From Plasmopara viticola (taxonomy: Eukaryota; Oomycota; Peronosporomycetes; Peronosporales; Peronosporaceae): DNA of 64,000 nt. Positions 1-64,000 of the stretch are shown piece by piece; within the stretch, counting starts at the first letter, position 1, and every line of letters starts with the position of its first letter. The notes under the pieces were generated by a model. That model was not told the origin of the DNA and made no database searches. It saw nothing but the letters and a program-made list of their open reading frames with translations. Location of the stretch: contig MBPM02000047.1 of assembly GCA_001695595.3 (NCBI GenBank), positions 558,001-622,000 on the forward strand, given 5' to 3'. A program made the translations under genes and the position numbers.

Positions 1-228
1 ACGGACACTTTAACCAATTATCCCACGCCAACTGCTTGCGTTTGCGCTCATCTTTGAAGATTATCCGCGGCTATTTTAATATGGCTATAGTCGGTCCATC
101 ATGTATTACCCGAAGCCTCTTCCAAAATAAAGATTGGTTAGCGACTGCAGGGCAATAGTAAAAAGAACAACAGTACCTCGGTACCGACCTTGAGGCAATC
201 TTAGCGACATAATCAGCGGCTCGATTTA

Positions 229-299
229 TGCCTCCGCCCGGGATTGAACCGGGACCTTCTGTTTACAAGACAGATGCTCTACCACTGAGCCGCACAGGC
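229..299 (-). tRNA. tRNA-Thr(TGT), copy A1 (71 nt)
   Basis: One C is missing at the variable-loop/T-stem junction, and the acceptor 5' strand reads GCCTGCG instead of GCCTGTG. Trailer GTACCTCGG, T5. Confidence 0.55.
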
Positions 300-544
300 T
301 CAACCTATCGGAACCCACGGATACTTTAACCATTTATCACACGCCAACTGCTTGCGTTTGCACTCACCTTTGAGAATTATCCGCGGCTATTTTAATATGG
401 CTATAGTCGGTCCATCATGTATTACCCGAAGCCTCTTCCGAAATAAAGATTGGTTAGCGACTGCAGGGCAATAATAAAAAGAACAACAATGACTCGGTAC
501 CAACGTTGAGGAAATCTTAGCAACATAATCAGCGGCTCGATTTA

Positions 545-616
545 TGCCTCCGCCCGGGATTGAACCGGGGACCTTCTGTTTACGGAACAGATGCTCTACC
601 ACTGAGCCACACAGGC
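545..616 (-). tRNA. tRNA-Thr variant with anticodon CGT, copy A2
   Basis: The anticodon loop is TCCGTAA instead of CTTGTAA (three adjacent changes at 32-34). This gives anticodon CGT, still threonine (ACG codon), but it replaces the near-invariant T33 by C. The stems are otherwise unchanged. Trailer GACTCGG, T5. Confidence 0.6.
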
Positions 617-861
617 TCAACCTTACGGTATACACGGACACTTTTACCATTTATCACACATCAACTGCTTGCGTTTGCGCTCATCTTTGAGGATTATCCG
701 CGGCTATTTTAATATGGCTATAGTCGGTCCATCATGTATTACCCGAAGCCTCTTCCAAAATAAAGATTGGTTAGCGACTGCAGGGCAATAATAAAAAGAA
801 CAACAGTACCTCGGTACCAACGTTAAGGCAATCTTAGCAACATAATCAGCGGCTCAATTTA

Positions 862-933
862 TGCCTCCGCCCGGGATTGAACCGGGGACCTTCTGTTTAC
901 AAGACAGATGCTCTTCCACTGAGCCACACAGGC
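862..933 (-). tRNA. tRNA-Thr(TGT), copy A3
   Basis: D-loop T-to-A change (GTGGAA). Trailer GTACCTCGG, T5. Confidence 0.7.
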
Positions 934-1177
934 TCAACCTTACAATATACACGGACACTTTAACCAATATCCCACGCCAACTGCTTGCGTTTGCGCTCAT
1001 CTTTGAAGATTATCCGCGGCTATTTTAATATGGCTATAGTCGGTCCATCATGTATTACCCGAAGCCTCTTCCAAAATAAAGATTAGTTAGCGACTGCAGG
1101 GCAATAGTAAAAAGAACAACAGTACCTCGGTACCGACCTTGAGGCAATCTTAGCGACATAATCAGCGGCTCGATTTA

Positions 1178-1249
1178 TGCCTCCGCCCGGGATTGAACCG
1201 GGGACCTTCTATTTACAAGACAGATGCTCTACCACTGAGCCACACAGGC
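1178..1249 (-). tRNA. tRNA-Thr(TGT), copy A4
   Basis: C40 is T, making a G30-T40 wobble in the anticodon stem. Trailer GTACCTCGG, T5. Confidence 0.7.
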
Positions 1250-1494
1250 TCAACCTATCGGAACCCACGGATACTTTAACCATTTATCACACGCCAACTG
1301 GTTGCGTTTGCGCTCACCTTTGAGAATTATCCGCGGCTATTTTAATATGGCTATAGTCGGTCCATCATGTATTACCCGAAGCCTCTTCCAAAATAAAGAT
1401 TGGTTAGCGACGGCAGGTCAATAATAAAAAGTACAACAATGACTTGGTACCAACGTTGAGGCAATCTTAGCAACATAATCAGCGGCTCGATTTA

Positions 1495-1566
1495 TGCCTC
1501 CGCCCGGGATTGAACCGGGGACCTTCTGTTTACAAGACAGATGCTCTACCACTGAGCCACACAGGC
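1495..1566 (-). tRNA. tRNA-Thr(TGT), copy A5
   Basis: Consensus body. Trailer GACTTGG, T5. Confidence 0.75.
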
Positions 1567-1811
1567 TCAACCTATCGGAACCCACGGATACTTTAACCAT
1601 TTATCCCACGCCAACTGCTTGCGTTTGCGCTCATCTTTGACGATTATCCGCTGCTATTTTAATATGGCTTTAGTCGGTCCATCATGTATTACCCGAAACC
1701 TCTTCCAAAATAAAGATTGGTTAGCGACTGCAGGGCAATAATAAAAAGAACAACAGTACCTCGGTACCGACCTTGAAGCAATCTTAGCAACATAATCAGC
1801 GGCTCAATTTA

Positions 1812-1883
1812 TGCCTCCGCCCGGGATTGAACCGGGGACCTTCTGTTTACAAGACAGATGCTCTACCACCGAGCCACACAGGC
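1812..1883 (-). tRNA. tRNA-Thr(TGT), copy A6
   Basis: A14 is G, a change at a normally invariant D-loop base. Trailer GTACCTCGG, T5. Confidence 0.6.
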
Positions 1884-2128
1884 TCATCCTATCGGAACCC
1901 ACGGATACTTTAACCATTCATCACACGCCAACTGCTTGCGTTCGCGCTCATCTTTGAGGATTATCCGCGGCTATTTTAATATGGCTATAGTCGGTCCATC
2001 ATGTATTACCCGAAGCCTCTTCCAAAATAAAGATTAGTTAGCGACTGCAGGGCAATAATAAAAAGAACAACAATGACTCGGTACCGACCTTGAAGCAATC
2101 TTAGCAACATAATCAGCGGCTCGATTTA

Positions 2129-2200
2129 TGCCTCCGCCCGGGATTGAACCGGGGACCTTCTGTTTACAAGACAGATGCTCTTCCACTGAGCCACACAGGC
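2129..2200 (-). tRNA. tRNA-Thr(TGT), copy A7
   Basis: D-loop GTGGAA variant. Trailer GACTCGG, T5. Confidence 0.7.
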
Positions 2201-2445
2201 TCAACCTTACAATATACACGGACACTTTAACCAATTATCCCACGCCAACTGCTTGCGTTTGCGCTCATCTTTGAAGATTATCCGCGGCTATTTTAATATG
2301 GCTATAGTCGGTCCATCATGTATTACCCGAAGCCTCTTCCAAAATAAAGATTAGTTAGCGACTGCAGGGCAATAGTAGAAAGAACAACAGTACCTCGGTA
2401 CCGACCTTGAGGCAATCTTAGCAACATAATCAGCGGCTCGATTTA

Positions 2446-2517
2446 TGCCTCCGCCCGGGATTGAACCGGGGACCTTCTATTTACAAGACAGATGCTCTAC
2501 CACTGAGCCACACAGGC
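2446..2517 (-). tRNA. tRNA-Thr(TGT), copy A8
   Basis: G30-T40 wobble. Trailer GTACCTCGG; the T-tract is interrupted (CTTTCTAC), leaving T3. Confidence 0.65.
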
Positions 2518-2762
2518 TTAACCTATCGGAATCCACGGATACTTTAACCATTTATCACACGCCAACTGCTTGCGTTTGCGCTCATCTTTGAGGATTATCC
2601 GCGGCTATTTTAATATGGCTATAGTCGGTCCATCATGTATTACCCGAAACCTCTTCCAAAATAAAGATTGGTTAGCGACTGCAGGGCAATAATAAAAAGA
2701 ACAACAGTACCTCGGTACCAACGTTGAGGCAATCTTAGCAACATAATCAGCGGCTCGATTTA

Positions 2763-2833
2763 TGCCTCCGCCCGGGATTGAACCGGGACCTTCTGTTTAC
2801 AAGACAGATGCTCTACCACTGAGCCACACAGGC
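2763..2833 (-). tRNA. tRNA-Thr(TGT), copy A9 (71 nt)
   Basis: One C is missing at the variable-loop/T-stem junction. Trailer GTACCTCGG, T5. Confidence 0.55.
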
Positions 2834-3077
2834 TCAACCTATCGGAATCGACGGATACTTTAACCATTTATCACACGCCAACTGCTTGCGTTTGCGCTCA
2901 TCTTTGAGGATTATCCGCGGCTATTTTAATATGGCTATAGTCGGTCCATCATGTATTACCCGAAGCCTCTTCCAAAATAAAGATTGGTTAGCGACTGCAG
3001 GGCAATAATAAAAAGAACAACATACCTCGGTACCGACCTTGAAGCAATCTTAGCAACATAATCAGCGGCTCAATTTA

Positions 3078-3148
3078 TGCCTCCGCCCGGGATTGAACCG
3101 GGACCTTCTGTTTACAAGACAGATGCTCTACCACTGAGCCACACAGGC
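3078..3148 (-). tRNA. tRNA-Thr(TGT), copy A10 (71 nt)
   Basis: One C is missing at the variable-loop/T-stem junction. Trailer TACCTCGG, T5. Confidence 0.55.
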
Positions 3149-3393
3149 TCATCCTATCGAAACCCACGGATACTTTAACCATTCATCACACGCCAACTAC
3201 TTGCGTTCGCGCTCATCTTTGAGGATTATCCGCGGCTATTTTAATATGGCTATAGTCGGTCCATCATGTATTACCCGAAGCCTCTTCCAAAATAAAGATT
3301 GGTTAGCGACTGCAGGGCAATAATAAAAAGAACAACAATGACTCGGTACCAACGTTGAGGCAATCTTAGCAACATAATCAGCGGCTCGATTTA

Positions 3394-3465
3394 TGCCTCC
3401 GCCCGGGATTGAACCGGGGACCTTCTGTTTACAAGACAGATGCTCTTCCACTGAGCCACACAGGC
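3394..3465 (-). tRNA. tRNA-Thr(TGT), copy A11
   Basis: D-loop GTGGAA variant. Trailer GACTCGG, T5. Confidence 0.7.
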
Positions 3466-3706
3466 TCAACCTTACAATATACACGGACACTTTAACCAAT
3501 TATCCCACGCCAACTGCTTGCGTTTGCGCTCATCTTTGAGATTATCCGCGGCTATTTTAATATGGCTATAGTCGGTCCATCATGTATTACCCGAAGCCTC
3601 TTCCAAAATAAAGATTAGTTAGCGACTGCAGGGCAATAATAAAAGAACAACAGTACCTCGGTACCACGTTGAGGCAATCTTAGCACATAATCAGCGGCTC
3701 GATTTA

Positions 3707-3778
3707 TGCCTCCGCCCGGGATTGAACCGGGGACCTTCTGTTTACAAGACAGATGCTCTACCACTGAGCCACACAGGC
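3707..3778 (-). tRNA. tRNA-Thr(TGT), copy A12
   Basis: Consensus body. Trailer GTACCTCGG, T4. Confidence 0.75.
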
Positions 3779-4020
3779 TCAACCTATCGGAATCCACGGA
3801 TACTTTAACCATTTATCACACGCCAACTGCTTGCGTTTGCGCTCATCTTTGAGGATTATCCGCGGCTATTTTAATATGGCTATAGTCGGTCCATCATGTA
3901 TTACCCGAAACCTCTTCCAAAATAAAGATTGGTTAGCGACTGCAGGGCAATAATAAAAAGAACAACAATACGGTACCAACGTTGAGGCAATCTTAGCAAC
4001 ATAATCAGCGGCTCGATTTA

Positions 4021-4092
4021 TGCCTCCGCCCGGGATTGAACCGGGGACCTTCTGTTTACAAGACAGATGCTCTACCACTGAGCCACACAGGC
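4021..4092 (-). tRNA. tRNA-Thr(TGT), copy A13
   Basis: Consensus body. Trailer ACGG, T5. Confidence 0.75.
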
Positions 4093-4337
4093 TCAACCTA
4101 TCGAAATCCACGGATACTTTAACCATTTATCACACGCCAACTGCTTGCGTTTGCGCTCATCTTTGAGGATTATCCGCGGCTAATTTAATATGGCTATTGT
4201 CGGTCCATCATGGATTACCCGAAGCCTCTTCCAAAATAAAGATTGGTTAGCGACTGCAGGGCAATAATAAAAAGAACAACAGTACCTCGGTACCGACCTT
4301 GAAGCAATCTTAGCAACATAATCAGCGGCTCAATTTA

Positions 4338-4409
4338 TGCCTCCGCCCGGGATTGAACCGGGGACCTTCTGTTTACAAGACAGATGCTCTACCACCGAGC
4401 CACACAGGC
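4338..4409 (-). tRNA. tRNA-Thr(TGT), copy A14
   Basis: A14 is G, as in A6. Trailer GTACCTCGG, T5. Confidence 0.6.
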
Positions 4410-4654
4410 TCATCCTATCGGAACCCACGGATACTTTAACCATTCATCACACGCCAACTACTTGCGTTCGCGCTCATCTTTGAGGATTATCCGCGGCTAT
4501 TTTAATATGGCTATAGTCGGTCCATCATGTATTACCCGAAACCTCTTCCAAAATAAAGATTGGTTAGCGACTGCAGGGCAATAATAAAAAGAACAACAGT
4601 ACCTCGGTACCGACCTTGAAGCAATCTTAGCAACAAAATCAGCGGCTCGATTTA

Positions 4655-4725
4655 TGCCTCCGCCCGGGATTGAACCGGGACCTTCTGTTTACAAGACAGA
4701 TGCTCTACCACTGAGCATCACAGGC
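4655..4725 (-). tRNA. tRNA-Thr(TGT), copy A15 (71 nt, likely defective)
   Basis: One C is missing before the T stem, and linker bases 8-9 are AT instead of TG, losing the invariant T8. Trailer GTACCTCGG, T5. Confidence 0.45.
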
Positions 4726-4970
4726 TCAACCTATCGGAATCCACGGATACTTTAACCATTTATCACACGCCAACTGCTTGCGTTTGCGCTCATCTTTGAG
4801 GATTATCCGCGGCTATTTTAATATGGCTATAGTCGGTCCATCATGTATTACCCGAAGCCTCTTCCAAAATAAAGATTGGTTAGCGACTGCAGGGCAATAA
4901 TAAAAAGAACAACAATGACTCGGTACCGACCTTGAAGCAATCTTAGCAACATAATCAGCGGCTCGATTTA

Positions 4971-5042
4971 TGCCTCCGCCCGGGATTGAACCGGGGACCT
5001 TCTGTTTACAAGACAGATGCTCTTCCACTGAGCCACACAGGC
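4971..5042 (-). tRNA. tRNA-Thr(TGT), copy A16
   Basis: D-loop GTGGAA variant. Trailer GACTCGG, T5. Confidence 0.7.
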
Positions 5043-5286
5043 TCAACCTTACAATATACACGGACACTTTAACCAATTATCCCACGCCAACTGCTTGCGT
5101 TTGCGCTCATCTTTGAGAATTATCCGCGGCTATTTAATATGGCTATAGTCGGTCCATCATGTATTACCCGAAGCCTCTTCCAAAATAAAGATTGGTTAGC
5201 GACTGCAGGGCAATAATAAAAAGAACAACAATGACTCGGTACCAACGTTGAGGAAATCTTAGCAACATAATCAGCGGCTCGATTTA

Positions 5287-5358
5287 TGCCTCCGCCCGGG
5301 ATTGAACCGGGGACCTTCTGTTTACGGAACAGATGCTCTACCACTGAGCCACACAGGC
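5287..5358 (-). tRNA. tRNA-Thr variant with anticodon CGT, copy A17
   Basis: Same three-base anticodon-loop change as A2 (loop TCCGTAA, C33). Trailer GACTCGG, T5. Confidence 0.6.
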
Positions 5359-5602
5359 TCAACCTATCGGAACCCACGGATACTTTAACCATTTATCACA
5401 CGCCAACTGCTTGCGTTTGCGCTCATCTTTGAGGATTATCCGCGGCTATTTTAATATGGCTTTAGTCGGTCCATCATGTATTACCCGAAACCTCTTCCAA
5501 AATATAGAAAGGTTAGCGACTGCAGGGCAATAATAGAAAGAACAACAGTACCTCGGTACCAACCTTGAGCAATCTTAGCAACATAATCAGCGGCTCGATT
5601 TA

Positions 5603-5673
5603 TGCCTCCGCCCGGATTGAACCGGGGACCTTCTGTTTACAAGACAGATGCTCTACCACTGAGCCACACAGGC
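5603..5673 (-). tRNA. tRNA-Thr(TGT), copy A18 (71 nt, likely defective)
   Basis: One base is missing from the 3' strand of the T stem, breaking the stem and B box spacing. Its upstream flank (5694-5700) has lost ~30 bp. Trailer GTACCTCGG, T3. Confidence 0.45.
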
Positions 5674-5817
5674 TCAACCTATCGGAACCCACGTGTGCTT
5701 GCGTTTGCGCTCATCTTTGAGGTTATCCGCGGCTATTTTAATATGGCTTTAGTCGGTCCATCATGTATTACCCGAAACCTCTTCCAAATATAGAAAGGTT
5801 AGCGACTGCAGGGCAAT

Positions 5818-5855
5818 ACCCCGATCAACAACAAGACAATAACAATACGAAAAAG
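5818..5855 (+). repeat. SINE-derived patch inside an array monomer
   Basis: These 38 bp match the SINE interior at 6723-6760 at 35 of 38 positions. They replace the usual trailer and T-tract of the monomer; ordinary monomer sequence resumes on both sides. No target-site duplication or SINE ends are present, so this looks like conversion or template switching, not insertion. Confidence 0.75.
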
Positions 5856-5888
5856 CAATCTTAGCAACATAATCAGCGGCTCGATTTA

Positions 5889-5960
5889 TGCCTCCGCCCG
5901 GGATTGAACCGGGGACCTTCTGTTTACAAGACAGATGCTCTACCACTGAGCCACACAGGC
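5889..5960 (-). tRNA. tRNA-Thr(TGT), copy A19 (SINE-patched trailer)
   Basis: Consensus body, but the normal trailer is replaced by a SINE-like patch at 5818-5855; the T5 tract here belongs to that patch. Confidence 0.7.
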
Positions 5961-6199
5961 TCAACCTATCGGAACCCACGGATACTTTAACCATTTATCA
6001 CACGCCAACTGCTTGCGTTTGCGCTCATCTTTGAGGATTATCCGCGGCTAATTTAATATGGCTATTGTCGGTCCATCATGTATTACCCGAAGCCTCTTCC
6101 AAAATAAAGATTGGTTAGCGACTGCAGGGCAATAATAAAAAGAACAACAGTACATCGGTACCGACCTTGAGGCAATCTTAGCGACATCGGCTCGATTTA

Positions 6200-6271
6200 T
6201 GCCTTCGCCCGGGATTGAACCGGGGACCTTCTGTTTACGGAACAGATGCTCTACCACTGAGCCACACAGGC
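6200..6271 (-). tRNA. tRNA-Thr variant with anticodon CGT, copy A20
   Basis: Loop TCCGTAA as in A2. Base 68 is A, so the acceptor mismatch is G5xA68. Trailer GTACATCGG, T5. Confidence 0.55.
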
Positions 6272-6516
6272 TCAACCTATCGGTATACACGGACACTTTA
6301 ACCATTTATCACACGCCAACTGCTTGCGCGTGCGCTCATCTTTGAGGATAATCCGCGGCTATTTTAATATGGCTATAGTCGGTCCATCATGTATTACCCG
6401 AAGCCTCTTCCAAGATAAAGATTGGTTAGCGACTGCAGGGCAATAATAAAAACAACAACAATGACTCGGTACCAACGTTGAGGCAACCTTAGCAACATAA
6501 TCAGCGGCTCGATTTA

Positions 6517-6588
6517 TGCCTCCGCCCGGGATTGAACCGGGGACCTTCTGTTTACAAGACAGATGCTTTACCACTGAGCCACACAGGC
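6517..6588 (-). tRNA. tRNA-Thr(TGT), copy A21 (5' neighbour is SINE 1)
   Basis: The D-stem 3' strand is AAGC instead of GAGC (one mismatch). The tRNA is full length; the SINE begins directly at its 5' end. Trailer GACTCGG, T5, with a distinctive aaaaacaacaac spacer shared only with A30. Confidence 0.6.
6573..6588. repeat. Left target-site duplication of SINE 1
   Basis: The 16-bp actgagccacacaggc, which is tRNA nucleotides 1-16 read antisense; repeated at 6850-6865. Confidence 0.9.
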
Positions 6589-6849
6589 TGACCTGGTGGC
6601 GTGGGTGTGTGGATTATGCTTCTGGTCCTCACGGTGTGTGTTGCGGGTTCGAGCCTCACATCGGACAAATTTCGTAATCAACTAGACTTGGGGAGAGGAC
6701 GGCCCCAAGCGAAATATCTCCGACCCCGATCAAGAATAAGACAATAACAAGACGAAAAAGAATCTTCAGACTAAAAATGTAAATGTAGAATTCCTAGCCA
6801 AGCCGAGAAGGTATAGGTTGTGTTAAGATTAAATACATGACAACTTTCA
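6589..6849 (+). mobile_element. tRNA-derived SINE, copy 1 (261 bp)
   Basis: Non-autonomous element with a tRNA-like head: a degenerate A box at 6597-6612 and a good B box, ggttcgagcc, at 6646-6655. The body has a perfect 7-bp stem (CTTGGGG 6687-6693 with CCCCAAG 6703-6709, 9-nt loop). The AT-rich 3' end finishes in gacaactttca, matching the 3' end of the two LINEs in this window. It has no open frame and no poly-A tail. It is inserted at the 5' end of a tRNA-Thr gene with a 16-bp duplication, in the same orientation and at the same base as the LINEs. Inference: Pol III transcribes it from the internal promoter and the LINE machinery mobilises it. Confidence 0.85.
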
Positions 6850-6865
6850 ACTGAGCCACACAGGC
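6850..6865. repeat. Right target-site duplication of SINE 1 (tRNA 5' stub)
   Basis: Second copy of actgagccacacaggc. Only the first 16 nt of the interrupted tRNA remain here, followed by normal monomer leader. Confidence 0.9.
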
Positions 6866-7110
6866 TCAACCTATCGGAACCCACGGATACTTTAACTATT
6901 TATCACACGCCAACTGCTTGCGTTTGCGCTCATCTTTAAGGATAATCCGCGGCTAGTTTAATATGGCTATTGTCGGTCCATCATGTATTACCCGAAGCCT
7001 CTTCCAAAATAAAGATTGGTTAGCGACTGCAGGGCAATAATAAAAAGAACAACAGTACCTCGGTACCGACCTTGAGGCAATCTTAGCAACATAATCAGCG
7101 GCTCGATTTA

Positions 7111-7182
7111 TGCCTTCGCCCGGGATTGAACCGGGGACCTTCTGTTTACAAGAGAGATGCTCTACCACTGAGCCACACAGGC
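7111..7182 (-). tRNA. tRNA-Thr(TGT), copy A22
   Basis: G30 is C, a mismatch in the anticodon stem; base 68 is A. Trailer GTACCTCGG, T5. Confidence 0.5.
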
Positions 7183-7427
7183 TCAACCTATCGGAACCCA
7201 CGGATACTTTAACCATTTATCACACGCCAACTGCTTGCGTTTGCGCTCATCTTTGAGGATTATCCGCGGCTATTTTAATATGGCTATAGTCGGTCGATCA
7301 TGTATTACCCGAAACCTCTTCCAAAATAAAGAAAGGTTAGCGACTGCAGGGCAATAATAAAAAGAACAACAGTACCTCGGTACCGACCTTGAAGCAATCT
7401 TAGCAACATAATCAGCGACTCAATTAA

Positions 7428-7499
7428 TGCCTCCGCCCGGGATTGAACCGGGGACCTTCTGTTTACAAGACAGATGCTCTACCACTGAGCCACACAGGC
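7428..7499 (-). tRNA. tRNA-Thr(TGT), copy A23
   Basis: Consensus body. Trailer GTACCTCGG, T5. Confidence 0.75.
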
Positions 7500-7741
7500 T
7501 CAACCTATCGGAAATCACGGATACTTAAACCATCTATCACACGCCAAATGCTTGCGTTTGCGCTCATCTTTGAAGATTATCCGCGGCTATTTTAATATGG
7601 CTATAGTCGGTCCATCATGTATTACCCGAAGCCTCTTCCAAGATAAAGATTGGTTAGCGACTGCAGGGCAATAATAAAAAGAACAACAATACGGTACCAA
7701 CGTTGAGGCAATCTTAGCAACATAATCAGCGGCTCGATTTA

Positions 7742-7812
7742 TGCCTCCGCCCGGGGTTGAACCGGGACCTTCTGTTTACAAGACAGATGCTCTACCACTG
7801 AGCATCACAGGC
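7742..7812 (-). tRNA. tRNA-Thr(TGT), copy A24 (71 nt, likely defective)
   Basis: One C is missing before the T stem, linker bases 8-9 are AT (as in A15), and there is one change in the T-loop. Trailer ACGG, T5. Confidence 0.45.
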
Positions 7813-8057
7813 TCAACCTATCGGAATCCACGGATACTTTAACCATTTATCACACGCCAACTGCTTGCGTTTGCGCTCATCTTTGAGGATTATCCGCGGC
7901 TATTTTAATATGGCTATAGTCGGTCCATCATGTATTACCCGAAACCTCTTCCAAAATAAAGATTGGTTAGCGACTGCAGGGCAATAATAAAAAGAACAAC
8001 AGTACCTCGGTACCGACCTTGAAGCAATCTTAGCAACATAATCAGCGGCTCGATTTA

Positions 8058-8129
8058 TGCCTTCGCCCGGGATTGAACCGGGGACCTTCTGTTTACAAGA
8101 CGGATGCTCTACCACTGAGCCACACAGGC
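8058..8129 (-). tRNA. tRNA-Thr(TGT), copy A25
   Basis: T29 is C, giving a C29xA41 mismatch in the anticodon stem; base 68 is A. Trailer GTACCTCGG, T5. Confidence 0.55.
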
Positions 8130-8371
8130 TCAACCTATCGGAATCCACGGATACTTTAACCATTCATCATACGCCAACTGCTTGCGTTTGCGCTCATCTT
8201 TGAGGATTATCCGCGGCTATTTTAATATGGCTATAGTCGGTCCATCATGTATTACCCGAAACCTCTTCCAAAATAAAGATTGGTTAGCGACTGCAGGGCA
8301 ATAATAAAAAGAACAACAATACGGTACCAACGTTGAGGCAATCTTAGCAACATAATCAGCGGCTCGATTTA

Positions 8372-8443
8372 TGCCTCCGCCCGGGATTGAACCGGGGACC
8401 TTCTGTTTACAAGACAGATGCTCTACCACTGAGCCACACAGGC
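8372..8443 (-). tRNA. tRNA-Thr(TGT), copy A26
   Basis: Consensus body. Trailer ACGG, T5. Confidence 0.75.
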
Positions 8444-8688
8444 TCAACCTATCGAAATCCACGGATACTTTAACCATTTATCACACGCCAACTGCTTGCG
8501 TTTGCGCTCATCTTTGAGGATTATCTGCGGCTATTTTGATATGGCTATAGTCGGTCCATCATGTATTACCCGAAACCTCTTCCAAAATAAAGATTGGTTA
8601 GCGACTGCAGGGCAATAATAAAAAGAACAACAGTACCTCGGTACCGACCTTGAAGCAATCTTAGCAACATAATCAGCGGCTCGATTTA

Positions 8689-8760
8689 TGCCTTCGCCCG
8701 GGATTGAACCGGGGACCTTCTGTTTACAAGACAGATGCTCTACCACTGAGCCACACAGGC
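8689..8760 (-). tRNA. tRNA-Thr(TGT), copy A27
   Basis: Base 68 is A. Trailer GTACCTCGG, T5. Confidence 0.7.
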
Positions 8761-9005
8761 TCAATCTATCAGAATCCACGGATACTTTAACCATATATCA
8801 CACGCCAACTGCTTGCGTTTGCGCTCATCTTTGAGGATTATCCGCGGCTATTTAAATATGGCTATAGTCGGTCCATCATGTATAACCCGAAACCTCTTCC
8901 AAAATAAAGATTGGTTTGCGACTGCAGGGCAATAATAAAAAGAACAACAGTACCTCGGTACCGACCTTGAAGCAATCTTAGCAACATAATCAGCGGCTCG
9001 ATTTA

Positions 9006-9077
9006 TGCCTCCGCCCGGGATTGAACCGGGGACCTTCTGTTTACAAGACAGATGCTCTACCACTGAGCCACACAGGC
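9006..9077 (-). tRNA. tRNA-Thr(TGT), copy A28
   Basis: Consensus body. Trailer GTACCTCGG, T5. Confidence 0.75.
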
Positions 9078-9322
9078 TCAACCTATCGGAATCCACGGAT
9101 ACTTTAAACATTTATCACACGCCAACTGCTTGCGTTTGCGCTCATCTTTGAGGATTATCCGCGGCTATTTTAATATGGCTATAGTCGGTCCATCATGTAT
9201 TACCCGAAACCTCTTTCAAAATAAAGATTGGTTAGCGACTGCAGGGCAATAATAAAAAGAACAACAGTACCTCGGTACCGACCTTGAAGCAATCTTAGCA
9301 ACATAATCAGCGGCTCGATTTA

Positions 9323-9394
9323 TACCTTCGCCCGGGATTGAACCGGGGACCTTTTGTTTACAAGACAGATGCTCTACCACTGAGCCACACAGGC
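9323..9394 (-). tRNA. tRNA-Thr(TGT), copy A29
   Basis: C72 is T (G1-T72 wobble) and base 68 is A; the variable loop has one substitution. Trailer GTACCTCGG, T5. Confidence 0.6.
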
Positions 9395-9639
9395 TCAACC
9401 TTACGGAACCCACGGATACTTTAACCATTTATCACACGCCAACTGCTTGCGTTTGCGCTCATCTTTGAAGATTATCCGCGGCTATTTTAATATGGCTATA
9501 GTCGGTCCATCATGTATTACCCGAAGCCTCTTCCAAGATAAAGATTGGTTAGCGACTGCAGGGCAATAATAAAAACAACAACAATGACTCGGTACCAACG
9601 TTGAGGCAATCTTAGCAACATAATCAGCGGCTCGATTTA

Positions 9640-9711
9640 TGCCTCCGCCCGGGATTGAACCGGGGACCTTCTGTTTACAAGACAGATGCTCTACCACTGA
9701 GCCACACAGGC
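9640..9711 (-). tRNA. tRNA-Thr(TGT), copy A30 (5' neighbour is SINE 2)
   Basis: Consensus body, full length, with the SINE starting directly at its 5' end. Trailer GACTCGG, T5, with the aaaaacaacaac spacer shared with A21. Confidence 0.75.
9696..9711. repeat. Left target-site duplication of SINE 2
   Basis: actgagccacacaggc, repeated at 9973-9988. Confidence 0.9.
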
Positions 9712-9972
9712 TGACCCGGTGGCGTGGGTGTGTGGATTATGCTTCTGGTCCTCACGGTGTGTGTTGCGGGTTCGAGCCTCACATTGGACAAATTTCGTAA
9801 TCAACCAGACTTGGGGAGAGGACGGCCCCAAGCGAAATATTTCCGACCCCGATCAAGAATAAGACAATAACAAGACGAAAAAGAATCTTCAGACTAAAAA
9901 TGTAAATGTAGAAATCCTAGCCAAGCCGAGAAGGTATAGGTTGTGTTAAGATTAAATACATGACAACTTTCA
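9712..9972 (+). mobile_element. tRNA-derived SINE, copy 2 (261 bp)
   Basis: Same length as copy 1, with only about five substitutions. The monomer on its left carries the same private spacer variant as the monomer left of copy 1. The pair therefore probably arose by duplicating one SINE-bearing monomer, not by two insertions. Head, B box, hairpin and LINE-like 3' end are all retained. Confidence 0.85.
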
Positions 9973-9988
9973 ACTGAGCCACACAGGC
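9973..9988. repeat. Right target-site duplication of SINE 2 (tRNA 5' stub)
   Basis: Second copy of actgagccacacaggc, followed by normal monomer leader. Confidence 0.9.
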
Positions 9989-10230
9989 TCAACCTATCGG
10001 AATCGACGGATACTTTAACCATTTATCCCACGCCAACTGCTTGCGTTTGCGCTCATCTTTGAAGATTATCCGCGGCTATTTTAATATGGCTATAGTCGGT
10101 CCATCATGTACCACCCGAAGCCTCTTCCAAGATAAAGATTGATTAGGGACTGCAGGGCAATAATAAAAAGAACAACAATACGGTACCAACGTTGAGGCAA
10201 TCTTAGCAACATAATCAGCGGCTCGATTTA

Positions 10231-10302
10231 TGCCTCCGCCCGGGATTGAACCGGGGACCTTCTGTTTACAAGACAGATGCTCTACCACTGAGCCACACAG
10301 GC
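10231..10302 (-). tRNA. tRNA-Thr(TGT), copy A31 (head-to-head with LINE A)
   Basis: Consensus body, complete; LINE A starts at the next base in the opposite direction, so the natural tRNA leader is replaced by the LINE 5' UTR. Trailer ACGG, T5. Confidence 0.75.
10287..10302. repeat. Left target-site duplication of LINE A
   Basis: actgagccacacaggc (tRNA nt 1-16, antisense), repeated at 17881-17896. Confidence 0.92.
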
Positions 10303-10407
10303 ACTTCTCAATTTGCCGGCTACCCCTCAAGTCGACTTTTCGGAAGAACCCATCCCATCTCCTTCCTGCTTCAAGCTTCGTAAGCCTTCTGCTGTTCTTT
10401 TTCTGTG
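10303..10407 (+). promoter_or_regulatory. LINE A 5' UTR / presumed internal promoter
   Basis: These 105 pyrimidine-rich nt lie between the tRNA 5' end and the ORF1 ATG; the length is identical in LINE B. No A/B box or TATA is obvious. A full-length element must be transcribed from its first base, so a promoter is expected here or within the adjoining tRNA-side DNA; this is inference. Confidence 0.4.
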
Positions 10408-13016
10408 ATGAAAAATCCAGCTGTCGCTCCGTCTTCTGCACCTGCCACCTCCACTGCCTGTGCTGCCCCGGCTTTGGCAGCTGTGACTGCTCCAGACCAC
10501 CCGTCGGGCCGCGTGCCCCCTTTTCCTCGTGCGGATCCTGCCGACTCTTCTGTTGACGGGTTCCGTACTGCTCCCCTCGACGGCGCAGAAAGATCCGCAC
10601 CTCTTGCCGCGGTGACTTCCTCGCCGTCACCGCTCGCGCTGCCTATGTCAACATCGCCTGCTCATTCTGCTTCGTCTCTCACCATCGTCAAGACGGATAT
10701 TGACGAGGCGATGCTGACTGCACTCCCGGAAGGTGGCGCCTCTGCCGCTATTACTGACGATGATGCGGTCAAAAGCGTTGTTGATGAGGAAGTGAATGAT
10801 CCACGTCCATCGATGGCAATGCTGCTTCGCCAGCAAGAAGCTATCCGTCGTGACAACATCAAAGTCGATTCTGCACGTCGCCGTGTGGAGACCCCCAAGC
10901 CTCTCGCTGTCGACATTGAAGCGATTGAGCGCCAGTATGCTACCGGTGGCGACTGGTCCGACATTGCTTCTTGTATTCACCAGTCTCGCCCGTACGAGCT
11001 TCCCCGTGCCAGGTACGACATGGTGATTGAGACGGGTAAGACGTTCGCTAAGACGTCGCTGACAAAAATTATGGCTGCGCTCGTGGGGACAAATCACCGC
11101 AACTGTACGCTTGACCGTCTTTACGAGCAGAAAAGAGTCGGCCAGGTATCAAAGATGCCAGGTGGAAACCTGCGTCTCAAGCTCAAGGATCGCGAGGCGT
11201 GTATGGAACTCGAGCGCACGACCGTCAACCTCCTTGGCAACGTGTACCCGTTTAAGCCGTTTGACGTCCTTGCAAGCAAGTTCTTCCTGGATATTTCGAA
11301 CGTCGACTCGGACACGGACACGGACCTTGTTTTACGTCGTCTTTTCCTACTCAAATGCGAGCCAGTGTACGACACGTATCGCGATGTGAATCTGGCGACG
11401 GGTCTCACTTCGGCGACGTGGCGAGTGAACTTCCGGTCGAGCGAGTGTCCACCCCCACTGGTGGTGAACGGCTCGGTGTGTGACCAGCTCGTGTTCAACA
11501 ACAAATTGTATCCGGTTCATGGCAAAGACGCGCCATTTGCATCTGAGCGTCTTCCGTTCGGCTTCCGCTCGCACCACAGTATTGACTTGGAGTCACTCAA
11601 CCCGTCGAATGCTGAATATGCCCGACCCGTCCAAAGGCAGACTGCACGACCTGCCTCCAAGTCAAAGCCACCACGGACCCAATCGAATAAATCTCACGCT
11701 CCACAAGCTGAACCAATTCTTTCTTTGGTTGACGACGCGCTTGAGAACAAAGAGACAAAAGAGGATGGCCAGCTCCAGCCCGGAGCTCAGCATGGTCAGC
11801 AAAATATGGCCACACAACTTGCAAAGAGGGTCATCGACATTGATGACGTGCTCTCCATTCCAACGTTTAATGGATCCGGCAGTCGTCTCTCGCCCCCAGC
11901 GAGTCCAAAGGCTCCACCTAAGCAAATGCTCATGCTGACAAATGGTTCAGACGGATTTTCCACTGTCACGAACAAAAAGAAACGCTTGCGTGGAGGTATC
12001 GACTTCACTAACATGTTGACGAAACAGATGCCAAGACCACTGGATGGTGTCGCAACCACGAACTACTTCCAGGCGCTCCAGACAGTAGAAGTCAAGTTTG
12101 AGTTGATTGATGCGACCATGGACAGGAAGTATGGCATCCGTCACCACGTGCGTCCAGTTGACGTAACGCGTCCCAAAATCTCAAATCGTCCACAGAGTCT
12201 GCGTTCTTTGTCGAGAAACATCATACAAAAATTCGCAAGGCGTCGATTCCTTCGCCTGTTGTCGAGGTAACTGACTCTATGATCAGCGATGAAAACACGG
12301 CGCTATTAAACACACTTGATGACCGTCTCGTCGATGCGGACAAAGAAGTTGAGAGCATATCCACGATTCTTAGAAACGCGACAAATCCGGACCACATCAT
12401 GAAGAAAGCGACTGAGTCTCCGCTCGCGTTCAACAGTGCGCTATCCCTCAAGATGGCAGCTGGCGGCAACGAGATCGAGGAGCTTGCGCAATTGCACATG
12501 ATTAATCGAGTGCTGAGCGCAAATAAGCCGAACGAAGACACGACGTTCGTAGCAAAATGGAAGAGGCTTATGAAGACATCGGTTCCGTCCAAGCGTCAGG
12601 ATATCTTCGCTGCGTGTGGCAAGTGGTGGCAGGCGACACCGAAGATTTTTGAGCTGACGCGTTTCACTAAGGCGCTGTCCGCATTTGAACTAACGCTCAT
12701 GTCAATTGCGCCGACGCTGTTCGCAAATGATCATTGGATCTAGTACGTCACGGGTCATCCGGTCGAGTGGATCCCCGCCCACCACGCTCGCCTGCTACAC
12801 CCGAACACGCTGCTGAGTCTTCTGCGGTCAAAGATTGGTGAGCTATGCATGGTTCATTGGCGTGAGATCCAATGGCAAGGTCACTTGCTTGACGAGCTCG
12901 AAGAACTGCGGCAACTAGAAGGTCATTACCCGACAGATGAATCGGTTCTTCAGCTTCTTGTCACAGACGACGGATCGGTGACACCAGTAGCGGGCGGCAT
13001 AGCCACTCGCTACTAA
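10408..13016 (+). pseudogene. LINE A ORF1 (putative RNA-binding protein), broken
   Basis: ORF1 opens at ATG 10408 and its natural stop is TAA 13014-13016, about 869 codons as in LINE B. The first ~100 residues are Ala/Ser/Pro-rich and probably disordered. A middle region (roughly residues 205-390) has alternating hydrophobic strands that could be an RRM-like fold. The C-terminal third is helical and Trp-rich (WW near 740, HWREIQW near 816). No CCHC knuckle is seen. ORF1 proteins of LINEs usually bind the element RNA; here that is inference. Lesions: a one-base deletion near 12175 (LINE B has one more A in the run), which brings a TAA in the shifted frame at 12268-12270, and an in-frame TAG at 12741-12743 where LINE B has CAG. 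Confidence 0.85.
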
Positions 13017-13017
13017 G

Positions 13018-16000
13018 GTGATCTCGACGACGCATCTGACTTGGAACAACACCAGCGTGCTAACTGTGAACACGAATGGCGTCAAGAAGAACGGGCACCT
13101 TCTGATCGACAATCTGCTATCGAAGTACGGGATGTCGTGCATCCAAGAGACCAAATTTGCGGACCGCTCGCATCTTGCACGCTTCAAGTTTCACCTTGAG
13201 TCTACTTTCGAGCACAAAATATTTCTGAGCGATGTGAACACACTCCTGGACCGGCCGACACGCGGTCGAAGCAACGGAGTACTTACATTGCTCCGCTCCG
13301 ACTTCCCAGGCTTTGACTCAGCATTGGAGCTCACCCACCTGACCGTTCCTGGCCGGTACCTCGTCGTGCGTGTGCTGGTCAAGTTTGCTCCCGTCTATAT
13401 TCACAACGTCTACGCGCCTGTGGATAAACAAGAAAAACAAGCGTTTTTTTCCAATTTAGCAACGGAAGAATTCGAAGACGACGCGACACACATGGTACTT
13501 GGAGACCTCAATACTCCGCTGGACCCGACCTTGGACTGTTCAATGTCGGATTTGCGCTATGACTCAAGTCGTTCGTGCTGCTTGGATTGGTTGGCTCGAC
13601 TGGGTGTCGTCGACGCCTGGTGAATCCACCACGATACAGCACGCGTGTTCACGGGACCGATGCCTCGCAAGAACCGCCTTGATTACATCCTCGTCTCGGA
13701 CATATTTTGCAACAGCTTCTACGGCGATGCCAAGTATTTCTTGCCGGCACATGCCGGAGACCATCTGGCACATAGCGTGACTTTCAGGTCGGGGTCCCAG
13801 CTGCATGGTCGAGGTTACTGGAAGTTCCCGCACTATCTGCTCGAATACCCGCTGGTGGTATCGGCAATTCGGCGTGAAGCTGATGAGATCCTATTGAAGC
13901 TTCGCGCTTCGACGAATCCAGGGCGAACGTGGGAGCAGTGGAAGTCGGATATCAAAGTGCAGCTGCAGGATCTGCAGAAGAAGCTCCGATCTCAAGATAC
14001 CCAAGCTGTTGATGACGCTCGCGTCATGCTGGATCGCGCCGCCGCGTGTCACCGAGTTGCTGCCGACGATACTAACAAAAAGATGTACGAGGAAGCCATG
14101 AAGAACTACAAGGAGACAGTGACCCGGTCGAGTCAGTATCATCAAGACACTGCGTTCGATTTCCAAGCTGCAAACTCCGAGACGTCGACAAAGCACTTTT
14201 TTCGACCATTGGACACAAGCTTGCGGCGAATCTCGATTGAGGAAGTCTTACTTCCGAATGGAAGTGTCTCAACCAATCCAAACGAGATCAGCCTTCGCTT
14301 CCTCGAGCATTGGGGGTCGGAGATGGGTGACCCAGACAGTCAAACGGGAACAGCAACCCCACCAGACAACACGATGCAACGTAAGCTTCTCGACTCAGTC
14401 GTTCGCACGCTATCTGAGCTCGATAGGCAGGCGCTTGACAAGGACGTGAGCTCCATCGACTTGACAGAAGCCATTAAGGACATGAAAATGACGTCATCTC
14501 CAGGTTTCGATGGCTTGACAGCGGGATTCTACCAAGTCGCGCCGGACGTGTTTGGGCAGTGCCTAGCACTGGTCTTCAATGATCGACTCAAGCGCGGAAA
14601 ACTGCTTGCATCGCAGCGCAAGTCGGCGGTGGTGCTGTTGCACAAGAAGGGACCGCGCGCAGATCCAGGCAACTATCGACCGATCGCGCTCATTCCGGTC
14701 GATGTAAAGGTACTTTCAAAGGCACTGACTTATCGGCTGCAGTCTGCCATCCCAAAATTGTCCATATTTTGTCCGCGGCCGCTCGATCCACCACCACGTG
14801 CGTTTCCTGGCTGATCTTCAAGACCTTGTCACAAGTAGAACCGAAGAGGCATACGCGCTGTTCTTGGATTTTCAGAAGGCATTTGATCGAGTCAACTGGG
14901 ATTACATGTTCCGATTGCTTGAGCGTATGGGGATCGGCACAGGTTCCACACGCTAGTTAAAGCTGCTTTACACGGATCCGCTGGCTCACCTGCTGATCAA
15001 CGGCGTCATTCAGCCAGCGCTGCATCCTACTCGCGGAGTAAAACAAGGAGACCCTCTGTCCGCACTGCTGTTCATCTTAACGATTAAGCCACTCGGAAAC
15101 TTGCTGCGCTCACACGAGGAGTACGGTGTGTGTCTGAATGACAACGATACTGCAACGAGTTTATTCTTCGCAGATGACTCGACGCTAATCGGCAGCTCGA
15201 TCACAAATCTGCAGGCACAGCTTGAGACTGTAGAGAAGTACTGCCAAGGCTCGAGGGCAAAGTTGTACTTGTCAAAGTCCGTACTGCTGGCTCTAAACCG
15301 GAGACAAGACTGCCCGCTCATGCCCGGTGTTCGCGTCCTTGGACGCTCAGAATCGGTCAAGTATCTTGGCATTCCTTTCAGTCAGTCACCCATCGACGAC
15401 CGCATTCTTGGGTCACTTGACCAGCGCTTTTATGAAGGCTTGAAACTGTGGTACCGTCGCGCCCGCACTCTTCGCGGACGTCTCCTGGTTGCTCAGACCA
15501 TGGTGCTGTCGCGCCTATGGCATTGCACACAGCACGTCGCAATTCCGTTGTCTTTCGTCAAAAGATGGCAGTCGACGCTAAACCGGTTTGTGCTGAGTCG
15601 CAAGTACGACTGCGACGCGACACACATACAGTTAATCCCAAATGAATTTCTTTATCTTCGACGAGCAGATGGTGGACTTGGTTTTCCAAATCTTGAAGCA
15701 CAGCTTAAGCGACAACGTTTCGTGCTTATGATGCAATTCGTAGCACAGGCTCGAGCATCTGACGGATGCTGGTGGACGACTGCTAGTACAGAGTTATTGA
15801 GGACAATCCTTCCTCGGTACAGCAAATGCCATGCGCTCGATCTGCTTACAATATCCCCACAGCACCACGGCGAGATGATCAAGTGGAGTCACACTTCAAT
15901 GTGGTGGAAGACAACTTGGACCTGGTGGCATCGCTCAAGCTGGGAAAAGACGTGGCACGACTTGCCATCCAACGAGCGCATCGAGTATGCACTTGTCCAG

Positions 16001-17131
16001 CCGATCTGGTTTTACTCAGATGCCAGCCTTCACTACGAACAACGAATGCGTGGTGGCACGGCTTTGGCGCATCGGCGCTGCTTCGGTATGGTGCCAGAGC
16101 CACAACGAAGCTTTCGTCTACACGTCTCTCGCGTCTTCGGTCTTCGGTCGCTTGCTGACTTTATGCGCGGTCAGAACACGTGGCCAGCGCAGGTTGACTT
16201 CGTGGATCGACATATTGACTTTACGCTGGTGAATATCACGCCAGGCCAACAAATTAAGTGGCTACGCGTGATGTATAACGAGGCGACGCAGATCGTAGAT
16301 CGGCTTAAATCATGTGGTGGTGCTCTTTCGGTACCTGGCAGAGTTAGCCCAAGATTAATACCATACGTCGGTGTCTTCAGCAACGAGAAGCTGCAATTGT
16401 TTCCTGCGATCCCACGCTCGGCGGTTTTACGCGTCGTATGGAAGCCGAAACCACAGATAAAGCCGCATCCAATGAAGATCTATTGGGATCACATCAACGT
16501 CAGCCACATCAAGGAGCACGCGAAGCGGGGCAAGCGAATGCAAAAGGTACTGCTTCCTGTCTTCGAAGACCTTCAGTTAAGATTGGCTTTCCGACTGCTG
16601 CCGGTCCGGTCGCGCTTCTGGTTTCTGGAATATACAAATCCCGGCATCCGCACATGTGTGCGCGATGGTTGTGATGCAATTGAGTCGGAACAACATCTGT
16701 TCTTTTACTGCTCGCTTGCGTCGGACTTGTGGCTACACGTCCTTGATATCGCGTGCAGGCTCTTCAAGCACAAGCCGACGTGGCTCGACATCGCACTTGC
16801 GCGAAGAATGCAAGTGCGCGATGAATGGAAGGACCATGCGGCAATCGCAGCTGACGTATGGCATGTCCTTCGCGCAGTGACGCTTCATTTTTTGTGGTCG
16901 GATCGCAATCGGTGTTTGTTCGACGGAAGAAAGCCTACACCACCGCACCCAGCGCTACGAATAGTTTTCACGACATTTGCGGCGCACGTTCGACACTTGT
17001 TAAGGCGCTTATACGGTAACGATGATAAGCTGGTCCTAGCCAAAATTGTGCGCAAGATGCAGTCCCAGCCGGCCTTCGGGGAGTTCACCGATCTTCATCC
17101 TGGTATCACCAGTGTCCGCCAAACAGTCTAA
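13018..17131 (+). pseudogene. LINE A ORF2 (endonuclease-reverse transcriptase), broken
   Basis: This is the remains of the ORF2 polyprotein that would nick target DNA and reverse-transcribe the element RNA. The endonuclease segment is present, including the GDH motif that is out of frame in LINE B. So are the RT core and the C-terminal zinc motif. Disruptions: TGA 13621-13623 (LINE B has CGA), a 14-nt deletion near 14760 that removes part of the RT thumb-side motif and shifts the frame, and TAG 14954-14956 replacing a Trp codon. The frame from 14957 to the stop at 17131 is open. As in LINE B, the frame begins one base past the ORF1 stop with no nearby ATG. Confidence 0.9.
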
Positions 17132-17286
17132 TCGAGTGGTCCGACAACAATCCTGACAAAAAGCATATTATGCTATTTAAAGGGATTTCTTATCCACCAT
17201 CGGTTTTATTGTTCATTTCCGAATTTACCCGCTGAGGCTCAAGCGTTCCAGCAACTCCAGTATTCGCCGGCTCAAGTTGGGCTCTT

Positions 17287-17382
17287 CTCTGCGGACTGTA
17301 TTGTCTCCGGCTGCACCCGAAAGGGGGACGGGGGGCATGAGCCCAGATGTGGGCCCACTTAAACGTCGGCTTGAGGAAGGTG
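17287..17382 (+). repeat. LINE A 3' UTR repeat unit 1
   Basis: Direct repeat starting ctctgcggactgt. Its core contains CCC-GAAA-GGG, a stem closed by a GNRA-type tetraloop. The second unit follows at a 148-bp period. Confidence 0.8.
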
Positions 17383-17434
17383 CCGAACCCCTCCAAGCAA
17401 AAGCTTGACTCGCCGGTTTTTTTTACGAGCTCCC

Positions 17435-17530
17435 CTCTGCGGACTGTGTTGTCTCCGGCTGCACCCGAAAGGGAGACGGGGGGCATGAGCCCTGAGATGA
17501 GCCTGCTTTAAAGCCGGCCCGAGGAAAGTG
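17435..17530 (+). repeat. LINE A 3' UTR repeat unit 2
   Basis: Second copy of the unit. Its first 58 bp are nearly identical to unit 1 and the rest is diverged; the CCC-GAAA-GGG hairpin is kept. Confidence 0.8.
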
Positions 17531-17859
17531 ACGGCCTAGAGGTGGAACGAAGCGACAGCGAGCTAGAAGACCAGTGCTGCGTTTGGGCGCCCGAGGTAAA
17601 TACACGTGCAGCCAGTTGACATGAACCTGGCGATGTATATGCTGAACATGTGGCCGGAACTACAGCTGCTAACTATCAGTAATTCCGGAGAAATTTTGAC
17701 CCGCGCGGACGGTCCGACACGCCATTCTTCGATTCAAAACGGGGCAAAATGTAGAACCAAAACCCTACACACAAGACCCACACTTAATTATGTACATTAC
17801 ACAACATTAGTTTAGATTAGATTTTAAGCCAGGCAAGTTGATTAGTCATTCGTTTATAA

Positions 17860-17865
17860 AATAAA
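17860..17865 (+). terminator. AATAAA polyadenylation-like signal, LINE A
   Basis: AATAAA lies 15 bp upstream of the 3' end, in a position suitable for directing 3' cleavage of a Pol II transcript, although no genomic A-tail follows. Confidence 0.4.
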
Positions 17866-17880
17866 TATAGACAACTTTAA

Positions 17881-17896
17881 ACTGAGCCACACAGGC
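17881..17896. repeat. Right target-site duplication of LINE A (tRNA 5' stub)
   Basis: actgagccacacaggc, then the normal leader of array B. Confidence 0.92.
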
Positions 17897-18137
17897 TCAA
17901 CCTATCGGAATCGACGGATACTTTAACCATTTATCCCACGCCAACTGCTTGCGTTTGCGCTCATCTTTGAAGATTATCCGCGGCTATTTAATATGGCTAT
18001 AGTCGGTCCATCATGTATTACCCGAAGCCTCTTCCAAAATAAAGAAAGGTTAGCGACTGCAGGGCAATAATAAAAAGAACAACAATACGGTACCAACGTT
18101 GAGGCAATCTTAGCAACATAATCAGCGGCTCGATTTA

Positions 18138-18209
18138 TGCCTCCGCCCGGGATTGAACCGGGGACCTTCTGTTTACAAGACAGATGCTCTACCACTGAGC
18201 CACACAGGC
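18138..18209 (-). tRNA. tRNA-Thr(TGT), copy B1
   Basis: Consensus body. First complete gene right of LINE A. Trailer ACGG, T5. Confidence 0.75.
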
Positions 18210-18451
18210 TCAACCTATCGGAATCGACGGATACTTTAACCATTTATCCACGCCAACTGCTTGCGTTTGCGCTCATCTTTGAAGATTATCCGCGGCTATT
18301 TTAATATGGCTATAGTCGGTCCATCATGTATTACCCGAAACCTCTTCCAAATAAAGATTGGTTAGCGACTGCAGGGCAATAATAAAAAGAACAACAATAC
18401 TCGGTACCAACGTTGAGGCAATCTTAGCAACATAATCAGCGGCTCGATTTA

Positions 18452-18523
18452 TGCCTCCGCCCGGGATTGAACCGGGGACCTTCTGTTTACAAGACAGATG
18501 CTCTACCACTGAGCCACACAGGC
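18452..18523 (-). tRNA. tRNA-Thr(TGT), copy B2
   Basis: Consensus. ACTCGG, T5. Confidence 0.75.
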
Positions 18524-18764
18524 TCAACCTATCGGAATCGACGGATACTTTAACCATTTATCCCACGCCAACTGCTTGCGTTTGCGCTCATCTTTGAAGA
18601 TTATCCGCGGCTATTTTAATATGGCTATAGTCGGTCCATCATGTATTACCCGAAGCCTCTTCCAAAATAAAGAATTAGCGACTGCAGGGCAATAATAAAA
18701 AGAACAACAATACTCGGTACCAACGTTGAGGCAATCTTAGCAACATAATCAGCGGCTCGATTTA

Positions 18765-18836
18765 TGCCTCCGCCCGGGATTGAACCGGGGACCTTCTGTT
18801 TACAAGACAGATGCTCTACCACTGAGCCACACAGGC
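18765..18836 (-). tRNA. tRNA-Thr(TGT), copy B3
   Basis: Consensus. ACTCGG, T5. Confidence 0.75.
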
Positions 18837-19080
18837 TCAACCTATCGGAATCGACGGATACTTTAACCATTTATCCCACGCCAACTGCTTGCGTTTGCGC
18901 TCATCTTTGAAGATTATCCGCGGCTATTTTAATATGGCTATAGTCGGTCCATCATGTATTACCCGAAGCCTCTTCCAAATAAAGATTGGTTAGCGACTGC
19001 AGGGCAATAATAAAAAGAACAACAATGACTCGGTACCAACGTTGAGGCAATCTTAGCAACATAATCAGCGGCTCGATTTA

Positions 19081-19152
19081 TGCCTCCGCCCGGGATTGAA
19101 CCGGGGACCTTCTGTTTACAAGACAGATGCTCTACCACTGAGCCACACAGGC
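19081..19152 (-). tRNA. tRNA-Thr(TGT), copy B4 (reference copy)
   Basis: Consensus tRNA read on the minus strand. Acceptor GCCTGTG/CGGAGGC (G5xG68 mismatch, T6-G67 wobble), D stem GCTC/GAGC, anticodon stem TCTGT/ACAGA with loop CTTGTAA (anticodon TGT), variable loop AGGTC, T stem CCCGG/CCGGG, discriminator A. B box GGTTCAATCCC. There is no intron and no CCA. A TTAAA lies 26-30 bp upstream and could help TFIIIB placement. The trailer is GACTCGG class, with T5 at 19012-19016, 64 nt past the tRNA end. The threonine call rests on the anticodon. Confidence 0.8.
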
Positions 19153-19396
19153 TCAACCTATCGGAATCGACGGATACTTTAACCATTTATCCCACGCCAA
19201 CTGCTTGCGTTTGCGCTCATCTTTGAAGATTATCCGCGGCTATTTTAATATGGCTATAGTCGGTCCATCATGTATTACCCGAAGCCTCTTCCAAAATAAA
19301 GATTGGTTAGCGACTGCAGGGCAATAATAAAAAGAACAACAATACTCGGTACCAACGTTGAGGCAATCTTAGCAACATAATCAGCGGCTCGATTTA

Positions 19397-19468
19397 TGCC
19401 TCCGCCCGGGATTGAACCGGGGACCTTCTGTTTACAAGACAGATGCTCTACCACTGAGCCACACAGGC
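19397..19468 (-). tRNA. tRNA-Thr(TGT), copy B5
   Basis: Consensus. ACTCGG, T5. Confidence 0.75.
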
Positions 19469-19712
19469 TCAACCTATCGGAATCGACGGATACTTTAACC
19501 ATTTATCCACGCCAACTGCTTGCGTTTGCGCTCATCTTTGAAGATTATCCGCGGCTATTTTAATATGGCTATAGTCGGTCCATCATGTATTACCCGAAGC
19601 CTCTTCCAAGATAAAGATTGGTTAGCGACTGCAGGGCAATAATAAAAAGAACAACAATGACTCGGTACCAACGTTGAGGCAATCTTAGCAACATAATCAG
19701 CGGCTCGATTTA

Positions 19713-19784
19713 TGCCTCCGCCCGGGATTGAACCGGGGACCTTCTGTTTACAAGACAGATGCTCTACCACTGAGCCACACAGGC
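19713..19784 (-). tRNA. tRNA-Thr(TGT), copy B6
   Basis: Consensus. GACTCGG, T5. Confidence 0.75.
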
Positions 19785-20026
19785 TCAACCTATCGGAATC
19801 GACGGATACTTTAACCATTTATCCCACGCCAACTGCTTGCGTTTGCGCTCATCTTTGAAGATTATCCGCGGCTATTTTAATATGGCTATAGTCGGTCCAT
19901 CATGTATTACCCGAAGCCTCTTCCAAAATAAAGAAAGGTTAGCGACTGCAGGGCAATAATAAAAAGAACAACAATACGGTACCAACGTTGAGGCAATCTT
20001 AGCAACATAATCAGCGGCTCGATTTA

Positions 20027-20098
20027 TGCCTCCGCCCGGGATTGAACCGGGGACCTTCTGTTTACAAGACAGATGCTCTACCACTGAGCCACACAGGC
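20027..20098 (-). tRNA. tRNA-Thr(TGT), copy B7
   Basis: Consensus. ACGG, T5. Confidence 0.75.
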
Positions 20099-20231
20099 TC
20101 AACCTATCGGAATCGACGGATACTTTAACCATTTATCCCACGCCAACTGCTTGCGTTTGCGCTCATCTTTGAAGATTATCCGCGGCTATTTTAATATGGC
20201 TATAGTCGGTCCATCATGTATTACCCGAAGC

Positions 20232-20293
20232 CTGTATTTAGCGACTGCAGGGCGAAGCCTCTTCCAAAATAAAGATTGGTGCGACTGCAGGGA
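20232..20293. repeat. Internally rearranged monomer spacer
   Basis: The motifs cgaagcct and gcgactgcaggg each occur twice here, separated by a short novel junction, making this monomer ~24 bp longer than its neighbours. It looks like a short template-switch or slippage duplication. Confidence 0.7.
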
Positions 20294-20364
20294 ATAATAA
20301 AAAGAACAACAATACGGTACCAACGTTGAGGCAATCTTAGCAACATAATCAGCGGCTCGATTTA

Positions 20365-20436
20365 TGCCTCCGCCCGGGATTGAACCGGGGACCTTCTGTT
20401 TACAAGACAGATGCTCTACCACTGAGCCACACAGGC
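20365..20436 (-). tRNA. tRNA-Thr(TGT), copy B8
   Basis: Consensus body in a 338-bp rearranged monomer (see 20232-20293). ACGG, T5. Confidence 0.75.
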
Positions 20437-20679
20437 TCAACCTATCGGAATCGACGGATACTTTAACCATTTATCCCACGCCAACTGCTTGCGTTTGCGC
20501 TCATCTTTGAAGATTATCCGCGGCTATTTTAATATGGCTATAGTCGGTCCATCATGTATTACCCGAAGCCTCTTCCAAATAAAGATTGGTTAGCGACTGC
20601 AGGGCAATAATAAAAAGAACAACAATACTCGGTACCAACGTTGAGGCAATCTTAGCAACATAATCAGCGGCTCGATTTA

Positions 20680-20751
20680 TGCCTCCGCCCGGGATTGAAC
20701 CGGGGACCTTCTGTTTACAAGACAGATGCTCTACCACTGAGCCACACAGGC
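20680..20751 (-). tRNA. tRNA-Thr(TGT), copy B9
   Basis: Consensus. ACTCGG, T5. Confidence 0.75.
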
Positions 20752-20996
20752 TCAACCTATCGGAATCGACGGATACTTTAACCATTTATCCCACGCCAAC
20801 TGCTTGCGTTTGCGCTCATCTTTGAAGATTATCCGCGGCTATTTTAATATGGCTATAGTCGGTCCATCATGTATTACCCGAAGCCTCTTCCAAGATAAAG
20901 ATTGGTTAGCGACTGCAGGGCAATAATAAAAAGAACAACAATGACTCGGTACCAACGTTGAGGCAATCTTAGCAACATAATCAGCGGCTCGATTTA

Positions 20997-21068
20997 TGCC
21001 TCCGCCCGGGATTGAACCGGGGACCTTCTGTTTACAAGACAGATGCTCTACCACTGAGCCACACAGGC
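20997..21068 (-). tRNA. tRNA-Thr(TGT), copy B10
   Basis: Consensus. GACTCGG, T5. Confidence 0.75.
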
Positions 21069-21312
21069 TCAACCTATCGGAATCGACGGATACTTTAACC
21101 ATTTATCCCACGCCAACTGCTTGCGTTTGCGCTCATCTTTGAAGATTATCCGCGGCTATTTTAATATGGCTATAGTCGGTCCATCATGTATTACCCGAAG
21201 CCTCTTCCAAAATAAAGAAAGGTTAGCGACTGCAGGGCAATAATAAAAAGAACAACAATACTCGGTACCAACGTTGAGGCAATCTTAGCAACATAATCAG
21301 CGGCTCGATTTA

Positions 21313-21384
21313 TGCCTCCGCCCGGGATTGAACCGGGGACCTTCTGTTTACAAGACAGATGCTCTACCACTGAGCCACACAGGC
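21313..21384 (-). tRNA. tRNA-Thr(TGT), copy B11
   Basis: Consensus. ACTCGG, T5. Confidence 0.75.
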
Positions 21385-21629
21385 TCAACCTATCGGAATC
21401 GACGGATACTTTAACCATTTATCCCACGCCAACTGCTTGCGTTTGCGCTCATCTTTGAAGATTATCCGCGGCTATTTTAATATGGCTATAGTCGGTCCAT
21501 CATGTATTACCCGAAGCCTCTTCCAAAATAAAGATTGGTTAGCGACTGCAGGGCAATAATAAAAAGAACAACAATGACTCGGTACCAACGTTGAGGCAAT
21601 CTTAGCAACATAATCAGCGGCTCGATTTA

Positions 21630-21701
21630 TGCCTCCGCCCGGGATTGAACCGGGGACCTTCTGTTTACAAGACAGATGCTCTACCACTGAGCCACACAGG
21701 C
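21630..21701 (-). tRNA. tRNA-Thr(TGT), copy B12
   Basis: Consensus. GACTCGG, T5. Confidence 0.75.
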
Positions 21702-21945
21702 TCAACCTATCGGAATCGACGGATACTTTAACCATTTATCCCACGCCAACTGCTTGCGTTTGCGCTCATCTTTGAAGATTATCCGCGGCTATTTTAATAT
21801 GGCTATAGTCGGTCCATCATGTATTACCCGAAGCCTCTTCCAAATAAAGAAAGGTTAGCGACTGCAGGGCAATAATAAAAAGAACAACAATGACTCGGTA
21901 CCAACGTTGAGGCAATCTTAGCAACATAATCAGCGGCTCGATTTA

Positions 21946-22017
21946 TGCCTCCGCCCGGGATTGAACCGGGGACCTTCTGTTTACAAGACAGATGCTCTAC
22001 CACTGAGCCACACAGGC
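21946..22017 (-). tRNA. tRNA-Thr(TGT), copy B13
   Basis: Consensus. GACTCGG, T5. Confidence 0.75.
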
Positions 22018-22260
22018 TCAACCTATCGGAATCGACGGATACTTTAACCATTTATCCACGCCAACTGCTTGCGTTTGCGCTCATCTTTGAAGATTATCCG
22101 CGGCTATTTTAATATGGCTATAGTCGGTCCATCATGTATTACCCGAAGCCTCTTCCAAATAAAGATTGGTTAGCGACTGCAGGGCAATAATAAAAAGAAC
22201 AACAATGACTCGGTACCAACGTTGAGGCAATCTTAGCAACATAATCAGCGGCTCGATTTA

Positions 22261-22332
22261 TGCCTCCGCCCGGGATTGAACCGGGGACCTTCTGTTTACA
22301 AGACAGATGCTCTACCACTGAGCCACACAGGC
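22261..22332 (-). tRNA. tRNA-Thr(TGT), copy B14
   Basis: Consensus. GACTCGG, T5. Confidence 0.75.
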
Positions 22333-22576
22333 TCAACCTATCGGAATCGACGGATACTTTAACCATTTATCCCACGCCAACTGCTTGCGTTTGCGCTCAT
22401 CTTTGAAGATTATCCGCGGCTATTTTAATATGGCTATAGTCGGTCCATCATGTATTACCCGAAGCCTCTTCCAAAATAAAGAAAGGTTAGCGACTGCAGG
22501 GCAATAATAAAAAGAACAACAATACTCGGTACCAACGTTGAGGCAATCTTAGCAACATAATCAGCGGCTCGATTTA

Positions 22577-22648
22577 TGCCTCCGCCCGGGATTGAACCGG
22601 GGACCTTCTGTTTACAAGACAGATGCTCTACCACTGAGCCACACAGGC
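22577..22648 (-). tRNA. tRNA-Thr(TGT), copy B15
   Basis: Consensus. ACTCGG, T5. Confidence 0.75.
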
Positions 22649-22890
22649 TCAACCTATCGGAATCGACGGATACTTTAACCATTTATCCCACGCCAACTGC
22701 TTGCGTTTGCGCTCATCTTTGAAGATTATCCGCGGCTATTTTAATATGGCTATAGTCGGTCCATCATGTATTACCCGAAGCCTCTTCCAAAATAAAGATT
22801 GGTTAGCGACTGCAGGGCAATAATAAAAAACAACAATACTCGGTACCAACGTTGAGGCAATCTTAGCAACATAATCAGCGGCTCGATTTA

Positions 22891-22962
22891 TGCCTCCGCC
22901 CGGGATTGAACCGGGGACCTTCTGTTTACAAGACAGATGCTCTACCACTGAGCCACACAGGC
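22891..22962 (-). tRNA. tRNA-Thr(TGT), copy B16
   Basis: Consensus. ACTCGG, with the only T6 tract of the array. Confidence 0.75.
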
Positions 22963-23205
22963 TCAACCTATCGGAATCGACGGATACTTTAACCATTTAT
23001 CCACGCCAACTGCTTGCGTTTGCGCTCATCTTTGAAGATTATCCGCGGCTATTTTAATATGGCTATAGTCGGTCCATCATGTATTACCCGAAGCCTCTTC
23101 CAAATAAAGATTGGTTAGCGACTGCAGGGCAATAATAAAAAGAACAACAATGACTCGGTACCAACGTTGAGGCAATCTTAGCAACATAATCAGCGGCTCG
23201 ATTTA

Positions 23206-23277
23206 TGCCTCCGCCCGGGATTGAACCGGGGACCTTCTGTTTACAAGACAGATGCTCTACCACTGAGCCACACAGGC
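23206..23277 (-). tRNA. tRNA-Thr(TGT), copy B17
   Basis: Consensus. GACTCGG, T5. Confidence 0.75.
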
Positions 23278-23518
23278 TCAACCTATCGGAATCGACGGAT
23301 ACTTTAACCATTTATCCCACGCCAACTGCTTGCGTTTGCGCTCATCTTTGAAGATTATCCGCGGCTATTTTAATATGGCTATAGTCGGTCCATCATGTAT
23401 TACCCGAAGCCTCTTCCAAAATAAAGAAAGGTTAGCGACTGCAGGGCAATAATAAAAGAACAACAATACGGTACCAACGTTGAGGCAATCTTAGCAACAT
23501 AATCAGCGGCTCGATTTA

Positions 23519-23590
23519 TGCCTCCGCCCGGGATTGAACCGGGGACCTTCTGTTTACAAGACAGATGCTCTACCACTGAGCCACACAGGC
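23519..23590 (-). tRNA. tRNA-Thr(TGT), copy B18
   Basis: Consensus. ACGG, T4. Confidence 0.75.
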
Positions 23591-23834
23591 TCAACCTATC
23601 GGAATCGACGGATACTTTAACCATTTATCCCACGCCAACTGCTTGCGTTTGCGCTCATCTTTGAAGATTATCCGCGGCTATTTTAATATGGCTATAGTCG
23701 GTCCATCATGTATTACCCGAAGCCTCTTCCAAATAAAGATTGGTTAGCGACTGCAGGGCAATAATAAAAAGAACAACAATGACTCGGTACCAACGTTGAG
23801 GCAATCTTAGCAACATAATCAGCGGCTCGATTTA

Positions 23835-23906
23835 TGCCTCCGCCCGGGATTGAACCGGGGACCTTCTGTTTACAAGACAGATGCTCTACCACTGAGCCAC
23901 ACAGGC
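23835..23906 (-). tRNA. tRNA-Thr(TGT), copy B19
   Basis: Consensus. GACTCGG, T5. Confidence 0.75.
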
Positions 23907-24147
23907 TCAACCTATCGGAATCGACGGATACTTTAACCATTTATCCCACGCCAACTGCTTGCGTTTGCGCTCATCTTTGAAGATTATCCGCGGCTATTTT
24001 AATATGGCTATAGTCGGTCCATCATGTATTACCCGAAGCCTCTTCCAAATAAAGATTGGTTAGCGACTGCAGGGCAATAATAAAAAGAACAACATGACGG
24101 TACCAACGTTGAGGCAATCTTAGCAACATAATCAGCGGCTCGATTTA

Positions 24148-24219
24148 TGCCTCCGCCCGGGATTGAACCGGGGACCTTCTGTTTACAAGACAGATGCTCT
24201 ACCACTGAGCCACACAGGC
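24148..24219 (-). tRNA. tRNA-Thr(TGT), copy B20
   Basis: Consensus. Private trailer motif GACGG, T5. Confidence 0.75.
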
Positions 24220-24463
24220 TCAACCTATCGGAATCGACGGATACTTTAACCATTTATCCCACGCCAACTGCTTGCGTTTGCGCTCATCTTTGAAGATTAT
24301 CCGCGGCTATTTTAATATGGCTATAGTCGGTCCATCATGTATTACCCGAAGCCTCTTCCAAATAAAGATTGGTTAGCGACTGCAGGGCAATAATAAAAAG
24401 AACAACAATGACTCGGTACCAACGTTGAGGCAATCTTAGCAACATAATCAGCGGCTCGATTTA

Positions 24464-24535
24464 TGCCTCCGCCCGGGATTGAACCGGGGACCTTCTGTTT
24501 ACAAGACAGATGCTCTACCACTGAGCCACACAGGC
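24464..24535 (-). tRNA. tRNA-Thr(TGT), copy B21
   Basis: Consensus. GACTCGG, T5. Confidence 0.75.
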
Positions 24536-24778
24536 TCAACCTATCGGAATCGACGGATACTTTAACCATTTATCCCACGCCAACTGCTTGCGTTTGCGCT
24601 CATCTTTGAAGATTATCCGCGGCTATTTTAATATGGCTATAGTCGGTCCATCATGTATTACCCGAAGCCTCTTCCAAATAAAGATTGGTTAGCGACTGCA
24701 GGGCAATAATAAAAAGAACAACAATACTCGGTACCAACGTTGAGGCAATCTTAGCAACATAATCAGCGGCTCGATTTA

Positions 24779-24850
24779 TGCCTCCGCCCGGGATTGAACC
24801 GGGGACCTTCTGTTTACAAGACAGATGCTCTACCACTGAGCCACACAGGC
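24779..24850 (-). tRNA. tRNA-Thr(TGT), copy B22
   Basis: Consensus. ACTCGG, T5. Confidence 0.75.
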
Positions 24851-25093
24851 TCAACCTATCGGAATCGACGGATACTTTAACCATTTATCCACGCCAACTG
24901 CTTGCGTTTGCGCTCATCTTTGAAGATTATCCGCGGCTATTTTAATATGGCTATAGTCGGTCCATCATGTATTACCCGAAGCCTCTTCCAAATAAAGATT
25001 GGTTAGCGACTGCAGGGCAATAATAAAAAGAACAACAATGACTCGGTACCAACGTTGAGGCAATCTTAGCAACATAATCAGCGGCTCGATTTA

Positions 25094-25165
25094 TGCCTCC
25101 GCCCGGGATTGAACCGGGGACCTTCTGTTTACAAGACAGATGCTCTACCACTGAGCCACACAGGC
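25094..25165 (-). tRNA. tRNA-Thr(TGT), copy B23
   Basis: Consensus. GACTCGG, T5. Confidence 0.75.
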
Positions 25166-25406
25166 TCAACCTATCGGAATCGACGGATACTTTAACCATT
25201 TATCCACGCCAACTGCTTGCGTTTGCGCTCATCTTTGAAGATTATCCGCGGCTATTTTAATATGGCTATAGTCGGTCCATCATGTATTACCCGAAGCCTC
25301 TTCCAAAATAAAGAAAGGTTAGCGACTGCAGGGCAATAATAAAAAGAACAACAATACGGTACCAACGTTGAGGCAATCTTAGCAACATAATCAGCGGCTC
25401 GATTTA

Positions 25407-25478
25407 TGCCTCCGCCCGGGATTGAACCGGGGACCTTCTGTTTACAAGACAGATGCTCTACCACTGAGCCACACAGGC
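25407..25478 (-). tRNA. tRNA-Thr(TGT), copy B24
   Basis: Consensus. ACGG, T5. Confidence 0.75.
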
Positions 25479-25722
25479 TCAACCTATCGGAATCGACGGA
25501 TACTTTAACCATTTATCCCACGCCAACTGCTTGCGTTTGCGCTCATCTTTGAAGATTATCCGCGGCTATTTTAATATGGCTATAGTCGGTCCATCATGTA
25601 TTACCCGAAGCCTCTTCCAAATAAAGATTGGTTAGCGACTGCAGGGCAATAATAAAAAGAACAACAATGACTCGGTACCAACGTTGAGGCAATCTTAGCA
25701 ACATAATCAGCGGCTCGATTTA

Positions 25723-25794
25723 TGCCTCCGCCCGGGATTGAACCGGGGACCTTCTGTTTACAAGACAGATGCTCTACCACTGAGCCACACAGGC
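25723..25794 (-). tRNA. tRNA-Thr(TGT), copy B25
   Basis: Consensus. GACTCGG, T5. Confidence 0.75.
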
Positions 25795-26034
25795 TCAACC
25801 TATCGGAATCGACGGATACTTTAACCATTTATCCACGCCAACTGCTTGCGTTTGCGCTCATCTTTGAAGATTATCCGCGGCTATTTTAATATGGCTATAG
25901 TCGGTCCATCATGTATTACCCGAAGCCTCTTCCAAATAAAGAGGTTAGCGACTGCAGGGCAATAATAAAAAGAACAACAATACTCGGTACCAACGTTGAG
26001 GCAATCTTAGCAACATAATCAGCGGCTCGATTTA

Positions 26035-26106
26035 TGCCTCCGCCCGGGATTGAACCGGGGACCTTCTGTTTACAAGACAGATGCTCTACCACTGAGCCAC
26101 ACAGGC
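26035..26106 (-). tRNA. tRNA-Thr(TGT), copy B26
   Basis: Consensus. ACTCGG, T5. Confidence 0.75.
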
Positions 26107-26351
26107 TCAACCTATCGGAATCGACGGATACTTTAACCATTTATCCCACGCCAACTGCTTGCGTTTGCGCTCATCTTTGAAGATTATCCGCGGCTATTTT
26201 AATATGGCTATAGTCGGTCCATCATGTATTACCCGAAGCCTCTTCCAAAATAAAGAAAGGTTAGCGACTGCAGGGCAATAATAAAAAGAACAACAATGAC
26301 TCGGTACCAACGTTGAGGCAATCTTAGCAACATAATCAGCGGCTCGATTTA

Positions 26352-26423
26352 TGCCTCCGCCCGGGATTGAACCGGGGACCTTCTGTTTACAAGACAGATG
26401 CTCTACCACTGAGCCACACAGGC
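26352..26423 (-). tRNA. tRNA-Thr(TGT), copy B27
   Basis: Consensus. GACTCGG, T5. Confidence 0.75.
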
Positions 26424-26665
26424 TCAACCTATCGGAATCGACGGATACTTTAACCATTTATCCCACGCCAACTGCTTGCGTTTGCGCTCATCTTTGAAGA
26501 TTATCCGCGGCTATTTTAATATGGCTATAGTCGGTCCATCATGTATTACCCGAAGCCTCTTCCAAAATAAAGAAAGGTTAGCGACTGCAGGGCAATAATA
26601 AAAAGAACAACAATACGGTACCAACGTTGAGGCAATCTTAGCAACATAATCAGCGGCTCGATTTA

Positions 26666-26737
26666 TGCCTCCGCCCGGGATTGAACCGGGGACCTTCTGT
26701 TTACAAGACAGATGCTCTACCACTGAGCCACACAGGC
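26666..26737 (-). tRNA. tRNA-Thr(TGT), copy B28
   Basis: Consensus. ACGG, T5. Confidence 0.75.
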
Positions 26738-26982
26738 TCAACCTATCGGAATCGACGGATACTTTAACCATTTATCCCACGCCAACTGCTTGCGTTTGCG
26801 CTCATCTTTGAAGATTATCCGCGGCTATTTTAATATGGCTATAGTCGGTCCATCATGTATTACCCGAAGCCTCTTCCAAAATAAAGATTGGTTAGCGACT
26901 GCAGGGCAATAATAAAAAGAACAACAATGACTCGGTACCAACGTTGAGGCAATCTTAGCAACATAATCAGCGGCTCGATTTA

Positions 26983-27054
26983 TGCCTCCGCCCGGGATTG
27001 AACCGGGGACCTTCTGTTTACAAGACAGATGCTCTACCACTGAGCCACACAGGC
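26983..27054 (-). tRNA. tRNA-Thr(TGT), copy B29
   Basis: Consensus. GACTCGG, T5. Confidence 0.75.
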
Positions 27055-27295
27055 TCAACCTATCGGAATCGACGGATACTTTAACCATTTATCCCACGCC
27101 AACTGCTTGCGTTTGCGCTCATCTTTGAAGATTATCCGCGGCTATTTTAATATGGCTATAGTCGGTCCATCATGTATTACCCGAAGCCTCTTCCAAAATA
27201 AAGAAGGTTAGCGACTGCAGGGCAATAATAAAAAGAACAACAATACGGTACCAACGTTGAGGCAATCTTAGCAACATAATCAGCGGCTCGATTTA

Positions 27296-27367
27296 TGCCT
27301 CCGCCCGGGATTGAACCGGGGACCTTCTGTTTACAAGACAGATGCTCTACCACTGAGCCACACAGGC
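27296..27367 (-). tRNA. tRNA-Thr(TGT), copy B30
   Basis: Consensus. ACGG, T5. Confidence 0.75.
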
Positions 27368-27611
27368 TCAACCTATCGGAATCGACGGATACTTTAACCA
27401 TTTATCCCACGCCAACTGCTTGCGTTTGCGCTCATCTTTGAAGATTATCCGCGGCTATTTTAATATGGCTATAGTCGGTCCATCATGTATTACCCGAAGC
27501 CTCTTCCAAAATAAAGATTGGTTAGCGACTGCAGGGCAATAATAAAAAGAACAACAATACTCGGTACCAACGTTGAGGCAATCTTAGCAACATAATCAGC
27601 GGCTCGATTTA

Positions 27612-27683
27612 TGCCTCCGCCCGGGATTGAACCGGGGACCTTCTGTTTACAAGACAGATGCTCTACCACTGAGCCACACAGGC
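27612..27683 (-). tRNA. tRNA-Thr(TGT), copy B31
   Basis: Consensus. ACTCGG, T5. Confidence 0.75.
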
Positions 27684-27927
27684 TCAACCTATCGGAATCG
27701 ACGGATACTTTAACCATTTATCCCACGCCAACTGCTTGCGTTTGCGCTCATCTTTGAAGATTATCCGCGGCTATTTTAATATGGCTATAGTCGGTCCATC
27801 ATGTATTACCCGAAGCCTCTTCCAAAATAAAGAAAGGTTAGCGACTGCAGGGCAATAATAAAAAGAACAACAATACTCGGTACCAACGTTGAGGCAATCT
27901 TAGCAACATAATCAGCGGCTCGATTTA

Positions 27928-27999
27928 TGCCTCCGCCCGGGATTGAACCGGGGACCTTCTGTTTACAAGACAGATGCTCTACCACTGAGCCACACAGGC
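27928..27999 (-). tRNA. tRNA-Thr(TGT), copy B32
   Basis: Consensus. ACTCGG, T5. Confidence 0.75.
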
Positions 28000-28240
28000 T
28001 CAACCTATCGGAATCGACGGATACTTTAACCATTTATCCACGCCAACTGCTTGCGTTTGCGCTCATCTTTGAAGATTATCCGCGGCTATTTTAATATGGC
28101 TATAGTCGGTCCATCATGTATTACCCGAAGCCTCTTCCAAAATAAAGAAAGGTTAGCGACTGCAGGGCAATAATAAAAAGAACAACAATACGGTACCAAC
28201 GTTGAGGCAATCTTAGCAACATAATCAGCGGCTCGATTTA

Positions 28241-28312
28241 TGCCTCCGCCCGGGATTGAACCGGGGACCTTCTGTTTACAAGACAGATGCTCTACCACTG
28301 AGCCACACAGGC
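28241..28312 (-). tRNA. tRNA-Thr(TGT), copy B33
   Basis: Consensus. ACGG, T5. Confidence 0.75.
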
Positions 28313-28556
28313 TCAACCTATCGGAATCGACGGATACTTTAACCATTTATCCCACGCCAACTGCTTGCGTTTGCGCTCATCTTTGAAGATTATCCGCGGC
28401 TATTTTAATATGGCTATAGTCGGTCCATCATGTATTACCCGAAGCCTCTTCCAAAATAAAGAAAGGTTAGCGACTGCAGGGCAATAATAAAAAGAACAAC
28501 AATACTCGGTACCAACGTTGAGGCAATCTTAGCAACATAATCAGCGGCTCGATTTA

Positions 28557-28628
28557 TGCCTCCGCCCGGGATTGAACCGGGGACCTTCTGTTTACAAGAC
28601 AGATGCTCTACCACTGAGCCACACAGGC
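28557..28628 (-). tRNA. tRNA-Thr(TGT), copy B34
   Basis: Consensus. ACTCGG, T5. Confidence 0.75.
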
Positions 28629-28872
28629 TCAACCTATCGGAATCGACGGATACTTTAACCATTTATCCCACGCCAACTGCTTGCGTTTGCGCTCATCTTT
28701 GAAGATTATCCGCGGCTATTTTAATATGGCTATAGTCGGTCCATCATGTATTACCCGAAGCCTCTTCCAAAATAAAGAAAGGTTAGCGACTGCAGGGCAA
28801 TAATAAAAAGAACAACAATACTCGGTACCAACGTTGAGGCAATCTTAGCAACATAATCAGCGGCTCGATTTA

Positions 28873-28944
28873 TGCCTCCGCCCGGGATTGAACCGGGGAC
28901 CTTCTGTTTACAAGACAGATGCTCTACCACTGAGCCACACAGGC
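28873..28944 (-). tRNA. tRNA-Thr(TGT), copy B35
   Basis: Consensus. ACTCGG, T5. Confidence 0.75.
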
Positions 28945-29187
28945 TCAACCTATCGGAATCGACGGATACTTTAACCATTTATCCCACGCCAACTGCTTGC
29001 GTTTGCGCTCATCTTTGAAGATTATCCGCGGCTATTTTAATATGGCTATAGTCGGTCCATCATGTATTACCCGAAGCCTCTTCCAAAATAAAGAAAGGTT
29101 AGCGACTGCAGGGCAATAATAAAAGAACAACAATACTCGGTACCAACGTTGAGGCAATCTTAGCAACATAATCAGCGGCTCGATTTA

Positions 29188-29259
29188 TGCCTCCGCCCGG
29201 GATTGAACCGGGGACCTTCTGTTTACAAGACAGATGCTCTACCACTGAGCCACACAGGC
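29188..29259 (-). tRNA. tRNA-Thr(TGT), copy B36
   Basis: Consensus. ACTCGG, T4. Confidence 0.75.
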
Positions 29260-29503
29260 TCAACCTATCGGAATCGACGGATACTTTAACCATTTATCCC
29301 ACGCCAACTGCTTGCGTTTGCGCTCATCTTTGAAGATTATCCGCGGCTATTTTAATATGGCTATAGTCGGTCCATCATGTATTACCCGAAGCCTCTTCCA
29401 AAATAAAGAAAGGTTAGCGACTGCAGGGCAATAATAAAAAGAACAACAATACTCGGTACCAACGTTGAGGCAATCTTAGCAACATAATCAGCGGCTCGAT
29501 TTA

Positions 29504-29575
29504 TGCCTCCGCCCGGGATTGAACCGGGGACCTTCTGTTTACAAGACAGATGCTCTACCACTGAGCCACACAGGC
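29504..29575 (-). tRNA. tRNA-Thr(TGT), copy B37
   Basis: Consensus. ACTCGG, T5. Confidence 0.75.
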
Positions 29576-29819
29576 TCAACCTATCGGAATCGACGGATAC
29601 TTTAACCATTTATCCCACGCCAACTGCTTGCGTTTGCGCTCATCTTTGAAGATTATCCGCGGCTATTTTAATATGGCTATAGTCGGTCCATCATGTATTA
29701 CCCGAAGCCTCTTCCAAAATAAAGAAAGGTTAGCGACTGCAGGGCAATAATAAAAAGAACAACAATACTCGGTACCAACGTTGAGGCAATCTTAGCAACA
29801 TAATCAGCGGCTCGATTTA

Positions 29820-29891
29820 TGCCTCCGCCCGGGATTGAACCGGGGACCTTCTGTTTACAAGACAGATGCTCTACCACTGAGCCACACAGGC
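29820..29891 (-). tRNA. tRNA-Thr(TGT), copy B38
   Basis: Consensus. ACTCGG, T5. Confidence 0.75.
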
Positions 29892-30135
29892 TCAACCTAT
29901 CGGAATCGACGGATACTTTAACCATTTATCCCACGCCAACTGCTTGCGTTTGCGCTCATCTTTGAAGATTATCCGCGGCTATTTTAATATGGCTATAGTC
30001 GGTCCATCATGTATTACCCGAAGCCTCTTCCAAAATAAAGAAAGGTTAGCGACTGCAGGGCAATAATAAAAAGAACAACAATACTCGGTACCAACGTTGA
30101 GGCAATCTTAGCAACATAATCAGCGGCTCGATTTA

Positions 30136-30207
30136 TGCCTCCGCCCGGGATTGAACCGGGGACCTTCTGTTTACAAGACAGATGCTCTACCACTGAGCCA
30201 CACAGGC
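30136..30207 (-). tRNA. tRNA-Thr(TGT), copy B39
   Basis: Consensus. ACTCGG, T5. Confidence 0.75.
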
Positions 30208-30451
30208 TCAACCTATCGGAATCGACGGATACTTTAACCATTTATCCACGCCAACTGCTTGCGTTTGCGCTCATCTTTGAAGATTATCCGCGGCTATTTT
30301 AATATGGCTATAGTCGGTCCATCATGTATTACCCGAAGCCTCTTCCAAAATAAAGAAAGGTTAGCGACTGCAGGGCAATAATAAAAAGAACAACAATGAC
30401 TCGGTACCAACGTTGAGGCAATCTTAGCAACATAATCAGCGGCTCGATTTA

Positions 30452-30523
30452 TGCCTCCGCCCGGGATTGAACCGGGGACCTTCTGTTTACAAGACAGATG
30501 CTCTACCACTGAGCCACACAGGC
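30452..30523 (-). tRNA. tRNA-Thr(TGT), copy B40
   Basis: Consensus. GACTCGG, T5. Confidence 0.75.
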
Positions 30524-30765
30524 TCAACCTATCGGAATCGACGGATACTTTAACCATTTATCCCACGCCAACTGCTTGCGTTTGCGCTCATCTTTGAAGA
30601 TTATCCGCGGCTATTTTAATATGGCTATAGTCGGTCCATCATGTATTACCCGAAGCCTCTTCCAAAATAAAGAAAGGTTAGCGACTGCAGGGCAATAATA
30701 AAAAGAACAACAATACGGTACCAACGTTGAGGCAATCTTAGCAACATAATCAGCGGCTCGATTTA

Positions 30766-30837
30766 TGCCTCCGCCCGGGATTGAACCGGGGACCTTCTGT
30801 TTACAAGACAGATGCTCTACCACTGAGCCACACAGGC
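30766..30837 (-). tRNA. tRNA-Thr(TGT), copy B41
   Basis: Consensus. ACGG, T5. Confidence 0.75.
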
Positions 30838-31081
30838 TCAACCTATCGGAATCGACGGATACTTTAACCATTTATCCCACGCCAACTGCTTGCGTTTGCG
30901 CTCATCTTTGAAGATTATCCGCGGCTATTTTAATATGGCTATAGTCGGTCCATCATGTATTACCCGAAGCCTCTTCCAAAATAAAGAAAGGTTAGCGACT
31001 GCAGGGCAATAATAAAAAGAACAACAATACTCGGTACCAACGTTGAGGCAATCTTAGCAACATAATCAGCGGCTCGATTTA

Positions 31082-31153
31082 TGCCTCCGCCCGGGATTGA
31101 ACCGGGGACCTTCTGTTTACAAGACAGATGCTCTACCACTGAGCCACACAGGC
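31082..31153 (-). tRNA. tRNA-Thr(TGT), copy B42
   Basis: Consensus. ACTCGG, T5. Confidence 0.75.
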
Positions 31154-31394
31154 TCAACCTATCGGAATCGACGGATACTTTAACCATTTATCCACGCCAA
31201 CTGCTTGCGTTTGCGCTCATCTTTGAAGATTATCCGCGGCTATTTTAATATGGCTATAGTCGGTCCATCATGTATTACCCGAAGCCTCTTCCAAAATAAA
31301 GAGGTTAGCGACTGCAGGGCAATAATAAAAAGAACAACAATACTCGGTACCAACGTTGAGGCAATCTTAGCAACATAATCAGCGGCTCGATTTA

Positions 31395-31466
31395 TGCCTC
31401 CGCCCGGGATTGAACCGGGGACCTTCTGTTTACAAGACAGATGCTCTACCACTGAGCCACACAGGC
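31395..31466 (-). tRNA. tRNA-Thr(TGT), copy B43
   Basis: Consensus. ACTCGG, T5. Confidence 0.75.
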
Positions 31467-31706
31467 TCAACCTATCGGAATCGACGGATACTTTAACCAT
31501 TTATCCCACGCCAACTGCTTGCGTTTGCGCTCATCTTTGAAGATTATCCGCGGCTATTTTAATATGGCTATAGTCGGTCCATCATGTATTACCCGAAGCC
31601 TCTTCCAAATAAAGAAAGGTTAGCGACTGCAGGGCAATAATAAAAGAACAACAATACGGTACCAACGTTGAGGCAATCTTAGCAACATAATCAGCGGCTC
31701 GATTTA

Positions 31707-31778
31707 TGCCTCCGCCCGGGATTGAACCGGGGACCTTCTGTTTACAAGACAGATGCTCTACCACTGAGCCACACAGGC
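31707..31778 (-). tRNA. tRNA-Thr(TGT), copy B44
   Basis: Consensus. ACGG, T4. Confidence 0.75.
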
Positions 31779-32022
31779 TCAACCTATCGGAATCGACGGA
31801 TACTTTAACCATTTATCCCACGCCAACTGCTTGCGTTTGCGCTCATCTTTGAAGATTATCCGCGGCTATTTTAATATGGCTATAGTCGGTCCATCATGTA
31901 TTACCCGAAGCCTCTTCCAAAATAAAGAAAGGTTAGCGACTGCAGGGCAATAATAAAAAGAACAACAATACTCGGTACCAACGTTGAGGCAATCTTAGCA
32001 ACATAATCAGCGGCTCGATTTA

Positions 32023-32094
32023 TGCCTCCGCCCGGGATTGAACCGGGGACCTTCTGTTTACAAGACAGATGCTCTACCACTGAGCCACACAGGC
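32023..32094 (-). tRNA. tRNA-Thr(TGT), copy B45
   Basis: Consensus. ACTCGG, T5. Confidence 0.75.
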
Positions 32095-32337
32095 TCAACC
32101 TATCGGAATCGACGGATACTTTAACCATTTATCCACGCCAACTGCTTGCGTTTGCGCTCATCTTTGAAGATTATCCGCGGCTATTTTAATATGGCTATAG
32201 TCGGTCCATCATGTATTACCCGAAGCCTCTTCCAAAATAAAGAAAGGTTAGCGACTGCAGGGCAATAATAAAAGAACAACAATGACTCGGTACCAACGTT
32301 GAGGCAATCTTAGCAACATAATCAGCGGCTCGATTTA

Positions 32338-32409
32338 TGCCTCCGCCCGGGATTGAACCGGGGACCTTCTGTTTACAAGACAGATGCTCTACCACTGAGC
32401 CACACAGGC
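32338..32409 (-). tRNA. tRNA-Thr(TGT), copy B46
   Basis: Consensus. GACTCGG, T4. Confidence 0.75.
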
Positions 32410-32649
32410 TCAACCTATCGGAATCGACGGATACTTTAACCATTTATCCCACGCCAACTGCTTGCGTTTGCGCTCATCTTTGAAGATTATCCGCGGCTAT
32501 TTTAATATGGCTATAGTCGGTCCATCATGTATTACCCGAAGCCTCTTCCAAAATAAAGAAAGGTTAGCGACTGCAGGGCAAATAAAAAGAACAACAATAC
32601 GGTACCAACGTTGAGGCAATCTTAGCAACATAATCAGCGGCTCGATTTA

Positions 32650-32721
32650 TGCCTCCGCCCGGGATTGAACCGGGGACCTTCTGTTTACAAGACAGATGCT
32701 CTACCACTGAGCCACACAGGC
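32650..32721 (-). tRNA. tRNA-Thr(TGT), copy B47
   Basis: Consensus. ACGG, T5, with a 2-nt loss just beyond the T-tract. Confidence 0.75.
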
Positions 32722-32964
32722 TCAACCTATCGGAATCGACGGATACTTTAACCATTTATCCCACGCCAACTGCTTGCGTTTGCGCTCATCTTTGAAGATT
32801 ATCCGCGGCTATTTTAATATGGCTATAGTCGGTCCATCATGTATTACCCGAAGCCTCTTCCAAATAAAGATTGGTTAGCGACTGCAGGGCAATAATAAAA
32901 AGAACAACAATACTCGGTACCAACGTTGAGGCAATCTTAGCAACATAATCAGCGGCTCGATTTA

Positions 32965-33036
32965 TGCCTCCGCCCGGGATTGAACCGGGGACCTTCTGTT
33001 TACAAGACAGATGCTCTACCACTGAGCCACACAGGC
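32965..33036 (-). tRNA. tRNA-Thr(TGT), copy B48
   Basis: Consensus. ACTCGG, T5. Confidence 0.75.
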
Positions 33037-33280
33037 TCAACCTATCGGAATCGACGGATACTTTAACCATTTATCCCACGCCAACTGCTTGCGTTTGCGC
33101 TCATCTTTGAAGATTATCCGCGGCTATTTTAATATGGCTATAGTCGGTCCATCATGTATTACCCGAAGCCTCTTCCAAAATAAAGATTGGTTAGCGACTG
33201 CAGGGCAATAATAAAAAGAACAACAATACTCGGTACCAACGTTGAGGCAATCTTAGCAACATAATCAGCGGCTCGATTTA

Positions 33281-33352
33281 TGCCTCCGCCCGGGATTGAA
33301 CCGGGGACCTTCTGTTTACAAGACAGATGCTCTACCACTGAGCCACACAGGC
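33281..33352 (-). tRNA. tRNA-Thr(TGT), copy B49
   Basis: Consensus. ACTCGG, T5. Confidence 0.75.
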
Positions 33353-33596
33353 TCAACCTATCGGAATCGACGGATACTTTAACCATTTATCCCACGCCAA
33401 CTGCTTGCGTTTGCGCTCATCTTTGAAGATTATCCGCGGCTATTTTAATATGGCTATAGTCGGTCCATCATGTATTACCCGAAGCCTCTTCCAAAATAAA
33501 GAAAGGTTAGCGACTGCAGGGCAATAATAAAAAGAACAACAATACTCGGTACCAACGTTGAGGCAATCTTAGCAACATAATCAGCGGCTCGATTTA

Positions 33597-33668
33597 TGCC
33601 TCCGCCCGGGATTGAACCGGGGACCTTCTGTTTACAAGACAGATGCTCTACCACTGAGCCACACAGGC
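33597..33668 (-). tRNA. tRNA-Thr(TGT), copy B50
   Basis: Consensus. ACTCGG, T5. Confidence 0.75.
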
Positions 33669-33912
33669 TCAACCTATCGGAATCGACGGATACTTTAACC
33701 ATTTATCCCACGCCAACTGCTTGCGTTTGCGCTCATCTTTGAAGATTATCCGCGGCTATTTTAATATGGCTATAGTCGGTCCATCATGTATTACCCGAAG
33801 CCTCTTCCAAAATAAAGATTGGTTAGCGACTGCAGGGCAATAATAAAAAGAACAACAATACTCGGTACCAACGTTGAGGCAATCTTAGCAACATAATCAG
33901 CGGCTCGATTTA

Positions 33913-33984
33913 TGCCTCCGCCCGGGATTGAACCGGGGACCTTCTGTTTACAAGACAGATGCTCTACCACTGAGCCACACAGGC
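33913..33984 (-). tRNA. tRNA-Thr(TGT), copy B51
   Basis: Consensus. ACTCGG, T5. Confidence 0.75.
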
Positions 33985-34228
33985 TCAACCTATCGGAATC
34001 GACGGATACTTTAACCATTTATCCCACGCCAACTGCTTGCGTTTGCGCTCATCTTTGAAGATTATCCGCGGCTATTTTAATATGGCTATAGTCGGTCCAT
34101 CATGTATTACCCGAAGCCTCTTCCAAATAAAGATTGGTTAGCGACTGCAGGGCAATAATAAAAAGAACAACAATGACTCGGTACCAACGTTGAGGCAATC
34201 TTAGCAACATAATCAGCGGCTCGATTTA

Positions 34229-34300
34229 TGCCTCCGCCCGGGATTGAACCGGGGACCTTCTGTTTACAAGACAGATGCTCTACCACTGAGCCACACAGGC
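34229..34300 (-). tRNA. tRNA-Thr(TGT), copy B52
   Basis: Consensus. GACTCGG, T5. Confidence 0.75.
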
Positions 34301-34542
34301 TCAACCTATCGGAATCGACGGATACTTTAACCATTTATCCCACGCCAACTGCTTGCGTTTGCGCTCATCTTTGAAGATTATCCGCGGCTATTTTAATATG
34401 GCTATAGTCGGTCCATCATGTATTACCCGAAGCCTCTTCCAAAATAAAGAAAGGTTAGCGACTGCAGGGCAATAATAAAAAGAACAACAATACGGTACCA
34501 ACGTTGAGGCAATCTTAGCAACATAATCAGCGGCTCGATTTA

Positions 34543-34614
34543 TGCCTCCGCCCGGGATTGAACCGGGGACCTTCTGTTTACAAGACAGATGCTCTACCAC
34601 TGAGCCACACAGGC
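34543..34614 (-). tRNA. tRNA-Thr(TGT), copy B53
   Basis: Consensus. ACGG, T5. Confidence 0.75.
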
Positions 34615-34858
34615 TCAACCTATCGGAATCGACGGATACTTTAACCATTTATCCCACGCCAACTGCTTGCGTTTGCGCTCATCTTTGAAGATTATCCGCG
34701 GCTATTTTAATATGGCTATAGTCGGTCCATCATGTATTACCCGAAGCCTCTTCCAAATAAAGATTGGTTAGCGACTGCAGGGCAATAATAAAAAGAACAA
34801 CAATGACTCGGTACCAACGTTGAGGCAATCTTAGCAACATAATCAGCGGCTCGATTTA

Positions 34859-34930
34859 TGCCTCCGCCCGGGATTGAACCGGGGACCTTCTGTTTACAAG
34901 ACAGATGCTCTACCACTGAGCCACACAGGC
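34859..34930 (-). tRNA. tRNA-Thr(TGT), copy B54
   Basis: Consensus. GACTCGG, T5. Confidence 0.75.
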
Positions 34931-35173
34931 TCAACCTATCGGAATCGACGGATACTTTAACCATTTATCCCACGCCAACTGCTTGCGTTTGCGCTCATCT
35001 TTGAAGATTATCCGCGGCTATTTTAATATGGCTATAGTCGGTCCATCATGTATTACCCGAAGCCTCTTCCAAATAAAGATTGGTTAGCGACTGCAGGGCA
35101 ATAATAAAAAGAACAACAATACTCGGTACCAACGTTGAGGCAATCTTAGCAACATAATCAGCGGCTCGATTTA

Positions 35174-35245
35174 TGCCTCCGCCCGGGATTGAACCGGGGA
35201 CCTTCTGTTTACAAGACAGATGCTCTACCACTGAGCCACACAGGC
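35174..35245 (-). tRNA. tRNA-Thr(TGT), copy B55
   Basis: Consensus. ACTCGG, T5. Confidence 0.75.
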
Positions 35246-35488
35246 TCAACCTATCGGAATCGACGGATACTTTAACCATTTATCCACGCCAACTGCTTGC
35301 GTTTGCGCTCATCTTTGAAGATTATCCGCGGCTATTTTAATATGGCTATAGTCGGTCCATCATGTATTACCCGAAGCCTCTTCCAAATAAAGATTGGTTA
35401 GCGACTGCAGGGCAATAATAAAAAGAACAACAATGACTCGGTACCAACGTTGAGGCAATCTTAGCAACATAATCAGCGGCTCGATTTA

Positions 35489-35560
35489 TGCCTCCGCCCG
35501 GGATTGAACCGGGGACCTTCTGTTTACAAGACAGATGCTCTACCACTGAGCCACACAGGC
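35489..35560 (-). tRNA. tRNA-Thr(TGT), copy B56
   Basis: Consensus. GACTCGG, T5. Confidence 0.75.
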
Positions 35561-35799
35561 TCAACCTATCGGAATCGACGGATACTTTAACCATTTATCC
35601 ACGCCAACTGCTTGCGTTTGCGCTCATCTTTGAAGATTATCCGCGGCTATTTTAATATGGCTATAGTCGGTCCATCATGTATTACCCGAAGCCTCTTCCA
35701 AAATAAAGAAGGTTAGCGACTGCAGGGCAATAATAAAAGAACAACAATACGGTACCAACGTTGAGGCAATCTTAGCAACATAATCAGCGGCTCGATTTA

Positions 35800-35871
35800 T
35801 GCCTCCGCCCGGGATTGAACCGGGGACCTTCTGTTTACAAGACAGATGCTCTACCACTGAGCCACACAGGC
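35800..35871 (-). tRNA. tRNA-Thr(TGT), copy B57
   Basis: Consensus. ACGG, T4. Confidence 0.75.
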
Positions 35872-36114
35872 TCAACCTATCGGAATCGACGGATACTTTA
35901 ACCATTTATCCCACGCCAACTGCTTGCGTTTGCGCTCATCTTTGAAGATTATCCGCGGCTATTTTAATATGGCTATAGTCGGTCCATCATGTATTACCCG
36001 AAGCCTCTTCCAAATAAAGATTGGTTAGCGACTGCAGGGCAATAATAAAAAGAACAACAATACTCGGTACCAACGTTGAGGCAATCTTAGCAACATAATC
36101 AGCGGCTCGATTTA

Positions 36115-36186
36115 TGCCTCCGCCCGGGATTGAACCGGGGACCTTCTGTTTACAAGACAGATGCTCTACCACTGAGCCACACAGGC
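36115..36186 (-). tRNA. tRNA-Thr(TGT), copy B58
   Basis: Consensus. ACTCGG, T5. Confidence 0.75.
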
Positions 36187-36430
36187 TCAACCTATCGGAA
36201 TCGACGGATACTTTAACCATTTATCCACGCCAACTGCTTGCGTTTGCGCTCATCTTTGAAGATTATCCGCGGCTATTTTAATATGGCTATAGTCGGTCCA
36301 TCATGTATTACCCGAAGCCTCTTCCGAAATAAAGATTGGTTAGCGACTGCAGGGCAATAATAAAGAGAACAACAATGACTCGGTACCAACGTTGAGGCAA
36401 TCTTAGCAACATAATCAGCGGCTCGATTTA

Positions 36431-36502
36431 TGCCTCCGCCCGGGATTGAACCGGGGACCTTCTGTTTACAAGACAGATGCTCTACCACTGAGCCACACAG
36501 GC
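36431..36502 (-). tRNA. tRNA-Thr(TGT), copy B59
   Basis: Consensus. GACTCGG; T-tract broken to CTCTTT, an isolated example outside the 44.8-51.2 kb cluster. Confidence 0.72.
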
Positions 36503-36748
36503 TCAACCTATCGGAATCGACGGATACTTTAACCATTTATCCCACGCCAACTGCTTGCGTTTGCGCTCATCTTTGAAGATTATCCGCGGCTATTTTAATA
36601 TGGCTATAGTCGGTCCATCATGTATTACCCGAAGCCTCTTCCAAGAATAAAGATTGGTTAGCGACTGCAGGGCAATAATAAAAAGAACAACAATGACTCG
36701 GTACCAACGTTGAGGCAATCTTAGCAACATAATCAGCGGCTCGATTTA

Positions 36749-36820
36749 TGCCTCCGCCCGGGATTGAACCGGGGACCTTCTGTTTACAAGACAGATGCTC
36801 TACCACTGAGCCACACAGGC
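36749..36820 (-). tRNA. tRNA-Thr(TGT), copy B60
   Basis: Consensus. GACTCGG, T5. Confidence 0.75.
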
Positions 36821-37062
36821 TCAACCTATCGGAATCGACGGATACTTTAACCATTTATCCCACGCCAACTGCTTGCGTTTGCGCTCATCTTTGAAGATTA
36901 TCCGCGGCTATTTTAATATGGCTATAGTCGGTCCATCATGTATTACCCGAAGCCTCTTCCAAAATAAAGAAAGGTTAGCGACTGCAGGGCAATAATAAAA
37001 AGAACAACAATACGGTACCAACGTTGAGGCAATCTTAGCAACATAATCAGCGGCTCGATTTA

Positions 37063-37134
37063 TGCCTCCGCCCGGGATTGAACCGGGGACCTTCTGTTTA
37101 CAAGACAGATGCTCTACCACTGAGCCACACAGGC
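37063..37134 (-). tRNA. tRNA-Thr(TGT), copy B61
   Basis: Consensus. ACGG, T5. Confidence 0.75.
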
Positions 37135-37378
37135 TCAACCTATCGGAATCGACGGATACTTTAACCATTTATCCCACGCCAACTGCTTGCGTTTGCGCTC
37201 ATCTTTGAAGATTATCCGCGGCTATTTTAATATGGCTATAGTCGGTCCATCATGTATTACCCGAAGCCTCTTCCAAATAAAGAAAGGTTAGCGACTGCAG
37301 GGCAATAATAAAAAGAACAACAATGACTCGGTACCAACGTTGAGGCAATCTTAGCAACATAATCAGCGGCTCGATTTA

Positions 37379-37450
37379 TGCCTCCGCCCGGGATTGAACC
37401 GGGGACCTTCTGTTTACAAGACAGATGCTCTACCACTGAGCCACACAGGC
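37379..37450 (-). tRNA. tRNA-Thr(TGT), copy B62
   Basis: Consensus. GACTCGG, T5. Confidence 0.75.
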
Positions 37451-37694
37451 TCAACCTATCGGAATCGACGGATACTTTAACCATTTATCCCACGCCAACT
37501 GCTTGCGTTTGCGCTCATCTTTGAAGATTATCCGCGGCTATTTTAATATGGCTATAGTCGGTCCATCATGTATTACCCGAAGCCTCTTCCAAAATAAAGA
37601 TTGGTTAGCGACTGCAGGGCAATAATAAAAAGAACAACAATACTCGGTACCAACGTTGAGGCAATCTTAGCAACATAATCAGCGGCTCGATTTA

Positions 37695-37766
37695 TGCCTC
37701 CGCCCGGGATTGAACCGGGGACCTTCTGTTTACAAGACAGATGCTCTACCACTGAGCCACACAGGC
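37695..37766 (-). tRNA. tRNA-Thr(TGT), copy B63
   Basis: Consensus. ACTCGG, T5. Confidence 0.75.
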
Positions 37767-38008
37767 TCAACCTATCGGAATCGACGGATACTTTAACCAT
37801 TTATCACGCCAACTGCTTGCGTTTGCGCTCATCTTTGAAGATTATCCGCGGCTATTTTAATATGGCTATAGTCGGTCCATCATGTATTACCCGAAGCCTC
37901 TTCCAAAATAAAGATTGGTTAGCGACTGCAGGGCAATAATAAAAGAACAACAATGACTCGGTACCAACGTTGAGGCAATCTTAGCAACATAATCAGCGGC
38001 TCGATTTA

Positions 38009-38080
38009 TGCCTCCGCCCGGGATTGAACCGGGGACCTTCTGTTTACAAGACAGATGCTCTACCACTGAGCCACACAGGC
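38009..38080 (-). tRNA. tRNA-Thr(TGT), copy B64
   Basis: Consensus. GACTCGG, T4. Confidence 0.75.
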
Positions 38081-38319
38081 TCAACCTATCGGAATCGACG
38101 GATACTTTAACCATTTATCCCACGCCAACTGCTTGCGTTTGCGCTCATCTTTGAAGATTATCCGCGGCTATTTTAATATGGCTATAGTCGGTCCATCATG
38201 TATTACCCGAAGCCTCTTCCAAATAAAGAATTAGCGACTGCAGGGCAATAATAAAAGAACAACAATACTCGGTACCAACGTTGAGGCAATCTTAGCAACA
38301 TAATCAGCGGCTCGATTTA

Positions 38320-38391
38320 TGCCTCCGCCCGGGATTGAACCGGGGACCTTCTGTTTACAAGACAGATGCTCTACCACTGAGCCACACAGGC
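38320..38391 (-). tRNA. tRNA-Thr(TGT), copy B65
   Basis: Consensus. ACTCGG, T4. Confidence 0.75.
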
Positions 38392-38633
38392 TCAACCTAT
38401 CGGAATCGACGGATACTTTAACCATTTATCCACGCCAACTGCTTGCGTTTGCGCTCATCTTTGAAGATTATCCGCGGCTATTTTAATATGGCTATAGTCG
38501 GTCCATCATGTATTACCCGAAGCCTCTTCCAAATAAAGAAGGTTAGCGACTGCAGGGCAATAATAAAAAGAACAACAATGACTCGGTACCAACGTTGAGG
38601 CAATCTTAGCAACATAATCAGCGGCTCGATTTA

Positions 38634-38705
38634 TGCCTCCGCCCGGGATTGAACCGGGGACCTTCTGTTTACAAGACAGATGCTCTACCACTGAGCCACA
38701 CAGGC
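38634..38705 (-). tRNA. tRNA-Thr(TGT), copy B66
   Basis: Consensus. GACTCGG, T5. Confidence 0.75.
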
Positions 38706-38945
38706 TCAACCTATCGGAATCGACGGATACTTTAACCATTTATCCACGCCAACTGCTTGCGTTTGCGCTCATCTTTGAAGATTATCCGCGGCTATTTTAA
38801 TATGGCTATAGTCGGTCCATCATGTATTACCCGAAGCCTCTTCCAAATAAAGAAGGTTAGCGACTGCAGGGCAATAATAAAAGAACAACAATACTCGGTA
38901 CCAACGTTGAGGCAATCTTAGCAACATAATCAGCGGCTCGATTTA

Positions 38946-39017
38946 TGCCTCCGCCCGGGATTGAACCGGGGACCTTCTGTTTACAAGACAGATGCTCTAC
39001 CACTGAGCCACACAGGC
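38946..39017 (-). tRNA. tRNA-Thr(TGT), copy B67
   Basis: Consensus. ACTCGG, T4. Confidence 0.75.
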
Positions 39018-39259
39018 TCAACCTATCGGAATCGACGGATACTTTAACCATTTATCCACGCCAACTGCTTGCGTTTGCGCTCATCTTTGAAGATTATCCG
39101 CGGCTATTTTAATATGGCTATAGTCGGTCCATCATGTATTACCCGAAGCCTCTTCCAAATAAAGATTGGTTAGCGACTGCAGGGCAATAATAAAAAGAAC
39201 AACAATACTCGGTACCAACGTTGAGGCAATCTTAGCAACATAATCAGCGGCTCGATTTA

Positions 39260-39331
39260 TGCCTCCGCCCGGGATTGAACCGGGGACCTTCTGTTTACAA
39301 GACAGATGCTCTACCACTGAGCCACACAGGC
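39260..39331 (-). tRNA. tRNA-Thr(TGT), copy B68
   Basis: Consensus. ACTCGG, T5. Confidence 0.75.
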
Positions 39332-39575
39332 TCAACCTATCGGAATCGACGGATACTTTAACCATTTATCCCACGCCAACTGCTTGCGTTTGCGCTCATC
39401 TTTGAAGATTATCCGCGGCTATTTTAATATGGCTATAGTCGGTCCATCATGTATTACCCGAAGCCTCTTCCAAAATAAAGATTGGTTAGCGACTGCAGGG
39501 CAATAATAAAAGAACAACAATGACTCGGTACCAACGTTGAGGCAATCTTAGCAACATAATCAGCGGCTCGATTTA

Positions 39576-39647
39576 TGCCTCCGCCCGGGATTGAACCGGG
39601 GACCTTCTGTTTACAAGACAGATGCTCTACCACTGAGCCACACAGGC
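39576..39647 (-). tRNA. tRNA-Thr(TGT), copy B69
   Basis: Consensus. GACTCGG, T4. Confidence 0.75.
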
Positions 39648-39887
39648 TCAACCTATCGGAATCGACGGATACTTTAACCATTTATCCCACGCCAACTGCT
39701 TGCGTTTGCGCTCATCTTTGAAGATTATCCGCGGCTATTTTAATATGGCTATAGTCGGTCCATCATGTATTACCCGAAGCCTCTTCCAAAATAAAGAGGT
39801 TAGCGACTGCAGGGCAATAATAAAAAGAACAACAATACGGTACCAACGTTGAGGCAATCTTAGCAACATAATCAGCGGCTCGATTTA

Positions 39888-39959
39888 TGCCTCCGCCCGG
39901 GATTGAACCGGGGACCTTCTGTTTACAAGACAGATGCTCTACCACTGAGCCACACAGGC
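39888..39959 (-). tRNA. tRNA-Thr(TGT), copy B70
   Basis: Consensus; the leader has lost one base (aatcacgg instead of aatcgacgg). ACGG, T5. Confidence 0.75.
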
Positions 39960-40199
39960 TCAACCTATCGGAATCACGGATACTTTAACCATTTATCACG
40001 CCAACTGCTTGCGTTGCGCTCATCTTTGAAGATTATCCGCGGCTATTTTAATATGGCTATAGTCGGTCCATCATGTATTACCCGAAGCCTCTTCCAAATA
40101 AAGATTGGTTAGCGACTGCAGGGCAATAATAAAAAGAACAACAATGACTCGGTACCAACGTTGAGGCAATCTTAGCAACATAATCAGCGGCTCGATTTA

Positions 40200-40271
40200 T
40201 GCCTCCGCCCGGGATTGAACCGGGGACCTTCTGTTTACAAGACAGATGCTCTACCACTGAGCCACACAGGC
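40200..40271 (-). tRNA. tRNA-Thr(TGT), copy B71
   Basis: Consensus. GACTCGG, T5. Confidence 0.75.
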
Positions 40272-40515
40272 TCAACCTATCGGAATCGACGGATACTTTA
40301 ACCATTTATCCCACGCCAACTGCTTGCGTTTGCGCTCATCTTTGAAGATTATCCGCGGCTATTTTAATATGGCTATAGTCGGTCCATCATGTATTACCCG
40401 AAGCCTCTTCCAAAATAAAGATTGGTTAGCGACTGCAGGGCAATAATAAAAAGAACAACAATACTCGGTACCAACGTTGAGGCAATCTTAGCAACATAAT
40501 CAGCGGCTCGATTTA

Positions 40516-40587
40516 TGCCTCCGCCCGGGATTGAACCGGGGACCTTCTGTTTACAAGACAGATGCTCTACCACTGAGCCACACAGGC
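40516..40587 (-). tRNA. tRNA-Thr(TGT), copy B72
   Basis: Consensus. ACTCGG, T5. Confidence 0.75.
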
Positions 40588-40829
40588 TCAACCTATCGGA
40601 ATCGACGGATACTTTAACCATTTATCACGCCAACTGCTTGCGTTTGCGCTCATCTTTGAAGATTATCCGCGGCTATTTTAATATGGCTATAGTCGGTCCA
40701 TCATGTATTACCCGAAGCCTCTTCCAAAATAAAGAAAGGTTAGCGACTGCAGGGCAATAATAAAAAGAACAACAATACTCGGTACCAACGTTGAGGCAAT
40801 CTTAGCAACATAATCAGCGGCTCGATTTA

Positions 40830-40901
40830 TGCCTCCGCCCGGGATTGAACCGGGGACCTTCTGTTTACAAGACAGATGCTCTACCACTGAGCCACACAGG
40901 C
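40830..40901 (-). tRNA. tRNA-Thr(TGT), copy B73
   Basis: Consensus. ACTCGG, T5. Confidence 0.75.
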
Positions 40902-41143
40902 TCAACCTATCGGAATCGACGGATACTTTAACCATTTATCCCACGCCAACTGCTTGCGTTTGCGCTCATCTTTGAAGATTATCCGCGGCTATTTTAATAT
41001 GGCTATAGTCGGTCCATCATGTATTACCCGAAGCCTCTTCCAAAATAAAGAAAGGTTAGCGACTGCAGGGCAATAATAAAAAGAACAACAATACGGTACC
41101 AACGTTGAGGCAATCTTAGCAACATAATCAGCGGCTCGATTTA

Positions 41144-41215
41144 TGCCTCCGCCCGGGATTGAACCGGGGACCTTCTGTTTACAAGACAGATGCTCTACCA
41201 CTGAGCCACACAGGC
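41144..41215 (-). tRNA. tRNA-Thr(TGT), copy B74
   Basis: Consensus. ACGG, T5. Confidence 0.75.
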
Positions 41216-41459
41216 TCAACCTATCGGAATCGACGGATACTTTAACCATTTATCCCACGCCAACTGCTTGCGTTTGCGCTCATCTTTGAAGATTATCCGC
41301 GGCTATTTTAATATGGCTATAGTCGGTCCATCATGTATTACCCGAAGCCTCTTCCAAATAAAGATTGGTTAGCGACTGCAGGGCAATAATAAAAAGAACA
41401 ACAATGACTCGGTACCAACGTTGAGGCAATCTTAGCAACATAATCAGCGGCTCGATTTA

Positions 41460-41531
41460 TGCCTCCGCCCGGGATTGAACCGGGGACCTTCTGTTTACAA
41501 GACAGATGCTCTACCACTGAGCCACACAGGC
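41460..41531 (-). tRNA. tRNA-Thr(TGT), copy B75
   Basis: Consensus. GACTCGG, T5. Confidence 0.75.
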
Positions 41532-41771
41532 TCAACCTATCGGAATCGACGGATACTTTAACCATTTATCCACGCCAACTGCTTGCGTTTGCGCTCATCT
41601 TTGAAGATTATCCGCGGCTATTTTAATATGGCTATAGTCGGTCCATCATGTATTACCCGAAGCCTCTTCCAAAATAAAGAATTAGCGACTGCAGGGCAAT
41701 AATAAAAAGAACAACAATACTCGGTACCAACGTTGAGGCAATCTTAGCAACATAATCAGCGGCTCGATTTA

Positions 41772-41843
41772 TGCCTCCGCCCGGGATTGAACCGGGGACC
41801 TTCTGTTTACAAGACAGATGCTCTACCACTGAGCCACACAGGC
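41772..41843 (-). tRNA. tRNA-Thr(TGT), copy B76
   Basis: Consensus. ACTCGG, T5. Confidence 0.75.
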
Positions 41844-42088
41844 TCAACCTATCGGAATCGACGGATACTTTAACCATTTATCCCACGCCAACTGCTTGCG
41901 TTTGCGCTCATCTTTGAAGATTATCCGCGGCTATTTTAATATGGCTATAGTCGGTCCATCATGTATTACCCGAAGCCTCTTCCAAGATAAAGATTGGTTA
42001 GCGACTGCAGGGCAATAATAAAAAGAACAACAATGACTCGGTACCAACGTTGAGGCAATCTTAGCAACATAATCAGCGGCTCGATTTA

Positions 42089-42160
42089 TGCCTCCGCCCG
42101 GGATTGAACCGGGGACCTTCTGTTTACAAGACAGATGCTCTACCACTGAGCCACACAGGC
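42089..42160 (-). tRNA. tRNA-Thr(TGT), copy B77
   Basis: Consensus. GACTCGG, T5. Confidence 0.75.
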
Positions 42161-42402
42161 TCAACCTATCGGAATCGACGGATACTTTAACCATTTATCC
42201 ACGCCAACTGCTTGCGTTTGCGCTCATCTTTGAAGATTATCCGCGGCTATTTTAATATGGCTATAGTCGGTCCATCATGTATTACCCGAAGCCTCTTCCA
42301 AATAAAGATTGGTTAGCGACTGCAGGGCAATAATAAAAAGAACAACAATACTCGGTACCAACGTTGAGGCAATCTTAGCAACATAATCAGCGGCTCGATT
42401 TA

Positions 42403-42474
42403 TGCCTCCGCCCGGGATTGAACCGGGGACCTTCTGTTTACAAGACAGATGCTCTACCACTGAGCCACACAGGC
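42403..42474 (-). tRNA. tRNA-Thr(TGT), copy B78
   Basis: Consensus. ACTCGG, T5. Confidence 0.75.
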
Positions 42475-42716
42475 TCAACCTATCGGAATCGACGGATACT
42501 TTAACCATTTATCCCACGCCAACTGCTTGCGTTTGCGCTCATCTTTGAAGATTATCCGCGGCTATTTTAATATGGCTATAGTCGGTCCATCATGTATTAC
42601 CCGAAGCCTCTTCCAAATAAAGAAGGTTAGCGACTGCAGGGCAATAATAAAAAGAACAACAATACTCGGTACCAACGTTGAGGCAATCTTAGCAACATAA
42701 TCAGCGGCTCGATTTA

Positions 42717-42788
42717 TGCCTCCGCCCGGGATTGAACCGGGGACCTTCTGTTTACAAGACAGATGCTCTACCACTGAGCCACACAGGC
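42717..42788 (-). tRNA. tRNA-Thr(TGT), copy B79
   Basis: Consensus. ACTCGG, T5. Confidence 0.75.
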
Positions 42789-43030
42789 TCAACCTATCGG
42801 AATCGACGGATACTTTAACCATTTATCACGCCAACTGCTTGCGTTTGCGCTCATCTTTGAAGATTATCCGCGGCTATTTTAATATGGCTATAGTCGGTCC
42901 ATCATGTATTACCCGAAGCCTCTTCCAAATAAAGATTGGTTAGCGACTGCAGGGCAATAATAAAAAGAACAACAATGACTCGGTACCAACGTTGAGGCAA
43001 TCTTAGCAACATAATCAGCGGCTCGATTTA

Positions 43031-43102
43031 TGCCTCCGCCCGGGATTGAACCGGGGACCTTCTGTTTACAAGACAGATGCTCTACCACTGAGCCACACAG
43101 GC
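43031..43102 (-). tRNA. tRNA-Thr(TGT), copy B80
   Basis: Consensus. GACTCGG, T5. Confidence 0.75.
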
Positions 43103-43344
43103 TCAACCTATCGGAATCGACGGATACTTTAACCATTTATCCCACGCCAACTGCTTGCGTTTGCGCTCATCTTTGAAGATTATCCGCGGCTATTTTAATA
43201 TGGCTATAGTCGGTCCATCATGTATTACCCGAAGCCTCTTCCAAAATAAAGAAAGGTTAGCGACTGCAGGGCAATAATAAAAAGAACAACAATACGGTAC
43301 CAACGTTGAGGCAATCTTAGCAACATAATCAGCGGCTCGATTTA

Positions 43345-43416
43345 TGCCTCCGCCCGGGATTGAACCGGGGACCTTCTGTTTACAAGACAGATGCTCTACC
43401 ACTGAGCCACACAGGC
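43345..43416 (-). tRNA. tRNA-Thr(TGT), copy B81
   Basis: Consensus. ACGG, T5. Confidence 0.75.
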
Positions 43417-43657
43417 TCAACCTATCGGAATCGACGGATACTTTAACCATTTATCCCACGCCAACTGCTTGCGTTTGCGCTCATCTTTGAAGATTATCCG
43501 CGGCTATTTTAATATGGCTATAGTCGGTCCATCATGTATTACCCGAAGCCTCTTCCAAAATAAAGAAAGGTTAGCGACTGCAGGGCAATAATAAAAGAAC
43601 AACAATACGGTACCAACGTTGAGGCAATCTTAGCAACATAATCAGCGGCTCGATTTA

Positions 43658-43729
43658 TGCCTCCGCCCGGGATTGAACCGGGGACCTTCTGTTTACAAGA
43701 CAGATGCTCTACCACTGAGCCACACAGGC
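43658..43729 (-). tRNA. tRNA-Thr(TGT), copy B82
   Basis: Consensus. ACGG, T4. Confidence 0.75.
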
Positions 43730-43974
43730 TCAACCTATCGGAATCGACGGATACTTTAACCATTTATCCCACGCCAACTGCTTGCGTTTGCGCTCATCTT
43801 TGAAGATTATCCGCGGCTATTTTAATATGGCTATAGTCGGTCCATCATGTATTACCCGAAGCCTCTTCCAAAATAAAGATTGGTTAGCGACTGCAGGGCA
43901 ATAATAAAAAGAACAACAATGACTCGGTACCAACGTTGAGGCAATCTTAGCAACATAATCAGCGGCTCGATTTA

Positions 43975-44046
43975 TGCCTCCGCCCGGGATTGAACCGGGG
44001 ACCTTCTGTTTACAAGACAGATGCTCTACCACTGAGCCACACAGGC
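43975..44046 (-). tRNA. tRNA-Thr(TGT), copy B83
   Basis: Consensus. GACTCGG, T5. Confidence 0.75.
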
Positions 44047-44288
44047 TCAACCTATCGGAATCGACGGATACTTTAACCATTTATCCCACGCCAACTGCTT
44101 GCGTTTGCGCTCATCTTTGAAGATTATCCGCGGCTATTTTAATATGGCTATAGTCGGTCCATCATGTATTACCCGAAGCCTCTTCCAAAATAAAGAAGGT
44201 TAGCGACTGCAGGGCAATAATAAAAGAACAACAATACTCGGTACCAACGTTGAGGCAATCTTAGCAACATAATCAGCGGCTCGATTTA

Positions 44289-44360
44289 TGCCTCCGCCCG
44301 GGATTGAACCGGGGACCTTCTGTTTACAAGACAGATGCTCTACCACTGAGCCACACAGGC
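44289..44360 (-). tRNA. tRNA-Thr(TGT), copy B84
   Basis: Consensus. ACTCGG, T4. Confidence 0.75.
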
Positions 44361-44603
44361 TCAACCTATCGGAATCGACGGATACTTTAACCATTTATCC
44401 CACGCCAACTGCTTGCGTTTGCGCTCATCTTTGAAGATTATCCGCGGCTATTTTAATATGGCTATAGTCGGTCCATCATGTATTACCCGAAGCCTCTTCC
44501 AAAATAAAGAAAGGTTAGCGACTGCAGGGCAATAATAAAGAACAACAATGACTCGGTACCAACGTTGAGGCAATCTTAGCAACATAATCAGCGGCTCGAT
44601 TTA

Positions 44604-44675
44604 TGCCTCCGCCCGGGATTGAACCGGGGACCTTCTGTTTACAAGACAGATGCTCTACCACTGAGCCACACAGGC
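44604..44675 (-). tRNA. tRNA-Thr(TGT), copy B85
   Basis: Consensus. GACTCGG, T3. Confidence 0.72.
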
Positions 44676-44917
44676 TCAACCTATCGGAATCGACGGATAC
44701 TTTAACCATTTATCCCACGCCAACTGCTTGCGTTTGCGCTCATCTTTGAAGATTATCCGCGGCTATTTTAATATGGCTATAGTCGGTCCATCATGTATTA
44801 CCCGAAGCCTCTTCCAAAATAAAGAAAGGTTAGCGACTGCAGGGCAATAATAAAGAGAACAACAATACGGTACCAACGTTGAGGCAATCTTAGCAACATA
44901 ATCAGCGGCTCGATTTA

Positions 44918-44989
44918 TGCCTCCGCCCGGGATTGAACCGGGGACCTTCTGTTTACAAGACAGATGCTCTACCACTGAGCCACACAGGC
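44918..44989 (-). tRNA. tRNA-Thr(TGT), copy B86
   Basis: Consensus. ACGG, broken T-tract CTCTTT. Confidence 0.72.
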
Positions 44990-45231
44990 TCAACCTATCG
45001 GAATCGACGGATACTTTAACCATTTATCCACGCCAACTGCTTGCGTTTGCGCTCATCTTTGAAGATTATCCGCGGCTATTTTAATATGGCTATAGTCGGT
45101 CCATCATGTATTACCCGAAGCCTCTTCCAAAATAAAGAAAGGTTAGCGACTGCAGGGCAATAATAAAAGAACAACAATACTCGGTACCAACGTTGAGGCA
45201 ATCTTAGCAACATAATCAGCGGCTCGATTTA

Positions 45232-45303
45232 TGCCTCCGCCCGGGATTGAACCGGGGACCTTCTGTTTACAAGACAGATGCTCTACCACTGAGCCACACA
45301 GGC
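45232..45303 (-). tRNA. tRNA-Thr(TGT), copy B87
   Basis: Consensus. ACTCGG, T4. Confidence 0.75.
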
Positions 45304-45546
45304 TCAACCTATCGGAATCGACGGATACTTTAACCATTTATCCACGCCAACTGCTTGCGTTTGCGCTCATCTTTGAAGATTATCCGCGGCTATTTTAATA
45401 TGGCTATAGTCGGTCCATCATGTATTACCCGAAGCCTCTTCCAAAATAAAGAAAGGTTAGCGACTGCAGGGCAATAATAAAAGAACAACAATGACTCGGT
45501 ACCAACGTTGAGGCAATCTTAGCAACATAATCAGCGGCTCGATTTA

Positions 45547-45618
45547 TGCCTCCGCCCGGGATTGAACCGGGGACCTTCTGTTTACAAGACAGATGCTCTA
45601 CCACTGAGCCACACAGGC
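45547..45618 (-). tRNA. tRNA-Thr(TGT), copy B88
   Basis: Consensus. GACTCGG, T4. Confidence 0.75.
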
Positions 45619-45858
45619 TCAACCTATCGGAATCGACGGATACTTTAACCATTTATCCACGCCAACTGCTTGCGTTTGCGCTCATCTTTGAAGATTATCC
45701 GCGGCTATTTTAATATGGCTATAGTCGGTCCATCATGTATTACCCGAAGCCTCTTCCAAAATAAAGAAAGGTTAGCGACTGCAGGGCAATAATAAAAGAA
45801 CAACAATACGGTACCAACGTTGAGGCAATCTTAGCAACATAATCAGCGGCTCGATTTA

Positions 45859-45930
45859 TGCCTCCGCCCGGGATTGAACCGGGGACCTTCTGTTTACAAG
45901 ACAGATGCTCTACCACTGAGCCACACAGGC
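45859..45930 (-). tRNA. tRNA-Thr(TGT), copy B89
   Basis: Consensus. ACGG, T4. Confidence 0.75.
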
Positions 45931-46172
45931 TCAACCTATCGGAATCGACGGATACTTTAACCATTTATCCCACGCCAACTGCTTGCGTTTGCGCTCATCT
46001 TTGAAGATTATCCGCGGCTATTTTAATATGGCTATAGTCGGTCCATCATGTATTACCCGAAGCCTCTTCCAAAATAAAGAAGGTTAGCGACTGCAGGGCA
46101 ATAATAAAAGAACAACAATACTCGGTACCAACGTTGAGGCAATCTTAGCAACATAATCAGCGGCTCGATTTA

Positions 46173-46244
46173 TGCCTCCGCCCGGGATTGAACCGGGGAC
46201 CTTCTGTTTACAAGACAGATGCTCTACCACTGAGCCACACAGGC
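46173..46244 (-). tRNA. tRNA-Thr(TGT), copy B90
   Basis: Consensus. ACTCGG, T4. Confidence 0.75.
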
Positions 46245-46486
46245 TCAACCTATCGGAATCGACGGATACTTTAACCATTTATCCCACGCCAACTGCTTGC
46301 GTTTGCGCTCATCTTTGAAGATTATCCGCGGCTATTTTAATATGGCTATAGTCGGTCCATCATGTATTACCCGAAGCCTCTTCCAAAATAAAGAAAGGTT
46401 AGCGACTGCAGGGCAATAATAAAGAGAACAACAATACGGTACCAACGTTGAGGCAATCTTAGCAACATAATCAGCGGCTCGATTTA

Positions 46487-46558
46487 TGCCTCCGCCCGGG
46501 ATTGAACCGGGGACCTTCTGTTTACAAGACAGATGCTCTACCACTGAGCCACACAGGC
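46487..46558 (-). tRNA. tRNA-Thr(TGT), copy B91
   Basis: Consensus. ACGG, CTCTTT. Confidence 0.72.
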
Positions 46559-46798
46559 TCAACCTATCGGAATCGACGGATACTTTAACCATTTATCCCA
46601 CGCCAACTGCTTGCGTTTGCGCTCATCTTTGAAGATTATCCGCGGCTATTTTAATATGGCTATAGTCGGTCCATCATGTATTACCCGAAGCCTCTTCCAA
46701 AATAAAGAAAGGTTAGCGACTGCAGGGCAATAATAAAGAACAACAATACGGTACCAACGTTGAGGCAATCTTAGCAACATAATCAGCGGCTCGATTTA

Positions 46799-46870
46799 TG
46801 CCTCCGCCCGGGATTGAACCGGGGACCTTCTGTTTACAAGACAGATGCTCTACCACTGAGCCACACAGGC
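46799..46870 (-). tRNA. tRNA-Thr(TGT), copy B92
   Basis: Consensus. ACGG, T3. Confidence 0.72.
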
Positions 46871-47112
46871 TCAACCTATCGGAATCGACGGATACTTTAA
46901 CCATTTATCCCACGCCAACTGCTTGCGTTTGCGCTCATCTTTGAAGATTATCCGCGGCTATTTTAATATGGCTATAGTCGGTCCATCATGTATTACCCGA
47001 AGCCTCTTCCAAAATAAAGAAAGGTTAGCGACTGCAGGGCAATAATAAAGAGAACAACAATACGGTACCAACGTTGAGGCAATCTTAGCAACATAATCAG
47101 CGGCTCGATTTA

Positions 47113-47184
47113 TGCCTCCGCCCGGGATTGAACCGGGGACCTTCTGTTTACAAGACAGATGCTCTACCACTGAGCCACACAGGC
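47113..47184 (-). tRNA. tRNA-Thr(TGT), copy B93
   Basis: Consensus. ACGG, CTCTTT. Confidence 0.72.
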
Positions 47185-47427
47185 TCAACCTATCGGAATC
47201 GACGGATACTTTAACCATTTATCCACGCCAACTGCTTGCGTTTGCGCTCATCTTTGAAGATTATCCGCGGCTATTTTAATATGGCTATAGTCGGTCCATC
47301 ATGTATTACCCGAAGCCTCTTCCAAAATAAAGAAAGGTTAGCGACTGCAGGGCAATAATAAAGAGAACAACAATACTCGGTACCAACGTTGAGGCAATCT
47401 TAGCAACATAATCAGCGGCTCGATTTA

Positions 47428-47499
47428 TGCCTCCGCCCGGGATTGAACCGGGGACCTTCTGTTTACAAGACAGATGCTCTACCACTGAGCCACACAGGC
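47428..47499 (-). tRNA. tRNA-Thr(TGT), copy B94
   Basis: Consensus. ACTCGG, CTCTTT. Confidence 0.72.
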
Positions 47500-47741
47500 T
47501 CAACCTATCGGAATCGACGGATACTTTAACCATTTATCCCACGCCAACTGCTTGCGTTTGCGCTCATCTTTGAAGATTATCCGCGGCTATTTTAATATGG
47601 CTATAGTCGGTCCATCATGTATTACCCGAAGCCTCTTCCAAAATAAAGAAAGGTTAGCGACTGCAGGGCAATAATAAAGAGAACAACAATACGGTACCAA
47701 CGTTGAGGCAATCTTAGCAACATAATCAGCGGCTCGATTTA

Positions 47742-47813
47742 TGCCTCCGCCCGGGATTGAACCGGGGACCTTCTATTTACAAGACAGATGCTCTACCACT
47801 GAGCCACACAGGC
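47742..47813 (-). tRNA. tRNA-Thr(TGT), copy B95 (array-C-like)
   Basis: G30-T40 wobble, and a leader of the array A/C type (ggaacccacgg, gcgttcgcgc). ACGG, CTCTTT, so the two halves of this monomer have different origins. Confidence 0.7.
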
Positions 47814-48054
47814 TCAACCTATCGGAACCCACGGATACTTTAACCATTTATCACACGCCAACTGCTTGCGTTCGCGCTCATCTTTGAGATAATCCGCGGC
47901 TATTTTAATATGGCTATAGTCGGTCCATCATGTATTACCCGAAGCCTCTTCCAAAATAAAGAAAGGTTAGCGACTGCAGGGCAATAATAAAGAGAACAAC
48001 AATACGGTACCAACGTTGAGGCAATCTTAGCAACATAATCAGCGGCTCGATTTA

Positions 48055-48126
48055 TGCCTCCGCCCGGGATTGAACCGGGGACCTTCTGTTTACAAGACAG
48101 ATGCTCTACCACTGAGCCACACAGGC
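48055..48126 (-). tRNA. tRNA-Thr(TGT), copy B96
   Basis: Consensus. ACGG, CTCTTT. Confidence 0.72.
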
Positions 48127-48368
48127 TCAACCTATCGGAATCGACGGATACTTTAACCATTTATCCCACGCCAACTGCTTGCGTTTGCGCTCATCTTTGA
48201 AGATTATCCGCGGCTATTTTAATATGGCTATAGTCGGTCCATCATGTATTACCCGAAGCCTCTTCCAAAATAAAGAAAGGTTAGCGACTGCAGGGCAATA
48301 ATAAAGAGAACAACAATACGGTACCAACGTTGAGGCAATCTTAGCAACATAATCAGCGGCTCGATTTA

Positions 48369-48440
48369 TGCCTCCGCCCGGGATTGAACCGGGGACCTTC
48401 TGTTTACAAGACAGATGCTCTACCACTGAGCCACACAGGC
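48369..48440 (-). tRNA. tRNA-Thr(TGT), copy B97
   Basis: Consensus. ACGG, CTCTTT. Confidence 0.72.
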
Positions 48441-48682
48441 TCAACCTATCGGAATCGACGGATACTTTAACCATTTATCCCACGCCAACTGCTTGCGTTT
48501 GCGCTCATCTTTGAAGATTATCCGCGGCTATTTTAATATGGCTATAGTCGGTCCATCATGTATTACCCGAAGCCTCTTCCAAAATAAAGAAAGGTTAGCG
48601 ACTGCAGGGCAATAATAAAGAGAACAACAATACGGTACCAACGTTGAGGCAATCTTAGCAACATAATCAGCGGCTCGATTTA

Positions 48683-48754
48683 TGCCTCCGCCCGGGATTG
48701 AACCGGGGACCTTCTGTTTACAAGACAGATGCTCTACCACTGAGCCACACAGGC
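48683..48754 (-). tRNA. tRNA-Thr(TGT), copy B98
   Basis: Consensus. ACGG, CTCTTT. Confidence 0.72.
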
Positions 48755-48999
48755 TCAACCTATCGGAATCGACGGATACTTTAACCATTTATCCCACGCC
48801 AACTGCTTGCGTTTGCGCTCATCTTTGAAGATTATCCGCGGCTATTTTAATATGGCTATAGTCGGTCCATCATGTATTACCCGAAGCCTCTTCCAAGATA
48901 AAGATTGGTTAGCGACTGCAGGGCAATAATAAAAAGAACAACAATGACTCGGTACCAACGTTGAGGCAATCTTAGCAACATAATCAGCGGCTCGATTTA

Positions 49000-49071
49000 T
49001 GCCTCCGCCCGGGATTGAACCGGGGACCTTCTGTTTACAAGACAGATGCTCTACCACTGAGCCACACAGGC
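49000..49071 (-). tRNA. tRNA-Thr(TGT), copy B99
   Basis: Consensus. GACTCGG, T5. Confidence 0.75.
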
Positions 49072-49313
49072 TCAACCTATCGGAATCGACGGATACTTTA
49101 ACCATTTATCCCACGCCAACTGCTTGCGTTTGCGCTCATCTTTGAAGATTATCCGCGGCTATTTTAATATGGCTATAGTCGGTCCATCATGTATTACCCG
49201 AAGCCTCTTCCAAAATAAAGAAAGGTTAGCGACTGCAGGGCAATAATAAAAAGAACAACAATACGGTACCAACGTTGAGGCAATCTTAGCAACATAATCA
49301 GCGGCTCGATTTA

Positions 49314-49385
49314 TGCCTCCGCCCGGGATTGAACCGGGGACCTTCTGTTTACAAGACAGATGCTCTACCACTGAGCCACACAGGC
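49314..49385 (-). tRNA. tRNA-Thr(TGT), copy B100
   Basis: Consensus. ACGG, T5. Confidence 0.75.
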
Positions 49386-49629
49386 TCAACCTATCGGAAT
49401 CGACGGATACTTTAACCATTTATCCCACGCCAACTGCTTGCGTTTGCGCTCATCTTTGAAGATTATCCGCGGCTATTTTAATATGGCTATAGTCGGTCCA
49501 TCATGTATTACCCGAAGCCTCTTCCAAAATAAAGATTGGTTAGCGACTGCAGGGCAATAATAAAAAGAACAACAGTACTCGGTACCGACGTTGAGGCAAT
49601 CTTAGCAACATAATCAGCGGCTCGATTTA

Positions 49630-49701
49630 TGCCTCCGCCCGGGATTGAACCGGGGACCTTCTATTTACAAGACAGATGCTCTACCACTGAGCCACACAGG
49701 C
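49630..49701 (-). tRNA. tRNA-Thr(TGT), copy B101 (array-C-like)
   Basis: G30-T40 wobble and array A/C-type leader, as in B95 six monomers away. Trailer GTACTCGG, T5. Confidence 0.7.
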
Positions 49702-49945
49702 TCAACCTATCGGAACCCACGGATACTTTAACCATTTATCACACGCCAACTGCTTGCGTTCGCGCTCATCTTTGAGATAATCCGCGGCTATTTTAATATG
49801 GCTATAGTCGGTCCATCATGTATTACCCGAAGCCTCTTCCAAAATAAAGAAAGGTTAGCGACTGCAGGGCAATAATAAAAAGAACAACAATGACTCGGTA
49901 CCAACGTTGAGGCAATCTTAGCAACATAATCAGCGGCTCGATTTA

Positions 49946-50017
49946 TGCCTCCGCCCGGGATTGAACCGGGGACCTTCTGTTTACAAGACAGATGCTCTAC
50001 CACTGAGCCACACAGGC
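49946..50017 (-). tRNA. tRNA-Thr(TGT), copy B102
   Basis: Consensus. GACTCGG, T5. Confidence 0.75.
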
Positions 50018-50259
50018 TCAACCTATCGGAATCGACGGATACTTTAACCATTTATCCCACGCCAACTGCTTGCGTTTGCGCTCATCTTTGAAGATTATCC
50101 GCGGCTATTTTAATATGGCTATAGTCGGTCCATCATGTATTACCCGAAGCCTCTTCCAAAATAAAGAAAGGTTAGCGACTGCAGGGCAATAATAAAAAGA
50201 ACAACAATACGGTACCAACGTTGAGGCAATCTTAGCAACATAATCAGCGGCTCGATTTA

Positions 50260-50331
50260 TGCCTCCGCCCGGGATTGAACCGGGGACCTTCTGTTTACAA
50301 GACAGATGCTCTACCACTGAGCCACACAGGC
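50260..50331 (-). tRNA. tRNA-Thr(TGT), copy B103
   Basis: Consensus. ACGG, T5. Confidence 0.75.
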
Positions 50332-50575
50332 TCAACCTATCGGAATCGACGGATACTTTAACCATTTATCCCACGCCAACTGCTTGCGTTTGCGCTCATC
50401 TTTGAAGATAATCCGCGGCTATTTTAATATGGCTATAGTCGGTCCATCATGTTTACCCGAAGCCTCTTCCAAGATAAAGATTGGTTAGCGACTGCAGGGC
50501 AATAATAAAAAGAACAACAATGACTCGGTACCAACGTTGAGGCAATCTTAGCAACATAATCAGCGGCTCGATTTA

Positions 50576-50647
50576 TGCCTCCGCCCGGGATTGAACCGGG
50601 GACCTTCTGTTTACAAGACAGATGCTCTACCACTGAGCCACACAGGC
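50576..50647 (-). tRNA. tRNA-Thr(TGT), copy B104
   Basis: Consensus. GACTCGG, T5. Confidence 0.75.
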
Positions 50648-50889
50648 TCAACCTATCGGAATCGACGGATACTTTAACCATTTATCCCACGCCAACTGCT
50701 TGCGTTTGCGCTCATCTTTGAAGATTATCCGCGGCTATTTTAATATGGCTATAGTCGGTCCATCATGTATTACCCGAAGCCTCTTCCAAAATAAAGAAAG
50801 GTTAGCGACTGCAGGGCAATAATAAAGAGAACAACAATACGGTACCAACGTTGAGGCAATCTTAGCAACATAATCAGCGGCTCGATTTA

Positions 50890-50961
50890 TGCCTCCGCCC
50901 GGGATTGAACCGGGGACCTTCTGTTTACAAGACAGATGCTCTACCACTGAGCCACACAGGC
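50890..50961 (-). tRNA. tRNA-Thr(TGT), copy B105
   Basis: Consensus. ACGG, CTCTTT. Confidence 0.72.
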
Positions 50962-51203
50962 TCAACCTATCGGAATCGACGGATACTTTAACCATTTATC
51001 CCACGCCAACTGCTTGCGTTCGCGCTCATCTTTGAAGATTATCCGCGGCTATTTTAATATGGCTATAGTCGGTCCATCATGTATTACCCGAAGCCTCTTC
51101 CAAAATAAAGAAAGGTTAGCGACTGCAGGGCAATAATAAAGAGAACAACAATACGGTACCAACGTTGAGGCAATCTTAGCAACATAATCAGCGGCTCGAT
51201 TTA

Positions 51204-51275
51204 TGCCTCCGCCCGGGATTGAACCGGGGACCTTCTGTTTACAAGACAGATGCTCTACCACTGAGCCACACAGGC
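51204..51275 (-). tRNA. tRNA-Thr(TGT), copy B106 (head-to-head with LINE B)
   Basis: Consensus body, complete; LINE B starts at the next base in the opposite direction. ACGG, CTCTTT. Confidence 0.74.
51260..51275. repeat. Left target-site duplication of LINE B
   Basis: actgagccacacaggc, repeated at 58863-58878. Confidence 0.92.
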
Positions 51276-51380
51276 ACTTCTCAATTTGCCGGCTACCCCT
51301 CAAGTCGACTCTTCGGAAGAACCCATCCCATCTCCTTCCTGCTCCAAGCTTCTTAAGCCTTCTGCTGTTCTTTTTCTGCG
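51276..51380 (+). promoter_or_regulatory. LINE B 5' UTR / presumed internal promoter
   Basis: 105 nt, same length as in LINE A with a handful of substitutions; it directly adjoins tRNA nucleotide 1. Confidence 0.4.
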
Positions 51381-53988
51381 ATGAAAAATCCAGCTGTCGC
51401 TCCGTCTTCTGGACCTGCCACCTCCACTGCCTGTGCTGTCCCGGCTTTGGCAGCTGTGACTGCTCCAGACCACCCGTCGGGCCGCGTGCCCCCTTTTTCT
51501 CGTGCGGATCCTGCCGACTCTTCTGTTGACGGGTTCCGTACTGCTCCCCTCGACGGCGCAGAAAGATCCGCACCTCTTGCCGCGGTGACTTCCTCGCCGT
51601 CACCGCTCGCGCTGCCTATGTCAACATCGCCTGCTCATTCTGCTTCGTCTCTCACCATCGTCAAGACGGATATTGACGAGGCGATGCCGACTGCACTCCC
51701 GGAAGGTGGCGCCTCTGCCGCTATTACTGACGATGATGCGGTCAAAAGCGTTGTTGATGAGGAAGTGAATGATCCACGTCCATCGATGGCAATGCTGCTT
51801 CGCCAGCAAGAACTATCCGTCGTGACAACATCAAAGTCGATACTGCACGTCGCCGTGTGGAGACCCCAAGCCTCTCGCTGTCGACATTGAAGCGATTGAG
51901 CGCCAGTATGCTACCGGTGGCGACTGGTCCGACATTGCTTCTTGTATTCACCAGTCTCGCCCGTACGAGCTTCCCCGTGCCAGGTACGACATGGTGATTG
52001 AGACGGGTAAGACGTTCGCTAAGACGTCGCTGACTAAAATTATGGCTGCGCTCGTGGGTACAAATCACCGCAACTGTACGCTTGACCGTCTTTACGAGCA
52101 GAAAAGAGTCGGCCAGGTATCAAAGATGCCAGGTGGAAACTTGCGTCTCAAGCTCAAGGATCGCGAGGCGTGTATGGAACTCGAGCGCACGACCGTCAGC
52201 CTCCTTGGCAACGTGTACCCGTTTAAGCCGTTTGACGTCCTTGCAAGCAAGTTCTTCCTGGATATTTCAAACGTCGACTCGGACACGGACACGGACCTTG
52301 TTTTACGTCGTCTTTTCCTACTCAAATGCGAGCCAGTGTACGACACGTATCGCGATGTGAATCTGGCGACGGGTCTCACTTCGGCGACGTGGCGAGTGTA
52401 CTTCCGGTCAAGTGAGTGTCCACCCCCACTGGTGGTGAACGGCTCGGTGTGCGACCAGCTCGTGTTCAACAACAAATTGTATCCGGTGCATGGCAAAGAC
52501 GCGCCATTTGCATCTGAGCGTCTTCCGTTCGGCTTCCGCTCGCACCACAGCATTGACTTGAAGTCGCTCAATCCGTCGAATGCTGAATATGCTCGACCCG
52601 TCCAAAGGCAGACTGCACGACCTACCTCCAAGTCAAAGCCACCACGGACCCAATCGAAAAAATCTCACGCTCCACAAGCTGAACCAGTTCTTTCTTTGGT
52701 TGACAACGTGCTTGAGAACAAAGAGACGAAAGAGGATGGCCAGCTCCAGCCCGGAGCTCAGCATGGTCAGCAAAATATGGCCACACAACTTGCAAAGAGG
52801 GTTATCGACATTGATGACGTGCTCTCGATTCCAACGTCTAATGGATCCGGCAGTCGTCTCTCGCCCCCAGCGAGTCCAAAGGCTCCACCTAAGCAAATGC
52901 TCATGCTGACAAATGGTTCAGACGGATTTTCCACTGTCACGAACAAAAAGAAACGCTTGCGTGGAGGTATCGACTTCACTAACATGTTGACGAAACAGAT
53001 GCCAAGACCACTGGATGGTGTCGCAACCACGAACTACTTCCAGGCGCTTCAGACAGTAGAAGTCAAGTTTGAGTTGATTGATGCGACCATGGACAGGAAG
53101 TATGGCATCCGTCACCACGTGCGTCCAGTTGACGTAACGCGTCCAAAAACTCTCAAATCGTCCACAGAGTCTGCGTTCTTTGTCGAGAAACATCATACAA
53201 AAATTCGCAAGGCGTCGATTCCTTCGCCTGTTGTCGAGGTAGCTGACTCTATGATCAGCGATGAAAACACGGCGCTATTAAACACACTTGATGACCGTCT
53301 CGTCGATGCGGACAAAAAAGTTGAGAGCATATCCACGATTCTTAGAAACGCGACAAATCCGGACCACATCATGAAGAAAGTGACTGAGTCTCCGCTCGCG
53401 TTCAACAGTGCGCTATCCCTCAAGATGGCAGCTGGCGGCAACGAGATCGAGGAGCTTGCGCAATTGCACATGATTAATCGAGTGCTGAGTGCAAATAAGC
53501 CGAACGAAGACACGACGTTCGTAGCAAAATGGAAGAGGCTTATGAAGACATCGGTTCCGTCCAAGCGTCAGGATATCTTCGCTGCGTGTGGCAAGTGGTG
53601 GCAGGCGACACCGAAGATTTTTGAGCTGACGCGTTTCACTAAGGCGCTGTCCGCATTTGAACTAACGCTCATGTCAATTGCGCCGACGCTGTTCGCAAAT
53701 GATCATTGGATCCAGTACGTCACGGGTCATCCGGTCGAGTGGATCCCCGCCCACCACGCTCGCCTGCTACACCCGAACACGCTGCTGAGTCTTCTGCGGT
53801 CAAAGATTGGTGAGCTATGCATGGTTCATTGGCGTGAGATCCAATGGCAAGGTCACTTGCTTGACGAGCTCGAAGAACTGCGGCAACTAGAAGGTCATTA
53901 CCCGACAGATGAATCGGTTCTTCAGCTTCTTGTCACAGACGACGGATCGGTGACACCAGTAGCGGGCGGCATAGCCACTCGCTGCTAA
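51381..53988 (+). pseudogene. LINE B ORF1 (putative RNA-binding protein), two 1-nt deletions
   Basis: ATG 51381 to TAA 53986-53988; 869 residues if the two one-base losses are ignored. Residues 1-~145 are in frame. A missing G near 51811 and a missing C in the C-run near 51866 together put ~18 codons out of frame, then the original phase is lost by two bases and the remaining ~670 codons run open to the stop. Regions: Ala/Ser/Pro-rich N-terminus; possible RRM-like region around 205-390; basic, Pro/Gln/Ser-rich linker around 400-510; helical C-terminus with WW near 740 and HWREIQW near 816. I do not recognise a named domain with certainty. In LINEs ORF1 normally coats the transcript and escorts it into an RNP with ORF2. 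Confidence 0.85.
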
Positions 53989-53989
53989 G

Positions 53990-56900
53990 GTGATCTCGAC
54001 GACGCATCTGACTTGGAACAACACCAGCGTGCTAACTGTGAACACGAATGGCGTCAAGAAGAACGGGCACCTTCTGATCGACAATCTGCTATCGAAGTAC
54101 GGGATGTCGTGCATCCAAGAGACCAAATTTGCGGACCGCTCGCATCTTGCACGCTTCAAGTTTCACCTTGAGTCTACTTTTGAGCACAAAATATTTCTGA
54201 GCGATGTGAACACACTCCTGGACCGGCCGACACGCGGTCGAAGCAACGGAGTACTCACATTGCTCCGCTCCGACTTCCCAGGCTTTGACTCAGCATTGGA
54301 GCTCACCCACCTGACCGTTCCTGGCCGGTACCTCGTCGTGCGTGTGCTGGTCAAGTTTGCTCCCGTCTATATTCACAACGTCTACGCGCCTGTGGATAAA
54401 CAAGAAAAACAAGCGTTTTTTTCCAATTTAGCAACGGAAGAATTCGAAGACGACGCGACACACATGGTACTTGGAGACCTCAATACTCCGCTGGACCCGA
54501 CCTTGGACTGTTCAATGTCGGATTTGCGCTATGACTCAAGTCGTTCGTGCTGCTTGGATTGGTTGGCTCGACTGGGTGTCGTCGACGCCTGGCGAATCCA
54601 CCACGATACAGCACGCGTGTTCACGGGACCGATGCCTCGCAAGAACCGCCTTGATTACATCCTCGTCTCGGACATATTTGCAACAGCTTCTACGGCGATG
54701 CCAAGTATTTCTTGCCGGCACATGCCGGAGACCATCTGGCACATAGCGTGACTTTCAGGTCGGGGTCCCAGCTGCATGGTCGAGGTTACTGGAAGTTCCC
54801 GCACTATCTGCTCGAATACCCGCTGGTGGTATCGGCAATTCGGCGTGAAGCTGATGAGATCCTATTGAAGCTTCGCGCTTCGACGAATCCAGGGCGAACG
54901 TGGGAGCAGTGGAAGTCGGATATCAAAGTGCAGCTGCAGGATCTGCAGAAGAAGCTCCGATCTCAAGATACCCAAGCTGTTGATGACGCTCGCGTCATGC
55001 TGGATCGCGCCGCCGCGTGTCACGAGTTGCTGCCGACGATACTAACAAAAAGATGTACGAGGAAGCCATGAAGAACTACAAGGAGACAGTGACCCGGTCG
55101 AGTCAGTATCATCAAGACACTGCGTTCGATTTCCAAGCTGCAAACTCCGAGACGTCGACAAAGCACTTTTTTCGACCATTGGACACAAGCTTGCGGCGAA
55201 TCTCGATTGAGGAAGTCTTACTTCCGAATGGAAGTGTCTCAACCAATCCAAACGAGATCAGCCTTCGCTTCCTCGAGCATTGGGGGTCGGAGATGGGTGA
55301 CCCAGACAGTCAAACGGGAGCAGCAACCCCACCAGACAACACGATGCAACGTAAGCTTCTCGACTCAGTCGTTCGCACGCTATCTGAGCTCGATAGGCAG
55401 GCGCTTGACAAGGACGTGAGCTCCATCGACTTGACAGAAGCCATTAAGCACATGAAAATGACGTCATCTCCAGGTTTCGATGGCTTGACAGCGGGATTCT
55501 ACCAAGTCGCGCCGGACGTGTTTGGGCAGTGCCTAGCACTGGTCTTCAATGATCGACTCAAGCGCGGAAAACTGCTTGCATCGCAGCGCAAGTCGGCGGT
55601 GGTGCTGTTGCACAAGAAGGGACCGCGCGCAGATCCAGGCAACTATCGACCGATCGCGCTCATTCCGGTCGATGTAAAGGTACTTTCAAAGGCACTGACT
55701 TATCGGCTGCAGTCTGCCATCCCAAAATTGGTCCATACGGACCAAAAGGGTTTTGTCCGCGGCCGCTCGATCCACCACCACGTGCGTTTCCTGGCTGATC
55801 TTCAAGACCTTGTCACAAGTAGAACCGAAGAGGCATACGCGCTGTTCTTGGATTTTCAGAAGGCATTTGATCGAGTCAACTGGGATTACATGTTCCGATT
55901 GCTTGAGCGTATGGGGATCGGCACAGGTTTCACACGCTGGATAAAGCTGCTTTACACGGATCCTCTGGCTCACCTCCTGATCAACGGCGTCATTCAGCCA
56001 GCGCTGCATCCTACTCGCGGAGTGAAACAAGGAGACCCTCTGTCCGCACTGCTGTTCATCTTAACGATTGAGCCACTCGGAAACTTGCTGCGCTCACACG
56101 AGGAGTACGGTGTGTGTCTGAATGACAACGATACTGCAACGAGTTTATTCTTCGCAGATGACTCGACGCTAATCGGCAGCTCGATCACAAATCTGCAGGC
56201 ACAGCTTGAGATTGTAGAGAAGTACTGCCAAGGCTCGGGGGCAAAGTTGAACTTGTCAAAGTCCGTACTGCTGGCTCTAAACCGGAGACAAGACTGCCCG
56301 CTCATGCCCGGTGTTCGCGTCCTTGGACGCTCAGAATCGGTCAAGTATCTTGGCATTCCTTTCAGTCAGTCACCCATCGACGACCGCATTCTTGAGTCAC
56401 TTGACCAGCGCTTTTATGAAGGCTTGAAACTGTGGTACCGTCGCGCCCGCACGCTTCGCGGACGTCTCCTGGTTGCTCAGACCATGGTGCTGTCGCGCTT
56501 ATGGCATTGCACACAGCACGTCGCAATTCCGTTGGCTTTCGTCAAAAGATGGCAGTCGACGCTAAACCGGTTTGTGCTGAGTCGCAAGTACGACCGCGAC
56601 GCGACACACATACAGCTAATCCCAAATGAATTTCTCTATCTTCGACGAGCAGATGGTGGACTTGGTTTTCCAAATCTTGAAGCACAGCTTAAGCGACAAC
56701 GTTTCGTGCTTCTGATGCAGTTCGTAGCACAGGCTCGAGCATCTGACGGACGCTGGTGGACGACTGCTAGTACAGAGTTATTGAGGTCAATCCTTCCTCG
56801 GTACAGCAAATGCCATGCGCTCGATCTGCTTACAATATCCCCACAGCGCCACGGCGAGATGATCAAGTGGAGTCACACTTCAATGTGGTGGAAGACAACT

Positions 56901-58115
56901 TGGACCTGGTGGCATCGCTCAAGCTGGGAAAAGACGTGGCACGACTTGCCATCCAACGAGCGCATCGAGTATGCACTTGTCCAGCCGATCTGGTTTCACT
57001 CAGATGCCAGCCTTCACTACGAACAACGAATGCGTGGTGGCACGGCTTTGGCGCATCGGCGCTGCATCGGTATGGTGCCAGAGCCACAACGAAGCTTTCG
57101 TCTACACGTCTCTCGCGTCTTCGGTCTTCGGTCGCTTGCTGACTTTATGCGCGGTCAGAACACGTGGCCAGCGCAGGTTGACTTCGTGGATCGACATATT
57201 GACTTTACGCTGGTGAATATCACGCCAGGCCAACAAATTAAGTGGCTACGCGTGATGTATAACGAGGCGACGCAGATCGTAGATCGGCTTAAATCATGTG
57301 GTGGTGCTCTTTCGGTACCTGGCAGAGTTAGCCCAGGATTAATACCATACGTCGGTGTCTTCAGCAACGAGAAGCTGCAATTGTTTCCTGCGATCCCACG
57401 CTCGGCGGTTTTACGCGTCGTATGGAAGCCGAAACCACAGATAAAGCCGCATCCAATGAAGATCTATTGGGATCACATCAACGTCAGCCACATCAAGGAG
57501 CACGCGAAGCGGGGCAAGCGAATGCGAAAGGTACTGCTTCCTGTCTTCGAAGACCTTCAGTTAAGATTGGCTTTCCGACTGCTGCCGGTCCGGTCGCGCT
57601 TCTGGTTTCTGGAATATACAAATCCCGGCATCCGCACATGTGTGCGCGATGGTTGTGATGCAATTGAGTCGGAACAACATCTGTTCTTTGACTGCTCGCT
57701 TGCGTCGGACTTGTGGCTACACGTCCTTGATATCGCGTGCAGGCTCTTCAAGCACAAGCCGACGTGGCTCGACATCGCACTTGCGCGAAGGGTGCAAGTG
57801 CGCGATGAATGGAAGGACCATGCGGCAATCGCAGCTGACGTATGGCATGTCCTCCGCGCAGTGACGCTTCATTTTTTGTGGTCGGATCGCAATCGGTGTT
57901 TGTTCGACGGAAGAAAGCCTACACCACCGCACCCAGCGCTACGAATAGTTTTCACGACATTTGCGGCGCACGTTCGACACTTGTTTAGGCGCTTATACGG
58001 TAACGATGATAAGCTGGTCCTAGCCAAAATTGTGCGCAAGATGCAGTCCCAGCCGGCCTTCGGGAGGTTCACCGATCTTCATCCTGGTATCACCAGTGTC
58101 CGCCAAACAGTCTAA
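53990..58115 (+). pseudogene. LINE B ORF2 endonuclease-reverse transcriptase, two 1-nt deletions
   Basis: About 1375 codons, numbered from GTG 53990. The APE-type endonuclease (EEP family) spans ~14-255, with NTNG 18-21, QETK 43-46 (E44), NVYAP 130-134, GDLN 162-165 and RLDYIL 220-225. The following GDH motif (D248/H249) is thrown out of frame by loss of one T in a T-run at 54677. A missing C near 55023 restores an open frame to 58115. RT core: GNYRPIAL, FLDFQKAFD (D622), GVKQGDPLS, FADD (D724, D725), YLGIPF. C-terminal zinc motif C-x4-C-x7-H-x4-C at C1218, C1223, H1231, C1236, as in zf-RVT domains. No RNase H was seen. The frame has no ATG near its start and opens only one base past the ORF1 stop, so translation must be coupled to ORF1 or use a non-AUG start. 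Confidence 0.9.
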
Positions 58116-58270
58116 TCGAGTGGTCCGACAACAATCCTGACAAAAAGCATATTATGCTATTTCAAGGGATTTCTTATCCACCATCGGTTTTATTGTTCAT
58201 TTCCGAATTTACCCGCCGAGGCTCAAGCGTCCCAGCAACTCCAGTACTCGCCGGCTTAAGTTGGGCTCTT

Positions 58271-58365
58271 CTCTGCGGACTGTGTTGTCTCCGGCTGCAC
58301 CCGAAAGGGGGACGGGGGCATGAGCCCAGATGCGGGCCCACTTAATCGTCGGCTTGAGGAAGGTG
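58271..58365 (+). repeat. LINE B 3' UTR repeat unit 1
   Basis: Direct repeat with CCC-GAAA-GGG hairpin; unit 2 follows at a 146-bp period. Confidence 0.8.
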
Positions 58366-58416
58366 CCGAACCCCTCCAAGCTAAAGCTTGACTCGCCGGT
58401 TTTAAAACGAGCTCCC

Positions 58417-58512
58417 CTCTGCGGACTGTGTTGTCTCCGGCTGCACCCGAAAGGGAGACGGGGGGCATGAGCCCTGAGGTGAGCCTGCTTTAAAGCCGGC
58501 CCGAGGAAAGTG
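58417..58512 (+). repeat. LINE B 3' UTR repeat unit 2
   Basis: Second copy; unit 2 of LINE B resembles unit 2 of LINE A, so the duplication predates both insertions. Confidence 0.8.
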
Positions 58513-58841
58513 ACGGTCTAGAGGTGGAACGAAGCGACAGCGAGCTAGAAGACCAGTGCTGCGTTTGGGCGCCCGAGGTAAATACACGTGCAGCCAGTTG
58601 ACATGAACCTGGCGATGTATATGCTGAACATGTGGCCGGAGCTACAGCTGCTAACTATCAGTATTTCCGGAGAAATTTTGACCCGCGCGGACGGTCCGAC
58701 ACGCCATTCTTCGATTCAAAAAGGGGCAAATTGTAGAACCGAAACCCTACACACAAGACCCACACTAAATTATGTACATTACACAACATTAGTTTAGATT
58801 AGATTTTAAGCCAGGCAAGTTGATTAGTCATTCGTTTATAA

Positions 58842-58847
58842 AATAAA
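58842..58847 (+). terminator. AATAAA polyadenylation-like signal, LINE B
   Basis: 15 bp before the element end, conserved with LINE A. Confidence 0.4.
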
Positions 58848-58862
58848 TATAGACAACTTATA

Positions 58863-58878
58863 ACTGAGCCACACAGGC
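58863..58878. repeat. Right target-site duplication of LINE B (tRNA 5' stub)
   Basis: actgagccacacaggc, then array C leader. Confidence 0.92.
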
Positions 58879-59123
58879 TCAACCTATCGGAATCGACGGA
58901 TACTTTAACCATTTATCCCACGCCAACTGCTTGCGTTTGCACTCATCTTTGAAGATTATCCGCGGCTATTTTAATTTGGCTATAGTCGGTCCATCATGTA
59001 TTACCCGAAACCTCTTCCAAAATAAAGATTTATTAGCGACTGCAGGGCAATAATAAAAAGAACAACAGTACCTCGGTACCGACCTTGAAGCAATCTTAGC
59101 AACATAATCAGCGGCTCAATTTA

Positions 59124-59195
59124 TGCCTCCGCCCGGGATTGAATCGGGGACCTTCTATTTACAAGACAGATGCTCTACCACTGAGCCACACAGGC
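59124..59195 (-). tRNA. tRNA-Thr(TGT), copy C1 (likely defective)
   Basis: G53 is A, breaking the last T-stem pair and the invariant GG of the B box; G30-T40 wobble. GTACCTCGG, T5. Confidence 0.45.
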
Positions 59196-59440
59196 TCAAC
59201 CTATCGGAACCCACGGATACTTTAACCATTTATCACACGCCAACTGCTTGCGTTCGCGCTCATCTTTGAGGATAATCCGCGGCTATTTTAATATGGCTAT
59301 AGTCGGTCCATCATGTATTACCCGAAGCCTCTTCCAAGATAAAGATTGGTTAGCGACTGCAGGGCAATAATAAAAAGAACAACAATGACTCGGTACCAAC
59401 GTTGAGGCAATCTTAGCAACATAATCAGCGGCTCGATTTA

Positions 59441-59512
59441 TGCCTCCGCCCGGGATTGAACCGGGGACCTTCTGTTTACAAGACAGATGCTCTACCACTG
59501 AGCCACACAGGC
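59441..59512 (-). tRNA. tRNA-Thr(TGT), copy C2
   Basis: Consensus. GACTCGG, T5. Confidence 0.75.
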
Positions 59513-59757
59513 TCAACCTATCGGAATCGACGGATACTTTAACCATTTATCCCACGCCAACTGCTTGCGTTTGCACTCATCTTTGAAGATTATCCGCGGC
59601 TATTTTAATATGGCTATAGTCGGTCCATCATGTATTACCCGAAACCTCTTCCAAAATAAAGATTTATTAGCGACTGCAGGGCAATAATAAAAAGAACAAC
59701 AGTACCTCGGTACCGACCTTGAAGCAATCTTAGCAACATAATCAGCGGCTCAATTTA

Positions 59758-59829
59758 TGCCTCCGCCCGGGATTGAATCGGGGACCTTCTATTTACAAGA
59801 CAGATGCTCTACCACTGAGCCACACAGGC
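59758..59829 (-). tRNA. tRNA-Thr(TGT), copy C3 (likely defective)
   Basis: Same G53A and G30-T40 changes as C1, one dimer away. GTACCTCGG, T5. Confidence 0.45.
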
Positions 59830-60074
59830 TCAACCTATCGGAACCCACGGATACTTTAACCATTTATCACACGCCAACTGCTTGCGTTCGCGCTCATCTT
59901 TGAGGATAATCCGCGGCTATTTTAATATGGCTATAGTCGGTCCATCATGTATTACCCGAAGCCTCTTCCAAGATAAAGATTGGTTAGCGACTGCAGGGCA
60001 ATAATAAAAAGAACAACAATGACTCGGTACCAACGTTGAGGCAATCTTAGCAACATAATCAGCGGCTCGATTTA

Positions 60075-60146
60075 TGCCTCCGCCCGGGATTGAACCGGGG
60101 ACCTTCTGTTTACAAGACAGATGCTCTACCACTGAGCCACACAGGC
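60075..60146 (-). tRNA. tRNA-Thr(TGT), copy C4
   Basis: Consensus. GACTCGG, T5. Confidence 0.75.
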
Positions 60147-60391
60147 TCAACCTATCGGAATCGACGGATACTTTAACCATTTATCCCACGCCAACTGCTT
60201 GCGTTTGCACTCATCTTTGAAGATTATCCGCGGCTATTTTAATATGGCTATAGTCGGTCCATCATGTATTACCCGAAACCTCTTCCAAAATAAAGATTTA
60301 TTAGCGACTGCAGGGCAATAATAAAAAGAACAACAGTACCTCGGTACCGACCTTGAAGCAATCTTAGCAACATAATCAGCGGCTCAATTTA

Positions 60392-60463
60392 TGCCTCCGC
60401 CCGGGATTGAACCGGGGACCTTCTATTTACAAGACAGATGCTCTACCACTGAGCCACACAGGC
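60392..60463 (-). tRNA. tRNA-Thr(TGT), copy C5
   Basis: G30-T40 wobble but normal G53, unlike C1 and C3. GTACCTCGG, T5. Confidence 0.7.
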
Positions 60464-60708
60464 TCAACCTATCGGAACCCACGGATACTTTAACCATTTA
60501 TCACACGCCAACTGCTTGCGTTTGCGCTCATCTTTGAGGATAATCCGCGGCTATTTTAATATGGCTATAGTCGGTCCATCATGTATTACCCGAAGCCTCT
60601 TCCAAGATAAAGATTGGTTAGCGACTGCAGGGCAATAATAAAAAGAACAACAATGACTCGGTACCAACGTTGAGGCAATCTTAGCAACATAATCAGCGGC
60701 TCGATTTA

Positions 60709-60779
60709 TGCCTCCGCCCGGGATTGAACCGGGGACCTTCTGTTTACAAGACAGATGCTCTACCACTGAGCACACAGGC
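60709..60779 (-). tRNA. tRNA-Thr(TGT), copy C6 (71 nt)
   Basis: One G is missing at the acceptor/D-stem junction (positions 9-10). GACTCGG, T5. Confidence 0.5.
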
Positions 60780-61021
60780 TCAACCTATCGGAATCGACGG
60801 ATACTTTAACCATTTATCCCACGCCAACTGCTTGCGTTTGCGCTCATCTTTGAAGATTATCCGCGGCTATTTTAATATGGCTATAGTCGGTCCATCATGT
60901 ATTACCCGAAGCCTCTTCCAAAATAAAGAAAGGTTAGCGACTGCAGGGCAATAATAAAAAGAACAACAATACGGTACCAACGTTGAGGCAATCTTAGCAA
61001 CATAATCAGCGGCTCGATTTA

Positions 61022-61093
61022 TGCCTCCGCCCGGGATTGAACCGGGGACCTTCTGTTTACAAGACAGATGCTCTACCACTGAGCCACACAGGC
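61022..61093 (-). tRNA. tRNA-Thr(TGT), copy C7
   Basis: Consensus. ACGG, T5. Confidence 0.75.
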
Positions 61094-61336
61094 TCAACCT
61101 ATCGGAATCGACGGATACTTTAACCATTTATCCCACGCCAACTGCTTGCGTTTGCACTCATCTTTGAAGATTATCCGCGGCTATTTTAATATGGCTATAG
61201 TCGGTCCATCATGTATTACCCGAAACCTCTTCCAAAATAAAGATTGGTTAGCGACTGCAGGGCAATAATAAAAAGAACAACAGTACCTCGGTACCACGTT
61301 GAGCAATCTTAGCAACATAATCAGCGGCTCAATTTA

Positions 61337-61408
61337 TGCCTCCGCCCGGGATTGAACCGGGGACCTTCTATTTACAAGACAGAAGCTCTACCACAGAGCC
61401 ACACAGGC
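61337..61408 (-). tRNA. tRNA-Thr(TGT), copy C8 (likely defective)
   Basis: A14 is T, A26 is T, plus G30-T40 wobble. GTACCTCGG, T5. Confidence 0.45.
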
Positions 61409-61653
61409 TCAACCCATCGGAATCGACGGATACTTTAACCATTTATCCCACGCCAACTGCTTGCGTTTGCACTCATCTTTGAAGATTATCCGCGGCTATT
61501 TTAATATGGCTATAGTCGGTCCATCATGTATTACCCGAAGCCTCTTCCAAAATAAAGATTTATTAGCGACTGCAGGGCAATAATAAAAAGAACAACAGTA
61601 CCTCGGTACCAACCTTGAGGCAATCTTAGCAACATAATCAGCGGCTCGATTTA

Positions 61654-61725
61654 TGCCTCCGCCCGGGATTGAACCGGGGACCTTCTATTTACAAGACAGA
61701 TGCTCTACCACTGAGCCACACAGGC
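61654..61725 (-). tRNA. tRNA-Thr(TGT), copy C9
   Basis: G30-T40 wobble. GTACCTCGG, T5. Confidence 0.7.
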
Positions 61726-61965
61726 TCAACCTATCGGAACACGGATACTTTAACCATTTATCCACGCCAACTGCTTGCGTTTGCGCTCATCTTTGAGATA
61801 ATCCGCGGCTATTTTAATATGGCTATAGTCGGTCCATCATGTATTACCCGAAGCCTCTTCCAAGATAAAGATTGGTTAGCGACTGCAGGGCAATAATAAA
61901 AGAACAACAATGACTCGGTACCAACGTTGAGGCAATCTTAGCAACATAATCAGCGGCTCGATTTA

Positions 61966-62037
61966 TGCCTCCGCCCGGGATTGAACCGGGGACCTTCTGT
62001 TTACAAGACAGATGCTCTACCACTGAGCCACACAGGC
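61966..62037 (-). tRNA. tRNA-Thr(TGT), copy C10
   Basis: Consensus. GACTCGG, T4. Confidence 0.75.
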
Positions 62038-62279
62038 TCAACCTATCGGAATCGACGGATACTTTAACCATTTATCCCACGCCAACTGCTTGCGTTTGCG
62101 CTCATCTTTGAAGATTATCCGCGGCTATTTTAATATGGCTATAGTCGGTCCATCATGTATTACCCGAAGCCTCTTCCAAGATAAAGATTGGTTAGCGACT
62201 GCAGGGCAATAATAAAAAGAACAACAATACGGTACCAACGTTGAGGCAATCTTAGCAACATAATCAGCGGCTCGATTTA

Positions 62280-62351
62280 TGCCTCCGCCCGGGATTGAAC
62301 CGGGGACCTTCTGTTTACAAGACAGATGCTCTACCACTGAGCCACACAGGC
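62280..62351 (-). tRNA. tRNA-Thr(TGT), copy C11
   Basis: Consensus. ACGG, T5. Confidence 0.75.
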
Positions 62352-62594
62352 TCAACCTATCGGAATCGACGGATACTTTAACCATTTATCCACGCCAACT
62401 GCTTGCGTTTGCACTCATCTTTGAAGATTATCCGCGGCTATTTTAATATGGCTATAGTCGGTCCATCATGTATTACCCGAAACCTCTTCCAAAATAAAGA
62501 TTGGTTAGCGACTGCAGGGCAATAATAAAAAGAACAACAGTACCTCGGTACCGACCTTGAGCAATCTTAGCAACATAATCAGCGGCTCAATTTA

Positions 62595-62666
62595 TGCCTC
62601 CGCCCGGGATTGAACCGGGGACCTTCTATTTACAAGACAGATGCTCTACCACTGAGCCACACAGGC
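62595..62666 (-). tRNA. tRNA-Thr(TGT), copy C12
   Basis: G30-T40 wobble. GTACCTCGG, T5. Confidence 0.7.
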
Positions 62667-62807
62667 TCAACCTATCGGAACCCACGGATACTTTAACCAT
62701 TTATCACACGCCAACTGCTTGCGTTCGCGCTCATCTTTGAGGATAATCCGCGGCTATTTTAATATGGCTATAGTCGGTCCATCATGTATTACCCGAAGCC
62801 TCTTCCA

Positions 62808-62882
62808 AGAACAATGACTCGGTACCAACGTTGAGGCAATCATAAAAAGAACAACAATGACTCGGTACCAACGTTGAGGCAA
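62808..62882. repeat. Internally duplicated monomer spacer
   Basis: A ~33-bp trailer segment (from gaacaatgactcgg to gaggcaatc) occurs twice in a row, and the usual ataaagattgg-to-gggcaat part of the spacer is lost. One T5 tract remains, between the duplicates. Confidence 0.75.
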
Positions 62883-62912
62883 TCTTAGCAACATAATCAG
62901 CGGCTCGATTTA

Positions 62913-62984
62913 TGCCTCCGCCCGGGATTGAACCGGGGACCTTCTGTTTACAAGACAGATGCTCTACCACTGAGCCACACAGGC
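62913..62984 (-). tRNA. tRNA-Thr(TGT), copy C13
   Basis: Consensus body with the duplicated trailer at 62808-62882. GACTCGG, T5. Confidence 0.75.
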
Positions 62985-63226
62985 TCAACCTATCGGAATC
63001 GACGGATACTTTAACCATTTATCCCACGCCAACTGCTTGCGTTTGCGCTCATCTTTGAAGATTATCCGCGGCTATTTTAATATGGCTATAGTCGGTCCAT
63101 CATGTATTACCCGAAGCCTCTTCCAAAATAAAGAAAGGTTAGCGACTGCAGGGCAATAATAAAAAGAACAACAATACGGTACCAACGTTGAGGCAATCTT
63201 AGCAACATAATCAGCGGCTCGATTTA

Positions 63227-63298
63227 TGCCTCCGCCCGGGATTGAACCGGGGACCTTCTGTTTACAAGACAGATGCTCTACCACTGAGCCACACAGGC
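63227..63298 (-). tRNA. tRNA-Thr(TGT), copy C14
   Basis: Consensus. ACGG, T5. Confidence 0.75.
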
Positions 63299-63543
63299 TC
63301 AACCTATCGGAATCGACGGATACTTTAACCATTTATCACACGCCAACTGCTTGCGTTTGCGCTCATCTTTGAAGATAATCCGCGGCTATTTTAATATGGC
63401 TATAGTCGGTCCATCATGTATTACCCGAAGCCTCTTCCAAGATAAAGATTGGTTAGCGACTGCAGGGCAATAATAAAAAGAACAACAATGACTCGGTACC
63501 AACGTTGAGGCAATCTTAGCAACATAATCAGCGGCTCGATTTA

Positions 63544-63615
63544 TGCCTCCGCCCGGGATTGAACCGGGGACCTTCTGTTTACAAGACAGATGCTCTACCA
63601 CTGAGCCACACAGGC
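63544..63615 (-). tRNA. tRNA-Thr(TGT), copy C15
   Basis: Consensus. GACTCGG, T5. Confidence 0.75.
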
Positions 63616-63860
63616 TCAACCTATCGGAATCGACGGATACTTTAACCATTTATCCCACGCCAACGTGCTTGCGTTTGCACTCATCTTTGAAGATTATCCG
63701 CGGCTATTTTAATATGGCTATAGTCGGTCCATCATGTATTACCCGAACCTCTTCCAAAATAAAGATTGGTTAGCGACTGCAGGGCAATAATAAAAAGAAC
63801 AACAGTACTCGGTACCGAACGTTGAGCAATCTTAGCAACATAATCAGCGGCTCGAATTTA

Positions 63861-63933
63861 TGCCTCCGCCGGGATTGACCACCGGGGACTTCTGTTTACA
63901 AGACAGATGCTCTACCACTGAGCCAACACAGGC
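63861..63933 (-). tRNA. tRNA-Thr-like, copy C16 (73 nt, indels)
   Basis: Several single-base insertions and losses scattered through the acceptor, T arm and 5' end, all in places constant elsewhere. The surrounding ~350 bp shows the same pattern, so sequence error is as likely as decay. GTACTCGG, T5. Confidence 0.35.
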
Positions 63934-64000
63934 TCAACCTATCGGAACCCACGGATACTTTAACCATTTATCAACACGCCAACTGCTTGCGTTTGCGCTC

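Follow-up and report, generated by a model that had tools for sequence, protein, structure and literature searches.

The tRNA-Thr array and its insertions

The window, by which we mean the whole stretch of 64,000 nucleotides of Plasmopara viticola DNA analysed here, is a tandem array of tRNA-Thr genes spaced about 316 bp apart, with 152 tRNA calls by ARAGORN, and it is broken by two SINEs and two LINEs (Table 1). All four elements carry ACTGAGCCACACAGGC on both sides and in one orientation, just as the initial annotation had bounded both element types. Indeed, this 16-mer, with up to three mismatches allowed, has 155 matches in the window against 0.30 expected by chance, and since it lies at nearly every tRNA-Thr gene of the window, it is itself the target.

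Table 1. Coordinates of the elements in the window and of their parts
Feature	Position	Strand	Remarks
tRNA-Thr(TGT), adjoining the SINE 1 5' end	6517-6588	-	holds the left duplication copy; ARAGORN; Rfam RF00005
SINE 1 left duplication copy	6575-6588		14 bp, TGAGCCACACAGGC; complement of tRNA nt 14-1
SINE 1	6589-6849, to 6851 with terminal AC	+	antisense to tRNA-Thr(TGT)
SINE 1 B box	6646-6655	+	GGTTCGAGCC, in the head; from sequence
SINE 1 predicted 3' hairpin	6817-6841	+	arms GTTGTGT (6817-6823) and ACATGAC (6835-6841)
SINE 1 end after the hairpin	6842-6851	+	AACTTTCAAC; LINE A counterpart AACTTTAAAC
SINE 1 right duplication copy	6852-6865		orphan stub, tRNA nt 1-14
Proposed SINE RNA 3' parts			predicted hairpin, terminal AACUUUCAAC, then stub if read through
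SINE 2	9712-9972, to 9974 with terminal AC	+	at a nearby tRNA-Thr gene, 9640-9711
SINE 2 duplication	left 9698-9711, right 9975-9988		
LINE A, family F1	10303-17882	+	7580 bp; duplication 10289-10302 / 17883-17896
LINE A ORF1-like open frame	10384-12270	+	upstream of the endonuclease; no Pfam match
LINE B, family F1	51276-58864	+	7589 bp; duplication 51262-51275 / 58865-58878
LINE B AP-type endonuclease frame	53975-54751	+	Exo_endo_phos, E 7.5e-10
LINE B reverse transcriptase frame	54987-58115	+	RVT_1, E 2e-36; best solved relative human L1 ORF2p

Our search for further copies covered one genome, of 92,937,831 bases in 358 contigs; for the SINE the 40 best candidates were scored and 41 places listed, and further places were also fetched. 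In all, we read 85 full-length SINE copies on 24 contigs, in addition to nine partial matches that are left out of the 85. The head of the element carries A and B boxes, which we assigned by their consensus motifs: the B box is present within one mismatch in every full-length copy, and the A-box-like TGGGTTAGTGG, again within one mismatch, in 81 of the 85. The tRNA-like Pol III head described initially therefore holds as regards its boxes, but Rfam calls no tRNA over the head at E <= 1 at any of three loci. We class the element as a Pol III-type SINE on these features, and it would presumably be transcribed by Pol III. A TTTT run is absent from within 74 copies and present inside 11, and in the 67 copies where a flanking TTTT was seen, the nearest lies 57-534 nt downstream. 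A 45-nt piece that is 91% like SINE nt 135-178, without element ends, lies in a tRNA-Thr spacer unit at window positions 5818-5862, and divergent relatives of the SINE (about 82-84%) at loci L115 (G000:C96) and L030 (661-709) have altered tRNA stubs, which suggests an old association with tRNA sites.

The LINEs encode an APE endonuclease (PF03372) and a reverse transcriptase (PF00078), the latter scoring 169 bits to human L1 ORF2p versus 88 bits to R2, and by these domains and scores we take them to be L1-like and of the APE type. In both window copies ORF2 is split over separate frames, which may be due to decay or to assembly error, and the picture of a complete parasite-of-a-parasite system in this one locus is not supported by these copies; related LINEs carry the endonuclease and reverse transcriptase in a single frame of, for example, 1341-1398 aa. 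Named protein homologues come from Globisporangium, Peronospora, Phytophthora, Thraustotheca, Achlya and Albugo, and remoter ones from Closterium and a butterfly. Nucleotide and protein identity together set apart families F1-F7, in which the reverse transcriptase identity to LINE B runs from about 85-94% in F2 copies down to about 51% in F5. Family F6 has an extra open frame of more than 400 aa after ORF2 (L073 7091-8570, L103 7081-8489), and Pfam gave no match for this frame or for the ORF1-like one. Rfam had no match in the LINE 3' region, while the 5' region gave part of a tRNA at the target and a second hit far under its threshold, and a viral-contig scan with the LINE reverse transcriptase returned none. 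A module of about 105 nt occurs twice in the LINE 3' UTR (window 17281-17385 and 17429-17533, 84% alike); some 60-77 nt of it are 91-98% identical across F1, F2, F3 and F6, more than F3 and F6 share with F1 at the protein level, and the module was not found in F4, F5 or F7 at E 1e-3, nor did it match Rfam. Upstream of the window, this tRNA-Thr array contains the start of one more LINE (L038, from 5691).

One insertion point in many tRNA genes

Directly 3' of every one of the 85 full-length SINEs there is a stub of a tRNA D-arm, which reads ACTGAG in 83, ACTTAG in one and ACTGAACTGAG in one, none of these copies lying at an unrelated target. Directly upstream, ARAGORN calls a tRNA in 76 of the 85, and in 69 of those 76 the tRNA 5' end lies 0 to +2 nt from the start of the SINE match. 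The species called are Tyr (19), Thr-AGT (14), Thr-TGT (12), Thr-CGT (10), Lys (7) and Met (5), followed by the rarer Ala (3), Ile (3), Phe, Asn and Pro-CGG (one each, the last of which may be an altered Thr gene), so that the insertion into a tRNA gene claimed at the outset is confirmed as site-specific but is not confined to tRNA-Thr. The left flank of the remaining nine SINEs ends in D-arm sequence, two of the nine being stacked on another element. Genome-wide, the exact SINE tail AATACATGACAACTTTC occurs 136 times, with none in the backward control; among the 100 of these that were listed, 94 run on as AACTGAG, those beyond the fetched copies being known just as a 17-letter match with this ending, and the other six, when read, have a stub with one changed base. 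A gapped tail pattern gave 22 matches against three in its control and added one confirmed junction.

Relative to the tRNA gene the element is in antisense, with its 5' end at the tRNA 5' end, at nt 1 or 1-2 nt beyond, and its 3' end joined to tRNA nt 14 (the numbering is by eye from ARAGORN coordinates). Next to the element there is thus usually still an entire tRNA gene, with the orphan 14-nt stub at the opposite end. Six SINE sites have TTTGAG or ATTGAG in the left copy but AACTGAG on the right, and a LINE at a tRNA-Arg gene (L063) likewise has AAC on the right despite a differing left copy. Because AC appears on the right even where the target reads TTTGAG, the element ends in ...AAC and the duplication starts at TGAG; the duplication is thus about 14 bp, corresponding to tRNA nt 1-14, and the 16 bp first given for it included the AC that is part of the element. 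Three copies on contig C52 with like flanks (G000:C52:60110-67862; L121-L123) speak against this boundary, having GACTGAG on the right and tails that read TTTCGACTGAG; they keep the target G, not the usual A, this G being the base of a like tRNA site in L102, and they probably represent one event, in which the nick looks to have shifted or a base to have mutated. The 3' junctions of L052 and of the SINE at G000:C312:21414 carry additional units of TAAAC or ACTGA, as if from template slippage or the copying of read-through RNA.

The LINEs use the same point. All 38 LINE 3' ends that were read, plus two F7 ends, lie at the tRNA site, and the stub was absent from the query with which they were found; with the 85 SINE stubs, this bears out the central observation of the initial annotation, that SINE and LINE share their site, orientation and 3' end. 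It extends to at least six L1-like LINE families with the same insertion point and the same orientation as the SINE. The 38 derive from 41 rows by leaving out three without a 3' end (C8:1575845, C306:1 and C37:723037), counting two rows as one element (C163:9380-9574) and adding L088; the junction script kept those 3' matches that reached query position 225 and those 5' matches that began at position 25 or earlier. Among the 27 LINE tail matches, 25 are among the 3' ends read, and C23:283858 and C94:253686 were left out. For the 5' ends, five of 40 places (C347:8019, C233:53263, C233:8943, C8:1683760 and C6:7725) were left out and L055, L056 and L071 added, giving 38, of which 37 are readable since L046 is without a left flank; 31 of the 37 lie at the tRNA point and six elsewhere (L055, L056, L071, L083, L089 and L090). 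The left flank at L071, L089 and L090 resembles another part of a tRNA gene, and L071 has by eye a target deletion of about 39 bp rather than a duplication. Duplications of 12-15 bp were found in seven of the nine LINEs paired by script (L071 has none, and L046 has no left flank), several others having gone unpaired, either for want of a fit to the end pattern or through truncation of the fetched sequence. The stub at L060 resembles tRNA-Leu by eye, with no ARAGORN call there, and F6 (L073, L103) starts at a tRNA, the end of L073 carrying a poly(A) run, with no tRNA stub found there.

Could the common site have come about without any choice of target? Many SINE copies are indeed periodic in tRNA arrays, for example on C76 (tRNA-Tyr), the tRNA-Thr array of the window is itself long, and the 85 SINEs reduce to 42 classes of stub plus left junction, many copies being array duplicates, so that independent insertions are fewer. 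Spread mainly by unequal crossing-over or conversion within arrays, with the site inherited rather than chosen, nevertheless seems to us very improbable, since the stub fits the local tRNA in 19 stub sequences (some of them array variants), eight amino acids and 24 contigs, a divergent copy (L115) sits at a tRNA-Asn-like site, and array copying does not place an insertion at a different tRNA species and give it a new duplication to match. As the sole process, array copying is rejected on the strength of these stubs, which match many local tRNA species. Recombination between the tRNA-like head of the SINE and tRNA genes, to which the A- and B-box-like motifs might have lent themselves, is harder still to credit: it is at the element's 3' end that the junction is constant, the site is shared by LINEs that do not resemble the SINE body, and duplications are present. 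Indeed, dispersed copies on the 24 contigs carry exact target-site duplications, of 10-25 nt by script, in 71 of 85 (the longer ones being extensions by chance or stacking), and none was found in 14, in several of these by reason of single-base differences.

The shared 3' end and the SINE's partner

The agreement of about 17 of the last 21 bases reported between SINE 1 and LINE A became, on retesting, 19 of 22 aligned columns, with a local score of 27 that was reached by one of 2000 shuffles and a 3'-anchored score of 20 that was reached by none. LINE B (F1_B) agrees in 15 of 17 columns (local score 22, 30 of 2000 shuffles). The window family is not the unique best match, as F2, F3 and F5 also reach 27, with F7 at 24 and F4 at 18 (90 of 2000 shuffles), and the TTCAAC end is common to the SINE, F4, F5 and F7. 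For all seven LINE tails the 3'-anchored score is reached by between zero and three of 2000 shuffles. The shared sequence is short, at about 22-28 nt, and an unanchored BLAST of the SINE against LINE bodies F1-F7 returned no tail match at E <= 5; the weight of the tail likeness therefore comes solely from the position of both stretches at a 3' end, and the terminal AAC could be common to both owing to the target and not to the partner.

Upstream of the terminal motif the tails are predicted to fold into a hairpin ending in GAC, with seven of seven pairs for the SINE (2 of 2000 shuffles reach this) and likewise for F1 (17), F2 (28) and F3 (38); in an ungapped test F4 (249) and F7 (285) are weak and F5 (1617) fails. 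This test was designed after the folds were seen, and whole-tail fold z-scores are modest, from -0.3 to -2.5. The SINE pairs GTTGTGT/ACATGAC and the F2 pairs GTCTATA/TATAGAC differ by eye on both sides at four of seven positions. On these predictions a 3' hairpin may be common to the SINE and the F1-F3 LINEs.

In one element (L113), SINE nt 148-263 (92%) are fused to LINE F6 sequence (97%, 472 bp) and the chimera ends at a tRNA-Met stub; the simplest reading is that reverse transcription started with SINE RNA as its template and then jumped to LINE RNA, although recombination may be an alternative. The shared end, the shared site and this one chimera point to movement of the SINE by LINE proteins, and F1, the LINE family of the window, is a plausible partner. 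It is a real possibility, falling somewhat short of probable in our judgement, that the SINE is mobilised by a different tRNA-targeted family, be it F5, F7, F6 or one as yet unseen: F5 and F7 have the SINE's terminal TTCAAC, F5 equals F1_A in local score, and the sole SINE/LINE chimera seen carries F6 sequence, whereas the best 3'-anchored scores belong to F1_A, F2 and F3 (20, 18 and 20, versus 15 for F5 and 10 for F7). Several LINE families may, moreover, act on the SINE.

A proposed mechanism and its relatives

The junctions, the duplication, the regenerated tRNA gene, the shared end, the stacks and the site common to the families are all read directly in the DNA, and we think it very likely that the SINE uses the target-primed reverse transcription machinery of LINEs that are L1-like, have an AP endonuclease and have specialised in tRNA genes as targets. 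In outline, the LINE endonuclease would nick the sense strand within the D-arm of the tRNA gene, just 3' of A14 (for most targets, 5'-TAGCTCA^), and the freed 3' end would prime the copying of LINE or SINE RNA, whose template end would consist of the hairpin and, behind it, AACUUU(A/C)AAC or a sequence close to it. The other strand would be cut near tRNA position 1, presumably as the second of the two nicks, duplicating nt 1-14 and leaving the element antisense, with the whole tRNA gene at its 5' end and the 14-nt stub at its 3' end. Since the tRNA gene is regenerated, repeat entry at one gene is possible, and later SINEs and LINEs would re-enter it and push older insertions outward. Stacks are indeed found, with a tRNA-Lys gene followed by a SINE, an F5 LINE and an F7 LINE, another tRNA-Lys gene followed by two SINEs, and a tRNA-Phe gene followed by an F3 LINE and then a SINE, their units parted by one and the same stub; with the tRNA on the left of the stack, the newest insertion should adjoin it, so that the stacks would be ordered in time.

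More tentatively, and with rather less than an even expectation of being right, we suggest that tRNA genes serve as self-renewing landing pads with time-ordered LINE/SINE stacks, and that read-through stub RNA guides priming. The SINE RNA would read through into the stub, which is plausible because most SINE copies are without a TTTT stop, and the stub's UGAGCUA... could pair with the nicked ...TAGCTCA-3' of many tRNAs. If true, read-through-guided priming would account for the use of many tRNA species by one element.

The eel elements UnaL2 and UnaSINE1 are an example of a stringent LINE/SINE pair, to which the present elements are alike in the LINE-like 3' end of the SINE; they differ from it in that the sequence identity here amounts to about 22 nt, the sequence of the putative stem is different, and the insertion point is a single base within tRNA genes. 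In stringent pairs the 3' end of the SINE resembles that of the LINE, which fits recognition of the template in trans (PMC3414825). In Drosophila, R2 and the R2/R1 SIDEs lie at R1 or R2 sites, and the SIDEs are, as here, non-autonomous elements at the target of a site-specific LINE, with 14-bp duplications in hybrid SIDEs and reported template jumps, but they are deletion derivatives cotranscribed with 28S rRNA, and the element here is a Pol III SINE (PMC3414825). A SIDE-like deletion origin is rejected for it, as its likeness to LINE bodies F1-F7 is no better than chance (best E 1.9, plus strand).

TRE5 and TRE3 of Dictyostelium and NLTR-A of D. purpureum are also L1-type LINEs tied to tRNA genes, and together with NLTR-B they insert outside the gene, according to the portions of the accounts used here (PMC5911963, PMC5006619). 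NLTR-A inserts 2-6 bp upstream of the mature tRNA, which is near the left junction seen here (PMC5006619), and it may work like the present system; in contrast, the TREs insert at a distance, NLTR-A has an RNase H, and those portions mention neither a duplication of tRNA nt 1-14 nor a SINE partner (PMC5911963, PMC5006619). Distance targeting of the TRE5/TRE3 kind is rejected here, the 3' junction being fixed at tRNA nt 14. The same comparison bears on whether Pol III factors or chromatin, and not a sequence preference of the endonuclease, direct insertion, which we consider unlikely, if well short of negligible: the targets are Pol III genes, and the ORF1 protein of TRE5-A is described in that account as binding TFIIIB (PMC5911963), whereas TREs insert over windows outside the gene and the 3' junction here is base-fixed inside it. 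The two modes could, however, act jointly.

Site-specific non-LTR elements in small-RNA gene loci are also represented by Dewa (spacer of zebrafish tRNA-Leu), Keno (U2, with an APE-type endonuclease) and Mutsu (5S) (PMC3706591, PMC4640811). Dewa uses the spacer of one tRNA species, and the site here falls within the gene itself and is found in many tRNAs. The oomycete Utopia elements are site-specific, with one small-RNA target used by several lineages, as here, but have a restriction-like endonuclease and target U2 (PMC4640811); with an APE-type endonuclease, an L1-like reverse transcriptase and tRNA-gene targets, membership of Utopia is rejected for the present LINEs. Some families of Dada duplicate TAGCTC, which lies in box A of tRNA genes, but these are DNA transposons with 6-7 bp duplications, and the Perkinsus families are each bound to their own tRNA genes (PMC3706591). 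Finally, arrayed tRNA genes run into the thousands in P. infestans, insertions in them going without mention in the part of that work used here (PMC9584435). A literature search whose scope stopped short of subscription journals and Repbase found no report of a LINE/SINE pair inside tRNA genes.

The shared site and the shared end are real, and from them we infer the partner family and the mode of movement. The finding joins in one system the SINEs that borrow LINE 3' ends and the LINEs that target multicopy RNA genes, with both partners inserting at one position, exact to the base, within tRNA genes of many kinds. Since the tails keep the terminal motif while the rest differs, they offer a natural test set for template recognition by LINEs. 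Most of all, an insertion that spares the gene and renews the target gives a clear account of how such elements could persist with little harm.
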